Shown: in pieces, positions 1-64,000 of the stretch
How the letters are laid out: each line of letters begins with the position of its first letter
How positions within the stretch are numbered: position 1 is the stretch's first letter
Translations under genes and position numbers: made by a program
The notes under the pieces: model-generated
Told to the model about the DNA's origin: nothing
Databases searched by the model: none
The model's input: the letters and a program-made list of their open reading frames with translations, nothing else
From: Halovenus rubra
GTDB taxonomy: Archaea; Halobacteriota; Halobacteria; Halobacteriales; Haloarculaceae
Assembly (NCBI RefSeq): GCF_026586665.1
Contig: NZ_JAODIY010000005.1
Location: forward strand, 62,001-126,000
DNA length: 64,000 bases
Direction: 5' to 3'

Positions 1-1
1 G

Positions 2-958
2 AGCCCCGACCGCTTGCGAGCCATTCGTCAGGCGCTTGCAGAGAAACACGCAGTCGAGTATGTCGTCCCTGACTCGGTCAATCTTGAACGAGTCCACGCA
101 GTCCACGATAAAGAGTACGTCGCGGAGTTTGAGGAGTTCTGTCAACAAGGTGGCGGTGACTGGGACGCAGATACGGTCGCCAGCGAGGAATCGTGGAAAG
201 CTGCACTTGCAAGCGCTGGCATCGCCGAATGGGCCGCGATGGCTGCACTTGACGGAAAAGACGGTCGAGAGACGCCGTTTGCACTCGGTCGGCCACCAGG
301 ACACCACGCGGTCGAGGACGACGCCATGGGCTTTTGCTTTTTCAACAACGCCGCTATCGCCGCACGCTCGGTCATTGACCGAGGACGTGCCGACCGCGTC
401 GCAATTCTTGACTGGGATGTCCACCACGGCAACGGCATCCAAGACATCTTTTATGATGATGAGTCGATTTTTTATGCTTCTATCCACGAGGACGGGCTCT
501 ATCCGGCTACCGGTACAATCGACGAAACCGGTACTGGAGAAGGCGAGGGCACGACGATGAACATCCCGTTCTCGCCCGGGACGACACAAAGTGCGTATCT
601 TGCCGCGCTAACCGAACTTTTCGGCCCCGCCTTAGACGCGTTCGACCCGGACCTGTTGTTGATTAGTGCTGGCTTTGATGCCCATGAACATGACCCAATC
701 TCCAGAATGCGCGTCTCCACCGAAGGGTACGGACTGCTAACCAAGCGTGTCCGACAAATTGCTGACGATACGGGGGCCGCTCTTGGGTTCGTGCTCGAAG
801 GAGGGTATGGGCTCGATACACTCACAGCCAGCATCGGGATGGTCCACGAGGTATTCAGCGGCTATCAACCCGCACCCGACGATGGTGAAGTCTCAGACCC
901 TGCGCGGGATGTTATCGACCAGGTTAAAGCGCAGGGATTCATCGGCGTTCCCGAGTAG
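2..958 (+). CDS. Histone deacetylase family (HDAC/acetoin utilization/APAH) hydrolase, 5' truncated by window
   Basis: Zn-dependent deacetylase of the HDAC/AcuC/acetylpolyamine amidohydrolase superfamily. It would remove acetyl groups from protein lysines or small amines in the cytoplasm; the substrate cannot be told from sequence. The reading frame is already open at base 2 and begins SPDRLRAIR, the family's usual N-terminal motif, so the true start lies upstream and perhaps 15-25 residues are missing. Visible motifs in order: RPPGHHA (active-site His pair), DWDVHHGNG (zinc Asp and His), SAGFDAH (zinc Asp) and EGGYG near the C-terminus. All catalytic residues are present. Stop TAG at 956-958. 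Class is certain, substrate is not. Confidence 0.92.
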   Translation, partial: SPDRLRAIRQALAEKHAVEYVVPDSVNLERVHAVHDKEYVAEFEEFCQQGGGDWDADTVASEESWKAALASAGIAEWAAMAALDGKDGRETPFALGRPPGHHAVEDDAMGFCFFNNAAIAARSVIDRGRADRVAILDWDVHHGNGIQDIFYDDESIFYASIHEDGLYPATGTIDETGTGEGEGTTMNIPFSPGTTQSAYLAALTELFGPALDAFDPDLLLISAGFDAHEHDPISRMRVSTEGYGLLTKRVRQIADDTGAALGFVLEGGYGLDTLTASIGMVHEVFSGYQPAPDDGEVSDPARDVIDQVKAQGFIGVPE

Positions 959-1042
959 CGCTGGACGGGGCCACCGCAACCACTTTTTTTATGAATAACC
1001 GAAGTCGTCAATGGTATACCCGATGACCCACAAGCGAGAACG

Positions 1043-2611
1043 ATGACCGACGGAGGGTCCGGCGATGTCCTTGATACCAACGAGACGCCGTCCACGCCGC
1101 GCCAAAGCGACGGTGACGGGTCAGTCACGGTCGTCGGGACGGCACACGTCTCACACGAAAGCGTCGAGGAAGTCGAGCAGACAATTGCACAACGACAACC
1201 CGATGTTGTGGCAGTAGAGCTCGATGAGACGCGCTACAGACGGCTTAAAGGAGAATCGCCGGAAGATATCGACGCCGGAGAATTAATATCCGGCAAAACT
1301 GTGTATCAGTTCCTCGCCTACTGGATGTTATCGTACGTACAGGCTCGCTTGGGTGACCGGTTCGATATTGAACCCGGCGCGGATATGATGGCAGCTGTTG
1401 AATCCGCGGAGGAACACGGGAGCGGTGTCGCGTTGGTCGACCGGGATATCCAGCTGACGGTGCGTCGGCTCTGGTCCCGGATGCGCCTGCGCGAGAAGCT
1501 TGGTATTGTTGCTGCCTTGCTTGCCGAAATGGGTGGTCCCTGGACAGCCGGCCTTACTGTCGGCTTTTTCATCGGGACCATTGTGTCGATTATTGCCGGT
1601 GCGCTCGGTGGTCCGTTCTTTATCCCATCTGGGATTGAACTGGGCGTCCCGCTCATTGGCGGGATACTCAGTTCGTTACTTGGCCTTGCAGACGGACTCA
1701 TCGTCGCAGGACTGGTCGCGTTCGCGATTGGACTGCCGATTGCAGCCCTCATCTCACGGTCGACCGAAGACCTCGAGGATGCAGAACTCGATATCGACCG
1801 GCTCACTGATGCCGATGTCGTAACGGCGATGATGGAAGAGTTTCGTCGGTTCTCGCCGGGAGGTGCAGAAGCACTTATCGACGAACGTGACGCATACATC
1901 GCCCACAAACTGGTTGCCCTGCGTGAAGCAGGCTACGATGTTGTTGCCATTGTCGGGGCGGGACACCGTGCGGGAATTGAGCAGTATCTCGAACACCCAG
2001 AGACGTTACCGCCAGCCGATTCCCTTGTCGACGAGCCAAGCCCAAGTCGGATACGGGCAATTGCGTACAAGGCAATTGGCTACGCGTTCACGCTCGGTTT
2101 CTTTGCATTCTTCGTCCTACTCGCAGTCGCTGGTGTACAGGGTGAGTTCCTGCTGAGAGTTTTCGGGGTCTGGTTCCTCGTCAACGGTATCGCGGCAGGC
2201 GTTCTTGCAAAAATTGCTGGGGCACACTGGACAAGCGCAAGCGTCGGCGGTGCGGTCGCATGGCTGACCAGTGTGAACCCGTTGCTCGCACCGGGCTGGT
2301 TCGCCGGGTACGTCGAACTCAAGTATACCAGCGTGAACGTTGCAGATATCAGCAAACTCAACGATATGCTCAGCGACGAGGAGCGACCGATGTCCACACT
2401 CGTCCGAGACATGCGTGATGAAGTTCCAACGTTCCGTCTTATCCTCATCGTGGCGATGACGAACCTCGGAAGCTTCCTCGCTAGCATCTTCTTTGCAACG
2501 GTGCTGTTGCCGTATCTTGCCTCCGATATTGGCGGGGTCACCGAACTCGGGCAACAGATGCTCAGCGGTGCTGAAGAGAGTGCACGTCTCATCTGGGAGA
2601 CGCTGACGTAA
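1043..2611 (+). CDS. TraB/PrgY family membrane protein
   Basis: 522 residues. A TraB-type domain starts near residue 28 (TVVGTAHVSHES, GTAH at 32-35) and its second signature VGAGH sits at about 304-308. Between them, at about 165-240, lie several hydrophobic segments, and a further hydrophobic C-terminal half (about 345-520) has four or more membrane helices. So a soluble TraB fold is interrupted by, and followed by, membrane segments. PrgY, the named relative, lowers pheromone activity in Enterococcus; a peptidase-like role has been proposed for the family, but the function in archaea is unknown. The gene lies 85 bp after the deacetylase, and the M50 protease gene begins 19 bp after its stop, suggesting co-transcription with the latter. 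Confidence 0.85.
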   Translation: MTDGGSGDVLDTNETPSTPRQSDGDGSVTVVGTAHVSHESVEEVEQTIAQRQPDVVAVELDETRYRRLKGESPEDIDAGELISGKTVYQFLAYWMLSYVQARLGDRFDIEPGADMMAAVESAEEHGSGVALVDRDIQLTVRRLWSRMRLREKLGIVAALLAEMGGPWTAGLTVGFFIGTIVSIIAGALGGPFFIPSGIELGVPLIGGILSSLLGLADGLIVAGLVAFAIGLPIAALISRSTEDLEDAELDIDRLTDADVVTAMMEEFRRFSPGGAEALIDERDAYIAHKLVALREAGYDVVAIVGAGHRAGIEQYLEHPETLPPADSLVDEPSPSRIRAIAYKAIGYAFTLGFFAFFVLLAVAGVQGEFLLRVFGVWFLVNGIAAGVLAKIAGAHWTSASVGGAVAWLTSVNPLLAPGWFAGYVELKYTSVNVADISKLNDMLSDEERPMSTLVRDMRDEVPTFRLILIVAMTNLGSFLASIFFATVLLPYLASDIGGVTELGQQMLSGAEESARLIWETLT

Positions 2612-2629
2612 CAACAGACTGTGATACAT

Positions 2630-3259
2630 ATGTATGAGATAGCTGGCATCAAGTTCTACCGGGAGGAATTGCGCGATCTAGCAGTTGCCTGGCTGGCGCT
2701 CGGGGTCGCGTTTACGTTCTTTCTGGAAGGTGACTTTCTCAGGGGACAGCCAATCACGACGCCGAATCCGGCCATACTCGTGCGTGTGTTCTGTCTGAGC
2801 ATGGTGACTGTCGGTACTGCTTTCCTGTTACACGAAATTTCTCATAAGGTCGTTGCGGTCCGCTTTGGACAGGTTGCAGCGTTTCGTGCCCAGTATAATA
2901 TGCTGGCGCTGGCGGTTGCTTCCGGTATTGCAGGCTTTTTGTTTGCCGCACCGGGGGCAGTCCATCACCGTGGCCACATTACGCTTCGGGAAAACGGCCT
3001 TGTCGCCGTTGCAGGTCCGGTGACGAACCTGCTTCTCGCGGCTGTCTTTGTCATCCCGTTTCTCGTCGGGTCGGGCTTTATCGCTGAGTTGGGGTCGATG
3101 GGTGTTGTTATCAACCTCTTTCTTGGCGCGTTCAACATGGTTCCCGCCGGCCCACTTGATGGCAAGACTGTCTATCGGTGGAACAAAGCAGTATTTGCAG
3201 GAGTCTTTGCTGTCGCTGTCGGTTCCGGTCTCGCCTTCTTGTTGGTGTTTTTCCTCTAA
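2630..3259 (+). CDS. M50 family (site-2-protease-like) membrane metalloprotease
   Basis: About 209 residues if the ATG at 2630 is used; a GTG at 2621 is an alternative start. Hydrophobic throughout with about five or six membrane helices. The zinc-binding HExxH motif is HEISH at about residues 68-72 inside a membrane segment. The second conserved motif of the family appears near residue 170 as PLDG, which supplies the third zinc ligand (Asp). This places the catalytic site within the membrane, as in SREBP site-2 proteases and bacterial relatives. No PDZ domain is present, so it is a minimal form. It lies 18 bp downstream of the TraB gene. Substrate unknown. Confidence 0.85.
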   Translation: MYEIAGIKFYREELRDLAVAWLALGVAFTFFLEGDFLRGQPITTPNPAILVRVFCLSMVTVGTAFLLHEISHKVVAVRFGQVAAFRAQYNMLALAVASGIAGFLFAAPGAVHHRGHITLRENGLVAVAGPVTNLLLAAVFVIPFLVGSGFIAELGSMGVVINLFLGAFNMVPAGPLDGKTVYRWNKAVFAGVFAVAVGSGLAFLLVFFL

Positions 3260-3374
3260 CGATTGCCCTAACTGTCTGTTTTGAATTACTGCGGTTCGGG
3301 TTTTGTGAGATCGCTGCTACTATTAGCTACCGGCAAACGGTGGGCTTTTGCCCACTCCCACCACTCTCACGACC

Positions 3375-4376
3375 ATGAGCGAGGACGCGGACGAGACTGA
3401 CTCGGAGGAGGGACTTACCTACGCAGAGACTGGCGTGGATATCGACAAAAGCGAGGCAGCAACACACGCGCTTATCGGCGCGGTTGGCGAGTTTGAAGGC
3501 GACTACGCGGGCCTTGTCGATATTGGTGACCAGTATCTTGCCCTGGCAACTGACGGCGTTGGAACGAAATTACTCGTTGCCGAGGCAATCGATGACTACT
3601 CCACCATCGGCATCGATTGTATTGCGATGAATGTCAACGACCTCGTCGCACAAGGGGTTGAACCCGTTGCATTCGTCGACTATCTTGCAGTCGAACAACC
3701 GGACGACGAAACTGCAACAGCAATTGGTGAGGGGCTCAGCCGGGGAGCCGAGCAGGCGACAGTCCAACTTATCGGTGGCGAGACAGCTGTCATGCCAGAT
3801 GTAATCAAAGGGCTTGATATCGCTGGTGCGTGTGCTGGTCTCGCTCCGAAAGGAACGCTATTCCCCGGTGACGCCAGTCCAGGCGACGTACTCGTTGGCT
3901 GGCCCTCTAGTGGGGTTCACTCGAATGGGCTGACGTTGGCACGAGAGGCGGTGACGCGCGACCACGAGTATACGGACCCGTTCCCGCCCGAACCCGACAA
4001 TACAATTGCAGAGACGCTACTGGAACCGACACGTATCTACACCGACTTGCTCGGACCGCTCCGCGAGCAAGAAACGCATGCGGCCGCACATGTCACTGGC
4101 GGCGGCTGGACGAACCTCACCCGGATGGGAGACCACCGGTATGAGATTACCGACCCATTTGCGGCCCAGCCAATCTTCGAGTTCGTCCAACGTGAGGGCA
4201 ACATCGACGATGAGGAGATGCACCGAACGTTCAATATGGGGACTGGGTTCGTCGCTGCTATGCCGGAACGAGACGCTGAGGCTGTTCTGTCAGAAACTGA
4301 AGATGGGCGTCTTATCGGAAGCGTTGCCGAGTGTGATGAAGGCTGTGTCGAAGTACGTGAGTTACGCATCGCCTGA
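3375..4376 (+). CDS. purM: Phosphoribosylformylglycinamidine cyclo-ligase (AIR synthetase)
   Basis: Step 5 of de novo purine synthesis: ATP-dependent ring closure of FGAM to AIR in the cytoplasm. 333 residues from the ATG at 3375; an in-frame start 27 bp upstream would add nine unlikely residues. Family motifs: the N-terminal LTYAETGVDIDKS, DGVGTKLL (nucleotide/substrate loop), the NVNDLVAQGVEP segment, IGGETAVMP and the Gly-rich C-terminal HVTGGGWTNLTRM. Length and motif order match the family. The upstream neighbour points the same way but is separated by 115 bp. Another purine gene, purO, lies at 40.6 kb. Confidence 0.96.
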   Translation: MSEDADETDSEEGLTYAETGVDIDKSEAATHALIGAVGEFEGDYAGLVDIGDQYLALATDGVGTKLLVAEAIDDYSTIGIDCIAMNVNDLVAQGVEPVAFVDYLAVEQPDDETATAIGEGLSRGAEQATVQLIGGETAVMPDVIKGLDIAGACAGLAPKGTLFPGDASPGDVLVGWPSSGVHSNGLTLAREAVTRDHEYTDPFPPEPDNTIAETLLEPTRIYTDLLGPLREQETHAAAHVTGGGWTNLTRMGDHRYEITDPFAAQPIFEFVQREGNIDDEEMHRTFNMGTGFVAAMPERDAEAVLSETEDGRLIGSVAECDEGCVEVRELRIA

Positions 4377-4519
4377 CGCTCAGTCCGAGAAAAGACCAAT
4401 AAAAGCAACCGACCACAAACAGTTACGTGATGGTCAAAACACCCCGTCTTTATGGGTACTGAGCACAGTTCCTATTTTTAGAAACCAGTTGTTTCTTATA
4501 CCATCGCGTACCGACATAA

Positions 4520-5470
4520 ATGGAGGAACGATTCATATCTGTGTTTAATTCACACGAAACACCGACAATCCCACAGTCAGAGCGTGATTCGGTCCGAGCG
4601 CTTGACTGCCCTCCTCGGCCGACTATCGTTAGCATCAGCGATATCCATGGCTTTCTCGGTGAGGCACGAAGCGCTCTTTTGACGCTTTCTGATCATCCTG
4701 ACTACGACCCAATTGTCAAGACAGACCCAGCACGTCGACTGCACTGGGCAGGCGGCGAAGAGTATGTGCTAGTAATTAATGGCGACCTTATTGACAGAGG
4801 GCCACAAAGTGGCCGGGTTGTCGATATGGTTGACCGACTCATTGATGAAGCTCCGCGTGGGCACGTTCGGGTCACGGTTGGCAACCACGAAATGGGGGTA
4901 TTGAACCAGGAACTGTACGGCTGGTCGGATTGGTATGCCGGGCAGCGGAGCCAAGACGAACGTCGTGCGTTCATGGATGCGGTTCTCGATGGCCACGTCG
5001 TCGCGGCCTACGAAGGGTATACTGTCACGTATGCCCATGCTGGTCAACCCGAGCCATACGAGATTAAGACGGTAAATGACGACCTCATCGACGGTGTCCA
5101 GCAGTTACAGGACAAACTTGGCGAACCCGAGGCAACGGAAAAACAGCGTGAACTCCTCGAAGAACATCCACAAGTGTTTGGCTTCGGGAACGAACATTCC
5201 CGAGGGCCAGGAGCAGGAATTACATGGCTTGACTTTGAATATATGCCCAGCGACGCCCCACCACAGATCGTTGGTCACAGCCGACATGATGCGCCGACTC
5301 GGCGTGGGGATGTCATTTGTGAGAATGTTATCCGCTCAAACCGCCGCGAGGATGGTGGTGAAGCGGTTCTTGTCGAGACACCCGAATCGATTACTGCATT
5401 GGGACGAACAGCTGACGGAAGTGTTGATACACACACATTCTCTTTTCCGAACCGGGACAATTCTGCCTAG
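4520..5470 (+). CDS. Calcineurin-like metallophosphoesterase (PPP-type phosphatase)
   Basis: 316-residue phosphoesterase. The dinuclear-metal motifs are in the expected order: SDIHG (D-x-H), NGDLIDRGP (GDxxDRG, the form found in PPP phosphatases), GNHE, and GHSR near the C-terminus. The GDxxDRG and GNHE forms point to the protein phosphatase/Ap4A-hydrolase branch rather than the cyclic-nucleotide branch. About 40 residues precede the first motif. A TATA-like TTCTTATACC at about 4493-4502 lies roughly 20-25 bp before the ATG at 4520, consistent with a leaderless transcript. It converges with the XRE-CBS gene, with 18 bp between stops. Physiological substrate unknown. Confidence 0.88.
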   Translation: MEERFISVFNSHETPTIPQSERDSVRALDCPPRPTIVSISDIHGFLGEARSALLTLSDHPDYDPIVKTDPARRLHWAGGEEYVLVINGDLIDRGPQSGRVVDMVDRLIDEAPRGHVRVTVGNHEMGVLNQELYGWSDWYAGQRSQDERRAFMDAVLDGHVVAAYEGYTVTYAHAGQPEPYEIKTVNDDLIDGVQQLQDKLGEPEATEKQRELLEEHPQVFGFGNEHSRGPGAGITWLDFEYMPSDAPPQIVGHSRHDAPTRRGDVICENVIRSNRREDGGEAVLVETPESITALGRTADGSVDTHTFSFPNRDNSA

Positions 5471-5488
5471 CTACTTGGGCACAGATAC

Positions 5489-6031
5489 TCAGGAGAGATA
5501 GCGTGCGATATCTGCCTCGGTGATGATACCGACGGTCTCTCCGGCTTCAACAACGAGTACAGCATCGTTATGGTCGAGATGAGCGTCGACAGTGTCGAGC
5601 AGGGCATCAGGCTCGACGATACTAATGGCCTCTCGCATTACCTCCGCAACCGGAAGGTCACCGACATTTCCTTCGGAGCGATGTCTAATATCTGATGTTC
5701 CGATTAGTCCCTCGGGAGTTCCCTCGCGTACCACAGGAACCTGCGAGAACCCTCGTTCGTTCATCATCTCTGTCGTTTTGTGGACGCTATCGTCGGGGGC
5801 AACACTTGTTACCGGTGCGTTCATCAGGTCTTTTGCCCGGTTGAGTCCACCCTCTGCCTCTTCTAATGCATTGACAATGCGCCTGAGCGTTGAGAGTCGT
5901 GGGTCAACATCTCCGCCTTCGATACGTGCAACCAGCGGCTGTGAGACTGACGCGCTCTCGGCTAACTCGCTCTGTGTGAGGTCGAGCTCAAGCCGACGCT
6001 CGCGTAGCTCCTCTGGCGTTGGGAGTTCCAT
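5489..6031 (-). CDS. XRE-type HTH regulator with two CBS domains
   Basis: 180 residues. Residues about 5-60 form a Cro/CI-type helix-turn-helix (LTQSELAESASVSQPLVARIE, then a LRRIVNALEE helix). Residues about 66-180 form a CBS pair (AKDLMNAPVTSVAPDD and VAEVMREAISIVEPD). This architecture occurs in archaeal regulators thought to sense adenine nucleotides or similar ligands through the CBS pair and to bind DNA through the HTH; the target is unknown. Start ATG at 6031. The UPF0212 gene lies 58 bp upstream on the same strand, so the two may share a transcript. Confidence 0.9.
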   Translation of the reverse strand: MELPTPEELRERRLELDLTQSELAESASVSQPLVARIEGGDVDPRLSTLRRIVNALEEAEGGLNRAKDLMNAPVTSVAPDDSVHKTTEMMNERGFSQVPVVREGTPEGLIGTSDIRHRSEGNVGDLPVAEVMREAISIVEPDALLDTVDAHLDHNDAVLVVEAGETVGIITEADIARYLS

Positions 6032-6089
6032 ACCCTTCGATAACTTGCAGTAATATATAAAAGTATCGACCGTTGTCTGGCGATGGGAG

Positions 6090-6449
6090 TCAGCCAGATT
6101 CCTCTTCGTCGTCGATTTCGAGGGTTTCGATGACCGTCAGTGGGACATCCCGCAGTGCTCCCCCAATATCGCTTTTGGCGATACGTTCGGCGTGTTCGTC
6201 ACTCTCGGCGTTGAAGACTTTCATCTCGAGCATGAGTCCGACCAGCGATGTGTCTGCGGCAATAAACGCGGAGTCGAAGGGCTCAGCACAGGCGGGACAC
6301 TCCGTGAAGCCGACTTCAACTTCCACGTAGTCCATATCTTCCTCGTTAAGACGCTTGCCAGCTTCGCTCACTGCGACACCAATGGCGTCGTCAATGTCAT
6401 CGACGTCGTGAACCAGCCAGGCCGCTTCCAACACAACACGATAGTTCAT
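6090..6449 (-). CDS. UPF0212 / DUF555 family protein
   Basis: 119 residues matching the archaeal UPF0212 (DUF555) family by overall sequence: an N-terminal [13 protein letters not shown], an acidic helical region, a single CPAC pair at about residue 53 that may help bind a metal, and the segment [18 protein letters not shown]. No biochemical role is known for the family. It is encoded upstream of the XRE-CBS regulator on the same strand. Its promoter must lie in the 295-bp divergent region shared with the small membrane-protein gene at 6745. Confidence 0.8.
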
Positions 6450-6603
6450 AGCCTAACTATACTGGGGCACATACTCGTCCTTTTTGATTTCATTCCGCGA
6501 GTTGTCCAAGCGTACGTCACAAAAATTATCGCCATAACTTATACAGACATGGTCTCGGTGTAACCCTTTTCTTCTCTGCATATTGAGATCCTCTTGCATT
6601 TCA

Positions 6604-6641
6604 TTTTGTATGGGACGCTATCTTTGGTAGATCATACAAAA
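6604..6641. repeat. Inverted repeat in divergent intergenic region
   Basis: A perfect 9-bp inverted repeat, TTTTGTATG at 6604-6612 and CATACAAAA at 6633-6641, separated by 20 bp. It lies inside the 295-bp gap between the divergent UPF0212 gene and the gene at 6745. The arms are spaced about two helical turns apart (start to start 29 bp), which suits a dimeric regulator binding site; a hairpin in RNA is also possible. I see no ORF in the rest of the gap. Confidence 0.45.
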
Positions 6642-6706
6642 CACAATGCTGATCGGTGATAGCGGGGCTGTACGACTACACAGCTGATGAGAACTGCTAC
6701 CCAAGG

Positions 6707-6716
6707 CTTATATATA
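6707..6716 (+). promoter_or_regulatory. TATA box for gene at 6745
   Basis: CTTATATATA at 6707-6716 is a strong archaeal TATA element. The start codon at 6745 lies about 30 bp downstream, so transcription would begin at or just before the ATG, giving the leaderless transcript usual in haloarchaea. This supports the ATG at 6745 over the GTG at 6733. Confidence 0.6.
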
Positions 6717-6744
6717 CGAACTCTCTGGTCAGGTGTATAAGACG

Positions 6745-6921
6745 ATGCAACGCCTGTACAATGCACTGCTGTTGACGCTGTACCAACTAACGCTACTCAC
6801 CGGCATCGCGCTACTGCCGGTCGCACTGCTCACGCGCCGTGTTGGCGTCACCCTCCCAATAGACCGCGCAGTCCTCCGCCTCAAGGAGGCCTACGAGGCA
6901 CAGACATCGACAGGACAGTAG
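6745..6921 (+). CDS. Small haloarchaeal membrane protein of unknown function
   Basis: 58 residues from the ATG at 6745. The N-terminal half (about residues 6-32) is a long hydrophobic stretch rich in Leu, enough for one or two membrane passes. A basic turn (TRRVG) and an amphipathic C-terminal helix (AVLRLKEAYEAQ) follow. The strong TATA box 30 bp upstream and haloarchaeal codon use argue that it is a real gene. It lies 77 bp upstream of psmB on the same strand. I do not recognise a family. Confidence 0.6.
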   Translation: MQRLYNALLLTLYQLTLLTGIALLPVALLTRRVGVTLPIDRAVLRLKEAYEAQTSTGQ

Positions 6922-6998
6922 CCCGATTCGATACTCAACTCCCAGCCGTATTTTCTCGAACGAGAACCTTATTACGTCACCGGCCGCTACTGAGGTAT

Positions 6999-7724
6999 AT
7001 GCACGACCAATCGTTCGGCTCCGACGTTTCACCAGGTAAGCACATGGCCGGGCGCTACGACACAGAACCGTACGAGCCCGAGCTGGGTTCTCTCCCGAAC
7101 GGTGACCGGGACGAAGAAGCTGTCAACAAGACTGGAACGACGACAATCGGCATTTCTACCGATGAGGGTGTTGTCATCGCTACAGACATGCGAGCCAGCC
7201 TTGGCGGCCGCTTTGTTTCAAACAAGAATGTCCAGAAAGTCGAACAGATTCACCCGAACGCGGCGCTGACACTCGTCGGGAGTGTCGGCGGTGCACAGTC
7301 CTTTATTCGTACACTGCGCTCGGAGGTCAACCTCTATGAGGCACGCCGCGGCAAGGAAATGAGCATGCAAGCGCTTTCGACACTTGCGGGCAATTTCGCC
7401 CGCGGTGGCCCGTTCCTCGCGATCAATCCGATTCTTGGCGGTGTTGACGACGAGGGCAGCCACGTTTACAGCATTGACCCCGCTGGCGGTGTCATGAAAG
7501 ACGATTACACGATTACTGGCTCCGGCCTCACCGTTGCCTACGGGACGCTCGAAGACCGCTACGAACCGGACATGTCGCTTGACGAGGCACAGCGGGCTGC
7601 TGGCGCAGGTATCAAAGCTGCTGCCGAGCGTGACACTGGCTCCGGAAACGGGATTTACGTCGCAAAGGTCACCACTGACGGCGTGGAAATTACCGATTAC
7701 GGACTCGACGAACTCGACGTCTAA
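6999..7724 (+). CDS. psmB: Proteasome beta subunit
   Basis: Catalytic beta subunit of the archaeal 20S proteasome, an N-terminal Thr hydrolase. 241 residues. The first 46 form a long acidic propeptide that ends at KTG; autocleavage before Thr47 (G-TTTIG) would expose the nucleophile. The mature part shows the family's ATDMRASLGG, LVGSVGG and SGNGIYVAK segments. The haloarchaeal propeptide is long compared with that of Thermoplasma. The alpha subunit and the PAN ATPase are not in this window. A T-rich stretch just after the stop (CTTTTTATTCTGTTTT) is a likely terminator. Confidence 0.97.
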   Translation: MHDQSFGSDVSPGKHMAGRYDTEPYEPELGSLPNGDRDEEAVNKTGTTTIGISTDEGVVIATDMRASLGGRFVSNKNVQKVEQIHPNAALTLVGSVGGAQSFIRTLRSEVNLYEARRGKEMSMQALSTLAGNFARGGPFLAINPILGGVDDEGSHVYSIDPAGGVMKDDYTITGSGLTVAYGTLEDRYEPDMSLDEAQRAAGAGIKAAAERDTGSGNGIYVAKVTTDGVEITDYGLDELDV

Positions 7725-7794
7725 TCGGTCCTTTTTATTCTGTTTTCGAAAGCACCAGCGCCACGCTTAGGTCGTTTCAATACCTATACCCTGT

Positions 7795-8112
7795 ATGGAG
7801 TGGCTGTTACTCAGCATCTTGATTGGCTTCCCGCTTTTGGCACTTGCTGCCGGGGCGGCGTACGTCTACTCTGATGCACTCGACCACGACATGGAGCCAC
7901 GAAAGTGGGCGGCTCTGGCGTTTTTCGTGCCGTTTTTCGGGTTTTTTGCGTATCTGTTCGAGCGTGACGAACAGAACTTGGACACGAGCGACCGCGAGGA
8001 GATGTTCACAGATGGCCCGTTCCAGATTCACAAGTCGCGTGCCCAGGAGACACCCCTTGCACGGACCGAAGACGAGGACGGTGCTGAAGATACGTACCGG
8101 GACGACAGTTAA
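7795..8112 (+). CDS. Small membrane protein with PLDc_N-like hairpin
   Basis: 105 residues. Two membrane helices at about 3-25 and 40-60 are joined by a short acidic/basic loop (DHDMEPRKWAAL), followed by a charged cytoplasmic tail of about 45 residues. The helix-loop-helix with FFVPFFGFFAYLFER resembles the N-terminal hairpin found in cardiolipin-synthase-like proteins (PLDc_N), but no catalytic domain follows. Function unknown. It follows psmB by 70 bp after a T-rich stretch and is probably transcribed separately. Confidence 0.7.
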   Translation: MEWLLLSILIGFPLLALAAGAAYVYSDALDHDMEPRKWAALAFFVPFFGFFAYLFERDEQNLDTSDREEMFTDGPFQIHKSRAQETPLARTEDEDGAEDTYRDDS

Positions 8113-8224
8113 CAGGGCGGCTGGACTCAGTGCGGCCAACAACTGCGTCGATGTGACTGGTTATAACGGGAACAAGAGTCTAACATCGGTGTGATTTAAT
8201 CCCACCAAAGCGTTTTACTTGATA

Positions 8225-8905
8225 ATGAGCGTTCAAGAGGAGTTTGACCAATGGGCTCAGACAGGCAAGGATAGAGGCATGGAAGAGCGACACTGGCACA
8301 CTGCCAAACACGCGCTTGCACGGATGCCGGTCGAGTCCGGCGAAACGGTACTTGACCTCGGGACTGGTTCAGGGTACGCTCTCCGAGCACTCCGTGAAAC
8401 CAGAGATGTCGGCCAAAGTGTGGGTCTCGATGGCTCCCCACAGATGGTCTACAACGCCAGAGAGTACACTGACGACGAGTTACTACGGTTTGTTGGTGGT
8501 GATTTTCATACACTCCCATTCGCCGACAATAGCGTCCACCACGTCTGGTCGATGGAAGCGTTCTACTACTCACAGCGTCCCGGCCAAGTGTTGCGCGAAA
8601 TCCGGCGGATACTCCGTCCAGGTGGCACCTTCTACTGTGCGGTCAACTTCTTCGAGGAATCTCGATACACCCACGAATGGCAAGATCGCATCGAGGTTGA
8701 GATGCAACTATGGAACAAAGAACAGTACCGCGAGGCATTCCGTGAGGCTGGCCTTCACGTCGCTGAACAAGATACCATACCAGATCAGGAAATCGAAATA
8801 CCGCCCGAATCGGAGTTCCCAACCGAAAACTGGGACAGTCGGGAGGCAATGGTTGACCGGTATCGAACCTACGGAACGCTGCTGACTGTCGGTGTTGCTC
8901 CGTAA
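8225..8905 (+). CDS. Class I SAM-dependent methyltransferase
   Basis: 226 residues from the ATG at 8225 (a TTG two codons earlier is less likely). Rossmann-type methyltransferase: motif I is VLDLGTGSGYAL (SAM glycine loop), an acidic residue ends strand 2 (VGLDGSP), motif post-II is GDFHTLPFADN, and the core ends with LRPGGTFYCAVNFF. The N-terminal region EEFDQWAQTGKDRGMEERHW resembles the ubiquinone/menaquinone C-methyltransferase-like group. The acceptor cannot be predicted. It converges with the heme A synthase gene. Confidence 0.85.
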   Translation: MSVQEEFDQWAQTGKDRGMEERHWHTAKHALARMPVESGETVLDLGTGSGYALRALRETRDVGQSVGLDGSPQMVYNAREYTDDELLRFVGGDFHTLPFADNSVHHVWSMEAFYYSQRPGQVLREIRRILRPGGTFYCAVNFFEESRYTHEWQDRIEVEMQLWNKEQYREAFREAGLHVAEQDTIPDQEIEIPPESEFPTENWDSREAMVDRYRTYGTLLTVGVAP

Positions 8906-8927
8906 ACGAGGCTGACGTATACGATTC

Positions 8928-9485
8928 TCAGTCGTCAGCGTGCTTTGCGTTTGGGTGAACTTGGCTGCTTTCGGACCCGTTGAATTTTGCTTGGGCGTAG
9001 GCGAACGTCGTCGACACGACGAGTAGTCCAAATATCATCTGTGCCGCGAACTGGTGCATCATTGACGCGGCGACGCCAAAGTTGAGTACTGTGTTCGCGC
9101 CGAAGAAGACTTGGACTGGCAGGAATACAACTGCAAGCGACGTTGAGAACTTGAGGATCCGACCCCGGTCGCGTCGCCATGCCATAATCGCACCACCAAG
9201 AATCATAAAGCCAACAATCATGGCCACGAGGCGGTGGAACCATTCGACGAAACTCAGCCAGTTGGCTGGGAACAGGCCCATCCAGCCGTCACAGAGCGGC
9301 CACCGAGCTTCACAGGTAAGTCCTGCGCCGATTTTCCCGGTGTACACGCCCAGCAGTATCAGGAAGAAGGTACTCACTGTCGTGGTCGCCAAGTAGTGGC
9401 GAATGGGAACGCGCATACGCGGATATTCGTGTGCACCTATTTCAAAGGCTTCATTCTTCCCGTCCGGTGAGAACGAGTTTGTCAC
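8928..9485 (-). CDS. ctaA: Four-helix (half-size) heme A synthase, COX15/CtaA family
   Basis: Converts heme O to heme A for terminal oxidases, in the membrane. 185 residues with four transmembrane helices, that is one of the two repeats found in bacterial eight-helix CtaA. The family marks are present: the extracytoplasmic Cys pair (Cys58 and Cys65 in LTCEARWPLC) and two heme-ligand or catalytic His (His84 in EWFHRLVA, His144 in MMHQFAAQ). Half-size forms are known in archaea (Aeropyrum) and are thought to work as dimers. No oxidase subunit or ctaB is nearby. Confidence 0.82.
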   Translation of the reverse strand: MTNSFSPDGKNEAFEIGAHEYPRMRVPIRHYLATTTVSTFFLILLGVYTGKIGAGLTCEARWPLCDGWMGLFPANWLSFVEWFHRLVAMIVGFMILGGAIMAWRRDRGRILKFSTSLAVVFLPVQVFFGANTVLNFGVAASMMHQFAAQMIFGLLVVSTTFAYAQAKFNGSESSQVHPNAKHADD

Positions 9486-9595
9486 CCCCTACTAGCTACT
9501 CCGCCCTGCGTCTGGCCGAGAGTCTCTCTACAATTCGGCAATTGACGAAGGTATCTTCGATGCTCTTTTTGTGACGGCCTCGGTGGTTTCTGGTC

Positions 9596-11848
9596 ATGGG
9601 ACTCGACGAGGATGCACTTGACTATCACAGCTCGGAACCGCCGGGAAAACTCGAAATATCGACGACAAAACCGACGAACACGCAGCGTGATTTGAGCCTC
9701 GCATACTCGCCGGGGGTTGCTGCACCCTGTCGCGCGATTGACGACAACCCCGAAGACGCGTACAACTACACGGCAAAAGGAAATCTCGTCGGTGTTGTCT
9801 CCGACGGAAGCGCAACTCTTGGTCTCGGTGATATTGGACCACAGGCGTGTAAACCAGTCATGGAGGGCAAAGGTGTCCTGTTTAAGCGGTTTGCCGATAT
9901 CGATGTCTTTGACATCGAACTTGACCACGACTCGACGGAAGCGATGATTCAGTCGATTCGGGCAATGGAACCAACGTTTGGCGGTATCAATCTCGAAGAT
10001 ATTGCTGCCCCTGCATGCTTCGAGATTGAGGAGACGCTACGCGAGGAGACCGATATTCCCGTCTTCCATGACGACCAGCACGGAACGGCTATTATCTCTG
10101 GTGCTGCACTACTGAATGCGGCTGACATCACCGATAAGGACCTCGATGACCTCGATATCGTCTTCTCGGGTGCCGGTGCAAGCGCGATTGCTTCTGCCCG
10201 GTTTTATGCCTCGCTCGGTGCAGACAAGGACCGAATCACGATGTGTGATTCAACTGGCATTATCACCGAACAGCGTGCCAACGCGGGCGAAGTTAACCAG
10301 TACAAAGAAGAGTTCGCTCGCGACGCCCCAGAGGGCGACCTTGCCGACGCGATGGAAGATGCTGACGTGTTTGTCGGCCTCTCTATTGGCGGTATCGTCG
10401 ACCAGGAGATGATCCAGTCGATGGCCGACAACCCGATTATTTTCGCGATGGCCAACCCAGACCCCGAAATTGGCTATCAGGAGGCCAAAGAAGCACGCAA
10501 AGATACCGTTATCGTCGCCACTGGCCGGTCTGACTACCCCAATCAGGTGAACAACGTGCTTGGCTTCCCATTCATCTTCCGTGGCGCGCTTGACGCTGGT
10601 GCAACGGAAATCAACGAAGAGATGAAAGTCGCCGCTGCGCGGGCACTTGCGGACCTTTCCCGAGAAGACGTACCCGACGCGGTGGTCAAGGCTTATGGCG
10701 ATGAACCGCTGCAGTTTGGCCCAGACTACATCATCCCGAAACCGCTTGACCCACGGGTGTTATTCGAGGTGGCTCCGGCAGTCGCACAGGCTGCAATCGA
10801 GAGCGGCTGTGCCCGACGGGAGCTCGACCCTGCCGACCACCGTGAGCAACTAGAGGCTCGCTTGGGCAAGTCCCGAGAGATGATGCGGGTCGTCTTGAAC
10901 AAGGCAAAGAGTGACCCCAAACGACTCGTATTGGCCGAAGGGGACGACGAGAAGATGGTCAGGGCAGCCTACCAGATTGCCGAGCAGGGTATCGGCTCCC
11001 CAATCCTCCTCGGTGACCAAGACGAAATCTGGGCAATCATGGAGGAGTTGGGACTTGACTTTTCGCCCGAGATTGTCGACCCGGACCAAGACAATCTGGA
11101 TGCCTATGCCGACCGTCTCTATGAACTCCGACAGCGCGAAGGAATCACTCGTCGCGAAGCCGAGGAACTCATCACGGATGGCAATCATCTCGGGAGTGTC
11201 ATGGTCGAAGTTGGCGATGCGGATGCTATGCTCACCGGCCTGATGCATCACTACCCTGAGGCACTCCGGCCCCCACTACAGATTATCGGTACTGCTGATG
11301 ACGCTAACTACGCCGCCGGCGTCTACATGCTAACGTTCAAGAACCGCGTTATCTTCTGTGCCGACGCTACCGTCAATCAAGACCCTGACGAGGAAGTTCT
11401 CGCCGAAGTCACCCAACACACAGCCAAAATAGCACGCCGATTCAACATCGAACCGCGCGCGGCGCTCCTGTCGTACTCCGACTTTGGCAGCGTCGACAAT
11501 CAGGGCACCCGGAAGGTTCGTGACGCTGCGACACAGCTCCGGGGCGACCCGACTATCGACTTCGCTGTCGACGGTGAGATGCAGGCCGACACAGCGCTCG
11601 TCGAGGACATTCTTACTGACTCCTACGAATTCTCAGATCTTGAGGAGCCAGCGAACGTCCTCGTGTTCCCCAACCTCGAAGCTGGCAACATCGGCTACAA
11701 ACTACTCCAGCGCCTCGGTGGCGCAGAGGCAATCGGTCCAATGCTCGTTGGGATGGACGAGCCTGTCCACGTTCTCCAACGTGGTGACGAGGTCAAAGAT
11801 ATTGTAAACCTCGCAGGTGTTGCTGTCGTCGACGCACAGGAACAGTAG
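9596..11848 (+). CDS. maeB: NADP-dependent malic enzyme fused to phosphotransacetylase-like domain
   Basis: 750-residue MaeB-type enzyme: oxidative decarboxylation of malate to pyruvate. Residues about 1-420 are malic enzyme (YSPGVAAPC near the N-terminus, DDQHGTA, then a Rossmann loop GAGASA and FAMANPDPE). Residues about 430-750 are a phosphotransacetylase-like domain ([12 protein letters not shown], then [12 protein letters not shown] and [16 protein letters not shown]). In bacterial MaeB the second domain is thought to be regulatory, sensing acetyl-CoA. Its stop abuts the stop of the convergent membrane-protein gene with no gap. Confidence 0.95.
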
Positions 11849-12160
11849 TTACTCACTCGCTGTCTGGTCGGATGCGTGACTGACGACTGATTTCGCTTTT
11901 AGTGCTTTTGTCTGTTCGTTGACTTCGGAATCAACTGGTGGATTTAGGTACAACGCATCAGCGACGAGTAATGCATTTATCAATGCGCTCCCGCCGATAG
12001 CGACGTAGCCTGGTACCGACAATACAACAGCGAGGCCCATACCAAGCCCAAGCAGTAGCGCAATCGCAGCGAGTAACAGGTCGTACCGCGATAACTGACC
12101 ACGCAATTGGTCCCAGACACTCACTTTCTCACGGTGCTCACTGATGTCACTAACTACCAT
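11849..12160 (-). CDS. Haloarchaeal two-helix membrane protein
   Basis: 103 residues from the ATG at 12160; an upstream in-frame start at 12202 would add 14 residues. A charged N-terminal segment (SEHREKVSVWDQLRGQLSRYD) is followed by two hydrophobic helices at about 28-50 and 54-72 and a polar tail. No catalytic motif. It resembles widely distributed small haloarchaeal membrane proteins without assigned function. It is exactly tail-to-tail with maeB. Confidence 0.6.
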   Translation of the reverse strand: MVVSDISEHREKVSVWDQLRGQLSRYDLLLAAIALLLGLGMGLAVVLSVPGYVAIGGSALINALLVADALYLNPPVDSEVNEQTKALKAKSVVSHASDQTASE

Positions 12161-12337
12161 TTCTATGCTCCCTCCAATCTGTATCTCTGTTGGTTGTCCC
12201 ACTTAAAATTTTCTTCAGTGACGTTTGTAATGTCAGATAAGATTAGCAAAGATGCAGCTGCATACTGAGCTTTATTAGCAATCTCGGTGGCGCTTCGTGT
12301 TCGATAAACGCCAAGTCGATCTGGTCGATACTACCGC

Positions 12338-12390
12338 TGAGGCGGGCGTTTTTGCCCATGGACACTCGAAAACCGGGCCGCCTCACTTTT
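12338..12390 (+). ncRNA. Structured element: 8-bp stem enclosing a small hairpin, then T-tract
   Basis: Outer stem TGAGGCGG (12338-12345) pairs perfectly with CCGCCTCA (12378-12385). Inside it GGGC-GTTTTT-GCCC can form a second hairpin, and a TTTT run follows at 12387-12390. It sits in the roughly 300-bp gap between the divergent genes at 11849-12160 and nfu, about 75 bp before the nfu start, far from any stop codon, so it is not an obvious terminator. It could be a small RNA or part of the nfu upstream region. The rest of the gap shows no ORF. Confidence 0.3.
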
Positions 12391-12461
12391 CAATCCTTAT
12401 CTGAACACCGCCATTGGGTGAGACCCAAAGCCTAAGAACGCTGAATACATACGGTTAGGCG

Positions 12462-12845
12462 ATGAGCACGGACACTAGCGAACAGAGTCCAGAGGATGAG
12501 CTTCGTGAGCGAATCACGAACTTCCTGCGTCGGAACTTCCCGCAGATTCAGATGCACGGTGGAAGCGCAGCAATTCAGGACCTTAACCTAGAAGAGGGTT
12601 CGGTCACTGTCCAACTCGGCGGCGCGTGTTCGGGCTGTGGTATTTCACCGATGACGATTCAGGCGATTAAGACCCGCATGACCAAAGAGATTCCTGAGAT
12701 TGAGACTGTCCACGCCTCGACAGGCATGGGCGGACAAGAAGGAATGTCTGGTGGCGCTGGCGGTGATAGCGGTATGAGTCCCTCGTTCCCGGGCGACACT
12801 TCGGGTGACGGCGAGGAAGACGAAGGCCCACAAGCACCCTTCTAA
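12462..12845 (+). CDS. NifU C-terminal domain (Nfu-type) iron-sulfur carrier
   Basis: 127 residues. Residues about 14-85 form an Nfu domain with the cluster-binding CxxC at Cys56 and Cys59 (ACSGCG), followed by SPMTIQAIK. Nfu proteins accept a [4Fe-4S] cluster and hand it to target enzymes. The last 40 residues are a Gly/Ser/Asp-rich, apparently disordered tail, common in halophiles. No SUF genes are in this window. Confidence 0.9.
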   Translation: MSTDTSEQSPEDELRERITNFLRRNFPQIQMHGGSAAIQDLNLEEGSVTVQLGGACSGCGISPMTIQAIKTRMTKEIPEIETVHASTGMGGQEGMSGGAGGDSGMSPSFPGDTSGDGEEDEGPQAPF

Positions 12846-12846
12846 C

Positions 12847-12870
12847 GGGTTTTTTCTTTGTGGTTTTTTT
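12847..12870 (+). terminator. T-tract terminator after nfu
   Basis: Two long T runs (six T at about 12850-12855 and seven T at about 12864-12870) follow the nfu stop codon directly. Poly-T tracts like these terminate archaeal RNA polymerase without needing a hairpin. The panE gene converges from the right and ends at 12891. Confidence 0.6.
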
Positions 12871-12890
12871 ATTGCCGAATAGCCATACGG

Positions 12891-13781
12891 CTACAGACGG
12901 AGGTCGTTTTCTTTCTCCCATGTCTTGATCAGCCCAGTCAGTGTCTCGTTGACGGGAACCGGTCTGTTTGCCTGTTCGACGACATAGCCGTTGATGGCGT
13001 CGATTTCTGTCCGACTTCCTGATTCGATATCCTGTAACATCGAGGAGCGATTCCGAGCGGTGGAGGCCGCGACCGACACGGTGGTTTGGGCTGCATCCGC
13101 TGGCTCGAGTGAAACTCCCTGTTTTCGACCAGTCTGTACGGCCTCGCGTGCAGCGTGTCGAGCAACGTCTTCTCCTGGGGTTTCGACTACTGCGCCGTTG
13201 GGTACCCGAGCGAGTGCCGTCGCCGCATTGATTCCTGCGTTAACAGCGAGTTTCTCCCAGAGATAGCGCGGCATCTCAGCGCTTACTGTCGTCTCGATAC
13301 CACTTTCGGTGAACGCCTTACCCACGCTGTCGGCCAGAGTTGACTTCCCACCATCTGTTGGTCCGAGTACCACTTCTCCAAGTCCAGTACACTCAACAGT
13401 ACCCGGCTCGGTTCGGTGAGCCCCATAGGTGGCGGTGCCTGCTAACACTGGAGCAGCGAGCTCGGCGGCAAGCTGTTCCTCGTTTCCCATCCCGTTTTGT
13501 AGTGAGAGGACACCGTCCAGCTCTACGGCTTGAAGAGCTTGTGCGGCCGCCTCAGTATCAAAACTTTTCACCGTTACAATAGCAAGCTCAGCTGTTGCCG
13601 GAACTGTCGTCACCGCATTGAGGGTTGCGCTCCGGTCAACAGCTCCAGTGATGGCAAGACCATCCGCTTCGATAGCGTCGACGTGTGGCTGTCGGCCGAC
13701 TAATGTTACTTGGTGGTTGTCGGCGAGTAACCCACCAACGAGGCTCCCGAGGCTGCCCGCACCGAAGACACAAATCTCCAT
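12891..13781 (-). CDS. panE: 2-dehydropantoate 2-reductase (ketopantoate reductase)
   Basis: NADPH reduction of ketopantoate to pantoate in the CoA pathway. 296 residues from the ATG at 13781; the open frame extends 61 codons further upstream, but that part has no homology-like content and the Rossmann motif should be near the N-terminus. Visible: VFGAGSLGSLVGGLLA (nucleotide loop, residues 4-19), LQNGMGNEEQL (N-x-G-N region), catalytic Lys in RYLWEKLAVNAGINAATAL, and a Ser/Arg-rich region near 240. Archaeal CoA synthesis uses PanE with pantoate kinase, which is not seen here. Confidence 0.92.
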   Translation of the reverse strand: MEICVFGAGSLGSLVGGLLADNHQVTLVGRQPHVDAIEADGLAITGAVDRSATLNAVTTVPATAELAIVTVKSFDTEAAAQALQAVELDGVLSLQNGMGNEEQLAAELAAPVLAGTATYGAHRTEPGTVECTGLGEVVLGPTDGGKSTLADSVGKAFTESGIETTVSAEMPRYLWEKLAVNAGINAATALARVPNGAVVETPGEDVARHAAREAVQTGRKQGVSLEPADAAQTTVSVAASTARNRSSMLQDIESGSRTEIDAINGYVVEQANRPVPVNETLTGLIKTWEKENDLRL

Positions 13782-13976
13782 TACTGGTCGGTCTGTCCTC
13801 CTGCAAGTAATAGATATCCTCTCTCCCACTTTGGGAGGCGTTAGGTTTCGAGTTAGCGTTTCTTTATGTTGTTGTCGCTCATACAGGCCGAACATCTCTT
13901 CGAGGATGACACACACCAGGTTGCCCATAAGAGACAACGAGTCTTTTTTGTCCCTGAAGAGCAACCAACGAGTGAC

Positions 13977-15080
13977 ATGGGAGTGAGCTCTCTGTTTGGG
14001 CTAGAGGGTGTCGCTCTGTCGCTGGAGATTCGATTACTGTTCTCGCTGGTCTTGGCTGGTGTTGCCTCCGGGTTGGTTGTGCTGGTCCGCCGTCTTCGAC
14101 GACGACTCGCCAAAACGTACATACCGATTGTGGTCGACCTCGCTACTTCGGTCATCGTCGTCGGGATTGTTGTCGGGACAACGCTTGTTCTTGCTGATTT
14201 GTGGGGCCACACGGAGACGCTTCGCGACCAGATAGGCTTTCTCAGCCTTGACAAACATGCCTCTGAGGTCATCATCTCGCTGGTTGTCCTGATTGCAGTA
14301 CAGGTATTTGCCGGTGTCGTGGCGCGCCTTCTCGACAGCCTTGTGACCGAACAGGAGGTACTGAATCACCATCAGCGCGAGGTAACGTTACGTATCTCAC
14401 AAGTCATCCTCTGGGGAACTGCCGCACTGCTTATCCTCGGCATCTGGAACATTGACCTCACTGGCTTGCTTGTCGGTGCCGGGTTCCTCGGTATCGTTGT
14501 CGGAATGGCCGCTCGCAAGACGCTTGGCTCCCTGCTTGGCGGCGTTGTACTCATGCTTTCACGCCCGTTCGAAGTTGGTGACTGGGTTGTTATCGACGAG
14601 AAAACAGGCATCGTCTCGGACATCACGCTGATGAGTACCCGTATTCAGGGGTTTGATGGAGAGTACATCGTCGTCCCTAACGATGTGGTGACGAACAAGA
14701 CGATTACGAACCGTTCACGTCAGGGACGGCTCCGAGTCGCTGTCGAGGTCGGGGTGGATTACAGTACCGACACCGACCGTGCGCGTGAGGTGATTACTGA
14801 GGCTGTCGATTCAATCCAGACAGACAACGAGTTCGTCCGCGCCAGCCCTCCACCGAATGTGGTCGTTCGCACATTCGGCGATTCGGCGATTATTTTCGAG
14901 GCTGCTGTCTGGATTAATGAGCCGACGACCCGTCGAGTCATGCACACTGAGGACAGACTCGTGTCGGCAATCAATACTGCCTGCCGAGACAACGATATCA
15001 AGATTCCGTATCCTCAACGCGAACTCACAGGTCGTGAACCGCACGACGGCGTTGTTCGTGACAATCCGACCGAAAAGTAG
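13977..15080 (+). CDS. MscS family mechanosensitive channel
   Basis: 367 residues from the ATG at 13977; the frame stays open 37 codons upstream (from 13866), but that stretch is polar and overlaps the panE promoter area. Several membrane helices at about 15-185 precede the pore helix (GMAARKTLGSLLGGVVLMLSRP), the hallmark of MscS TM3. The Sm-like beta domain follows (GDWVVIDEKTG, IVVPNDVVTNKTITNRS). It would open under membrane tension and release solutes on hypo-osmotic shock, a plausible need for a halophile. Confidence 0.9.
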   Translation: MGVSSLFGLEGVALSLEIRLLFSLVLAGVASGLVVLVRRLRRRLAKTYIPIVVDLATSVIVVGIVVGTTLVLADLWGHTETLRDQIGFLSLDKHASEVIISLVVLIAVQVFAGVVARLLDSLVTEQEVLNHHQREVTLRISQVILWGTAALLILGIWNIDLTGLLVGAGFLGIVVGMAARKTLGSLLGGVVLMLSRPFEVGDWVVIDEKTGIVSDITLMSTRIQGFDGEYIVVPNDVVTNKTITNRSRQGRLRVAVEVGVDYSTDTDRAREVITEAVDSIQTDNEFVRASPPPNVVVRTFGDSAIIFEAAVWINEPTTRRVMHTEDRLVSAINTACRDNDIKIPYPQRELTGREPHDGVVRDNPTEK

Positions 15081-15081
15081 C

Positions 15082-15285
15082 CTATGCGTCGATTTCGTAC
15101 CCCGCGTCTTTGATTGCTGTCACGACATCTGTGTCTGACACGCCGTCGCCGATGACTTCGACCGAATTGTTCTCGTGGTCCGCGTCTACGTGGCTTACAC
15201 TGTTAATCTCTCTGACACTGTTCTCGACGTTTTCCTCACAGCCGCCACATGACATGCCGGTGACGGTGTACGTTTGCTGTCCCAT
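15082..15285 (-). CDS. Heavy-metal-associated (HMA) copper chaperone
   Basis: 67 residues from the ATG at 15285. A single HMA domain with the metal motif GMSCGGC (Cys13 and Cys16) and the usual beta-alpha-beta-beta-alpha-beta pattern ending IKDAGYEID. It would carry Cu(I) to a P-type ATPase or regulator; neither is encoded nearby. Stop codons of this gene and mscS are adjacent (convergent). Confidence 0.9.
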   Translation of the reverse strand: MGQQTYTVTGMSCGGCEENVENSVREINSVSHVDADHENNSVEVIGDGVSDTDVVTAIKDAGYEIDA

Positions 15286-15351
15286 ATTTGTGTTTTGACG
15301 CCTCTGATAATGTTGATTACGACTCTTTGGCGTCTCTGAGGTCTCTTTACT

Positions 15352-15710
15352 GAAGTTCAAGGCGAAAGCCTCGGGTTTCAGCGCGGGGAAGCAGACAATA
15401 GCGAACCATTCCAGATGAGCGGGCCATCCTGGAGTTTTATGTTTGATTGAGATGTAAATTAGGACTACACCGAGTCGGCCTCGCCGCCGTGGTAAACGGA
15501 TAATATCGCGATTCGGCCCATACCATGACTGAAGGAATCCCCTTCGGGCTGCTGGCTGTGGATTCCGACACGACGGTAACTCTGAATCCCATGCCGGGAT
15601 AGGAGTAACGGCGGCTTGGCCCCGCCAGCAGTCCGGTCATGCCGACCGCACTGCAAACCTGAAACTCCCAACGTGGGAATCTTCGCCCTTCAGGGCGGAG
15701 AAAAGGTCAA
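15352..15710. mobile_element. Probable relic of an IS200/IS605-type (TnpB-only) element
   Basis: This gene-free stretch has two features resembling the ends of haloarchaeal TnpB elements. At about 15355-15395 there is a degenerate hairpin-like GC block (AGCCTCGGGTTTCAGCGCGGGG). At about 15660-15705 there is a strong one, CGCCCTTCAGGGCG, inside GGGAATCTTCGCCCTTCAGG and followed by GGAGAAAAGGTC. Between them are short, stop-interrupted coding scraps such as AAVVNG and the 25-codon frame starting at about 15523. I read it as a deleted element whose tnpB is gone. The exact ends and original orientation are unclear. Confidence 0.4.
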
Positions 15711-15739
15711 CGATAGAACACTCTCGTCTCCGTATTGCC

Positions 15740-16528
15740 TCACTCGCCAGCCCGGCCAAGCGCGTCGCGGGGGTACGTCGATTTAGCGCTTTCGGCGATG
15801 TCGGGGTCAATTTCTGTTGTCGCAAACGGGTGGTCACTGTCGGTTCGAGCCAGAACGGACCCATCTGGGCTGATGACCCAGCCGTTCCCACCAAAGGTGA
15901 CGCCGTCAGCGGCCCCGGCACGGTTTGAGGAGGCAAGATACGCTCCAGCTAGTACCCCCATCGTCTGGCTCCCGGCAAGCCATTTCTCCGTTGTCCGGCG
16001 TTCGGTGACTCGGGGGTTAATGAGCAAGCCGACGTCAGCCTGTGCGTACTCTCTGATTTCGTTACTTGCCCAGAGGTCGGTACAGACGAGCAGCCCCGAT
16101 TTAATGCCTGCACACGCAACGGGTTCGAACTCCTGACCGCCTGCCTCGTACCATGTCGCTTCCCAGAAGCCCGGCTCGTCGGGGAGGTAGTGTTTCAGGT
16201 GGACGCCACGTGTTTGATCGTGCGTTCGGATAACTCCTTCATTTACTCGTCGACCGTCTCTGGTGGCCGGACGAGAGTAGACGACTGTTGTAGTCTCAAA
16301 CGCATCGAGCTTGTCTTGCCACTGCTCATGTGTGATTTCGGCGTCTGCCCACGCCGTGTCGACGGAGTCGCTTGGCTTGCTAGCTGCGAGCCACGGGCTG
16401 AACGGCATCTCGGGGAGGACAACGATATCGCTGTCATGAGAACGAGTGTGCTCGACCAGTGCGTCAAACTGTGTCTCGAAGGACTGCGCCTCGAAATCCG
16501 GCAGTTCACAGACGGTGATTGTGACCAT
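15740..16528 (-). CDS. Carbon-nitrogen hydrolase (nitrilase superfamily)
   Basis: 262 residues from the ATG at 16528 (nine in-frame codons upstream look non-coding). The catalytic triad of the family is visible: Glu in VVLPEMPFS, Lys in HLKHYLPDEPGF, and Cys in LLVCTDLWASN. The C-terminal SNRAG and GNGWVISPDGSVLA segments complete the fold. Members cleave amides or nitriles; the substrate cannot be predicted, and an amidase or N-carbamoylase activity is most likely. It is preceded on the same strand by small membrane-protein and CPBP genes. Confidence 0.88.
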   Translation of the reverse strand: MVTITVCELPDFEAQSFETQFDALVEHTRSHDSDIVVLPEMPFSPWLAASKPSDSVDTAWADAEITHEQWQDKLDAFETTTVVYSRPATRDGRRVNEGVIRTHDQTRGVHLKHYLPDEPGFWEATWYEAGGQEFEPVACAGIKSGLLVCTDLWASNEIREYAQADVGLLINPRVTERRTTEKWLAGSQTMGVLAGAYLASSNRAGAADGVTFGGNGWVISPDGSVLARTDSDHPFATTEIDPDIAESAKSTYPRDALGRAGE

Positions 16529-16595
16529 ATGACTCGGTGAGGGTGGTGGCTCCAAAACGGTTCCCCATCGACGCTTGTTATCTCAGAGTTTCTCA

Positions 16596-16787
16596 TCAAC
16601 GCGAAGGAGTCGGAAATATCTGCCAGACGAGCAACGCGAGCACCACGAACAGAAGAACCCAGAACAGAACTGTCCAAACGATGTCCCCTGTGGCATCAAG
16701 CGTGGGGTGAACAGACTGGACGTCGACGACGGCCAGCACAGCAACGCCGACACAGAACCCGGCGAGTAACGTTGTCCGTCGGACCAT
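16596..16787 (-). CDS. Small two-helix membrane protein
   Basis: 63 residues with two hydrophobic segments, about 5-23 and 36-57, and a very short polar loop. No motif. Coding is supported by its haloarchaeal composition and its placement between the nitrilase-family and CPBP genes on the same strand with short gaps (67 and 57 bp). Function unknown. Confidence 0.55.
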   Translation of the reverse strand: MVRRTTLLAGFCVGVAVLAVVDVQSVHPTLDATGDIVWTVLFWVLLFVVLALLVWQIFPTPSR

Positions 16788-16844
16788 ACAATCTATTCGA
16801 GGGCTAATCGCTTAGGCCTTCTTGCCAGTTTCTGTAGCCGTAAC

Positions 16845-17561
16845 TCAGGCGAGGACTTCGAGCGTTCGGACGAAAATCTGTGCCCCGTTGTATACCGCAT
16901 GGCCAATAATCGGGACAAGCAGGTTCTCAGTTACGGCATAGCTCACACCAAGGACAACGCCTAGTGAGAAAAACAGCCCCAAGGCGAGCAATTCGCCACC
17001 GGTTCCAACCGAGACATTCGTGTGGACGACTACGAAAAACAGGCTTGCCACACCGATTGCGACGGCAGTATGGAAGCGCTGTTCAAGACGGGTCTGGACG
17101 AACCCTCTGAAGAACGCTTCTTCGATCGGCACGACAACAAGCGTCGAGACGACGAGCAAAACGACATAGAAGACAGGGTCAACAGCAACACCGGTAGCAG
17201 ACTCGACCGTTTCGATATCAAGAACTCTGAACAATCCCGTCGCCAGCGATGCGACCACCATCATTGCAAGTCCGGTCGCTGTCCCGTAGAAAGCGTCCCA
17301 TTCTGTCGGTCGCTGGATATGGAGAAACGACCGCCACTCTGCGCCCTGTCGCCAGATAGCAACACAGATAACGCTTCCAAAACCGACAATTTGGAGCGCA
17401 ACGACGCCGACAAGCAGTTCTGAGATACTTCCTGACTCGCCAACCGTGATGAGCTGGCTGGCAAGCCAAGAGGTCGCTCTCCCAACTGTCAGCGCGGCAC
17501 CGAAAGACATCGTGATGAACACCAGCAATCCCGGGCGGCTGTCGATTATCTTCTCGCTCAT
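16845..17561 (-). CDS. CPBP family intramembrane glutamic protease (CAAX/Rce1-like)
   Basis: 238 residues with about seven membrane helices. The family's motif 1 is EEAFFRG (catalytic Glu pair and Arg) at about residue 146, followed by a His in VVHTNVS at about 180, and the last motif GHAVYN near 225. These residues form the active site of Rce1-type proteases. In prokaryotes such proteins are linked to membrane-protein processing or bacteriocin immunity; no specific role is evident here. Confidence 0.87.
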   Translation of the reverse strand: MSEKIIDSRPGLLVFITMSFGAALTVGRATSWLASQLITVGESGSISELLVGVVALQIVGFGSVICVAIWRQGAEWRSFLHIQRPTEWDAFYGTATGLAMMVVASLATGLFRVLDIETVESATGVAVDPVFYVVLLVVSTLVVVPIEEAFFRGFVQTRLEQRFHTAVAIGVASLFFVVVHTNVSVGTGGELLALGLFFSLGVVLGVSYAVTENLLVPIIGHAVYNGAQIFVRTLEVLA

Positions 17562-17629
17562 CCGTGCCTCTGGCTTTTCATACTGACAGCCATCTCATCG
17601 CTTGGAAAAAAGCGTTTGTCCTTCTTTGG

Positions 17630-20140
17630 CTACTCTTCGCCGGGGGCAACGGTGACAGTCGATACTTGATCGTCTTTGTCCGTCGTCATGACGGTAACAC
17701 CCATCGTGTTCCGTCCCTGCGTTGATATTTCTGAAACAGGACAACGCATAATCTGTCCGCTCTCGCTCATTACGACGATGTCGTCGTCAGTCTCGACGGC
17801 TTTGACTGTTGCCACCAGCCCGTTGCGGTCGTTTGTCTTGATGTCGACCAGCCCTTTGCCGTAGCGTGACTGTCGTCGATACTCTGAGAGAAGGGTTCGC
17901 TTGCCGTAGCCGTTCCGTGTGACCGTCAGGAACGACCGGGCGTCATCGTCGTCTGTTGCGACCATTCCGGCGACCCGGTCGTTGCCTTCAAGGTCGATAC
18001 CACGGACACCACGGGCGTTCCGTCCCATCTCCCGCACTTCTGATTCATCGAACCGGATTGTCATCCCCTGTTCGGTGGCAATAACGAGGTCGCCAGTGTC
18101 GTCGGTAACCTCAACGTCGACTAACTCGTCGTCATCTTCAAGCGAGGCGGCGATGATACCTGTCGAGAGGATATTGTCAAACTCCGTTACACAGGTTCGT
18201 TTGACGTACCCATCTCGGGTCACCATCGTGATACATTCGTCATCCTCGAACTCGTCGGTGTTAACAACGGCAGTTATCTCTTCTTGATCGCCGAGGTCGA
18301 TGATATTGACGGCTGATTTCCCCCGAGCAGTGCGTGACATCTCGGGTATCTCGTACGTTTTGAGCTGATAGACTTGTCCCTGATTGGTGAAACAACAGAG
18401 ATAGTCGTGAGTGTTAGCCCGGAAGACCTTCGAGACGCGGTCTCCATCCTTTGGATCTGACCCGATGATGCCTTTGCCTCCGCGGCCCTGTGGGTCGAAC
18501 GTATCAGCAGGCATCCGCTTGATGTAGTCTTCCTCGGTGATAACAACGAGACAGTCTTCTTCCGGAATAAGGTCCTCGTGAGTGACCTGTCCTTCGTCTT
18601 CGAGAATTGACGTTTGGCGGTCGTCGCCATACTCGTCGACAATCTCTTGGAGTTCATCTTTGATGACTCCGAGTAGCTTTTTCTCGCTTGCGAGGATACT
18701 TTCGAGGTATTCGATTTCTTGTTGAAGCTCCTCGTATTCGGCTTCAATCTCACCAGCCTCCATCGACGTCAGCGACCCAATCTGCATACGAAGAATATGC
18801 TCGGCTTGCTCTTTCGAGAAGTCAAACGACGACTGCACCTCGGGGTACTCTAACTCCACGTCGAGCGTTGTTGGGTCGGTCTCGCCTTCGAGTACCTGCT
18901 GGGCTTGCTCGCGGTTGGCAGACTCAGTGACGAGGTTCACGATGGCTTCGGCCGTATCGACAGCTTCAAGGCGGCCTTCGAGGATGTGAGCGCGCTCCTC
19001 AGCCTCGTTAAGGTCATGCTGGGAGCGACGGCGGACAACCTCTTTGCGGTGGTCGATATAATGTTCTAGAGTCTCCTTTAGCGTCAGAACCTGTGGCTGC
19101 CCGTCGACCAATGCGAGGTTGATAACGCCGAACGTGGCTTCGAGATGATGGTCGAGAAGTTGGTTTTCGACGACATCGACATTAGCACCCCGCTTCAGGT
19201 CGATAACGATGCGCACACCCTCGCGGTCAGACTCATCGCGCAGGTCCGAGACGCCTTCGATAATACCTTCGTTAACATCGTCAGCAATGCGCTCGACGCG
19301 GCGAGCCTTGTTCTCTTGGTAGGGCAGTTCGGTGATAACGATACGGTCCGCACCTGAATCGTTTTGCTGTACCTCGTACTCCGCCCGCATCCGGAGGCGA
19401 CCGCGGCCGGTCGAATACGCCGAGTAGATGGAGTCTTTCCCGACGATGTTCCCGCCTGTCGGGAAGTCGGGACCTTTGATATGTTCCATCAGGTCTTCGA
19501 CCTCGCAGCTGGGATTGTCGATAAGATGGACAGTCGCGTCGACTACTTCGTTCAGGTTATGCGGGGGAACGTTGGTCGACATTCCAACTGCGATGCCCGA
19601 GGAGCCGTTAAGCAACAGGTTTGGGAGTTTCGCCGGAAGTACCTCGGGTTCGGTCAGTCGGTCATCGTAGTTTGACTGGAAATCTACGGTATCCTTGTCG
19701 AGATTCTCCAGTAGTTCCTCGGAAATCGAATCCATCCGAGCCTCCGTGTAGCGCATTGCAGCGGGCGGGTCACCGTCCATCGACCCGAAGTTCCCCTGTC
19801 CGTCGACAAGCGGATACCGAAGCGAGAAATCTTGTGCCATCCGTACGAGCGTATCGTAGATGGCTTTGTCGCCGTGAGGGTGGTAGTCACCCATCGTCTC
19901 GCCAACAATGGATGAACATTTACGATGGCCTGACCCCGATGTGACGCCCATCTCGTGCATAGCATAGAGGACACGCCGGTGGACTGGTTTGAGTCCATCC
20001 CGTACGTCAGGGAGCGCACGACCCGCGATGACGCTCATCGCGTAGTCGATGTAACTCTGTTCCATCTCGTCTTCGATTCGAACGCGCTCGACGTTCGCTG
20101 CCGGTACCTCCATGTCGTCGTCAGGGATATCTGAACTCAT
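17630..20140 (-). CDS. gyrA: DNA gyrase subunit A
   Basis: 836 residues. Breaks and rejoins DNA in the A2B2 gyrase that introduces negative supercoils. Catalytic Tyr is in AAMRYTEAR at about residue 120. The C-terminal beta-pinwheel holds six repeats and a GyrA-box-like QGRGGKG, the mark of true gyrase rather than topoisomerase IV. In the quinolone region the residue matching E. coli Ser83 is Lys ([11 protein letters not shown]), while the nearby Asp87 equivalent is kept. gyrB lies 11 bp upstream, so the two form an operon. Confidence 0.97.
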
Positions 20141-20151
20141 ACTGTGTTACC

Positions 20152-22151
<2,000 letters not shown>

Positions 22152-22207
22152 CGCGGTGATAGGATAATCCCTCGATGAACGCCCGACTGTTTACTTCCGC
22201 TCTGGTT

Positions 22208-22214
22208 GGCGATA
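22208..22214 (+). promoter_or_regulatory. TATA-like box for top6B
   Basis: ATTTAAA in the context CATTTAAACCC at about 22208-22214 lies about 40 bp upstream of the top6B start at 22251. It predicts a short leader of 10-15 nt. No other A/T-rich element is near. Confidence 0.5.
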
Positions 22215-22250
22215 ACATTTAAACCCGGGTGCGATACATAGAGATACAAG

Positions 22251-24632
22251 ATGACATCGTATCAGTCGCAACTCGGCAGCGGAGACGGAATTGCCGAGGA
22301 ACTGGCCGAAGGCCAGCGAGCGATCTCAATCGCCGAGTTCTTCGAGAAGAACAAACACATGCTCGGGTTCGATTCCGGAGCCCGTGGACTGGTGACTGCA
22401 GTCAAAGAAGCCGTCGACAACAGCCTTGACGCCTGCGAGGAGGCGGCTATTCTCCCGGATATCTATGTCGAGCTACAAGACGAGGGTGATTATTATCGGC
22501 TCATCGTCGAGGACAATGGACCTGGTATTACCAAAGAGCAGATTCCGAAGATTTTCGGCAAACTCCTCTATGGCTCCCGATTTCATAAACGCGAGCAAGC
22601 ACGGGGCCAGCAGGGAATCGGTATCTCTGCGGCAGTGTTGTACTCACAACTCACCTCGGGCAAACCTGCCAAAGTCACTTCCCGAACACAGGAGCGCGAG
22701 GATGCACAGTATTTCGAGGTTATCGTCGACACCGACGAGAACGAACCCGAGATAAGCGTCGAGGAGACAACTACTTGGGAACGCCCGCATGGGACCCGAA
22801 TCGAATTAGAGATGGAAGCCAACATGCGCGCTCGCCAGCAACTCCACGACTACATTACCCACACTGCGGTCGTCAATCCTCACGCCCGAATCGAACTCCA
22901 AGAGCCCAAAGCCGAGTTCAAATACGAGCGAGCGACAGACACCCTCCCTGACGAGACCGAAGAGATTCGCCCACACCCACATGGCGTCGAACTCGGAACG
23001 CTCATCAAGATGGGAGAGGAGACCGATTCATACTCAATTTCGGGCTTTGTTCAAGAGGAGTTTACTAGAGTCGGCCAGAAGACGGCAAACTCCATTATCG
23101 ATAGTTTTCGAGACAGATATTTCGGGCGTGAGATGGCTTGGCGCTTACCACAACAACACGAAGACGCTACTGTCACAGATGTTGTCACAGATGCTGTCGT
23201 CAACAAGGGACAGGACGCGACGGCTGATTTTGCGGCTGGTATCACAAAGCGACTCGAAAACGGCGACCGCGTTGCCCACCATCAGGTAGTTGAGGCGGCC
23301 GAGGAGGTCGGTGACGAGGTACAGACCGCGTACGGTACAACATTTGGGTCGACAGTCCGAGAAAATGCTGTCGAGGCCGCCTGGGACGCAATCACAGCCG
23401 AACGCGAATCGGATATCTACACACTGGTCGACGATGCGACGACAAAACGGAAAGACGACGCAGTGATTCAGGCAGTAACCGAGCGCCTCGCAGCAAAATT
23501 CGCGCAGGGTTCCCATCACCGCGTGACCGGTGGCGACCTTCGAGAGTACGTTGACCGTGCAGCCGATATGACCGAGGAGCGCGACGATGGGACCTTCGGA
23601 GATACTGCCCGTGAAAACATCGTTGACGCGCTTTGGGAGACTGCCAAGCAGGTTCCCGACGATCCACCGAAAATCCATGATGTGGCCGCCGACCGCGACA
23701 GCGCTTCGGAATTACTCGATGCAATGCGTGCGGTCGATATCATCTCGCCACCCACGGGTTGTCTTGCTCCCATCACCGAGGAACTTGTCGAGAAAGGCCT
23801 TGGCAAGGAGTACAATGCCGACTTTTTCGCAGCGGCGACCCGCGATGCCTCGGTACACGGTGGCGACCCGTTCATCGTCGAGGCTGGCATTGCCTACGGT
23901 GGCGATATCGAACATGAGGGCAGTGCAGAAGTACTCCGATTTGCCAACCGCGTCCCGTTGGTCTACCAACGTGGGGCCTGTGCGACGACCGATGTCGTAA
24001 AGAACATCAACTGGCGAAACTACGGACTCGACCAGCCCGGTGGGAGTGGTGTTCCCAACGGCCCGGCTGTGATCATGGTTCATATCGCCTCGACGAATGT
24101 CCCCTTTACCAGCGAGTCGAAAGACGCCGTGGCGAACGTCCCCGAAATGGAAGACGAAATCGAACTCGCTATCCGCGAGGCCGCGCGCGAACTGAAGAGT
24201 TTCCTGAACAAGCGCCGCTCGATGCGCCAGCGACGCGAGAAACAAAACAAGCTTGCGACCATTCTGCCTGAGATGGCTGAGAAACTGTCCTCGGTTACTG
24301 ATAAAAAAGAGCTTGAAATTGACAACACGATGGCCCGTATCATGAACGATGTACTGGTTACTCGGGAGCGCGAAGGCGAGACAGTCCGGCTCGTGGTCGA
24401 AAACAACGACGACAGCAACGCCGAACTGGAGGTGACGGACATCGTGGATGCTGAACCAACAGCCGTCAACGGTGCCAACGTCGTCAAAATGGACGATGAG
24501 TGGTTCATCAAGTGGAATCCAACAGTTGGAGCTAGCGACGAATCCGTTCTTGAGTACACGCTCACCGACGACGCCAACTGTGACATCGCAGTCGACGGCA
24601 TCGAGGACGAGAAACTGACTGTTGACGCCTGA
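22251..24632 (+). CDS. top6B: DNA topoisomerase VI subunit B
   Basis: 793 residues. ATPase subunit of the type IIB enzyme. GHKL motifs: [13 protein letters not shown] (about residue 52), VEDNGPGI, and [15 protein letters not shown]. Residues about 300-500 hold an expanded helical region that includes the H2TH part and is longer than in Sulfolobus (about 530 residues total there). The transducer domain has the switch-Lys region [15 protein letters not shown], and an Ig-like C-terminal extension (about 690-793) is present. The top6A gene follows 15 bp later. Confidence 0.96.
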
Positions 24633-24647
24633 AACCTAAAATTCACA

Positions 24648-25739
24648 ATGAGTACTGACGACACATCCGACGCACGCGAACAGTTGTTGAGTCTTGCCAA
24701 CCAGTTTTACGAGCAGTTCGACGATGGAACCGTCCCGAGCATGGAGGTACCCACTCGGACAAAGACCAACATCGAGTACAACGAAGAAAGCGATGTCTGG
24801 GTCTACGGCGACCGGACGTCAACCCGGAGTGCAAAATCAATTCGGGGCGCACAGAAGCTGCTGAAAGCGACATATGCTATCGATTTCCTCACCCGACAGC
24901 TCGAAGAAGATCGCTCCTCAACGCTGCGTGAACTCTATTATCTCTCTGAGTCATGGGATCTTGACGAGGCCCAATTCTCTAGCCAAGACGAGTCAAACCA
25001 GTTAATCGAAGACCTCGAAATCGTCTCTGGTGTCACGCGCGAGGATTTCCACATGCGCCCGGAAGAATCCGGCGCGACAGTGATGGGTCCCCTGAAGATT
25101 CGTGAGCAGACCCGCCGAGGCGAGCGTGAAATCCATTGCCAGAAGGATGTTGGCGAAGGGGGGTACCAGATTCCCAACAACCCCGACACAATCGACTTTC
25201 TCGACCATGACGCAGACTTCGTGCTGGCGGTCGAGACCGGTGGTATGCGTGACAGGCTCGTCGAAAATGGATTCGACGAGGAGTACAACGCGTTGGTGGT
25301 TCATCTCAAGGGACAACCTGCCCGTGCAACTCGGCGACTCACCAAGCGCCTGCACGACGAACTGGACCTTCCGGTTATGGTCTTTACCGACGGTGACCCC
25401 TGGAGCTACCGTATCTACGGCTCCGTCACGTACGGTTCAATCAAGAGCGCACACCTCTCAGAGTATCTCGCCACGCCCGAAGCAGAGTACGTCGGTATTC
25501 GGCCTGAAGATATCGTGGAGTACGATTTGCCGACGGACCCGCTCAGTGACTCAGACGTAAACGCGCTTGAATCCGAGCTGGAGGACCCACGGTTCCAGAC
25601 CGAGTTCTGGGAGGAACAAATCAAACTCCAACTCGACATCGAGAAAAAATCCGAACAGCAGTCACTCGCCGCACGCGGGCTTGATTTCGTGACCGATACC
25701 TATCTTCCCGAGCGCCTGACTGAGATGGGTGTCCTCTAG
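24648..25739 (+). CDS. top6A: DNA topoisomerase VI subunit A (Spo11 homologue)
   Basis: 363 residues. DNA-cleaving subunit. The N-terminal winged-helix domain carries the catalytic Tyr in [10 protein letters not shown] (the Tyr97-Tyr98 pair; the second is the family's nucleophile). The Toprim domain has an acidic metal site in VFTDGDPW (D-G-D) and the conserved [12 protein letters not shown]-like stretch upstream. Paired with top6B as an operon. Its stop TAG overlaps the stop of the convergent zinc-ribbon gene within the palindrome CTAG at 25736-25739. Confidence 0.96.
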
Positions 25740-26659
25740 GTATCCTCAGTCAGTGTTGACTCCTCATCGTTCTGGTCGGCTGCGTCCTCGGGTGTGTTGT
25801 CGCCGTTGTGTGTCGATTCCTTGGTTATCTCGGCAAGTTCGGCATCGAGGGTGTTAGTTACGTTAACACTCGTTTCTCGGCAGTCCTCGCAATACCAGTT
25901 CTCACCGCGCTCGATAGTATACAGTGGGACACCTGCGACGACATAGGACTGCTCGTACTCCCGCCTGATACCGCGTTCAACCTGGTCGAAACAGACAGAA
26001 CACGGCTTATCGGTGCCCGTGACGTACTGTTCGTCAACAGATGTGGTTGGTCCAAACGTCGTCGGTGGGTGGCGATTTTCGATACGCTTGCGCGTTGGTG
26101 GCAAAAAGAGCATGGCCAAAGTTAGGCAGGCAACCGTAAGCGTCAGCCCTACTGGAGTGGTTCCCATCGAAGTAAAGATACTGACACCGATGACAACCGC
26201 TAATAATCCCTTGATGTACCCTGACATGGTTCCATCTTGGCTGGTACTGTCAGCTTGTTCACCGACAGCGGTTGTCGACTGACCGCTGGCGCTCGGTGCT
26301 GTATCGCTGCTGTGAGCACGAAGGACTTTTCGCGTGGCGTTGTGTTCGTAGTGGTACCAGCCATAGAAGATATTTCCCAGTCCGCCAGTGAACATAACGA
26401 GGAGAACGTGAATCGGAATAGAGCCGTACTCCCGGTCGATGAGTGCAACTTCATCGCCGCCGTCATACTGCAGTTCCCACCCGTTGGCAACGTGGTCACT
26501 AACTCGGGCACGGAACTGTTGGTGGCGTTTCTCGGTCGAAGCTTCTGACGCTGCCAGCTGCCGTCCACACTCTCCACAGTAACTGTCTTCCGGTACGACG
26601 CTGTTGCCACAGTCTGGACAGTAGGCTGTTGAATTGTCGCTGCCGCCGGCGGTTCCCAT
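25736..26659 (-). CDS. Zinc-ribbon membrane protein of unknown function
   Basis: 307 residues. N-terminal double zinc ribbon (YCPDCG and YCGECG, residues about 13-32), then a charged region and a segment [21 protein letters not shown] that looks membrane-associated. A hydrophobic pair of helices follows at about 148-185. A second Cys cluster (CSVCF and CEDC) appears near 220-260, and the tail is acidic. It may be a membrane-bound regulator or assembly factor. The family is not recognised; similar zinc-ribbon proteins are frequent in haloarchaea. Confidence 0.7.
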
Positions 26660-26872
26660 TATGTTTACCCTGTTGGTCTAGATAGAAAAGTTACCTTGTC
26701 GTGTTTCATTACATGGAACCACGGAACCGCACTCTCCCCCAGCATTCCCTCTTTTGGGGCTGTCCTTACTTTTCTCGGCTGCTATCCTAGCCGTATCACT
26801 GGTTGGTATCACATCTTCAATTTCTATGTATATCATACAAACTTATCCGATATAGCGTCTTCCGGCCAAACG

Positions 26873-28453
26873 ATGGTAGAAGCAACCGTCTGGTCAGTGT
26901 TGCCACCACTCGTCGCCATTGGGTTGGCAATTATCACACGGAAAGCAATCCTATCGCTGTTTCTTGGGGTCTGGACAGGGGCTATCCTGTACACAGGAAA
27001 TGTGGGCATCATCCAGACATTCGACTGGATGATTGCAGGTATCCTTGCCGACGACGGCTTTCACGTCCAGATTATCCTGTTCACGCTGTTACTCGGCTCC
27101 GGGGTAGCGATGATTTGGCGACTTGGGGGGGCGCTGGCGATACGAAACTGGGCAGTACAGCGTATCGACTCTCAGCGAAAGGCCGGTCTGATGGCGTGGG
27201 GGCTTGGGACTGGTTTCTTCTTCGACGACTACGCCAACACGGCTATCGTCGGGAGTACGATGAAAGACATCTCCGACAACCTCCGTATCTCGCGGGAGAA
27301 ACTCTCCTATCTTGTCGACTCGACTGCAGCCCCGGCAGCGACGCTTGGCATCTCATCGTGGGTTGCGTTTCAGATTTCGATGATAAACCAGGGGTATGCA
27401 GAGATTGGGCTTCCTGAAGAGGAAGTGCCTGGCGGATTTGATGTGTTTCTGAGCGCGTGGCCGTTCAACATGTATTCGATTCTGTCAATCGTGATGGTGT
27501 TGTGTATTGTCGTGACAAAGCGAGACTTTGGTGAGATGTTACTCGCCGAGCGGCGGGCCGCTAGAACTGGGAAAGTAAACCGTGACGATGCGCGACCGAT
27601 GCAGGACGTAGAGGGTGACCTAGGAAAGCCAAAGAGTGATAATCCACGTGTTGCGACGTTTATCGTTCCAATACTCGTACTCGTTACTGTTGTTCTGGGT
27701 GTCGCTGCTTGGACGGGGAACGGCTTTCAGGGCGCAGGAGCCCAAGAGTTCAGTGATAACGCTGATTTCACCCTCGCGTTGTTGCTTGGTTCTTTCGCGA
27801 TGGTCGCATCGTCGTATGCGCTTGGCTACGCGTATGGTATCCTCTCGCTCGAAGAGAGCGTCGATACGACTATCGACGGGTTCGGTCTCATGTTGACTGC
27901 CGTGACGATTCTCGTCCTTGCGTGGTCGCTTGGCGAGGCCGTCTCTGCGCTGGAAACTGGCAAGTTCGTCTCCGAACAGATACAGGGCGTCGTCGGTGAA
28001 GAGACACTCCCTGTTGTCGTCTTCCTCGCGGCCGCGTTCACCGCGTTCTCGACCGGTTCCTCGTGGGGCACGATGACGATACTGACACCGATTGCTATTC
28101 CTGTCGCCTGGGATATCGCCGCAAGTCACGAACTGGTGTCGGTGATGGTCGGCGTCATCTTTTCGGGCGCTATCTTTGGCGACCACAGCTCACCTATTTC
28201 GGATACGACCGTCCTGTCGGCAACGTTTAGCGGTGCCGATCTCATCGACCACGTTCGAACGCAACTATACTACGCTGTCACGGTGGCTCTCGTCGTCGTT
28301 GTCCTATTACTCATCTGGGGTTACACAGGCATCACGCCGTGGCTGCTCCTTGTTCTCGGGATTGTTCTGATTGTAGGACTCGTCTACGCACTCCCTGCAA
28401 TTCAAGAGCAACTGTTTAATGTCGACCCTGTCCAGGAACCCGAGTACGAGTAA
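26873..28453 (+). CDS. Na+/H+ antiporter, NhaC family
   Basis: 526 residues from the ATG at 26873 (MVEATVWSVLPPLVAIGLA). The frame is open for another 59 codons upstream, but that stretch has no NhaC-like content. About 11-12 membrane helices. NhaC signatures: GTGFFFDDYANTAIVGSTMKDI-like loop (Asp pair), SWVAFQISMINQ, FSTGSSWGTMTILTPIAIP and GAIFGDHSSPISDTTVLSA. It would extrude Na+ in exchange for H+. It could alternatively be a malate-lactate/Na+ member of the same fold. It diverges from the zinc-ribbon gene. Confidence 0.9.
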   Translation: MVEATVWSVLPPLVAIGLAIITRKAILSLFLGVWTGAILYTGNVGIIQTFDWMIAGILADDGFHVQIILFTLLLGSGVAMIWRLGGALAIRNWAVQRIDSQRKAGLMAWGLGTGFFFDDYANTAIVGSTMKDISDNLRISREKLSYLVDSTAAPAATLGISSWVAFQISMINQGYAEIGLPEEEVPGGFDVFLSAWPFNMYSILSIVMVLCIVVTKRDFGEMLLAERRAARTGKVNRDDARPMQDVEGDLGKPKSDNPRVATFIVPILVLVTVVLGVAAWTGNGFQGAGAQEFSDNADFTLALLLGSFAMVASSYALGYAYGILSLEESVDTTIDGFGLMLTAVTILVLAWSLGEAVSALETGKFVSEQIQGVVGEETLPVVVFLAAAFTAFSTGSSWGTMTILTPIAIPVAWDIAASHELVSVMVGVIFSGAIFGDHSSPISDTTVLSATFSGADLIDHVRTQLYYAVTVALVVVVLLLIWGYTGITPWLLLVLGIVLIVGLVYALPAIQEQLFNVDPVQEPEYE

Positions 28454-28587
28454 CGGATAGGTTCGACAAAACACCACACGTTTCTTTGTTCTCGTTTCTT
28501 ACTCACGGTCGTCAGATTCGGTGGGTAGCCACGGCTCACAATCACGCCAGTACTGAACTTACACGAAAGGTGGTGCTCTGTCGCCGC

Positions 28588-29325
28588 TTAGAGCAACCGT
28601 GAAAGGAACTCCTGACCGCGCTCGGTCTGTGGCTGCTCGAAGAACTCTGCTGCCGGTCGACGCTCGGCAATTTTCCCATCAGACATCAGCGTGATGGTGT
28701 CTCCCACCTCGCGCGCAAAACCCATCTCGTGGGTGACAACGAGCATGGTCATCCCGCCTGTTGCAAGGTCTTTCATTACGTCGAGCACTTCGCCCACAAG
28801 TTCCGGGTCGAGCGCGCTCGTCACCTCATCAAACAGCATGACTTCTGGATCCATCGCGAGCGCACGAGCAATGGCGACCCGCTGTTGTTGTCCGCCCGAA
28901 AGCTCTTCAGGGTAGGAATCTCCCTGATCACCGAGTCCTACCTCGTCGATAAGTGACTCTGCCCGTTCCCGGGCTTCGTCCTCGGGGATTCCTTTGACCT
29001 CTGTCGGCCCGAGCATAATGTTCTCCTTAGCAGTCATATGCGGGAACAGGTTGAACGATTGGAACACCATGCCGATACGCTGGCGGAGTCGGTCAACATC
29101 TGCGTCCGGTGCAGAGATTGCCTCGCTATCAAGTCGAATCTCACCGCTCTGAATTTCTTCGAGACGGTTTGTACACCGTAACAACGTTGACTTCCCGGAC
29201 CCCGATGGCCCGATGATGACGGTTACTTCCTGTTCCTTTACCTCCATGCTTACATCTTTGAGGACGTGTGTCTGGCCGAAGTACTTGTTCACGTTCTCAA
29301 ATTCAACGATTGATTCGTTACTCAT
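28588..29325 (-). CDS. Polar amino-acid ABC transporter, ATP-binding subunit (GlnQ-like)
   Basis: 245 residues. Walker A GPSGSGKST (about residue 39), Q-loop VFQSFNLFPHMTA, signature ELSGGQQQRVAIA, Walker B VMLFDEVTSALDPE and switch His in VVTHEMGFA. The SALDPELV and HEMGFAREV stretches are typical of the PAAT (polar amino acid) family. It overlaps the permease gene by 4 bp (ATGA), so the two are translationally coupled. Last gene of the substrate-binding protein, permease, ATPase operon. Confidence 0.95.
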   Translation of the reverse strand: MSNESIVEFENVNKYFGQTHVLKDVSMEVKEQEVTVIIGPSGSGKSTLLRCTNRLEEIQSGEIRLDSEAISAPDADVDRLRQRIGMVFQSFNLFPHMTAKENIMLGPTEVKGIPEDEARERAESLIDEVGLGDQGDSYPEELSGGQQQRVAIARALAMDPEVMLFDEVTSALDPELVGEVLDVMKDLATGGMTMLVVTHEMGFAREVGDTITLMSDGKIAERRPAAEFFEQPQTERGQEFLSRLL

Positions 29326-30251
29326 TGTCGCCTCCCGAGTCCTTCACCGATAGACCCAACTAGTCGCTTGAGGTGCGATTCACTCTCTTCTTGCTCGCTG
29401 CTCCAGTCAGCCCGCCGTTCAAGGATGCTGATGAGCAGGCTCATCGACATTGTCACCAAGAGATAGAACAAACAAACCCAGACCAGCGGCGTCCAAGGGT
29501 CGAGTTGGTTGCTGTTGATGTTCCGGAAGACGCTCATAATCTCTTGCAGTGCGATGACCGTCAGTAGCGAGGTGTCCTTGACAAGGATAATCTGGTCGTT
29601 TCCGATGGCTGGGAGCGCGTTACGCCAAGCTTGTGGCAAAACAACTCGCCGCATTGCTTGCACGTTAGACATGCCAAGCGAGCGGGCGGCCTCTAGCTGG
29701 CCATCATCGACAGCAGCGATGCCCCCACGAATTGCCTCTGCCACGTACGCGATGTGATTTAGCGTGAGACCGATGATAGCCGCAGGGAGTCGCCAGTCGC
29801 CGGCATACGAAAAGCCTGCAATGGCAATCTCCCAAGACCCAAGCGGAAACTGCCCGACAGCCCAAAGTCGTGGAATACCGAAGTAGATAACGAACAGTTG
29901 AAAGAGCAGCGGTGTTCCACGGAAGAACTCGACGTACACCTTCGAAATGCGCGACGTAACCGGTGACGACGATGTTCGTGCAAGCCCCATAAGTGTCCCA
30001 AGCGACACTGAGAGAATACTTGATATGACAACAATTGTCAGGACAAGCTTGAATGCCTCGACAAAGCGCGGAAACACAGACTGTAGAAGGCTATAATCAA
30101 CCTGTGTAAACATAATCCAGCCGAGAAACGAAGCGACAGCCAGTCCCAGCGTAACAGAGAGGAGTTCACCAAGGCGTCTGACAAACGTGTCGTTTGCCAA
30201 AACCCCGCCGCTGCTTACATCCGATTCATTCTGTGAGTGAGTTTCTGACAT
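29322..30251 (-). CDS. Polar amino-acid ABC transporter, permease (GlnP/HisM-like)
   Basis: 309 residues. A polar N-terminus of about 35 residues, then one extra helix (about 40-55) and the five-helix BPD_transp_1 core. The EAA motif is EAARSLGMSNVQAMRRVVLPQA, as in polar amino-acid permeases, and VEFFRGTPLLFQLF is the family's other conserved stretch. Only one permease gene is present, so the membrane part is likely a homodimer. It follows the binding-protein gene by 55 bp. Confidence 0.94.
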   Translation of the reverse strand: MSETHSQNESDVSSGGVLANDTFVRRLGELLSVTLGLAVASFLGWIMFTQVDYSLLQSVFPRFVEAFKLVLTIVVISSILSVSLGTLMGLARTSSSPVTSRISKVYVEFFRGTPLLFQLFVIYFGIPRLWAVGQFPLGSWEIAIAGFSYAGDWRLPAAIIGLTLNHIAYVAEAIRGGIAAVDDGQLEAARSLGMSNVQAMRRVVLPQAWRNALPAIGNDQIILVKDTSLLTVIALQEIMSVFRNINSNQLDPWTPLVWVCLFYLLVTMSMSLLISILERRADWSSEQEESESHLKRLVGSIGEGLGRRQ

Positions 30252-30306
30252 GGGTAGATTCTGACCTGAATCTTACTAATGTTGAAAAGCCAAGTTATGA
30301 AGCGAG

Positions 30307-31212
30307 TTATCCAGCGAAGAACTCGTTGTAAATCTCGTCGTACCGCCCTGACTCTTTGACTGCAGCAAGTGCCTCGTTGACTGCTTTGTTGAACTCGTCG
30401 TCTTCCTGACGGAACGCGATTCCGTAGTTTTCGACTGTCAGCGTGAGATACGGCGGCGCGTCTTGCCCCGCTTCTTCGGCTGCGCCTTCGCCTTCAAGGA
30501 ACCCAACACCGTCCTGTTCGGCGACGAACTCTCCGTTGACCGTGTTATCGTTGACGACCGCTGAGACCTGATTGTTGATGAGTGCATCAAAAGCCCCGGT
30601 AATCTGGTCGTAGCTCTGTATCTCAAGGTTACCGCCGAGTTCCTCTTTGAGTTGCTCGGCTGCGGTTTCACCTGTTGTTCCCTTCTGGACACCGACGGCT
30701 TTGCCCTCCAAGTCCTGCTTGGAGCTGACATCGCCGCCTTCGATTACGACGACTGTCTGATATGCAGTGAAGTATGGCTCTGAGAAGTCTACTTTCTCAG
30801 CACGCTCGTCGTTTATCGTCATCGCACTCATGATGACACGGAAGTTCCCGTTGTTTAGTGATGGGATGATTCCGTCCCACGCGGTCGGCTGGAACTCGTA
30901 ATCAAGCCCCATTTCGTCGACGTAGATGGCTTCTGCCATCTTTACGTCGAAGCCGGTCAAATCACCATCCTCCGTTCTGTACTCGAAGGGTTTGTACGGA
31001 ATGTCGGACCCAACGGTAACAACTCCGTTGCTCAGTCCGTACTGGGAGTCGCCCCCGTCGCTACTTTCATCGTCCCCATCGCCCCCATCGCTACTTTCGT
31101 CGCCCCCATCGCTACTTTCATCGTCCCCATCATCTCCGCCACCAACACAGCCAGCCAGTGCAAACGTTGCACTACCAGTTGCGATTGCTTTCAGGTATTT
31201 GCGCCGTTGCAT
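30307..31212 (-). CDS. Polar amino-acid ABC transporter, substrate-binding lipoprotein
   Basis: 301 residues. Signal region MQRRKYLKAIATG with twin Arg, hydrophobic stretch and lipobox ALAGC (Cys22), indicating Tat export and lipid anchoring. Residues about 24-55 are a Gly/Asp/Ser/Glu linker made of repeats of DDESSDGG type. The SBP_bac_3 fold follows: KPFEYRTEDGDLTGFDV, MSAMTINDERAEKVDFSEPY, GVQKGTTGE and FNKAVNEALAAVKESG. Ligand class is a polar amino acid or related compound. First gene of the transporter operon. Confidence 0.94.
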   Translation of the reverse strand: MQRRKYLKAIATGSATFALAGCVGGGDDGDDESSDGGDESSDGGDGDDESSDGGDSQYGLSNGVVTVGSDIPYKPFEYRTEDGDLTGFDVKMAEAIYVDEMGLDYEFQPTAWDGIIPSLNNGNFRVIMSAMTINDERAEKVDFSEPYFTAYQTVVVIEGGDVSSKQDLEGKAVGVQKGTTGETAAEQLKEELGGNLEIQSYDQITGAFDALINNQVSAVVNDNTVNGEFVAEQDGVGFLEGEGAAEEAGQDAPPYLTLTVENYGIAFRQEDDEFNKAVNEALAAVKESGRYDEIYNEFFAG

Positions 31213-31338
31213 GCTCCTCTGTGTAACCTCCTACTACTTAAATGACGGGGGAACGATTATTAGTATTGTTTTGTGACATGTACAGAAACACGACAATCAG
31301 CGGCTCTCTATTCGAAAAATACCGCCGCTGTCGGTGTG

Positions 31339-32553
31339 TTATCTGATGACGTTGTCGTTAATACCGCGCGGGAAGTAAGTCAGCTGTTCGGTCCCATTTT
31401 TCGTCACCGCGACTGTATCGGAGTGGCGATACCCTGCCTCGTTGGTGTAAATTCCCGGCTCTATCGTGTATACATGACCGGGCTCCATGACAGCATCAGC
31501 TTCGTCTCGACCGTCGCGTTCCTCACAGTGGGCCCCCCAGCCTCGGTCGATGTAGGGCGGTTCGTGAGCACCCATCCCGATGTTGTGTCCGACGTGATGT
31601 TGGGCAAGGTCAGTAACGCCCTGTTCCTCGAAGTACGACCAGACGGCGTCGTCGACTGCCGCGAGTTCGACACCGGGTCCCATCGCTTCGATGGCGATTG
31701 TCTGGGCTTCGAGCATGAGTTCGAAGTAATGCTCGTCCTCGTCGCTGACATCCCCGACGAACATAGTCCGTTCGAGCTCCGAGTGATAACCGTCGATGTT
31801 TGCTGAGGCCCCTGTAATCAGTACGTCTCCCCGCTCTAACTGTCGGTTTGCGGTGTGTCCGTGAGGGAGTCGTGTTTGCGGGCCGGAAATAAATCCCGCG
31901 TGAGCCGGGCCATCGCCCCGAACTGTCGGGACATACCGGTCACCCAGCGTGTCGAGCATGGACCGAGAAGCGCGCAAAGAAGCACGCTGACTCACTGTTG
32001 CTGGATGTGCACCGGGCTCAGTCTCTTCGGCAAGGTATCGGTGTGCCAGATTCCCCCAACGTGCCGATTCTCGGATGAGGTCAACTTCTGCGTCGGATTT
32101 TTCCCACCGCATCCGGTCGACCCACGATTGGCTCTCTACGTCGACAAACATCGATAATGCTGGCCCTTCGTAACCCATCACGCCGGGTGCCCCATCTGCG
32201 TCTGCGATAACGCTCTCTGCATCGAGTTCTGAAAGCATCTCGGCAACCGTCTCTATTGGCTGACCCTGTGGGTAATCGAAGTAGGTATGGACGCGGTCGA
32301 TACGCGGGTTCGGTGCGACACGCTCAGCTTCGAGATGTGGGAGCGTGATAGCGACGGATTCTTCAGAAACTGCGAGCATAGCGGGACGCTCGGTCTGAAT
32401 ATGATGGAAGCCGGTCAGATAGCCGATACTAGTCGCACCAAACCAGCCAGCGGCGTCAGCGTCGGTCTCAGCGAGTTGCGCGCGGACTGTCTCTATTCGC
32501 TGTTCATATTCGTGTGCAGGCAGCTCCGTTGAGAGTTTGGCAGGCTCTGGCAT
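31339..32553 (-). CDS. M24 family 'pita-bread' hydrolase, creatinase-like, altered metal site
   Basis: 404 residues, the length of creatinase. N-terminal creatinase domain (about 15-150), C-terminal pita-bread domain. True M24 metallopeptidases keep Asp-Asp-His-Glu-Glu ligands. Here the SDxTRT position reads GYHSELERT, and the last Glu (R-I-E-D in peptidases) is replaced in GYRHSDTVAV, so the dinuclear metal site looks lost. The segment PHGHTANRQL and the C-terminal YFPRGINDNVIR resemble creatinase, a metal-independent member. Ectoine hydrolase (DoeA/EutD) is another such member. Lying beside an amino-acid-type ABC operon on the same strand (126 bp apart), it may degrade the imported compound. 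Usual annotation would be Xaa-Pro aminopeptidase. Confidence 0.75.
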   Translation of the reverse strand: MPEPAKLSTELPAHEYEQRIETVRAQLAETDADAAGWFGATSIGYLTGFHHIQTERPAMLAVSEESVAITLPHLEAERVAPNPRIDRVHTYFDYPQGQPIETVAEMLSELDAESVIADADGAPGVMGYEGPALSMFVDVESQSWVDRMRWEKSDAEVDLIRESARWGNLAHRYLAEETEPGAHPATVSQRASLRASRSMLDTLGDRYVPTVRGDGPAHAGFISGPQTRLPHGHTANRQLERGDVLITGASANIDGYHSELERTMFVGDVSDEDEHYFELMLEAQTIAIEAMGPGVELAAVDDAVWSYFEEQGVTDLAQHHVGHNIGMGAHEPPYIDRGWGAHCEERDGRDEADAVMEPGHVYTIEPGIYTNEAGYRHSDTVAVTKNGTEQLTYFPRGINDNVIR

Positions 32554-32594
32554 ATCCGGGTTTGGAGTGGTTCCATCCTAACCCTTTCCCCCAC

Positions 32595-32885
32595 TCACTC
32601 GCTGTGTTCGTCTATGTCGACGTGGTCAAGCACCCATTCGATATGCTCGTCGAGCCGTTGTTCGCCCGCGTCAGTCAACGCGTAGATGTCATGAATACCC
32701 TCAGTTTTTGTCTCGATAAAGCCCGCATCTTTCATTGCTTCCAGCGCACCATAAAATGACTTTGGGTCGATCCGAACGTCGTAGAGCGATTCCAGCCGAG
32801 ATTTGAGCGCCTGTGCTTGCCGTGGCTCTTCGGCAAGCAAGACACAGATATCTCGGCGACGCCCGCTCTGGAGAAACCTCGCCAT
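32595..32885 (-). CDS. PadR-like winged-helix regulator
   Basis: 96 residues from the ATG at 32885 (MARFLQSGRRRDICVLL); an in-frame start 33 bp upstream is less likely. A single wHTH of PadR type: the DICVLLAEEP helix, the YDVRIDPKSFYGALEAMKDAGFIE recognition region, and wing TKTEGIHDIYALTDAGEQRL. Haloarchaeal PadR-like proteins of this size are common. It lies 41 bp upstream of the M24 gene on the same strand and may regulate it. Confidence 0.8.
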   Translation of the reverse strand: MARFLQSGRRRDICVLLAEEPRQAQALKSRLESLYDVRIDPKSFYGALEAMKDAGFIETKTEGIHDIYALTDAGEQRLDEHIEWVLDHVDIDEHSE

Positions 32886-32991
32886 GGTTCGAGTATGGTG
32901 GGCCTGTTGTTTGTGCATTTCGAGGCCGGGTCGGAGTCACTCCCTGAAACCCATCCCAAGACCTATGCGGATGAGCATCTAGCTCACGGAT

Positions 32992-33363
32992 ATGAGTACC
33001 GAGGCGCCCGCGCCTGCCTTCGACAAGCAGGACCTGTTGCCGGCAATCGCACAGGACGCTGACTCCGGCGACGTGTTGATGCTCGCCTACGTTTCCCAGG
33101 AAGCACTTGACCGGACCCAAGAGACCGGACTCGCTCACTACTACTCGCGCAGCCGTGAGGAACTCTGGAAGAAAGGTGACACGAGCGGCCATGTCCAGCA
33201 CGTCGATGATATTCGTGTCGATTGTGACGGGGATTCGATCCTGTATCTCGTCAACCAGGAAGGGGGTGCCTGTCACACTGGCTTTGAATCGTGTTTCTAC
33301 CGCTCACTCGACGGCGAGCGTGTCGCCGAGCGCGTGTTCGACCCTGACGATGTCTACGAATAA
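32992..33363 (+). CDS. hisI: Phosphoribosyl-AMP cyclohydrolase
   Basis: Third step of histidine synthesis: opens the adenine ring of phosphoribosyl-AMP. 123 residues, a stand-alone HisI without the HisE domain, as usual in archaea. Visible: [28 protein letters not shown], the metal-site Asp in RVDCDGDS, and zinc Cys in [15 protein letters not shown]. No other his gene is in the window. Its last 14 bases overlap the start of the downstream coiled-coil gene. Confidence 0.95.
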
Positions 33364-34486
33364 CCTCTCAGAGCAGTCCGACCTCATTGCTGACCTCGAC
33401 CGCCTAGAAGAGCGTATCGAGGAGGCTGAAGAGCACGTCGCGGAGTTTGGCGAGGAAGACTTACAGGAACTTGCCGATGTCTATGGACAGTTTACCGACG
33501 TGCTCGACCGCTTTGAGGAGGACGTTACCGACGATGGTGGCGATATCGAAACCAACATCGAATTCCAGAGCGCGATTGCCGAGGTTGTCGAAGATGTTTC
33601 CGATGACTTGTTGCTCTCGGAGACGTTCGAGGAGTGTGACGAGTCGCTCCAGAAACGCTGGTTTCATGAATCCGATTTCGAGGAGGTACGCGAGCTACTC
33701 GAACCGGTCGGCGACCTCGTCTCGCGACTCGAACGGCGCGATGAACTAATTTCTGAGTATCAAGAGAAGCGCGAAGATATCCGGTACCGAATCCGTGACC
33801 TTGACGAACAAATTATAGAGCTTGACCGGCTTGCTCGGCTCTCGGATGCGGACCTTGAGGCGCCAACAGAACGGCTCCGTGGCCCAATCGAGAGATACAA
33901 CGACGCAGTCACCGATGCATTCGATTCGTTTATCCGCGAGTCATCGTCCCGTGAGGTAATTGATTTCCTCGTTGCTATGACGGAGTATCCACTTGTTTCC
34001 TTTGTGGAACCAGACGAGGAACTGGCCTCCTATGTTCGGGAGTATCCACTCGGCCAAGAGTCTGTTTCAACGCTGCTTGAGTATGCCGATTACTCTAACT
34101 CGAAACTCTCACACTACGTCGATGACCCTGAAAAGTTCACGCACGCCGTCGGGCGCAAACAGACCTACCTTGATGGGATTGACGGTGAGGCCCTGACTGT
34201 ATCGTGGCCAGCGCCGCCAGCCGATGAGCTTGAGTATCGCTGTCGCGAACTTACTGCGGCAGTCAACCGGTTCGCACCGGCTGTCGTCGAACAACTTCGA
34301 CATGTCGAGGCACTGCCCCGCGAAACAGAGTATGGACGCCTGCGCGATGCGGCGGTCGTTCGTGAAACCCTCTCTGATGAAGAACGTGACCGCATTCAGA
34401 ACGCCGATATCGCGGCTGAACTCTCCGAAGCACGTGACCAGCGAGAAGCGCTCGAAACCGCACTCGAAGCGTATCCCAAACTCTAA
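33350..34486 (+). CDS. Haloarchaeal coiled-coil protein of unknown function
   Basis: 378 residues from the ATG at 33350, which lies inside hisI and overlaps it by 14 bp; the frame is open farther upstream within hisI but that is shadow reading. Strongly acidic, almost wholly helical. Heptad-like stretches occur at about 8-60 ([22 protein letters not shown]) and 130-160 ([20 protein letters not shown]). No catalytic motif. The overlap with hisI suggests translational coupling, a conserved-looking arrangement without known reason. Confidence 0.75.
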
Positions 34487-34517
34487 AACGTCGTAAGCTG
34501 ACGCCAATCTGTTCGGG

Positions 34518-35663
34518 TTAGAAGATATTGGCTTGCTGGTAGACAGAGATTCCGTCGTCAGTCATTGCGTAGGGTTTTTGCTCGCGGGAATGGTTTGCGT
34601 TTCGAATCTTTTGGATTTCGACGGCTAGCCGCGTCTCCTGTGTCTCGCCGCGGACATACTGGAGGATGAACACTGCGTCAGTAAGATATTCAATGATTCC
34701 ATGCCGGGAGGCATACGGGTTCGTCTCGCTTGCTTCACTTGTAAGAAACGTCGTTACGCCGGCGTCTTTTAATGACCGTGTGAAATCGAACACTTCGGTG
34801 CGCCGGTTCGCTTGGTTGTCGTACATCATTTCGAGTAGTGACACTGAGTCGAGAACGAGTCTGTCAGCGCCAAAGTCCTCAATAAGCTCGGGCAGCTCCG
34901 CCTGAATATTATCGAGACTGTTTGCCATTTCTACCGGGTCGAGGTCGACCACGGCGAGTTTTCCGTTGTCCTCGTACGTATCGAAGTCCCAGCCCCACTC
35001 GTTTGCAGTTGCGTTGATTGCTTCATGGCTCTGTTCGAGCGTAATAAAGACCGTTTTTTCGCCGTTTTCGAGGCCATGATTGAGGAACTGGAGACCGAAT
35101 GTTGTCTTGCCTGTCCCTGCACTGCCGATGACAACCATAAGATGCTTGCGCGGAACACCGCCCTGAACCATCTGGTCGAGGCCCTCGATGCCGAGATTCA
35201 GACGTGGAATGTCCGACTCATACTCTTCTTCAGAGAGTTCGTTGTCGTTCTTTGAGGAACCCAACGCGTCGCCAAATCCCTCGTCGAACAATTCGCTATC
35301 GTCTTCGTCTTTCCCACTGCTCTCTGGGCCAAACGAACCAACCGCGTCGTCACTGCTGTCGTCCGGACCGATACCTTCTGTCTCTGTGTCAACCCTTTCG
35401 GTCCAGTCTGTTGTGCTGTCTCTCTTTTTGCCGTCCTCAGTACGGCTATTGCTTGCCACGGTGCTGGTGTCTGTCTCATCAACATCGTCGACCCAGCTGG
35501 TCGTCCCGTCGTCTGCTTTGTCACTCTCTGTGCCTTCTGGCACCTCTTTGGTGTCTTCGTCCTCACTAGCTGCGTCCCAGTCTGACTCTTCTTCAGCGGC
35601 GTCGTCCGTCTCGCGTAGCCCCTGTTCGAACCAATCGTCGTCACTCCTCTCGTCGTCGCTCAC
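34518..35663 (-). CDS. RecA/KaiC-superfamily ATPase with long acidic N-terminal region
   Basis: 381 residues in two parts. Residues 1-150 are Asp/Glu/Ser/Thr-rich, low complexity and probably disordered. Residues about 155-381 are a single RecA-like domain: GIEGLDQMVQGGVPRKHL, Walker A GSAGTGKTT, FITLEQSHEAI and Walker B LVLDSVSLL. It belongs with the archaeal KaiC-like/RadA-paralogue proteins (one ATPase domain), not true RadA, since no HhH domain is present. Several haloarchaeal relatives act in signalling or gas-vesicle control; this one is unassigned. Confidence 0.8.
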   Translation of the reverse strand: MSDDERSDDDWFEQGLRETDDAAEEESDWDAASEDEDTKEVPEGTESDKADDGTTSWVDDVDETDTSTVASNSRTEDGKKRDSTTDWTERVDTETEGIGPDDSSDDAVGSFGPESSGKDEDDSELFDEGFGDALGSSKNDNELSEEEYESDIPRLNLGIEGLDQMVQGGVPRKHLMVVIGSAGTGKTTFGLQFLNHGLENGEKTVFITLEQSHEAINATANEWGWDFDTYEDNGKLAVVDLDPVEMANSLDNIQAELPELIEDFGADRLVLDSVSLLEMMYDNQANRRTEVFDFTRSLKDAGVTTFLTSEASETNPYASRHGIIEYLTDAVFILQYVRGETQETRLAVEIQKIRNANHSREQKPYAMTDDGISVYQQANIF

Positions 35664-35810
35664 TCCGGTGACACCCCTGCCAGCGCAGTCATGTAAGGCT
35701 GTTAGATACCCTGCCGGTTAAATGTATTCGCCGAAAGGGCAGGCATTTGGGGTCAGCGCCGGTCGTGTGAGTCCGATACATCGAAATAGTCCGACGCCGA
35801 AACGCTGGAT

Positions 35811-35996
35811 ATGACAGATGACAACGGCGATACGTCCGAGTACGACCCACAGGAACCGACGCCACCCGAGCGAGAACCACCGTACCGGCAGACTGCGCCA
35901 CAGAGCACGTTCACTGGGAGTCAGGTTGGTATCGGATTGATCGTGACGCTGGTGGGGGTCGCCGTCACGTTTGGCGTACCGCTTCTCCTTGGCTGA
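35811..35996 (+). CDS. Small haloarchaeal protein with one C-terminal membrane helix
   Basis: 61 residues. A Pro/Glu-rich polar N-terminal half (about 1-37) and one membrane helix at about 38-60 (QVGIGLIVTLVGVAVTFGVPLLL). Start ATG at 35811. Similar tail-anchored small proteins are common in haloarchaeal genomes. It lies between the divergent KaiC-like gene and tRNA-Met. Function unknown. Confidence 0.6.
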   Translation: MTDDNGDTSEYDPQEPTPPEREPPYRQTAPQSTFTGSQVGIGLIVTLVGVAVTFGVPLLLG

Positions 35997-36070
35997 TTCC
36001 ATGTGGATGTCTGTCGATGGCAACTCCGGATGAGAACGTTAAAGACAACCACCCCGTTACCATTGAGTGC

Positions 36071-36204
36071 GCCCGGGTGGCTTAGCTGGTCATAGCGCCG
36101 CACTCATAGGGTTTCACTAACGCGGCAACTCCGGCATTCCCGTGGGGGGTTTCCCCCACACCTGGGATATGCGGAGATCGAGGGTTCGGAGCCCTCCCCG
36201 GGCA
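36071..36204 (+). tRNA. Elongator tRNA-Met (CAT) with intron
   Basis: Acceptor GCCCGGG (36071-36077) pairs with CCCGGGC (36197-36203), discriminator A at 36204. Anticodon stem CCGCA (36098-36102) pairs with TGCGG (36170-36174); anticodon CAT at 36105-36107. The canonical intron site after position 37 holds an insert of about 60 nt (36109-36168). T-arm GAGGG/CCCTC (36180-36184, 36192-36196) encloses the loop TTCGGAG, which departs from the usual TTCRANY. The G1-C72 pair marks it as elongator, not initiator. A short stem-loop AGGGT-TCAAC-ACCCT at 36214-36228 follows. Confidence 0.93.
36109..36168 (+). other. tRNA-Met intron (endonuclease-spliced)
   Basis: About 60 nt between nucleotides 37 and 38 of the tRNA. 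It begins GGGTTTCAC and ends CCTGGGAT and contains a strong inner hairpin around GTGGGGGGTTTCCCCCAC (36142-36159). Elongator tRNA-Met introns at this site are known in haloarchaea and are removed by the splicing endonuclease at a bulge-helix-bulge. The exact ends are placed from the tRNA fold and could shift by a base. Confidence 0.8.
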
Positions 36205-36265
36205 TACCTAAAAAGGGTTCAACACCCTCTTGCGTTTTCAATATATAAAGAGCAACTGCATAGAG

Positions 36266-36397
36266 TCAGATATCCGCCGCCGAGTCAGATGCATTCGACT
36301 CGCTCGTCCGTTTCTCGGTGAACACGCGCGACAGCATATGAATATCGGTATGCGAGAGCGGTAGAGTCGTGAGTTCCAAAAGACACTCATGGAGTTG
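36266..36397 (-). pseudogene. Possible C-terminal gene fragment between tRNA-Met and the IS
   Basis: A minus-strand frame of 43 sense codons plus a stop ends at 36266 (TGA) and reads ...HECLLELTTLPLSHTDIHML... with a polar acidic end (SESNASDSAADI). It has haloarchaeal-looking composition but no start codon, and the IS left end begins at 36401 right upstream of it. It could be the 3' end of a gene cut by the insertion. I found no matching 5' part beyond the right IS end, and no family is recognised. Confidence 0.28.
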
Positions 36398-36400
36398 TCA

Positions 36401-37337
36401 GGCTCTGGTGAATCGCCAGACGTAGCTTAATTTTGGTGGGTAACGGCTCGTTTGATGTTGCAGACGAAACACATTGCGACGAGTTCGCGGAACTCGCGGT
36501 ACCACGCTCGGGCACGCACGGCGTGGCCGAGCGTACGTTTGATCGAGGAAAACACTGTTTCAGAGAGTGCTCGTTGACCGTAGTCAGCTGCATCGATCCG
36601 CGCGTCGTGTGCGTGATCGATGGGGCGGACTCACGATGTTTGATCAGTGGTCTTACGCCCTCTTCTCGTAATTTCTCGCGTAACTCCTGCCAGTCATAGC
36701 CTTTGTCAGCGGCGAGGCTGTGCAGGTCGCCCGCGTTGCGGAGGGCGACCTGCCAGCCGATCTGCGTGTCGTGGCGTTTCTCCGTCGTACAATGAACGTC
36801 AAGCACAACTTGTGAATCTGTGTCCACGAGCGCGGTTGTTTTCAGCGTCTGGACACGGTAGTTGGTTCGACGGCAGTAGTGTTTGCTGGCGTTCTCACGG
36901 TCGAAATACGTCGAATCGATGGCGGCGTGTCCAGACGGCTCGTGCTCCTGCGCGGAAAGGCGCAGGAGCACTCGCCAGACCGCCATCGTGATTCTATCAA
37001 ACCACTTGACTAACGTCGAATGATCAGGTAGATCGTCCGGTTCGAGCCCTATTTCAGCCAAAGTTTGCTGTATCTTACTCAGCAAATCTAGTGCTTCGCG
37101 GTAGGATTTTGCCAAGTAAATCCGCAGACAGTGCAGGGAAACGACGGCGTAGTCGGCGAAGCCGCCACCCCCTTCGGGGGCGGCAGCTTCACCTCGGCCA
37201 CCAACAGCATTTTTTGCTAACGTCACCACTCTCTGCGTGAAGCGGGAAATCTTCGACATAGGATAATCGCGGTTTCCCGCTTCAACCTTCTAGCTCTGAC
37301 GGTTCGTTCCAGTGCCGTCTAGTGATTCACCAGAGCC
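36401..37337 (-). mobile_element. IS5-type insertion sequence with 22-bp imperfect terminal inverted repeats
   Basis: About 937 bp. Left end 36401-36422 begins GGCTCTGGTGAATC; right end 37316-37337 is its inverted copy, with 19 of 22 positions matching and the outer 14 bp perfect. One transposase gene lies inside on the minus strand. I see no clear target-site duplication next to the repeats. The element is adjacent to tRNA-Met, inside the proposed integrated element. Confidence 0.85.
36427..37259 (-). pseudogene. IS5-family DDE transposase, frameshifted
   Basis: Residues 1-212 read as a haloarchaeal IS5-type transposase: catalytic Asp in AAIDSTYFD (Asp115) and AADKGYD (Asp185). After LIKHRESAP the frame departs at a run of four G/C at 36622-36625. 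In the next frame the protein continues correctly (IDHAHDARIDAADYGQRALSETVFSSIKR ... REFRELVAMCFVCN) to a stop at 36427. The open frame as it stands runs to 36387 and lacks the catalytic Glu of SETVF. The change fits loss of one C. It is either a dead copy or, less likely, needs programmed frameshifting. Confidence 0.82.
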
Positions 37338-37519
37338 CCATGAACTAACGCAGAGCCAGGCCCAGAGATACCCATCTTGCCTAATCTGAAGAGCAATGTA
37401 TATATCACCTTCTCCTTTGAGTTCTCGGTACTATTGATGGACACTGTGTTACATCTTTCTGTAGTAACTACAAAAATTACTATGTCGGATCTTGAGTGAG
37501 TATAAATTGATATGGTATG

Positions 37520-38092
37520 TTACTCTTTTTCACTCAGAGAAAAGCTCCATTCAAATTGTTGTTTATCAGATTCTTTTTGCTGTGGCTTCGTAACTGTGAA
37601 CGTAACCTCAAACGCAAATTCCGCAGGAATTTCCTTCGGGAGATCTTCGGTTTGTCTGCCGACTAAGACTAGTGGTTGTGTGTGAGTTTCGTCTGGTGAT
37701 AGTTTGGCAGTTTGAATTTCTGCGTCGATACTTATCGGCGTCGAGGCTTGCCAGAAACCTAATTCTTCGTTGTACTCGTAAGGGCGCTCACCTTTTAGTA
37801 AGAGTATGAATTTATTGATTTCTAGAAATATACCTAAAACTTCACGCCGTTCATTGTACCTGATTAAATCATTTGTATTATTCGTCACTGAGATCTCAAT
37901 CGTCAGTGGTGCCTCTTCTGATTGGATATCTGATTGTAGTATTGTGGCTTCATGGTGAAGTGGGCGGCTTGACGACACCTCTTTAGTCGTCGCTGTATAT
38001 TGTTGGATTTCGTCTGAATCGGTAGATAAACACCCACTAAACGTGATCGTACAAAGACTTCCCAGACTGGAGAGGAATACCCGTCGTTCCAT
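37520..38092 (-). CDS. Lipoprotein of unknown function
   Basis: 190 residues. N-terminus MERRVFLSSLGSLCTITFSGC: Arg pair, hydrophobic stretch and lipobox FSGC, so it is exported and lipid-anchored. The rest looks like a beta-rich domain (TIEISVTNNTNDLIRYNE, AEFAFEVTFTVTKP) of immunoglobulin-like type seen in many haloarchaeal lipoproteins. The DNA is clearly more AT-rich than the neighbouring core genes, in keeping with transfer. It lies about 180 bp from the IS right end. Function unknown. Confidence 0.65.
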   Translation of the reverse strand: MERRVFLSSLGSLCTITFSGCLSTDSDEIQQYTATTKEVSSSRPLHHEATILQSDIQSEEAPLTIEISVTNNTNDLIRYNERREVLGIFLEINKFILLLKGERPYEYNEELGFWQASTPISIDAEIQTAKLSPDETHTQPLVLVGRQTEDLPKEIPAEFAFEVTFTVTKPQQKESDKQQFEWSFSLSEKE

Positions 38093-38358
38093 ACAATTAT
38101 ATTTAATTTTAAATGGGGTATATTTTTCCCCGTAAAGAATTGTTTAGATTACTTTCAGTGTAAGGTTGTTTTGAGTTGTCGATAAAACCTGCACTGGTTA
38201 TTATAAAATGGAACTTATTTAAGTCATAGACGGACCGCTGTTTGACTGAACACCTAGGATTTATGAAAACAATTTGTAGGGACTATGGTGGCAAATTATT
38301 GTTTGATGAGGTTTCGGCTGGTGTAATTAAGCCAACCAGGATAGACCGAACTTGCTGG
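38093..38358. other. AT-rich non-coding stretch inside the island
   Basis: Together with the following fragment this makes about 420 bp between the two lipoprotein genes. It is strongly AT-rich (for example TTAATTTTAAATGGGGTATATTTTT at the left end, which also holds the likely promoter of the 37520-38092 gene). I see no start codon with a plausible reading frame and no tRNA-like fold. Confidence 0.5.
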
Positions 38359-38514
38359 TCAACCATCGCCATTATTCTCCTCGGGATCGTTGATGAGTTC
38401 GTATAGGCCCACGTCGTACAGGTTGACGACATGGTCATGCTCCTTGAAGCGTTGAAGGCGCTGGCCGATGTGCCAACAACTGTTATGCTGAATGAAAGAA
38501 CAGCACTGTACTGC
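38359..38514 (-). pseudogene. Winged-helix DNA-binding fragment downstream of the PQQ-repeat gene
   Basis: The frame directly after the stop of the PQQ-repeat gene, and in phase with it, reads HIGQRLQRFKEHDHVVNLYD then VGLYELINDPEEN before a TGA at 38359-38361. This resembles the recognition helix, wing and tail of a haloarchaeal wHTH regulator (pattern RL..F..H..V..LYDVGLYEL..DPEE). It has no start codon and no N-terminal helices, so it is a remnant if real. Confidence 0.38.
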
Positions 38515-39726
38515 TCACGTACCAATAGCATAAATATCGCCAGCTGCCGTTCCGAGAAAAACACCGTCCTCTGTCACGACTGGTGCACACGAGACAGCTC
38601 GTTTTTTCTCGTGACCCACGATCCCTTCTTCGACTGTTTGTTCCCACAGGTGCGTCCCATCCGTCAAATCCAGACAGACTGCACGATCACCGGGAACGAG
38701 AAGTGTCTCACCCGCAATCACTGGCGCACTGCCGATAGATGTGTCACTGAGACTCTCTGTCCACTGATGTGTTCCGTCATCGCTATCAAAAATCTTGATG
38801 GTGTCCATCACAGGAACGTATACCGTGTTGGAGGTTGCTGCAACTGATGCACTCACATTCATCTCCTTACTCCATGTTTCCGTGCCTTCGGTAGCGTCGA
38901 GTGCGTATAGCCGGTCAGCAAAATCGGAGGCGATATAGACTGTCTCATCCACGACTGTCGGCGGCATATGCACCCGATCTGCCGTTGGAAACTCCCATTG
39001 CTTGTCGCCTGTCTCTGCATCTATTGCATACACGATACTTTCCTTGCCACCACCGACATAGACTGTCCCGTCGGCGACCGCTGGGGTTGGTGACATCTGT
39101 CCTGTTGGAAACCGCCAGAGCACACGTCCATCAGCAGCGTCTACCGCGAGAATTGCTTTGATCAGTGATTTACCGCTTTCAAGGGCAGAGACATAGATGG
39201 TCCCCTCAACGAGTGTCGGACTCGATATAGGATTAATTGAATCCAGCCACCACTGTTCGCTCCCGTCCGACAGGTCAAGTGCGCTGAGGCCGGCCTCGCC
39301 TTCCTTGTTCCAGGCCACGTAAGCAGTCTCAGCTGAGAGGACGGGCGTAACCGCAGGAGTCCGTCCGTTCTGACCAGATTCAGCCCGCCAGCGTTCGGTT
39401 CCGTCGCTGGGGTCAAGCGAATGAATCGCCTCCCGTGTCGCTACGACCAAGTGATCTTCACGGGCTACAAGCCCATCTATCGGCTCATCGTTAGCGTTTA
39501 ATTCGTCTCGGCGTTTCCGCCACAGCAGATCGTTATCCGTCGGTGGACTCGTCCCGGTGACGTTCGTGTTCTGGGCGTCGTACTGGTACTGCTGGGGCTC
39601 AGTTGGGGGCTGTTCCGCTGGAGGGAGATCTCCGAGGGATCCTGAGTTGAGGCAACCAGCGAGGCTGACGGCGATTGCGGACCCACTCAGGGCGAGAGCG
39701 GACCGTCGTGTATATTGACGTGTCAT
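38515..39726 (-). CDS. PQQ-repeat beta-propeller lipoprotein
   Basis: 403 residues. N-terminus MTRQYTRRSALALSGSAIAV with twin Arg and lipobox SLAGC (Cys25): a Tat-exported lipoprotein. A Pro/Gln-rich linker (about 30-50) is followed by six or seven repeats with the PQQ-like pattern (LDPSDGTERWRAE, LDLSDGSEQWW, VDAADGRVLWRFP, IDAETGDKQWEFP, LDATEGTETWSKE, FDSDDGTHQWTE, LDLTDGTHLWEQ). These form a beta-propeller. BamB-like proteins share the fold, but in archaea such propellers have no defined job. Cargo of the proposed island. Confidence 0.85.
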   Translation of the reverse strand: MTRQYTRRSALALSGSAIAVSLAGCLNSGSLGDLPPAEQPPTEPQQYQYDAQNTNVTGTSPPTDNDLLWRKRRDELNANDEPIDGLVAREDHLVVATREAIHSLDPSDGTERWRAESGQNGRTPAVTPVLSAETAYVAWNKEGEAGLSALDLSDGSEQWWLDSINPISSPTLVEGTIYVSALESGKSLIKAILAVDAADGRVLWRFPTGQMSPTPAVADGTVYVGGGKESIVYAIDAETGDKQWEFPTADRVHMPPTVVDETVYIASDFADRLYALDATEGTETWSKEMNVSASVAATSNTVYVPVMDTIKIFDSDDGTHQWTESLSDTSIGSAPVIAGETLLVPGDRAVCLDLTDGTHLWEQTVEEGIVGHEKKRAVSCAPVVTEDGVFLGTAAGDIYAIGT

Positions 39727-40106
39727 TTATCTGTCTGGCCGTCTGAAACAATGGACGTATTGGTAATCAATTTTTTGCAGGCTAAAACGCCGAGGAATCA
39801 TCACCTGCTACATACTGTGAAATAATTATACCCTGTATAGTTTTTTTATTTGACTATTTATAAGATTGTAATTAACTATGGACTCCTTGAGATATTTTCC
39901 CAACTTCTACCCACCACCCAGGGGTCTCCAGTCTCAGAAAACTACAGACATTCTGAAACCATGGCTGATGTTTACTCTTTCTCGGGTTTTTCCTACTGAC
40001 AGCTATCATGCTGGTAATTTTCCTATGAGTGCGATTGAACTCCCGACCACGAACAGAAGCGACAGCAGAACCTCGAACACCAACGACTGACGGGCATGCA
40101 AAGCTC
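39727..40106. other. Non-coding stretch at the right end of the island
   Basis: About 380 bp. The part next to the PQQ-repeat gene is AT-rich and should hold its promoter; a short palindrome TATAC-CCT-GTATA lies at 39827-39839. Overlapping open frames at 39872-40138 (minus) and 39878-40090 (plus) both have unhalophilic, basic translations and are probably not genes. The stretch ends at the degenerate tRNA-Met copy. Confidence 0.5.
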
Positions 40107-40132
40107 GGGTGTAGAACTCTCTCCGGGCATAC
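40107..40132 (+). other. Degenerate copy of tRNA-Met 3' end (putative attachment site)
   Basis: Aligns with the tRNA-Met T-arm and acceptor 3' strand at 36182-36207: identical at GGGT, GA, C, CTC and the 10-bp CCGGGCATAC, differing mostly by transitions. It lies outside any tRNA fold and 105 bp before tRNA-Gln. In integrated elements the far att copy carries just such a tRNA 3' segment. Confidence 0.5.
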
Positions 40133-40237
40133 TTTCAAACAATAACGAAAACTGTGAGTGATCGGTATTCGCTTTTATTTCCCAGTTGGAAACTTTGGCC
40201 TAATAGCTACTTGCTGTTCGTTTAGTACCACAAAAAG

Positions 40238-40310
40238 TAGTCCCGGGAAGATTCGAACTTCCGTCGTCAGCCCCAGAAGCTGACAGGATTGGCCACTACC
40301 CCACGGGACT
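40238..40310 (-). tRNA. tRNA-Gln (CTG)
   Basis: 73 nt on the minus strand. Acceptor AGTCCCG (40310-40304) pairs with CGGGACT, discriminator A at 40238. Anticodon stem TCAGC/GCTGA closes the loop TTCTGGG with anticodon CTG (Gln). T-arm GGAAG-TTCGAAT-CTTCC is canonical. No intron. A TATA-like CATAAATACACC just upstream (about 40330-40341 on the minus strand) may be its promoter. Confidence 0.93.
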
Positions 40311-40433
40311 TCGATTTTGCATAATTCGCGGGTGTATTTATGCGTGTCGAAGCAGCCGAATGGTATGTCACTTCTCAACGCACTAGCTAGCGACACCCCC
40401 TGAGTTTATATCCTCTGACGGAACCAGACGTCT

Positions 40434-40495
40434 CATGCGCTGACCAACTACCACGAAGCGACACACGAGAGTCCGGCAGACCGCTTCGTGTTTTT
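40434..40495 (+). ncRNA. Candidate small RNA with terminator-like hairpin
   Basis: In the 314-bp gap between tRNA-Gln and purO, a TATA-like TTTATAT lies at 40405-40411. A start about 25 bp later would give an RNA of about 60 nt ending in a stem CACGAAGCG (40452-40460) with CGCTTCGTG (40482-40490), perfect 9 bp, followed at once by TTTTT (40491-40495). There is no ORF in it. A promoter and an intrinsic-type end are present but nothing shows expression. The remaining gap shows no other feature. Confidence 0.4.
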
Positions 40496-40624
40496 CGAGA
40501 GCTATCTGGTTATTAGCTCCCGTGTCGGCTGCTGGTTATTTATCTTACTGGCGGGGAATTGCATCACAGATAGCCAAGCACTATCGACACCTACATGCCA
40601 CCTCGCGGGCGACACTCGGATAGC

Positions 40625-41227
40625 ATGTACGTTGGACGGTTTGTCGTCGTTGGGCCCGAAGTAGGCGCGTACCGCGTCTCCTCACGGTCGTTCCCGAATA
40701 GACAAGCAACCGAGCGCGGAGACACCGTTACTGTCGGGCCGACCGCACAGGCAGCGGAGACAGAGAATCCCTACATCTCCTACAACTGCCTGCGACTCAC
40801 CGACCGCGGTGCTGTCATCGGTAACGGCTCACACGTTGATCCTATTGCTGAGAAGCTTACTCTTGGCTATCCTGCCCGGGATGCACTCGCGGAGACACTA
40901 CTTGCGTTGGATTTCGAGAAAGACGACTACGACACGCCGCGCATTGCTGGAATCGTTGGCGTAACCGACGACCCAACTGTAACGACATCACCAGCAGGAT
41001 ATATTGGAACGGTTCGCAGAGATGGCTTGCTGGTCAGGGAAGTCAACGAGCCAACGCTGGTCGCCACATACGAGCGTGACAGCCCTGTACAGTTTGACCT
41101 AACAGCCACTGGAGCAGCCGACGCGGCACACGAACTGTACAACCACGAGTTCGAACACGCAATCTGTGCCACAGGTGTCGAACTTGCTGATGGTGGTTTC
41201 GAGACTGCAGTCGTCAACGAGAAGTAA
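40625..41227 (+). CDS. purO: IMP cyclohydrolase, archaeal PurO type
   Basis: Last step of archaeal purine synthesis: FAICAR to IMP. About 200 residues from the ATG at 40625 ([10 protein letters not shown], the family's usual start); an ATG at 40595 would add ten basic residues. Further marks: the [12 protein letters not shown] segment, [11 protein letters not shown], and NGSHVDPI. PurO is unrelated to bacterial PurH and is known only from archaea. purM is elsewhere in the window; the two are not clustered. Confidence 0.93.
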
Positions 41228-41265
41228 CAACTCACCGGAGTGTCCGCGACAGTGTCTTTTTGGAC

Positions 41266-42087
41266 ATGGCGGTGGATACGCTGGATATGGCTGAGACGAA
41301 CGCCGACGCTATCAAGTCGGACATAGCCGGGTACGATGGGGTACTCGTCGCGTTTTCAGGTGGCGTCGATTCGAGCGTTGTTGCAGCGATTGCACACGAC
41401 ACGTTGGGAAGAGATGCTGTAGCCTGCACCGCTCGGAGCGAGACACTTCCGGAGGCAGAACTCGCTGACGCGCGCGAGATTGCTCAGGAGATTGGCATCC
41501 GACACGAGATTGTCGAGTTCAGCGAATTAGATAGTGAGGCCTTCGTCCAGAACGACGAGCAGCGTTGCTATCACTGCCGGACGATGCGACTCGGTGCGAT
41601 GTACGACCACGCTAAGAGTCTTGATATTCCCGTTGTCTGTGATGGAACAAACGCATCTGACCCCGGCGAAGGTCACAGACCTGGACTACGTGCGGTCGAT
41701 GAACTTGATGTTTACTCTCCGTTGCTCGAACATGGTGTGAGCAAAGAGGAGGTCCGCGAAATTGCCCGTCAATACGACCTCTCTGTGAGTGAGAAGCCAT
41801 CGATGGCTTGTCTCTCCTCGCGTATCCCGACTGGCCTCGATGTGACTGAACAACGACTCACCCGTATCGAGAAAGCCGAGAGTCTGCTCCGTACTTGGGG
41901 GTTCAAGCAATTTCGTGTGCGCGACCATGATGGGGTAGCTCGCATTGAGGTAGGGGAATCGGAACTTTCAGACGCACTAGATCCGGAATTTGCTAGAGCC
42001 GCGTGCGACCATATTGGGGATTTGGGATTTGACCACGTTACGCTTGACTTACAAGGTTACCAAACCGGCAGCGTCAGCCCTGACTAG
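41266..42087 (+). CDS. larE: LarE-type ATP-dependent sulfur transferase (PP-loop)
   Basis: 273 residues from the ATG at 41266; starts at 41260 (TTG) and 41287 (ATG) are possible. N-terminal PP-loop SGGVDSS for AMP activation, then CYHCRTMRLG, CDGTNASD and GLRAVDELDV. A Cys in SMACLSSRIPTG lies where LarE's sacrificial Cys is found. LarE puts sulfur on the nickel-pincer cofactor precursor of lactate racemase; larB and larC are not seen here, so the partner pathway is open. It starts about 38 bp after purO. Confidence 0.88.
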   Translation: MAVDTLDMAETNADAIKSDIAGYDGVLVAFSGGVDSSVVAAIAHDTLGRDAVACTARSETLPEAELADAREIAQEIGIRHEIVEFSELDSEAFVQNDEQRCYHCRTMRLGAMYDHAKSLDIPVVCDGTNASDPGEGHRPGLRAVDELDVYSPLLEHGVSKEEVREIARQYDLSVSEKPSMACLSSRIPTGLDVTEQRLTRIEKAESLLRTWGFKQFRVRDHDGVARIEVGESELSDALDPEFARAACDHIGDLGFDHVTLDLQGYQTGSVSPD

Positions 42088-42148
42088 AACTGAGAGAAGC
42101 AGTTACCCCGACGGAACTGTGGGATTTATCCTGCTCGCGTTCTCTGTT

Positions 42149-42532
42149 ATGGGTATGGAGGCCGACCCGTCACCTCAACAGTTCCGCAACCTGATGATTG
42201 AGGAAGAACCGGGGCTACAGGAGGTACTCACCTGCGTCTTCGGGATTCAGCGTCACGAGGCACGCACGTACGAGTTGTTGCTGGATAACCCCGGTAGCAC
42301 GGTTGAGGAGCTAGCGGAGAAACTCGACCGCGACCGGAGTAACGTCAACCGGTCGTTGTCTACCCTCCGGGAAAAGGAACTCGCCAAGCGCGAGCGTCGT
42401 TTACTCGACGGTGGTGGCCACATCTATCAGTATAACCCAACACCGCTCTCGGAGAGTCGTATGCTAATGCATGATACTCTCGACGCTTGGGCGGCGTACG
42501 TTCACGAACGTATCGACGAGTTCGGCGAATAG
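42149..42532 (+). CDS. TrmB-type helix-turn-helix regulator
   Basis: 127 residues from the ATG at 42149 (or 42155); the open frame upstream overlaps larE and is not gene-like. The core is a TrmB/MarR-type wHTH: RHEARTYELLLDNPGSTVEELAEKL then RDRSNVNRSLSTLREKELAKRERR, with a wing GGGHIYQYNP. No sensor domain follows. It lies 51 bp before thrC on the same strand and may regulate it. Confidence 0.8.
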   Translation: MGMEADPSPQQFRNLMIEEEPGLQEVLTCVFGIQRHEARTYELLLDNPGSTVEELAEKLDRDRSNVNRSLSTLREKELAKRERRLLDGGGHIYQYNPTPLSESRMLMHDTLDAWAAYVHERIDEFGE

Positions 42533-42583
42533 TCCGGACCGAAACACCCCTGATTTTTACCGATCCGTCTCTACGTGCCGATA

Positions 42584-43855
42584 ATGACCACAGAATCCCA
42601 CTTTGATGTCTCTGGTGAGGCACCCCCATCTGCAACCAACGGCGTTTGGCTCTCGTGTGTTGCCTGTGGTACAGAGTTTGCCCCATTCGAGACGGTACGG
42701 TATGTGTGTGATGACTGTGATGGGTTGTTGGAGGTCAGGTACGACGACTTGCCGGGTTGGGACGATTATGAGGGCGACGGCGTCTGGCGATATGCCCACT
42801 CACTCCCGTTCGAGGAAGGGGTTTCGCTTCCGGAAGGAGCAACACCACTGCACGAGGTTCCGCAACTGGAAAACGAGTTGGGTGTTGACCGATTACGCGT
42901 CAAACATGAGGGATTGAACCCGACTGGCAGCTTCAAGGACCGTGGCATGACTGTCGGCGTTCGGGTTGCTCAGGAGATGGGCGTCGACAGGTTAGCTTGC
43001 GCGTCGACAGGGAATACGAGTGCCGCACTCGCGGCTTACGGCTCCCGTGCCGGGTTGGAGACACTCGTTCTCCTTCCCCAAGGGAACGTTGCTGCCGGAA
43101 AGATTGCTCAGGCAAGCCTCCACGGAGCACGAATCCTCGAAGTTGAGGGCAACTTCGACACTTGTCTCGATATCGTCGGCGACCTCGCTGACAGCGGCGA
43201 GGTTTATCTGTTGAACTCGCTCAATCCATTTCGACTAGAGGGACAGAAGACCATCGGGTTCGAAATCCTAGAGCAGTTCCGTGACGAAGAAGGGACATAT
43301 CCCGACCGCATTGTCCTCCCCGTTGGTAATGCCGGCAACACCGCCGCACTGTACAAGTGTTTCCGTGAGCTGGTAGCAAGCGGTGCGCTTTCTGAACGTG
43401 ATGTCCCGAAGCTTACCGGCGTCCAGGCTGCGGGTGCGGCCCCGATGGTTGAGGCGGTTGAGGAGGATCTCGAAGAAACACGGCGGTGGGACGATGTTGA
43501 AACGCGTGCGACTGCAATCCGGATCGGTAACCCTGTCAACGCACCCAAAGCACTTCCGGGTATTCGCGAAACAGGTGGGACTGCAATTGCGGTTTCAGAC
43601 GAGGAAATACAGAGCGCCCAGCGTGAACTTGCAGCCGAAGGCGTCGGCGTCGAGCCCGCATCGGCGGCCTCGATTGCGGGGCTTCGATTGCTCCGTGAGA
43701 ATGGGGTCGTAACGGCGGACGAACGTGTCGTCTGTCTCACAACCGGCCACCTGCTAAAGGACCCTGATGCCGCGTTTACTGCCGGTGCTGATCCTGAAGA
43801 CGTTCCGGGCACCACGGAGGGTGTTCGTGAGTATCTCGGCTTAGGGCACGAGTGA
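42584..43855 (+). CDS. thrC: Threonine synthase
   Basis: PLP enzyme that makes threonine from O-phosphohomoserine. 423 residues from the ATG at 42584. An N-terminal zinc-ribbon-like segment (SCVACGTEF and VCDDCDGLLEV) precedes the fold-type II core. PLP Lys is in NPTGSFKDRGM; SNT-like loop is ASTGNTSAALAAY and the phosphate-binding Gly loop is PVGNAGNTAALYK. The stop TGA (43853-43855) coincides with the right end of the TnpB element, so its natural C-terminus may have been altered by the insertion. Confidence 0.93.
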   Translation: MTTESHFDVSGEAPPSATNGVWLSCVACGTEFAPFETVRYVCDDCDGLLEVRYDDLPGWDDYEGDGVWRYAHSLPFEEGVSLPEGATPLHEVPQLENELGVDRLRVKHEGLNPTGSFKDRGMTVGVRVAQEMGVDRLACASTGNTSAALAAYGSRAGLETLVLLPQGNVAAGKIAQASLHGARILEVEGNFDTCLDIVGDLADSGEVYLLNSLNPFRLEGQKTIGFEILEQFRDEEGTYPDRIVLPVGNAGNTAALYKCFRELVASGALSERDVPKLTGVQAAGAAPMVEAVEEDLEETRRWDDVETRATAIRIGNPVNAPKALPGIRETGGTAIAVSDEEIQSAQRELAAEGVGVEPASAASIAGLRLLRENGVVTADERVVCLTTGHLLKDPDAAFTAGADPEDVPGTTEGVREYLGLGHE

Positions 43856-44010
43856 CATCCTCCGCGCCGTGAACGGCGCGGCTTCCCACGCATGGGGAAT
43901 ACCAGCTAAGTTTCTCTGTTGCTGGCAGAGGGTTCCGACCCGTGGAACGCCGAGAGAGTCATTTGCGAGTGTTTCTCGCTCGTCTCTCGGTGGGTCGTGG
44001 TGCTGTCACA
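43856..44010 (-). ncRNA. Predicted omega RNA (reRNA) scaffold of TnpB
   Basis: TnpB guide RNAs span the 3' end of tnpB and the element's right end, and use the next 16-20 nt outside as guide. Here the terminal hairpin at 43862-43881 fits. The flanking bases would be the antisense of the thrC 3' end (reading CTCGTGCCCTAAGCC leftward from 43852). The left boundary inside tnpB is a guess from family knowledge. Confidence 0.4.
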
Positions 44011-45177
44011 GGCACTCCCATCCCAAGGCGAGTCATTGCCTGCCGGTTTCAGCGGCACGCTCTCTCCCCACGGGTCAGCCCGTTGTGCAACGTTGATTGC
44101 GCCGTTTATGTCGCCCTGAAACTCCGATACGTGGCACTTGTCGTTGGTACACCGGAACGTGGCTTGTGCAGCTCTGTTTCCGATGTGGCCGCAAGCGTGG
44201 CACGTCTGGCTTGTGTACTCCGGTTGGACGTACTCGACAGGGATACCAGTCTCTCGTGCCTTGTCCTCGACACGGTTCTGTAACCGAGCGAACGCCCACG
44301 CATGGAGTCGCCGGTTCATGTACGAACCGTAGTCCAATTCTTCGCGGATGTACGTCAGATTCTCCATCACGAGTACTGGATTCTCGAATTGTCGGGCGTA
44401 CTCGACAGCCTGCCGAGACGCCTTCTCGACAATATCGGTGAGCGCGTTCTGGTAGTGGTCGAATCGCTCGTCTATCCGCCACTCAGCGGCATCACGCTCT
44501 TGGAGTCGTTTCAGGGTCGTGTGCATCTCTTTGCGAAGATGCTTCGCACGGCTCCCGTCACACACGAACGGGCCAGTTGGTGAACCGTCCTTGAGGGCAC
44601 AGCCCGTTATCAGGGCGGTTTCACCAATGTCCAGACCGATGTGCGTCACGTCGTCGCCGTCCGTCGCGTAGTCGGGTTCTTCGACCGGAAATTCGACAGT
44701 GACGTGTAGAGTCCACGATGTGCGATTCTGTTGCAGTCGGAGTTGCCCCGCCGAAGCATCCCCGTCTACGAGGTCGTACCACAGACCCTCTTGTTCGGGA
44801 TTGATACGAAGTGGTATCCAGAAATTCGTCCCTCGTCCGGGTTGCGGTGCCCACCATGTAAACCCGTAATCTCGTGCCGGAGAGTGGTCAAACTCGGCGG
44901 CTTGGTTGGTGAGCCGAACCGGGTGGTCGTCGTCCAACTCCTGTGCGTCGTAAGTGTCGTGAAGTTGTGGGACGTAGTTGCATAGGGCCGCTTTCGCCTG
45001 ATACGGCAGGTCGTAGGGCGTCACCACGTCACTGGTTGCGCTCATCGTGTCGCACCCGGCGTCGAACGCCTCGTGTAGCCCCTCACGGTAGGTTTCGAGC
45101 AGGTCACACAGTTTCCGCCCCTTGTGTGCTGTCGGTGGGGCGAGAGTCGCTTTGAGCGTCTTAGTCGTCGTTTCCAT
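43906..45177 (-). CDS. tnpB: TnpB RNA-guided endonuclease
   Basis: 423 residues, intact. RuvC-like catalytic residues: Asp in HIGLDIGETAL, Glu in VLVMENLTYI, Asp in FQGDINGAIN. Zinc finger TSQTCHACGH and RCTNDKC. N-terminal WED/REC-like region up to about residue 185. TnpB proteins cut DNA under guidance of an RNA made from the element's end and help the element persist. All catalytic residues are kept, so it may be active. The last 50 residues are a low-complexity tail. Its start overlaps a 41-residue ORF by 17 bp. Confidence 0.93.
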   Translation of the reverse strand: METTTKTLKATLAPPTAHKGRKLCDLLETYREGLHEAFDAGCDTMSATSDVVTPYDLPYQAKAALCNYVPQLHDTYDAQELDDDHPVRLTNQAAEFDHSPARDYGFTWWAPQPGRGTNFWIPLRINPEQEGLWYDLVDGDASAGQLRLQQNRTSWTLHVTVEFPVEEPDYATDGDDVTHIGLDIGETALITGCALKDGSPTGPFVCDGSRAKHLRKEMHTTLKRLQERDAAEWRIDERFDHYQNALTDIVEKASRQAVEYARQFENPVLVMENLTYIREELDYGSYMNRRLHAWAFARLQNRVEDKARETGIPVEYVQPEYTSQTCHACGHIGNRAAQATFRCTNDKCHVSEFQGDINGAINVAQRADPWGESVPLKPAGNDSPWDGSACDSTTTHRETSEKHSQMTLSAFHGSEPSASNRET

Positions 45178-45286
45178 CCGTCTCTAATCCTTGTTCGATT
45201 AGCTCGCGGTAGGCACGCGGATGACGGATACCATTCTCACGGGCGTACTCTTTGACCCGCTCGTGAAGATCGCCACCGCGCTCCAT
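45161..45286 (-). CDS. 41-residue ORF overlapping tnpB start, possible DNA-binding partner
   Basis: Reads MERGGDLHERVKEYARENGI then RHPRAYRELIEQGLETDGND and stops at 45161, 17 bp inside tnpB. It looks like two amphipathic helices around a basic turn (RHPRAY), the build of ribbon-helix-helix or short HTH proteins. A TATA-like GTATTTAG lies about 45 bp upstream. From memory, similar short ORFs sit before tnpB in other haloarchaeal elements, but I could not check. It may regulate tnpB through translational coupling. Confidence 0.5.
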   Translation of the reverse strand: MERGGDLHERVKEYARENGIRHPRAYRELIEQGLETDGNDD

Positions 45287-45393
45287 ATCTATCTCTGTTC
45301 GCACAAGAATTTGTACGTTTCTCTCCCACTAAATACTTACGTTGGGTATTCAGTCAGGCTACGGTCACGGAGATTGTGGCACGGAGCTTACGC

Positions 45394-45577
45394 GATTCAC
45401 TCCCGCCCTGCTCAGTCCTCGGTTCCGACTGAGCGTCGGAACGCTCGTCTTTCGCGGGAAGGGCGGGATTCTCTCGCTGAATCAAGATTCACTCCCGCCC
45501 TGCTCAGTCCTCGGTTCCGACTGAGCGTCGGAACGCTCGTCTTTCGCGGGAAGGGCGGGATTCTCTCGCTGAATCAA
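45394..45577. repeat. Perfect tandem duplication of a 92-bp palindrome-rich unit
   Basis: Copy 1 is 45394-45485 and copy 2 is 45486-45577, identical at every base I compared. Each unit is bounded by GATTCA/TGAATC, has an 8-bp arm CCCGCCCT/AGGGCGGG inside that, and an inner hairpin CTCAGTC/GACTGAG. The 3' part ends GGGCGGGATTCTCTCGCTGA, like right-end sequence of haloarchaeal IS200/IS605 elements. It lies between the TnpB element's left end and the HD gene stop (45592). Probably a MITE-like or element-end derivative. Confidence 0.85.
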
Positions 45578-45591
45578 GATAGCAGCGACGG

Positions 45592-46752
45592 TTACGAGCT
45601 CGCGAGGCCAAGTACTTCAGTTGCGGCCGCGCCCACAGCGTCTGTCTTTGCTTCTGGACAGTAGACTCCGAGCCGCCACCGTGCACGTTCGGCAGCCCTG
45701 ATGCTCGACGCGAGTTCGGAAGCATCTTCGAGGCGCTGGACCATGCCATCAACGACAACGTTCGTACCAAGCTCTTTCATCCGGGGTCTATCCGGAATGT
45801 CAACAATAACAGTTCGAGGAGCGACGCCCGCAGCCTCCGCAATCTCGCGTTCAGCCTCGCGCTCAGCCTCATAGCTCACGTCGAGGATTCCGGAGGGGAC
45901 ACTGTCGAGTCCTGCCCAGATAGCACGTTTATACAGGTTACGTTGCTCAACTCGCTTGCCTAGGTCGAGTGGCTGTAGCTCTACGAGCAGGTCGTGATCA
46001 GCCATTCGGCGGAACTCTTTGACAGTCGTGTCGCTCGTTTTGATGTAGTGCTCACAGGCACGGTCAAGCATTGCGCCCGCAATGCGGGAGACGTGATGTC
46101 GGTAGACAATCGCGTTCATCAGTGAACGAGCAAGTAACAGCGATTCGGCTGTCGGGACGTTCCCTTCAGCGAGCGTGAGAGAGTCCTCTTCGAGGCGGAG
46201 TTCACGAACGAGTCGTCCGTGGTCAATTGTTCCGTACGGCGCGCCAGTATGGTGGGCATCTCTGACGAGGTAGTCCATTCGGTCGACGTCAAGCTCGCCC
46301 GCGACCAGCGAACCAAGCCGACCGTTCCCTTCAACTAGCTCCGCGACACGTTCCGGGTCCAGACCGTGTGATTCGAGCACCTGACAGACGTGCCGATCGC
46401 TGTCTGTAAGTATCCAGCCGATTTCGTCGTGGTCTGTTCCCGTTCGCCGACGAATCAGGTCCTCTGTCTGGTGGCCGTACGGTCCATGTCCCACATCGTG
46501 CAACAGCGCCGCCGCACGTACGTGTCTTGCAGTTTCTTCATCGACCGTGAGATGTTCGAGCGCAGTACTCGCGAGGTGATAGACGCCGAGACTGTGCTCG
46601 AAGCGGGTGTGGCTTGCCGAGGGAAACACCAGCCGAACTGTCGAAAGCTGTTTGATATGGCGCAACCGCTGGAATGTCGGGGTATCCACAAGATCTGCTG
46701 CGACCGGGTCGAGCCTAATATAATCATGGACGCTATCTTTGACCGCGTTCAT
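45592..46752 (-). CDS. HD-domain phosphohydrolase (dNTPase/SAMHD1-like)
   Basis: 386 residues from the ATG at 46752. HD superfamily, of the branch with dNTP triphosphohydrolases: RLRHIKQLSTVRLVFPSASH, metal His and HD in SHTRFEHSLGVYHLA and LLHDVGHGPYGH, and the later Asp in GELDVDRMDYLVRDAHHTG. The C-terminal 150 residues are specific to this group. Substrate may be dNTPs or another nucleotide. Its stop lies 15 bp from the 92-bp tandem repeat, so its transcript's 3' end probably includes that structure. Confidence 0.88.
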   Translation of the reverse strand: MNAVKDSVHDYIRLDPVAADLVDTPTFQRLRHIKQLSTVRLVFPSASHTRFEHSLGVYHLASTALEHLTVDEETARHVRAAALLHDVGHGPYGHQTEDLIRRRTGTDHDEIGWILTDSDRHVCQVLESHGLDPERVAELVEGNGRLGSLVAGELDVDRMDYLVRDAHHTGAPYGTIDHGRLVRELRLEEDSLTLAEGNVPTAESLLLARSLMNAIVYRHHVSRIAGAMLDRACEHYIKTSDTTVKEFRRMADHDLLVELQPLDLGKRVEQRNLYKRAIWAGLDSVPSGILDVSYEAEREAEREIAEAAGVAPRTVIVDIPDRPRMKELGTNVVVDGMVQRLEDASELASSIRAAERARWRLGVYCPEAKTDAVGAAATEVLGLASS

Positions 46753-46852
46753 TATCGGAGCAACCCGCTCGTGCGCTATTGTGGTTTCGTTTCGAATATT
46801 GGACGGGTCGGGACGCTCTGGCCGACCCACGTGGCACCCGTAAGTAGTTATC

Positions 46853-47212
46853 TCACTCTACCGGGGCGGTCACTGCTTGCAAAAAACTGTCCCGTTGGAA
46901 CGGCTTCGTTATATAATCGACAGCGCCCGCCTGCTTTGCTTCGATTATTTTCTCTTCTTGGGCATTCCCTGAACAGATAACAATCGCTGCGTCGGGGTCG
47001 TAAGCCATAATCTTTTCAGTTACACTGATTCCGTCAAGCACTGGCATCCTAATATTCATCACCACAACATCGGGGTTGTGTTCTTTGTAGGCATCCACAC
47101 CCTCGACGCCGTTCGACGCTTCCCCAACAATAGTTAACGCACTCTGCTCGAGGAGAACACGGTAGAGGCTTCGCATAAACGTCGAATCGTCAACGAGCAG
47201 AATAGTCCCCAT
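46853..47212 (-). CDS. CheY-like receiver lacking the phospho-acceptor Asp
   Basis: 119 residues from the ATG at 47212, a stand-alone receiver domain. Acidic pair DD (LLVDDSTFMR) at the N-terminus, Thr/Ser switch in VICSGNAQ, and Lys in DYITKPFQ are all present. The phospho-acceptor position, normally Asp in the pattern D-x-x-MP, is Asn here (VVVMNIRMPVLDG; codon AAT). It is therefore a pseudo-receiver that cannot be phosphorylated in the usual way. No kinase or chemotaxis gene is next to it. It is upstream of the HD gene on the same strand (100 bp). Confidence 0.88.
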   Translation of the reverse strand: MGTILLVDDSTFMRSLYRVLLEQSALTIVGEASNGVEGVDAYKEHNPDVVVMNIRMPVLDGISVTEKIMAYDPDAAIVICSGNAQEEKIIEAKQAGAVDYITKPFQRDSFLQAVTAPVE

Positions 47213-47256
47213 CTGTCTCAAAGCGCGTCCGCTATCGGTATAGTTTCTGGGGTGTT

Positions 47257-47886
47257 TCAGGCCTCGTCAACTAGTCTCTGGAGGTGCTCGGGTGGTACTG
47301 CACCGCGCGCGCTGTGCTCGCCGTAACTGAACGTGGGTACACCCGTTATTCGCTGTCGTTTTCCAGCAGTGAACGCCTCTTCTAGCTTCGTTTTGCTCTC
47401 GTCGTCATCGAGTACCTCAGCAACGAACTCTGCAGGAATCTCAGCTTCCGTCGCAATCGATGTAAGCACCGACCGGTCCTCGATGTCACGGCCGTCTTCC
47501 CAGAGCGCGTTGAAGACACCCCGGTGAAAGTCGACGAATGCGTCAGGAATTTCCGCAGAGACGCGGAGTGCAACCCGCTGTGCATCGTAGGAGTCAATAT
47601 CCTTCCTGAGATTCTGTGCTAACTCGACACCGTAGCGGTCTGCAAGTTTCTCGACGTTTTTGCGAGCTTCTTCGTAATACTCCTCGTCTTTGCCAGTCTC
47701 GACATCGTGGTCGATAGTTCCATCTGGCCGTCTCTGCTGTGCACGAAGGTCGAAGGGGTGCCAGTCGACAGCCAATGGCTCCTCGCGTTCCTCGCGGTAC
47801 TGGTCAAGCGAGGCGTACCCGAGATAACAGAACGGGCAGACGTAGTCGGCGTACACTGTCAGAGACTGGGTTGTCTGTTTGCTCAT
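47257..47886 (-). CDS. DsbA/FrnE-family thioredoxin-fold oxidoreductase
   Basis: 209 residues from the ATG at 47886; the frame extends 66 codons upstream but that stretch is Arg-rich and not gene-like. Thioredoxin fold with CxxC in DYVCPFCYLGY (residues about 16-19), a helical insertion, and the cis-Pro loop ITGVPTFSY near the C-terminus. FrnE-like proteins act as cytoplasmic disulfide isomerases or in redox steps. No signal peptide. The upstream aldo/keto reductase gene is on the same strand, 71 bp away. Confidence 0.88.
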   Translation of the reverse strand: MSKQTTQSLTVYADYVCPFCYLGYASLDQYREEREEPLAVDWHPFDLRAQQRRPDGTIDHDVETGKDEEYYEEARKNVEKLADRYGVELAQNLRKDIDSYDAQRVALRVSAEIPDAFVDFHRGVFNALWEDGRDIEDRSVLTSIATEAEIPAEFVAEVLDDDESKTKLEEAFTAGKRQRITGVPTFSYGEHSARGAVPPEHLQRLVDEA

Positions 47887-47957
47887 AATCGCTGTATGTG
47901 TGCTGGATACAAAGGCCCGTCGTGGCCGTCTCTGGCGTGAAACCTCCTTCTTTAAAG

Positions 47958-48794
47958 CTATAATAGCCGGTTGTACTCGTCGGCGGTTAGCGGGATGTCT
48001 GCCGCAGCGATATTCTGCTGGAGGTGGTCGTAACTCGATGTACCGGGGATTGGGAGTGTCACGTCGGAGTGTTCGAGCAACCATGCAAGCGCAATCTGGT
48101 GTGGTGTGGCATTGTGATTTTGTGCGACTGCAGCTAGCGTGTCTTCTTTGTCACCGAAGTCACCAGCAGCCATCGGGTACCACGGGATGAAGCCGATATC
48201 GTACTCCTCACAGGCTTCAAGCACGTCTTCGTCGTCGCGGTACGTCACGTTATACCGGTTCTGGACTGTTGCAATCTCGACGTGGTCCCGGGCTGTCTCC
48301 AACTGGTCGACAGAAACGTTTGAAAGGCCGACGTGGTCAACGAATCCCGCGTCTTTGAGTTCTCCAAAGGCTTGGACACTGTCTTCGAACGGCGTCTCAG
48401 GATCCGGTCGGTGGTACTGGTAGAGGTCGATGGTATCGACACCAAGTCGGTCTTTGCTGGCAAGTACTTGATTCCGGATGTAATCTGGGTCGCCGTGTGG
48501 TAGCCATTCGCCCTCGCTGTTCCGAAGCAACCCCGCTTTCGTGGCGAGTACGACGCCGTCGTCGGGCGCTACTGCCTCTCCGAGGAGTCGTTCGCTTACA
48601 CCCGGGCCGTAGGAATCTGCCGTGTCGATGAAATCTACGCCCATATCGACTGCTTCCCTGACGAGTTCGATTGCAGCTGACTCGTCGTCCGGTTGACCAA
48701 TAATGTCCTCACCGGTAATGCGCATCGCACCGTAGCCGAGTCGATGAACTGTCAGTTCGCCGCCGATATCGAACGTGTCCGTGGACAATGCCAT
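47958..48794 (-). CDS. Aldo/keto reductase
   Basis: 278 residues from the ATG at 48794. TIM-barrel NADPH reductase. Catalytic tetrad: Asp and Tyr in FIDTADSYGPG, Lys in VLATKAGL, His in DLYQYHRPDPE. The C-terminal cofactor loop reads LPIPGTSSYDHLQQN. Substrate is not predictable. It could work with the adjacent DsbA/FrnE-like protein but nothing specific links them. Confidence 0.92.
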   Translation of the reverse strand: MALSTDTFDIGGELTVHRLGYGAMRITGEDIIGQPDDESAAIELVREAVDMGVDFIDTADSYGPGVSERLLGEAVAPDDGVVLATKAGLLRNSEGEWLPHGDPDYIRNQVLASKDRLGVDTIDLYQYHRPDPETPFEDSVQAFGELKDAGFVDHVGLSNVSVDQLETARDHVEIATVQNRYNVTYRDDEDVLEACEEYDIGFIPWYPMAAGDFGDKEDTLAAVAQNHNATPHQIALAWLLEHSDVTLPIPGTSSYDHLQQNIAAADIPLTADEYNRLL

Positions 48795-48956
48795 TGCCCT
48801 CTGATTCGTTGGCCACACAAAAACACCCCACGGTCGGTCTACACTTTCTTGATGGACGTTTCCCTTTCTCTGACTGAAGAACTCTTCAGTAACGGCTCTT
48901 ACAGAAACTTAATTCTGATTACACTTATGTGGATACACCTCTTTGATACAGATACA

Positions 48957-49214
48957 ATGAATGACCTACAACAAGCTGTAGACCCAACGAACCGAACGGT
49001 TAAATCCTCTGGTGACCGGACTGTTGGTGGCCTCATTGGAATGATACTGTTCTTCCCGCTTTTTATTGTGACCATGGCTGTTCCCGCTTTTGTCGTCGGC
49101 GTCGGACTGGGAGGTTTCGGTCTTAAACTCGCCGAGCAGTTGTCGGGCCATCTAAACGGAAAGAAAAGCAGTGCCAACTGCACAGACACGGTACGTACTC
49201 GCCAACTGGCGTGA
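48957..49214 (+). CDS. Small membrane protein
   Basis: 85 residues from the ATG at 48957; an in-frame ATG at 48852 would add 35. A polar N-terminus, then one long or two short helices at about 23-55 (VGGLIGMILFFPLFIVTMAVPAFVVGVGLGG) and a polar C-terminus. No family is recognised. Placement between AKR (divergent) and HMG-CoA synthase (convergent) leaves it as an independent gene. Confidence 0.5.
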   Translation: MNDLQQAVDPTNRTVKSSGDRTVGGLIGMILFFPLFIVTMAVPAFVVGVGLGGFGLKLAEQLSGHLNGKKSSANCTDTVRTRQLA

Positions 49215-49283
49215 ATACACGACTTCCGAGATATTTTCTCCCGATACTGAAATCGAACAGTTGTTGTCGCGGGCCAAAGTGCC

Positions 49284-50621
49284 CTATTCGACGTATGTAT
49301 ACTTGCGCTCACCCATGCGACCCCAGCCGTCAAAGACAAACTCGTTGTCAGGCGTCGTCAATGGGTCCATCTCGCGGTTTTCGTCGTGGTTGTGAGCATC
49401 GTGAATCCGTTCGTACTCGGCAAACGAGATGTCCCGGCGCTGTTCCATCTGTTCGTCGATGTTGAGCTGACTAATTTCGTCCTCCCAGCCGGACTGAATC
49501 GTCTCGGCGTGGATTTCGGCCTGTGCGCCGCTGCCGTAGGAACCGATGAGAAGCTGCTTGCCGGTGAGGTCACGACCCTCGTCTAGGGCTTCCTGCATCC
49601 CTGCGGCACGGGCAATGTGCACGGAGCCGGTGTACCAGTTGCCAACGTACCGAGAGATAGCGAGCGTCGGCTCGATAGTCTGTTTGTACCAGTCTGTGTA
49701 CTGGTCTGTCTCTGTGAGCGTCTCGGTATACTCTTTTTGCGCGTCGAGATAAGCCTCGTGTGAGTCGAACTCCTCTTGACGGGGTTGGCGGCCAATTTCT
49801 TCGGCGACTTCTTCTTCGACTTCGTTGCCACGAATGCAGTGGCGAAAGCCAAGCGCGGCGGCTCGCCGGACCATCCCGGGGAACGGCGTATGGAACGGAA
49901 TAAGCGCGAAGTTGTCTGGATGGGTGTCGCCGCCGTTGCGCTCGAAGTCTTCCATTGCCTCGCGCATCCGAGCGAGATACACCTGCATCGAGCGTTTCCC
50001 GTCGACACTCGGGAACTGCTGATTGGGTTTGAGGAAATCCGTCTCGTCGGCGCTACCAAAGCCCTGCTGGTCACTGAACGTGACTAAATCTGGATTCTCG
50101 TCGACAACCATCGCGACCGCGCCGGCACCTTGTGTCGCCTCGCCAGCGTCGTCTCGGGCATACAGTGCGGTATCGGTAGCGATGACCAGCGCTTTTCGTC
50201 CTCGATTTCGGCCCGCACGAATCCAGTTGTAGGCGTCGTCGAGTGCCTGTGTTCCGGCAACGCAGGCGAATTTACGCTCGCCCTTGTTTGCGTGATGCAG
50301 GTCACCCTCGAACACCTGTTCGAGACAGCCCGCCACGTACGTCGACACCGGCTTCGATTTGTCAAAGGCGCTCTCGGTTGCCACATCGATTCGGCCGATA
50401 TCCTCCAGTGAGATGTCTTTTCGGTCCAACAATCGGCGAGAGGCGTTGGCTGCCATTGTTACGATATCCTCGTAAACATCCGGGAATGACGACGTGAACA
50501 GGCCAAGCCCTTTCGTGTATTTTTCGGGGTCGTCTCCTTGTGCCGGGGCAAACGTCTCTGCTAAATCCAGTTGCAGCTTTCCGGTTCGTATCTCCATGCC
50601 GTCGATTCCTACTTCTGCCAT
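49284..50621 (-). CDS. hmgB: Hydroxymethylglutaryl-CoA synthase
   Basis: Condenses acetoacetyl-CoA and acetyl-CoA to HMG-CoA, the entry to the mevalonate pathway for archaeal lipids. 445 residues. Catalytic residues: Glu in VATESAFDKSKP, Cys in KFACVAGTQALDDA, His in LIPFHTPFPGMV. The length and the long C-terminal part match the eukaryote-like haloarchaeal enzyme more than the short (about 350-residue) form of other archaea. Downstream mevalonate genes are not in the window. Confidence 0.96.
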   Translation of the reverse strand: MAEVGIDGMEIRTGKLQLDLAETFAPAQGDDPEKYTKGLGLFTSSFPDVYEDIVTMAANASRRLLDRKDISLEDIGRIDVATESAFDKSKPVSTYVAGCLEQVFEGDLHHANKGERKFACVAGTQALDDAYNWIRAGRNRGRKALVIATDTALYARDDAGEATQGAGAVAMVVDENPDLVTFSDQQGFGSADETDFLKPNQQFPSVDGKRSMQVYLARMREAMEDFERNGGDTHPDNFALIPFHTPFPGMVRRAAALGFRHCIRGNEVEEEVAEEIGRQPRQEEFDSHEAYLDAQKEYTETLTETDQYTDWYKQTIEPTLAISRYVGNWYTGSVHIARAAGMQEALDEGRDLTGKQLLIGSYGSGAQAEIHAETIQSGWEDEISQLNIDEQMEQRRDISFAEYERIHDAHNHDENREMDPLTTPDNEFVFDGWGRMGERKYTYVE

Positions 50622-50758
50622 ATGTGTGGGTCGTGGTATCTGATATAAGTGTGTGTCGACTGTTCATTCGTCGATTGTCGAAATAACGAACCCACGGCAC
50701 TGAGCGATAATTGTTTTTCGGACCAAGAATAAAGTCAGTCGACTGAGAAGTAGCGTCC

Positions 50759-51418
50759 ATGGACATCGGCATTCTTTCTGATATCCATGGCAACAAAGTC
50801 GCACTGGAGACAGTGCTTGAAGATATGCCGCCGGTCGATGGCATTGTCTGTGCTGGCGATATTGTCGGATACAATCCCTGGCATGGTGAGTGTATCGAGA
50901 CGATACACGAGCGCCAAATTCCGACCGTAATGGGCAACCACGACCGGGCTGTCGCTGGCAACTCTAGCTTTGGGTTCAACAGCATGGCAGGAGCCGGTGT
51001 TCAGCATGCCCAAGAAACGCTTTCAGACGACGAGACCGATTGGCTTGCAACACTCCCAGAACAGCGCCGAGAGTTCGACGGACGTATAAAAATTGTCCAT
51101 AGTCACCCTGAGCGGCGTGGTCATTACACCTATCCCGAAGAGTTTAGCAGAGACCTTCTCGGTGAGGAGTCAGTCCTTGTATTGGGTCACACTCACGTCC
51201 AGCATCACGAAATCTACGCTGATGGCATTGTAATGAACCCCGGGAGTGTCGGACAGCCCCGTGATAGCGACCCCCGAGCAGCATACAGCATTCTTGACCT
51301 TGCGGACCTAAGCGTCACCGAACACCGGGTTGAGTACGATATCGAGCGCGTCCAAACGGAAGTCGACCGTGCCGGACTCCCCGAACGTATCGGGAACAGA
51401 CTCGTCGAAGGGCGGTAA
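50759..51418 (+). CDS. YfcE/MJ0936-type metallophosphodiesterase
   Basis: 219 residues. Metal motifs: GILSDIHGN (residues about 4-10), GDIVGYNPW, MGNHDRAV, HSHPE and GHTHVQHHE. The compact size and GHTH-x-x-x motif place it in the YfcE/MJ0936 phosphodiesterase group. Substrate is unknown. It converges with lysC with only 2 bp between stops. Confidence 0.9.
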   Translation: MDIGILSDIHGNKVALETVLEDMPPVDGIVCAGDIVGYNPWHGECIETIHERQIPTVMGNHDRAVAGNSSFGFNSMAGAGVQHAQETLSDDETDWLATLPEQRREFDGRIKIVHSHPERRGHYTYPEEFSRDLLGEESVLVLGHTHVQHHEIYADGIVMNPGSVGQPRDSDPRAAYSILDLADLSVTEHRVEYDIERVQTEVDRAGLPERIGNRLVEGR

Positions 51419-51420
51419 AC

Positions 51421-52602
51421 TCAAAACAGGGTCTGTAGGAGTTCGAGCGCGTGGTCTCGGTTGTCCCAGTCGACGAAAATAGACACCGAAGTCGCACTCG
51501 TCATCACGTCGTTGATATGAATGTGTTCGTCCGACAGCGGTTCGAGCAACCTATGCAGTGAGCCACTCTGTTCAGGCAATTCTCCGCCGGTAATACGAAT
51601 GACTGCAAAGTCGGAGTCGAGTGTTACGCTCGACATAACCTCGTCGTCGACAACCTCGTCGTGAACAAGTGTCTCCGCAGCCTCGGCACTTTCGCTCTCG
51701 GCGTAAAATGTCAATGAGTCCATGCCTGAGGATGTCGCTTCGACGTTGATACCTGCGTCTGCAAGCGCTGTCGAAACCACCGCGAGGATGCCCGGCTGGT
51801 TACGAATTGCGCGACCGGCCACCGTGATACAGGTAAGTTTCCGTTCCTGTAGGTCGATGAGGTTCTCAAACTCGCCTTCCACTGTTGTTCCGCCAGTGAG
51901 AAGGTCACCGTGCTGGTGGTGGACGACCCGTACTCCGAGTTCGTCTGTTTTGTACGTGAGTGCTGAAGGGGCGATAACCTCTGCACCGCGAAACGAGAGG
52001 CTCCGGATTTCGTCAACAGAAATCTCACCGACATTCCGTGCACCTTCAACGACGCTTGGGTCGCCAGTCATGACACCCTCGACATCGGTAACAATGACAA
52101 CTTCGTCAGCATCGACGAAGTTTCCGAGCATCACCGCGGTCGTATCGCTTCCCCCTCGACCGAGTGTCGTGACGCTATCATTGTAATCTGCTGCGAGAAA
52201 GCCTGTGATAACTGGAACGACACCGTCATCGAGCATCTCTCGACAGTGCTCGACGCGCTCGTTTGTCGCGTCGACATCTACTTCGCCGTAGGCGTCGGTA
52301 ATAATTGGCCACTCATCGTGACCTGGCTCCAGAAAGACAGCATCAATTCCTTTTGCTTCGAGCGCGCCCTTAAGCATTCGTACGGCGGTCCGCTCGCCCA
52401 TGCTTACAATTTCTGCTCGGTCGTCTTCGCTTGCGTCGAACTCGATTGCTGATAGGAGTCGGTCGGTTGTCCCACCCATTGCGCTGGCGACGACGGCAAT
52501 TTCGTGTCCCTCTTCGACGACTTCGGCAATCGACTCTGCAGCGCGAGTGATTCGCTGGCCATTCCCGACACTCGTCCCACCAAACTTTGCTACGACACGC
52601 AT
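51421..52602 (-). CDS. lysC: Aspartate kinase
   Basis: First step of threonine, methionine and lysine synthesis. 393 residues. Kinase domain begins KFGGTSVGNG and holds GRGGSDTTAVMLGNF; Asp/Glu-rich catalytic segment MGERTAVRML. Two ACT domains (about 255-393) provide feedback control by amino acids: LTCITVAGRAIRNQPGILA and FAVIRITGGELPEQSG. thrC is in the same window but 8 kb away. Confidence 0.95.
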   Translation of the reverse strand: MRVVAKFGGTSVGNGQRITRAAESIAEVVEEGHEIAVVASAMGGTTDRLLSAIEFDASEDDRAEIVSMGERTAVRMLKGALEAKGIDAVFLEPGHDEWPIITDAYGEVDVDATNERVEHCREMLDDGVVPVITGFLAADYNDSVTTLGRGGSDTTAVMLGNFVDADEVVIVTDVEGVMTGDPSVVEGARNVGEISVDEIRSLSFRGAEVIAPSALTYKTDELGVRVVHHQHGDLLTGGTTVEGEFENLIDLQERKLTCITVAGRAIRNQPGILAVVSTALADAGINVEATSSGMDSLTFYAESESAEAAETLVHDEVVDDEVMSSVTLDSDFAVIRITGGELPEQSGSLHRLLEPLSDEHIHINDVMTSATSVSIFVDWDNRDHALELLQTLF

Positions 52603-52700
52603 GCCGAACTCCTCCGTTTCGAACGCATTTCGTGCATGCTGGCGCTTTCGATGCCATCGTGGATAACTGCTTTCATTGTCGCAAATATCGACAACTGCCG

Positions 52701-53135
52701 TTACTCCGGCGACACTGCCTTTCCAAGAGCCGCCATCAACGAGAGCAAGATGAGCATCGGTGCCTGACAGACAAAAATGAGGACGAGAACCTGGTTTAGT
52801 GTCAGCCCCAATTCAAAATAGAAAACAATTTCGGGAAGTGCCCACCAGGAGACTGCGGCAACCAGAAACGACAGCACGACGAGGATGGCAACGAGATTAC
52901 TCGGTGCAGCGAGGAACTGATTGTACCGTTCGACTCCCTCCCGTACGCGCACTAAGCCCAGCAACACGAACACCGCTCCAAGAACCCAAACGGCAACCAG
53001 TGGGTCGACGACGGTGAGTTGCTCAACAACCTCAGGAAGCACTTCACGGTTGAGATAGAGAAATGGTGGCCACGAAAGCAAGAGATAGCCAAGCAAAAAC
53101 CCAAGGACGGTTCTATACCCTCCTTCTTTTTCCAT
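52701..53135 (-). CDS. Four-helix membrane protein
   Basis: 144 residues from the ATG at 53135. Four hydrophobic helices at about 6-24, 44-62, 78-98 and 106-138, no conserved charged pair inside the membrane. Several aromatic residues line helix 3 (WWALPEIVFYFELG). Function unknown. It lies 98 bp upstream of lysC on the same strand. Confidence 0.6.
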   Translation of the reverse strand: MEKEGGYRTVLGFLLGYLLLSWPPFLYLNREVLPEVVEQLTVVDPLVAVWVLGAVFVLLGLVRVREGVERYNQFLAAPSNLVAILVVLSFLVAAVSWWALPEIVFYFELGLTLNQVLVLIFVCQAPMLILLSLMAALGKAVSPE

Positions 53136-53246
53136 ACCGAACAATCTTCTCTCTTAATAAATATAACTTGTCACCAAATAATAGGAATAGGGGGTCGCTC
53201 AGAGAGTTGGGCGACACGATTATCGTAGAATGCGGGCTGAGCGCGC

Positions 53247-54710
53247 TTAGAGTGATTGTGTCCAGGACGCAATATCTTCGATAACAGATTTATCGACCGG
53301 GTTCGCGAGCGAATACTCGGACCGGGTTGACGGCCCCTCAGCGTACTGGAAGATGTGGTTAAGATTCTCATAGAGTTGGAACTGGGTGTCTGGACGGTCT
53401 GCTAGTTCGGTCTGCCACCGTCCGAAGTCTTCTTCGGGCGAGACTTGATAATCGCGATCGCCCTGCAAGATGAATGCGGGGGTATCGATTTCCTGTGCCG
53501 TCCCAATCTGGTCGTACTCGTCGACAGTTCGCCAGAGTGCGCCGGGGTAGTCGAGGATGATATCTCCATCCGAGTAGTCGCCGTTGCGGATCCGGTCGAT
53601 TCGGTCTTTCCACCGCTCGTGGACATTTGCCATCTGCGTCCACTCATACTCACCGACTGTTGCGAGGTGATCAAACTGTTCGATGAAGATTTCATAGAAG
53701 TTCCGGGCCGGGCCTGCGAGCATGGCTATCCCCGCAAGGTCTTCGTCACGCTTTGCGATACGCGGTGCTGCTAGCCCACCCAGACTACTTCCAGCGACAA
53801 CAGTCCGGGTAGAGTCCACTGCATCTACTCCACGAAGCTGTTCTAGCGCGACCAGCGGGTCATCAACGGTGATAGCATCAAGCGTCCACTCCGCAGCAGA
53901 CAGTGAGTTTGGACAGGCGTGTGACCGTCGGTCGTACCGCAGGACAGCGACGCCACGACTTGACAGCCCTTCTGCCATATCTTTGAACGGTTTCGAACCG
54001 CCTGTGCTGAGGTCCTTGTCTGCACCACCGATAGCAGGGGGGTCACTCCCGTGGACAAGGACGACACCCGGCACATCCTGTGCATCTGTGGGTACTGTCA
54101 GTGTTGCGTCCATCAGACAGGACTCCGTCTCGACAGTCGCCTCCTTTATGTTGAACCGTTCGGTATCGACGTAGTCAGGCCGCTGATACTGGTCGTTGGC
54201 GAAAATACCGACAGTTGAGAACCCCTCTTCGTTGTCTACCAACACACGCATCACGTGTGTTCCTCGTTCGAACTCAAGTGCCATGTCTACGCCGTCGAAC
54301 CCTCCCTGAACGATTTCTTCTGTTTCACCGATTCGCTGGAATGGGCCACCCACGGCAGTGTACGCGAGCCATAACTCTTCGATTCGCCCGGCAGAAAGTC
54401 CCTGCTGTGCGTCCGAGCGGAACCGGCCGAGTGCCTGAGGGAACGCGCCGTCTGCCATATCTCCGACGAGTTGCTTCCCCGCTTCGACAGCGTCTTCGGG
54501 GGTGTCGGGTGTCGGTGTGGCCGTCTCTTCTGGTGTGGCCGTTTTCTCGGGGGTTGGTGTTGGTGTAGCCGTTTCGGTTGGACTCGGTGTTTGTCTCTCA
54601 GTTTGGGCTGGTTCGGGTGTCTCGGTCGTGTCTCCATCACCGTCACCGAGACAGCCAGCGAGACCTGTAACTGCACTTCCTGCAACAAGAAGAACTGTCC
54701 GGCGTTTCAT
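53247..54710 (-). CDS. Alpha/beta-hydrolase lipoprotein with Thr-Pro-rich linker
   Basis: 487 residues. Signal MKRRTVLLVAGSAVTGLAGC with twin Arg and lipobox LAGC. Residues about 24-72 are Thr/Pro/Glu repeats (TETATPTPTPEKTATPEET), a likely glycosylated wall spacer. Residues about 75-170 resemble DUF3887 (DAVEAGKQLVGDMADGAF), and 190-487 are an alpha/beta hydrolase with nucleophile Ser in VVAGSSLGGLAAP, His in NLNHIFQ and Asp in LQGDRDYQV. Likely an exported esterase or peptidase of the same class as halophile acyl hydrolases. Confidence 0.85.
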   Translation of the reverse strand: MKRRTVLLVAGSAVTGLAGCLGDGDGDTTETPEPAQTERQTPSPTETATPTPTPEKTATPEETATPTPDTPEDAVEAGKQLVGDMADGAFPQALGRFRSDAQQGLSAGRIEELWLAYTAVGGPFQRIGETEEIVQGGFDGVDMALEFERGTHVMRVLVDNEEGFSTVGIFANDQYQRPDYVDTERFNIKEATVETESCLMDATLTVPTDAQDVPGVVLVHGSDPPAIGGADKDLSTGGSKPFKDMAEGLSSRGVAVLRYDRRSHACPNSLSAAEWTLDAITVDDPLVALEQLRGVDAVDSTRTVVAGSSLGGLAAPRIAKRDEDLAGIAMLAGPARNFYEIFIEQFDHLATVGEYEWTQMANVHERWKDRIDRIRNGDYSDGDIILDYPGALWRTVDEYDQIGTAQEIDTPAFILQGDRDYQVSPEEDFGRWQTELADRPDTQFQLYENLNHIFQYAEGPSTRSEYSLANPVDKSVIEDIASWTQSL

Positions 54711-54937
54711 ACCTGCTGTTTTCCGCTGAAAGAATAAAATATGTGTGCCTTTTGTTTATCGGTGGAAACACTACTGCAACCGCGCATTGTTGTTCCAATA
54801 CAAACATTCCAGATAGTATTTACAGTTATAACACAAGACCTTGCGTGATCGTAGCACGGTTGGTTCCAGTTCTGTTGTGTCTGACGAGAGTCTGACCGGT
54901 ATTTAACTGTCAACGAGACCGTCTTTCTTCCTGTCCC

Positions 54938-55159
54938 ATGCCTTTCCCCCCGCGTTCCGCTCTTGGTCTAGAAAACATCGTTACGTGCACACTTGATGGC
55001 CTCCGAATGACTGCCTTCTGGGCAGCTATTGCTCTCCCATTCCTGCACATCCCACTTCTGTATGATGGGACACAGGATGTTGGTGCCCTCTTGGCACTCG
55101 TTGCGGTTAACGTGTGCTGTTTGCTGGTTGGTCACCGACATGCGCGGTCGGGTAGCTAA
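54938..55159 (+). CDS. Small two-helix membrane protein
   Basis: 73 residues. Two membrane helices at about 23-42 and 47-65, short polar ends (HRHARSGS at the C-terminus). Start ATG at 54938. It lies 75 bp before uvrA on the same strand. Unknown function; composition is haloarchaeal. Confidence 0.55.
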   Translation: MPFPPRSALGLENIVTCTLDGLRMTAFWAAIALPFLHIPLLYDGTQDVGALLALVAVNVCCLLVGHRHARSGS

Positions 55160-55234
55160 GTCGAGTTCCGTCAATGCCACACTGGTGGTGAACCGACAGC
55201 GTTTCAGTTGCGCGGTCCATGGCATGGATAACGA

Positions 55235-58216
55235 ATGAGTCGCGACTACATCGAGGTTCGCGGGGCTGAGCAACACAATCTCAAAGATGTCGACGTAGAG
55301 ATACCACGTGAGGAACTGACGGTCGTGACAGGCTTGTCAGGATCAGGGAAATCGTCGCTCGCGTTCGAGACGGTGTACGCTGAAGGGCAGCGACGATATA
55401 TCGAATCGCTGTCAGCCTACGCCCGCAACTTTCTTGGGCAGATGGACAAGCCACAAGTCGAGAACGTTGAGGGACTCTCGCCCGCGATCTCCATTGACCA
55501 GAAAAACGCCGCAAACAATCCTCGCTCTACTGTCGGGACTGTGACCGAACTCCATGATTACCTCCGTCTGCTCTATGCCCGTGTCGGCACGCCACACTGC
55601 CCCGACTGTGGTCGCGAAGTCGACGACCAGAGCGCCCAGCAGATGGTCCGCCGACTCATGCAGGCTCCGGAAGAAACCCGAGCAAAACTCTGTGCCCCCG
55701 TCGTTCGCGACCAGAAAGGCGCATTCGAGGAGTTGTTCGACGACCTTGTCAGTGAGGGGTACACTCGCGTCGAGGTTGACGGCGAACGCTACGACCTCAC
55801 CGTCGAGACGCCAGACCTTGACGAGAACTATGACCACACTGTAGATGTGGTTGTTGATCGCGTGAAAATCACCGAAAGCGAACGGTCACGACTCACCGAC
55901 TCGGTCGAAACCGCTCTTGAAGAAGCTGATGGGCTCCTCAAAGTCATCTTCCCTGACCCGCCGGCTGAGCTTAGTGTTGGCGGGTCCCGGACACGTTCGA
56001 CCGGTGACCTAGCCAAAGAGGAAGACACAGACAACGTGAGAGACGACCGCTTTATCGTCGAGTTTTCTGACGAACTTGCCTGTACACACTGCCACATTGA
56101 TATCAGCGAAATCGAGACGCGCTCGTTTTCGTTCAACAGTCCACACGGTGCCTGCCCCGAATGCGAGGGGCTTGGCTCGACAAAGGAGGTTAGCGAGGAC
56201 CTCGTGGTTACAGACTCATCGAAACCGCTGAAACACGTTTTCGAACCGTGGAGTTACAACCGGACCTACTACTCTCGTCAGTTGGATAACGTTGCCGAGC
56301 ATTTCGGCATCTCGCTTGACACACCATTTGAGGACCTTGCCGACACCATCCAGCGACAGTTCCTCTATGGCACTGATAACCCGGTGCACTTCGAGTGGCA
56401 GACGAAAAACGGGACCCGCGAGAAAACCGAACGTTTCGAGGGCGTCATCCCGAACCTCGAACGCCGTCATATCGAGACAGACAGTGACCGCGCCCGCGAC
56501 CACATTGAGGAGTTCATGGCTGTCACGACCTGTCCGATCTGTGAGGGAACACGCCTGAAGGCTGAGTCGCGGTCGGTCCTTGTCGATGACCGCTCGATTA
56601 CAGCAGTCAACGAGATGTCCATCGGCGACGCACTCGCCCACTTCGAGGAGATGGAGGCCCACCTCAACGAACGCGAGACGAAAATTGCCACCGAGATTCT
56701 CAAGGAGATTCGCTCCCGGCTTGGGTTTATGTGTGAAGTTGGCCTCGATTACCTCACACTAGACAGAGAGGCCTCGACACTGTCTGGCGGGGAAAGTCAG
56801 CGTATTCGACTTGCGACTCAGATTGGCTCTGGCCTCGTAGGAGTGCTCTACGTGCTCGATGAACCGTCTATTGGGCTCCACCAGCGGGATAACGACCGCC
56901 TGCTCGACACGCTCGAAGAACTCCGAGACCTTGGAAACACACTGCTCGTGGTTGAACACGATACTGAGACGATGCGCCGGGCTGACAACATCATCGACAT
57001 GGGTCCGGGACCGGGCAAACGCGGCGGCGAAGTCGTCGTCAACGGCTCTTTTGAAGACGTTGTCGGCGGTGAGGCGTCCATCACTGGGGACTACCTCAGC
57101 GGCGAGCGGTCGATTCCGGTCCCTACCAGCCGTCGGGAAGCAGACGGCCATCTCACTATCCGCGGCGCTCGACAGCACAACCTTGGGGACCTTACGGTCG
57201 AGTTACCCACCGGCTGCTTTACAGCAATTACCGGTGTTTCGGGTTCAGGCAAGTCGACGCTGATGCACGACGTACTCTACAAGGGGCTGGCTCGTGGCAT
57301 GAACGACAACACGAGCGTCGACCCCGGCGACCACGACGCAATCGACGGGACCGATGCGGTCGAAACAGTCCGCCTCATCGACCAGTCGCCTATTGGCCGG
57401 ACACCACGGTCGAACCCTGCAACCTATACTAACGTCTTTGATTTCATCCGTGAACTGTTCGCCGAAACGGAGCTGTCAAAACAGCGTGGCTACAAGAAGG
57501 GACGGTTCTCATTCAATGTCCAGGGTGGCCGCTGTGAGGAGTGTGGCGGGCAGGGAACGGTTAAAATCGACATGAACTTCCTCTCAGATGTGTCTGTTCC
57601 CTGTGAAGAGTGTGGCGGTGACCGGTACAACGACGAGACGCTTGACGTGACGTTCAAAGACAAGACTATCTCAGATGTGCTGGGGATGAGCGTTGACGAG
57701 GCCCACGCCTTCTTTGAGAGCCACAACCAACTTCGTCGGCGGCTGAAGCTTCTGAAAGATGTTGGCCTCGGTTACATGCGCCTCGGACAGCCATCAACAA
57801 CTCTCTCCGGTGGCGAGGCCCAGCGAGTCAAGCTCGCCGAGGAACTCGGGAAAAAAGACACCGGCGAGACGCTTTATCTGCTTGACGAGCCGACGACGGG
57901 CCTCCACCCAGAAGACGAGCGCAAGCTGATCGACGTGCTCCATCGCCTGACTGATGACGGCAACACGGTCGTCGTTATCGAACACGAACTTGACCTTGTG
58001 AAAAATGCCGACAACATTGTCGACCTCGGTCCGGAGGGCGGCGAGAACGGCGGCGAAATCGTCGCTACGGGTACTCCCGAGGAGGTAGCCCGAACCGAAG
58101 AGTCCTACACTGGAACGTACCTGCGCGACTTGCTCCCCGACGTGGACCTAGAAGGACCACGTGCCGACCGAGAACTCGGTGACGACAGGAAGCCGGCCAA
58201 AGCTGACGACGACTGA
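55235..58216 (+). CDS. uvrA: UvrABC excision nuclease subunit A
   Basis: 993 residues. Damage recognition in nucleotide excision repair. Two ABC ATPase modules: Walker [10 protein letters not shown] (about residue 33) and GVSGSGKST (about 668); signatures [12 protein letters not shown] and [12 protein letters not shown]. Zinc modules: CTHCH ... CPEC in the first half and CEECGG ... CEECGG in the second. UvrA is a bacterial-type gene acquired by haloarchaea; uvrB and uvrC are not in this window. Length is in the family's range (about 940-1000). Confidence 0.97.
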
Positions 58217-58378
58217 CGGTCACTGTCGCTTTCTATCAATAGATTCGCTCCTCTGTCGACATGGACGGTCCAGAGTGACACGAACACGCGGATTTACTTT
58301 CTGCGTTGATAACAAGGACGGCCTTACCTGATTGCATCAGGTGAGGTGATAAAATACCGTTCGTTTAACTAGCTCGAT

Positions 58379-58957
58379 TCATCCCGACACATCCGTCTCT
58401 GAGACGAGAACGTAGTCGTATCCGCTTGCCTCAGCACCCTCGATAGCGATTTCGACGCTATACTGTGAATTAGAGTGTCCTTGGACGATATTGGCGCGGT
58501 GGCTCCCGACGCCTTTGATTGCGTCTACTGACGTGCCGTTCCGGTACGTCGCAGTCAGATTTGTGACGATGAGACCGTGCCCAGCGTCGAACCGCTCCGG
58601 GGCTGCATCCGCAAGCGTCTGCGTCCCGTTGAGTTCTGTGAGATCGATACTGACCTGCTGTGAGTCGTGGCAGTCGCCGCTTGGTTCCGAAATCGGCGTC
58701 GGTGTTGGCTTGTATGGCCCGAGGTAGGTTTCCTGCCAGCACGAGTTCCGGCTGAAGTCTTCGTTGCTCTCGACAAAGGTAACCTGCATCGTGGCGGTGG
58801 CGGATTCGATTTCCTCGGGAACGCCACCGGATTCGATTGTGTACTCGGCGGAGATGTTTTCGGATGGCGATTCTGCAGACGAGTCGGCTCCCAGTCCGAG
58901 ACAGCCGGCAGCCACAACGAGGACGAGGAGGGCGACGAAGGAGACCGTTTGTCGCAT
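58379..58957 (-). CDS. Lipoprotein of unknown function
   Basis: 192 residues from the ATG at 58957 (MRQTVSFVALLVLVVAAGC): hydrophobic signal and lipobox AAGC at about residue 19. The mature part is polar, with Cys residues (NSCWQE, GDCHDS) that could form a disulfide, and a beta-rich C-terminal half. A weak Arg pair is lacking, so Sec rather than Tat export is likely. Function not recognised. Confidence 0.65.
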   Translation of the reverse strand: MRQTVSFVALLVLVVAAGCLGLGADSSAESPSENISAEYTIESGGVPEEIESATATMQVTFVESNEDFSRNSCWQETYLGPYKPTPTPISEPSGDCHDSQQVSIDLTELNGTQTLADAAPERFDAGHGLIVTNLTATYRNGTSVDAIKGVGSHRANIVQGHSNSQYSVEIAIEGAEASGYDYVLVSETDVSG

Positions 58958-59037
58958 ACCTGACGATACTGTGGATGTTGAAAATACTTTGTGTTTCATT
59001 ATTGTTGGCACAGTTCGTCTGGCGTCTTCCAGAGTTG

Positions 59038-59310
59038 TCACAGGCCACCGGTACCGCTGTCACCTACGCCACTGGCCTCGGCCATCGCTTTCTTTTCGGT
59101 GTCGCTTGTTTCTTCGGACTGCCTTTGGGCCGAGCGTAATTGCTCCGAGTGCCGATGCAGTGCCACGGAAACAACGAGCACGGCAATGCCCAAGACGCCG
59201 ACGAACGCGCTCGGACCACCGACGACGGACAGGCCGACACCACTGATTGCGAGACAGGACAGCACTTTTGGGCATATATTCAGTCGAAAGAGGGCAATCG
59301 AAGATGACAT
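59038..59310 (-). CDS. Small membrane protein
   Basis: 90 residues from the ATG at 59310. Two hydrophobic segments (about 12-30 and 31-50), then a charged helical tail with HRHSEQLRSAQRQSEETSDTEKKA. Unknown function. Upstream lies the DUF106 gene, on the same strand, 96 bp away. Confidence 0.5.
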   Translation of the reverse strand: MSSSIALFRLNICPKVLSCLAISGVGLSVVGGPSAFVGVLGIAVLVVSVALHRHSEQLRSAQRQSEETSDTEKKAMAEASGVGDSGTGGL

Positions 59311-59406
59311 CGACGTAACTTCTGTCGGGTATAACAATACTGTCATTCCCTGTTTCAACAGCTCCGAGCACAGCAGTACCGGCCTGCAAAGAAAATTCAG
59401 CGCGTG

Positions 59407-60291
59407 TTACGTCCCGGTCTGGACGTTCAGTGCCTTGCGCATAATCTGACCAAAGCTAATTGAGACGAAGGCGTACCAGATAATCCAGACTTGCATTGGC
59501 CCGATGATGCCAGTTGTCCAAGTCTCGATTTCACCAGCCAGTGGCAGAACAATCACCGGCGATGCAACGGTGATGCCGATGTCCCGAACAATCCAATACA
59601 TCCAGAGGAACATCGGGATTGTAAAGGACATAATCCAGATCATCGGCCGGAACTGAGCTTTGAACATATCGAGGTTCTCGCTCATCATCGCCATCTGCTC
59701 TTCTTGAATTTTCTGGAGTTCCTCGTCATCGCCGCGCTCCTTTGCCCGCTTGCGGCGCTCTTTGAGGTCCTGTGTCTGTTCTTTGTACCCTTCCATGATT
59801 TCTGCGTTCATCAGGTTATCCTGAACGAGCGCCGAAAACAGGCCCGTCAGAATGGCGAGTACAAGAACAACGAGATAAAACGGTAATGTCTCTTCGAGTG
59901 GCCCAAGAGCGATGTTGAGTGTCTCGCCGACAAGTGTTCGGACAGGAGTGTAGGCGTATCCAATCATCATCACGAACACTGTCGCGACAGCCATCTTGTC
60001 GTAGGTCGTAAACGAGAACTCGACGCTATCCATCATCGCCGTCGGGTCACTGTCCTCAAGTGCATCCCGGGCACCGTCGGGGTCATCAACGACGAATCCA
60101 TCACCACCTGCGTCGACGAGCAACCCTTTTTCGATGAGTCGCCCCCATTCACCGGAGGTGATGTCATCGCTTACATTGGCCCACGTGACAGCCCCCTGTT
60201 CCTCGGCTGTTTCGAGGACCGTCGCGAGGGCATCTGTCATATGCTCGCCCTCCTCGGCGAGTTCATCTACCTTCTGTTCTGTTCGTGGCAT
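59407..60291 (-). CDS. DUF106 (EMC3/TMCO1/Oxa1-superfamily) membrane protein with N-terminal wHTH-like domain, copy 1
   Basis: 294 residues. The N-terminal 85 residues look like a winged-helix domain (AVTWANVSDDITSGEWGRLIEKGLLVDAG). Then three transmembrane helices (about 100-120, 140-162, 218-240, with a possible fourth) around a charged coiled coil (YKEQTQDLKERRKRAKERGDDEELQKIQEEQ). The coiled coil between helices is the mark of DUF106, the archaeal member of the YidC/Oxa1/Get1/EMC3 insertase superfamily. It should help insert membrane proteins. adk lies 72 bp downstream on the same strand. Confidence 0.88.
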   Translation of the reverse strand: MPRTEQKVDELAEEGEHMTDALATVLETAEEQGAVTWANVSDDITSGEWGRLIEKGLLVDAGGDGFVVDDPDGARDALEDSDPTAMMDSVEFSFTTYDKMAVATVFVMMIGYAYTPVRTLVGETLNIALGPLEETLPFYLVVLVLAILTGLFSALVQDNLMNAEIMEGYKEQTQDLKERRKRAKERGDDEELQKIQEEQMAMMSENLDMFKAQFRPMIWIMSFTIPMFLWMYWIVRDIGITVASPVIVLPLAGEIETWTTGIIGPMQVWIIWYAFVSISFGQIMRKALNVQTGT

Positions 60292-60363
60292 CGTCTGTTG
60301 TTAGTTATTCGGTGGTCATCCGGTTTGTATTTCCCGGTCTCTGCCGCGCCTGATTGGCCGTCG

Positions 60364-61005
60364 CTACGCGTCGGTCTGCTCGTCGATGGCCTGCTTAATA
60401 TCTGTCCAGACATCGTCCGGTGACTGCTCGCCGTCGATTTCGACGAATTCGCTTTGGTCGTGGTAGCTCTCGATAACGGGCTTGGTGTTCTCATCGAAAA
60501 CATCGAGTCGGTTCTCGGCTGCTTCCTGTGTATCGTCCTCGCGCTGGATAAGGCGTTCACGTACCTCTTCGTCGTCGGGCATGTCGTATTTGACGTGGTA
60601 GTTGTCGCCTGTCTCGGGGTCGACACGGCGGCCGGTTAGTCGGTCGAGCAACTCCTCGTTTCCGACTGAGACCGACAGCACTACATCGAGGTCGGTCATG
60701 CTGTCGAGCTCTTCGTTCTGTTCAGGATTACGAGGGTAGCCGTCGAGAACGAACCCATCGGCATCGTTGAGTGCTTTCTCGACGATGGCATTGACGACCT
60801 GGTCTGGGACGAGGTCGCCTGCATCCATATACTCGGCTGGCGTGTCGTACTCGGTATCCATGTCGCTGATATCCATCTGTTTGTTCGACCGGAGGGCATC
60901 GCCGGTGGTGATATGCTCAACATCGTAGGCATCGACGATGTTGCTGCATTGTGTCCCTTTTCCTGCGCCCGGCGGTCCCATGATGAGAATCTTCGGCGCT
61001 GTCAT
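60364..61005 (-). CDS. adk: Adenylate kinase
   Basis: 213 residues. P-loop MGPPGAGKGTQ at 9-18, NMP-binding region ITTGDALRS, AMP-site LDGYPRNPEQ, LID region TGRRVDPETGDNYHVKYD (without zinc Cys) and the closing R-x-x-V-like helix. It belongs to the bacterial/eukaryotic adk form, which haloarchaea use, not the archaeal short form. Co-located with the DUF106 gene, a pair known to be neighbours in many archaea. Confidence 0.95.
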   Translation of the reverse strand: MTAPKILIMGPPGAGKGTQCSNIVDAYDVEHITTGDALRSNKQMDISDMDTEYDTPAEYMDAGDLVPDQVVNAIVEKALNDADGFVLDGYPRNPEQNEELDSMTDLDVVLSVSVGNEELLDRLTGRRVDPETGDNYHVKYDMPDDEEVRERLIQREDDTQEAAENRLDVFDENTKPVIESYHDQSEFVEIDGEQSPDDVWTDIKQAIDEQTDA

Positions 61006-61060
61006 ACGTTGCCGTTGCTATCCGGTAGTTAAATCATTGTCCAAATCGACGTGCCAGATA

Positions 61061-61432
61061 GTGACCCGTCACCATGTCCAGACGACGAACGCGCCTGCGA
61101 CCGATGAGCGGTTCGACGTGTCGCTTCGTGGCGTTGGTGTCGACACAGAGACACGCTGTGACCACTGGCACAACGAGGTCGACGTGGTGGCACTACGCTT
61201 TGCCTGCTGTGAGACGTACTACCCCTGTTTTGAGTGTCACGCCGAAACAGCCGACCACGACCCCAAACAGTGGCCCCGAAACCGGTTTGACGAGGCGGCG
61301 GTCCTCTGTGGAGTCTGTCAGACCGAAATAACTGCTGAGGCGTATCTTGACTGTGATGATACCTGTCCTGACTGTGGCGTCTCGTTCAATCCGGGCTGTC
61401 GGGAGCACCGGAATCTGTATTTCGAGTTGTGA
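61061..61432 (+). CDS. CHY-type zinc finger protein
   Basis: About 123 residues from the GTG at 61061; the open frame continues upstream into adk (overlap on the opposite strand) but that part is not gene-like. Cys/His-rich: CDHWH, FACCETYYPCFECHAET, CGVCQTEI and CPDCGVSFNPGCREHR. The pattern fits the CHY zinc finger. In eukaryotes CHY fingers occur in ubiquitin ligases and the Hot13 protein of the mitochondrial intermembrane space. The archaeal role is unknown. Confidence 0.82.
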   Translation: MTRHHVQTTNAPATDERFDVSLRGVGVDTETRCDHWHNEVDVVALRFACCETYYPCFECHAETADHDPKQWPRNRFDEAAVLCGVCQTEITAEAYLDCDDTCPDCGVSFNPGCREHRNLYFEL

Positions 61433-61536
61433 ACGTCAGAACGCAAAACTGTCTGCCTCACTGTTGTAACCCCATTCGATGTCTGCTGTCTCAAACAAAG
61501 GGTTGATAATCCCGAACAGTGGATTTTCTACAGTGA

Positions 61537-62487
61537 ATGTCTGTCGAACAACTCGAAATCCTACTTTCTGACCCTGCAACACAGGAGGCTGTTGCCGTCG
61601 TCTTTGAGCGGTCCGAAGGCGGGTCCAAGGAAGTCAACTGGAGCGATGTCAGCGATGAGTTAACCGACTCACAGTGGGGTAAACTCCTCGAAAAGGAAGT
61701 ACTCGTTGGCGCGGGAACAGGATTTGCCCTCGCGGAACCCGAACGGGTTTACGAGCAGCTGACTGACGCCGATGAAATTGACGACCGTGACCTGTCAGCC
61801 TTCGAGCCCGCACCGGGACCGTCCGATGAGTCTGACTTGCTTGATGATTTCGAGTTGCCCGAGGTCGAACCCGTCGAGTGGTCAACATGGGATAAGGCCG
61901 CTGGTGGCTTCGCGTTGCTCCTCTTTACTGGATACTGGAGTACTAGTATCCGTGACGCCATCGCTTCTGTTGAGAACGTCGTCGTCGACTCGGCACTCGG
62001 AGCAGTCCCTTTCTACCTTGTCGTCTTGCTGTTGGCTACCGTAACCGGCTTTTATTCGACGTGGCTGCAGCGACGACTCGTCGACCAAGACAAACTCCAG
62101 CAGTACCGCGACCGCATGGAGAAATTAAGTGAGTACCGTCAGATGGCAAAAGAGAGTGATGACGAAGAAGCGATAAAACAACTCCAGGAAAAACAGCGAG
62201 AGGCTGCCGGGAGTCAAATCGGCATGATGAAACTGCAGTTTCGCTCGACAGTCTGGATTATGCTTCTGACGATACCGATTTTCCTCTGGCTTCGGTGGAA
62301 GGTCCGGGGCGGCCATCTCGGGGCTGACAAGGGTGAGTTAATACTTCCTCTGGCTGGTGATGTGACTTGGACACAGTCGCTTGCCGGACCAATGGCGACG
62401 TGGATTGTCTGGTATTTCGTCTGTTCTATGGCGTCCAGACAGATTATCCAAAAACTTAGTGAGTTCTGGTTCGAGCGTTCCGGGTAG
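61537..62487 (+). CDS. DUF106 (EMC3/TMCO1/Oxa1-superfamily) membrane protein, copy 2
   Basis: 316 residues, same architecture as the gene at 59407: N-terminal winged-helix-like part (EVNWSDVSDELTDSQWGKLLEKEVLVGAG), a longer acidic linker (about 75-115), transmembrane helices (about 125-145, 160-182, 235-255, 285-305) and a charged coiled coil (LQQYRDRMEKLSEYRQMAKESDDEE). Many positions match copy 1 (for example FYLVVLLLATVTGFYS versus FYLVVLVLAILTGLFS), so the two are paralogues. They are on opposite strands flanking adk and the CHY finger gene. Confidence 0.85.
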   Translation: MSVEQLEILLSDPATQEAVAVVFERSEGGSKEVNWSDVSDELTDSQWGKLLEKEVLVGAGTGFALAEPERVYEQLTDADEIDDRDLSAFEPAPGPSDESDLLDDFELPEVEPVEWSTWDKAAGGFALLLFTGYWSTSIRDAIASVENVVVDSALGAVPFYLVVLLLATVTGFYSTWLQRRLVDQDKLQQYRDRMEKLSEYRQMAKESDDEEAIKQLQEKQREAAGSQIGMMKLQFRSTVWIMLLTIPIFLWLRWKVRGGHLGADKGELILPLAGDVTWTQSLAGPMATWIVWYFVCSMASRQIIQKLSEFWFERSG

Positions 62488-62531
62488 AAACACCTCCTGT
62501 CTCGTGGTCGACCCGCGGAACGGCCATCTGG

Positions 62532-63344
62532 TCAGTAGTCACCGAGTACGCCGAGTCGGCGGGCACGTTTGGTTGCATATTGGAAGACAAGATAGCCCCC
62601 GATCAGGTAACCAAACGCAACCGCGACGAGTGTTCCCAACTCGACCGCCGAGAACTCCCAGAGGCGTGTCCCATCGACCATCGCACGCTGGAGGAGTCCG
62701 CTCCCATGGGCAAGTGGAAGAATGCGCAACAACGGCTGTTCGACTATTGGCGCAGAGATGAGCGGAATGAACAAAAACTGGAGGAGGTTTAGCCAGTTCC
62801 CGACACGCTTGTACAGCACTGTAATGCCGCCCGCAGCAAAGCCAAGTCCAAGTACGGACAAAACACTAAGCGTCGCGATAGTAACCGTCGTGACAATATT
62901 CAACGCAAGCGTCGTTCCAGTGAGAACGAGCATCACAACGAGCACAACAGCGGACGTGATGAATGTCCGAACAACTTTAGCAGCGCCTTTCAACAGGGCG
63001 ACAGGAGCAAACCCAAACGGCGTCATGATGTGGCGTTCGAGAGTCCCCCACTGCACCTCGCTCCCGATGTCGTTGGCGAGTGACTGGTAGGACCCAATCG
63101 AGAGCGTCCACAGAAAATAACCGACGATGATTCCTTCCAGTGAGTCGTTGAGCGCCTGACCGCTAAGTACTTGTCCACCAAAGAAAAGCACGCCAAAGAA
63201 AAACAGCGAGATGAAGACACCGCCGACTGCGTTGGCCGGATATCGGACGAAAAGAAGAAACTCTCGGTAAAGCACCGCTTTGATGAGTTGGAGGTAGCCA
63301 GCGGTCTGTTGTCTTTCCCCCACAGCGTTCTGGTGGGAACTCAT
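62532..63344 (-). CDS. ABC-2 type exporter permease
   Basis: 270 residues with six membrane helices in the ABC-2 pattern; a charged N-terminus of about 25 residues is followed by AVLYREFLLFVRYPANAVGG, the family's typical opening. The later GSEVQWGTLERHIMTPFG and LLRILPLAHGSGLLQRAM stretches fit ABC2_membrane. It overlaps the ATPase gene by 4 bp, so the two form a transporter. Export cargo unknown. Confidence 0.9.
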   Translation of the reverse strand: MSSHQNAVGERQQTAGYLQLIKAVLYREFLLFVRYPANAVGGVFISLFFFGVLFFGGQVLSGQALNDSLEGIIVGYFLWTLSIGSYQSLANDIGSEVQWGTLERHIMTPFGFAPVALLKGAAKVVRTFITSAVVLVVMLVLTGTTLALNIVTTVTIATLSVLSVLGLGFAAGGITVLYKRVGNWLNLLQFLFIPLISAPIVEQPLLRILPLAHGSGLLQRAMVDGTRLWEFSAVELGTLVAVAFGYLIGGYLVFQYATKRARRLGVLGDY

Positions 63345-64000
63345 TCTAATTCACCGCCCACAGTGCGTGTATCTTGGTCGGTCAGGTCAAGGAAAAGGTC
63401 CTCAAGCCCAGGCTCGACAGTCATAACCCGTTCAGGCGTCACATCGCGTGCGCGAAGCCAGTCCATCAACTCATAGATACCGTCTCCTTCTGTTTCAACC
63501 TCGACACGTGCACCCGGTGAGAGCGCTTCGACGGTTGTCACTTCGAACATCTCGCGAAGCCTGCTGAGAATCTTTTCGTCGAAGTCTCCACTCACGATAC
63601 GGACACCGTAGACGTCAGTACTGCGAAGTAGCTCCTCGACGCTATCGTCTGCGACAAACTCGCCGTCGGACATGATAAGCACCCGGTCACAGACTGTCTC
63701 GATAACATCCATATTGTGACTGGACAGGACAACGGTGATGTCCTGCTCGGTGGCAAGCCGCCGGAGTTCGGTCTGCAGCGTTCGGGAACTCTCAACATCG
63801 AGTCCGAGCGTTGGCTCGTCAAGAAAGACAAGTTTTGCACCGCCAGCTAGCACGCTCGCCAGTGAGACTTTCTGTTTCATCCCCCGTGAGAGGTCCCGAA
63901 CAGCAACGTCGGCTTTCTCTTCGAGGTCGAGTTGCTCAAGCAGGCGCTGGTGCTCGTCAGCAACAGCGTCCGGATGAACCCCAGCGACTGTCGAAAAATA
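63341..64000 (-). CDS. ABC transporter ATP-binding subunit, 5' part beyond window
   Basis: 219 residues visible, the N-terminal part with Walker A lying past base 64000. Read from the window edge: YFSTVAGVHPDAVADEHQRL, signature DLSRGMKQKVSLASVL, Walker B LVFLDEPTLGLDVESS, switch His VVLSSHNMD. The signature form SRGMKQK and the C-terminal extension (about 100 residues, GLEDLFLDLTD) are typical of ATPases paired with ABC-2 permeases. Confidence 0.9.
   Translation of the reverse strand, partial: YFSTVAGVHPDAVADEHQRLLEQLDLEEKADVAVRDLSRGMKQKVSLASVLAGGAKLVFLDEPTLGLDVESSRTLQTELRRLATEQDITVVLSSHNMDVIETVCDRVLIMSDGEFVADDSVEELLRSTDVYGVRIVSGDFDEKILSRLREMFEVTTVEALSPGARVEVETEGDGIYELMDWLRARDVTPERVMTVEPGLEDLFLDLTDQDTRTVGGELE

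What the first reader, a model, noticed from the sequence alone, without database searches (positions are those of the whole stretch)
36182..40132. Decayed integrative element bounded by a duplicated tRNA-Met 3' end
Seen: 36189-36207 (end of tRNA-Met) and 40114-40132 match at 16 of 19 bases with only transitions between them, sharing exact CCGGGCATAC, and upstream GGGT also aligns. The enclosed 3.9 kb is AT-rich and holds an IS, two lipoproteins, gene scraps and non-coding DNA. Known: archaeal integrases use tRNA 3' ends and leave such copies. Inference: an old integrated plasmid or virus that lost its integrase. If right, its lipoproteins and the wHTH scrap are cargo from that element.
Basis: partly seen in the sequence, partly recalled or inferred. 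Interest (0 to 1): 0.7.

Follow-up and report, generated by a model that had tools for sequence, protein, structure and literature searches.

The report
Virus relic at a tRNA-Met gene
A 3.9-kb patch beside a methionine tRNA gene in a salt-loving archaeon is the worn-down remnant of a virus that once inserted itself there: one virus attachment end, a scrap of one virus gene and later insertions survive, and intact cousins sit at the same tRNA in related species.

Summary
The repeat is real: 16/19, with 0 of 1000 dinucleotide shuffles as good. It extends well beyond tRNA sequence. Window 40092-40129 (GGGCATGCAAAGCTCGGGTGTAGAACTCTCTCCGGGCA) matches the integrase-side attR of tRNA-Met proviruses. 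A pattern built from those sites hits 6 of 148 family genomes and no control. The other five carry an intact integrase beside the site and tRNA-Met 38-49 kb away; the sixth is this window, at 3.9 kb. The one whose structural genes were scanned is head-tailed. Temperate haloviruses BJ1 and Humcor1 share the integrase family, and Humcor1's record places its attP at tRNA-Met. The 'wHTH scrap' is the C-terminus of viral family phrog_38164, present in the G022 and G066 proviruses and BJ1. A sister genome has the empty site, with the same ~108-bp spacing to tRNA-Gln. Corrections: it was a virus; no integrase remains; the lipoproteins are not shown to be viral cargo; and the left end is not this virus's arm. 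It is a different motif found 8 nt past four kinds of tRNA, so the locus is probably a composite of two integrations.

The parts
36071..36204 (+). tRNA-Met(CAT) with 60-nt intron; its 3' end is the integration target (attB)
   Evidence: ARAGORN with introns; conserved in 56 of 60 relatives
36208..36252 (+). Motif M and its arm: TAAAAAGGGTTCAACACCCTCTTGCG...TATATAAAGAGC, probable end of a second, different tRNA-targeting element
   Evidence: Found 8 nt past the discriminator base of tRNA-Met, two tRNA-Thr and tRNA-Ser genes in relatives; not the arm of the five intact proviruses
36401..37337 (-). Insertion sequence with 14-bp inverted ends and a DDE_Tnp_1 transposase ORF (36387-37259); later passenger
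   Evidence: partial copies elsewhere in the genome
37520..38092 (-). Small lipoprotein gene (190 aa), patchy accessory gene of unproven origin
   Evidence: Nearest orthologue only in G001, 63%, not at tRNA-Met
38365..38481 (-).
   Evidence: 55.6% aa identity to a protein inside the G022 provirus, E 1e-10; phrog_38164 E 3.9e-10; homologue in BJ1
38515..39726 (-). PQQ/BamB-type beta-propeller lipoprotein gene (403 aa), patchy accessory gene of unproven origin
   Evidence: Pfam PQQ_2; only close orthologue in G017, 79%, not at tRNA-Met
40092..40110 (+). Integrase-side att arm GGGCATGCAAAGCTCGGGT of a BJ1-type provirus
   Evidence: Pattern hits 6 of 148 genomes, 0 control; arm-only score 33.5 bits against shuffle maximum 22.8
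40112..40129 (+). attR core: partial copy of the tRNA-Met 3' end
   Evidence: lies 109 bp from tRNA-Gln, as the tRNA-Met 3' end does in the empty site of G001 (108 bp)
40237..40310 (-). tRNA-Gln(CTG), the first host gene beyond the scar
   Evidence: ARAGORN; same neighbour in G001 and G003

Best explanation
A BJ1/Humcor1-type temperate tailed virus of haloarchaea integrated, by its tyrosine integrase, into the 3' end of tRNA-Met, between tRNA-Met and tRNA-Gln. The integrase recombined the tRNA 3' end carried in its attP with the chromosomal copy. The tRNA stayed whole on the left, and the far end kept the integrase-side arm plus a partial tRNA copy (attR, 40092-40129). The provirus then decayed from about 40 kb to 3.9 kb: integrase, structural genes and left arm are gone, and one fragment of a viral gene (phrog_38164) remains. 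An IS and two lipoprotein genes now fill the gap. The motif just right of tRNA-Met is the end of a different tRNA-targeting element, so the left side was probably overwritten by a second integration. Shown: the attR arm and core, the viral gene scrap, the empty site, intact relatives. Inferred: order of events, the second element, and how the lipoprotein genes arrived.
For: Repeat beyond chance. The attR pattern occurs in 6 of 148 family genomes and no control; the other five have an intact integrase at the site and tRNA-Met 37.9-49.0 kb away on the same contig and strand. Matrix score 54.7 bits against 8.0 in shuffles; arm alone 33.5 against 22.8. G031 provirus encodes portal, head, tail and primase proteins. 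BJ1 has the same arm and the same 39-nt spacing, and Humcor1's record places its attP at tRNA-Met beside the integrase. The scrap at 38365-38481 matches a G022 provirus protein and BJ1. Empty site in G001 with equal spacing to tRNA-Gln.
Against: No integrase trace, no virion gene and no left arm CTTTACATACCC remain. The left end carries motif M instead. The phrog_38164 family is widespread (40 of 148 genomes), so the scrap alone is weak. Sequence of the right flank is not recognisably like G001.
Confidence: 0.87

Rival explanations
1. Single element with unlike arms: motif M at 36208-36252 is the left arm of the same element whose right arm is at 40092, so the interval is one element decayed internally, not a composite of two.
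For: M and the attR arm occur at one place in Halostagnicola sp. A56; M is mobile among tRNAs.
Against: All five intact proviruses with this attR have the left arm CTTTACATACCC, an inverted copy of the right arm, and so does BJ1's attP (GACATGCCC). In A56, M lies outside attR in chromosomal DNA beside gyrA/gyrB.
Confidence: 0.25
2. The element was a non-viral integrative plasmid or island that uses the same integrase type.
For: The integrase family also occurs away from tRNA-Met, beside other tRNA 3'-end-like sequences, and relatives occur on haloarchaeal plasmids.
Against: All five intact holders of this attR lie 38-49 kb from tRNA-Met; the one scanned in detail is head-tailed, and two carry the phrog_38164 gene that survives as a scrap here.
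Confidence: 0.08
3. The element was an SNJ2-type pleolipovirus, which is known to integrate at tRNA-Met.
For: SNJ2 integrates into tRNA-Met of Natrinema sp. J7-1 (PMC5867852).
Against: The surviving arm matches BJ1-type integrases; no pleolipovirus gene was seen. The SNJ2 attP was not compared directly.
Confidence: 0.03
4. Chance repeat plus ordinary accessory genes; no integration took place here.
For: G003 has a 4.4-kb insert at the same gap with no second tRNA-Met copy found, so accessory DNA can enter without leaving a repeat.
Against: 0 of 1000 shuffles match the repeat, and the flanking arm, which is not tRNA sequence, scores far above shuffles.
Confidence: 0.02

Closest known systems
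Halorubrum viruses BJ1 (NC_008695) and Humcor1 (MW344765), Graaviviridae, Caudoviricetes
   Same: BJ1: same att arm GGGCATGTAAA and same 39-nt spacing to the tRNA-Met-type core, and a phrog_38164 homologue. Humcor1: attP annotated at the tRNA-Met 3' end beside an integrase. Both share the integrase family
   Different: Here integrase, virion genes and left arm are lost; only attR and one gene fragment remain
   Same: Same attR sequence and orientation at the same tRNA; G022 and G066 carry the gene of which the window keeps a scrap
   Different: Those are 38-49 kb with intact integrase and left arm CTTTACATACCC; the window interval is 3.9 kb with motif M on the left
Haloquadratum walsbyi tRNA-Thr remnant (PMC3119063)
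   Same: Imperfect partial tRNA copy 6.7 kb downstream, pseudogenes between, no integrase; read by its authors as a prophage or integrative plasmid remnant
   Different: Other tRNA; there the parent element was not identified
SNJ2 (betapleolipovirus)
   Same: Known to integrate at tRNA-Met (PMC5867852)
   Different: Different virus group; its attP was not available to compare and no pleolipovirus gene was seen here

Membership tests
BJ1/Humcor1-type tRNA-Met tailed provirus | tRNA-Met 3'-end core next to the arm GGGCATGTAAAG at fixed spacing | tested here: met
   Window 40092-40129
BJ1/Humcor1-type tRNA-Met tailed provirus | Tyrosine integrase gene about 20 bp inside the arm | tested here: not met
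   tblastn with four integrases finds nothing above noise; gene lost, so a relic and not a working member
BJ1/Humcor1-type tRNA-Met tailed provirus | Left inner arm CTTTACATACCC, inverted copy of the right arm | tested here: not met
   Motif M is there instead
BJ1/Humcor1-type tRNA-Met tailed provirus | Virion genes (portal, head, tail) | tested here: not met
   Systematic tblastn of provirus ORFs against 36208-40088
BJ1/Humcor1-type tRNA-Met tailed provirus | phrog_38164 small protein | tested here: met
   C-terminal fragment only
tRNA-integrated element (general) | Empty site in a relative joining the tRNA directly to the far flank | tested here: met
   G001
SNJ2-type pleolipovirus provirus | SNJ2-type integrase, its att arms and pleolipovirus genes | not tested
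   No SNJ2 sequence was compared; tRNA-Met use is from PMC5867852 only

The most novel reading that the evidence does not exclude
Motif M marks an undescribed family of haloarchaeal integrative elements whose end carries a second, T-arm-like sequence at a fixed 33-nt offset from the tRNA T-arm, in several loci followed by a gene with a HicA-like tail facing the tRNA. The family has switched among at least four tRNA targets (Met, Thr-CGT, Thr-TGT, Ser-GGA) while keeping the same arm. The window would then be a composite scar of this family and a BJ1-type virus.
Probability: 0.4. Interest if true: 0.5.

Novelty: new member of a known kind. Interest (0 to 1): 0.36.

Why it matters
It turns a 19-base repeat into an identified virus scar and gives a usable diagnostic: GGGCATGTAAAGNTCGGGT beside CYCTCCCCGGGCA flags BJ1-type integrations at tRNA-Met even when the integrase is gone (6 hits in 148 genomes, no control hit). 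It adds to evidence that the tRNA-Met 3' end is a repeatedly used virus landing site in haloarchaea, and it exposes a conserved motif after four different tRNAs that deserves its own study.

Tried and rejected
SNJ2 pleolipovirus was the first candidate (tRNA-Met target); set aside when the att arm matched BJ1-type integrases. I first read motif M as attL of the same element as the right copy; weakened when five intact proviruses showed a different left arm, when M turned up after tRNA-Thr and tRNA-Ser, and when the A56 site proved chromosomal, next to gyrA/gyrB. An integrase remnant was sought by low-stringency tblastn: nothing above noise. Similarity of the 109-bp right flank to G001 is not significant (110 of 500 shuffles as good); only its length agrees. 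Lipoproteins as viral cargo: no credible relatives in the provirus loci compared; PQQ hits near tRNA-Met in G013 and G125 are weak paralogues (28-39%). Pfam gives no family for the wHTH scrap, ORF 39878 or the one short M-end protein tried. IMG/VR has no exact copy of motif M, and DNA searches of phage records with the M end gave only weak hits to bacteriophages. The local integrase screen with a few reference integrases was too narrow and led nowhere; what worked was the motif scan of named genomes.
Full report
OBSERVATION. The window holds a tRNA-Met(CAT) gene at 36071-36204 with a 60-nt intron, so the first ARAGORN run without introns listed only tRNA-Gln. The 19-mer 36189-36207 recurs at 40114-40132 with 16 matches; no other place in the 64 kb, on either strand, reaches 15, and none of 1000 dinucleotide shuffles of 36208-40500 does. 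The low-GC stretches are the non-coding parts and the part with the first lipoprotein gene (41%), not the IS or the PQQ gene (56%).

EMPTY SITE. In the relative G001 (same genus, nearly complete) the order is tRNA-Met, tRNA-Gln (opposite strand), purO, trmB, thrC, with only 108 bp between the two tRNAs. In G003 a different 4.4-kb insert (a subtilase-like gene among others) fills the same gap, with no second tRNA-Met copy found. In the window the copy at 40129 lies 109 bp from tRNA-Gln, i.e. where the tRNA-Met 3' end lies in G001. The sequences of these 108/109 bp are not recognisably alike.

THE RIGHT END IS A VIRUS attR. A scan for the motif that follows tRNA-Met in the window led to Halostagnicola sp. 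A56, where a partial tRNA-Met copy lies beside an intact tyrosine integrase gene. Its relatives in G022 and G031 (61-62% identical) lie 41 and 37 kb downstream of tRNA-Met, facing back, each about 20 bp from a partial tRNA-Met copy. Between integrase and copy lies an arm, GGGCATGTAAAGCTCGGGT, which is not tRNA sequence. The window has the same arm at 40092-40110. A pattern made from these sites hits six of 148 genomes of the family and no control: G022, G031, G066, G088, G125 and the window. In the five others the distance to tRNA-Met is 37.9 to 49.0 kb, on the same contig and strand, and an integrase (78-97% identical among the pairs compared) sits at the site. A weight matrix of six such sites, none from the window, gives the window site 54.7 bits; the next best place is the tRNA itself with 9.5, and the best in shuffled windows 8.0.

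WHICH VIRUS. The integrase family is found in the temperate tailed haloviruses BJ1 and Humcor1 (about 50%). The Humcor1 record annotates an attP that matches the 3' end of tRNA-Met next to the integrase. BJ1's attP region reads TGGGCATGTAAACACCATGTGTGGAGCCCACCCCGGCCATACACCATATTATTGACATGCCCA: same arm, same 39-nt spacing, and an inverted second arm on the other side. The G031 provirus encodes portal, major head, head protease, tail and primase proteins, with portal and head closest to Halorubrum virus CGphi46 (63% and 52%) and the portal next to BJ1's (44%). So the integrating unit was most likely a head-tailed provirus of about 40 kb. Virion genes were checked in G031 only; the other four are inferred from size, integrase and att.

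A SURVIVING GENE FRAGMENT. Scanned systematically, it is the only provirus gene match that stands clear of the control stretches (the strong matches of the 20-24 kb control stretch are host gyrB). It belongs to phrog_38164 (E 3.9e-10); BJ1 is the only isolated virus with a hit, and the G066 provirus has a copy too. Its orientation relative to tRNA and attR is that of G022. The family is spread over 40 of 148 genomes, so taken alone it would be suggestive only.

WHAT IS MISSING. No integrase trace was found, no virion gene, no left arm CTTTACATACCC. About nine tenths of the provirus is gone.

THE LEFT END. The five intact proviruses all have CT[AC]CT.T.AAACTTTACATACCC after tRNA-Met. The window has instead TACCTAAAAAGGGTTCAACACCCTCTTGCGTTTTCAATATATAAAGAGC. 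This motif M is patchy (6 of 60 relatives at up to 3 mismatches; G042 has a slightly more diverged copy) and sits 8 nt past the discriminator base of four different tRNAs: Met, Thr(CGT), Thr(TGT), Ser(GGA). In several of these loci the adjoining gene, facing the tRNA, ends in a DEF...DRNR tail; from memory its fuller form in G042 looks like HicA, but that was not tested, and Pfam gave no hit for the one short variant tried. The G009 (tRNA-Met) and G017/G006 (tRNA-Thr) copies share the same adjoining gene although the tRNA differs. I read M as the end of another kind of tRNA-targeting element; no integrase has been tied to it. In A56, M lies outside the provirus attR in chromosomal DNA next to gyrA/gyrB; in the window it lies inside. 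Two integrations at one tRNA, in different orders, explain both. A single element with unlike arms is not excluded (confidence 0.25).

THE LIPOPROTEIN GENES. They lie between tRNA and attR, but nothing ties them to the virus. The PQQ protein has one close orthologue (G017, 79%) beside a photolyase-like gene and with no tRNA found nearby; the small lipoprotein has one (G001, 63%) beside a transposase-like fragment. Neither has a credible relative in the provirus loci compared. They are patchy accessory genes that may have come later, with the M-type element, or with the virus.

TAXON.

VERDICT. The finding is right in substance and is sharpened from 'plasmid or virus' to a named kind. It is a relic of a known kind of element; interest is moderate and lies mainly in the diagnostic att arm and in motif M.

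Noticed in passing
window 36208-36252; L090, L091, L092, L093, L094, L095, L041, L098: Motif M, a T-arm-like sequence plus TATATAAAGAGC, lies 8 nt past the discriminator base of four different tRNA genes, in several loci followed by a gene with a DEF...DRNR (HicA-like) end facing the tRNA. Its element and integrase are unknown.
   Followed up: partly
L056, L061, L040, L068, L069, L070: In six other genomes, tandem 18-23 nt copies of the tRNA-Met 3' end stand 127-420 bp downstream of the gene, with almost nothing between.
   Followed up: no
L051 8602-12987: G003 has an unrelated 4.4-kb insert with a subtilase-like gene at the same tRNA-Met/tRNA-Gln gap.
   Followed up: partly
L098/L136 12405-13703: Halostagnicola sp. 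A56 keeps an intact BJ1-type integrase and attR next to gyrA/gyrB, while its tRNA-Met, with a provirus-type left arm, lies on another contig.
   Followed up: partly
window 43906-45177 (-): TnpB-like gene (Cas12f1-like TNB domain) just downstream of thrC.
   Followed up: no
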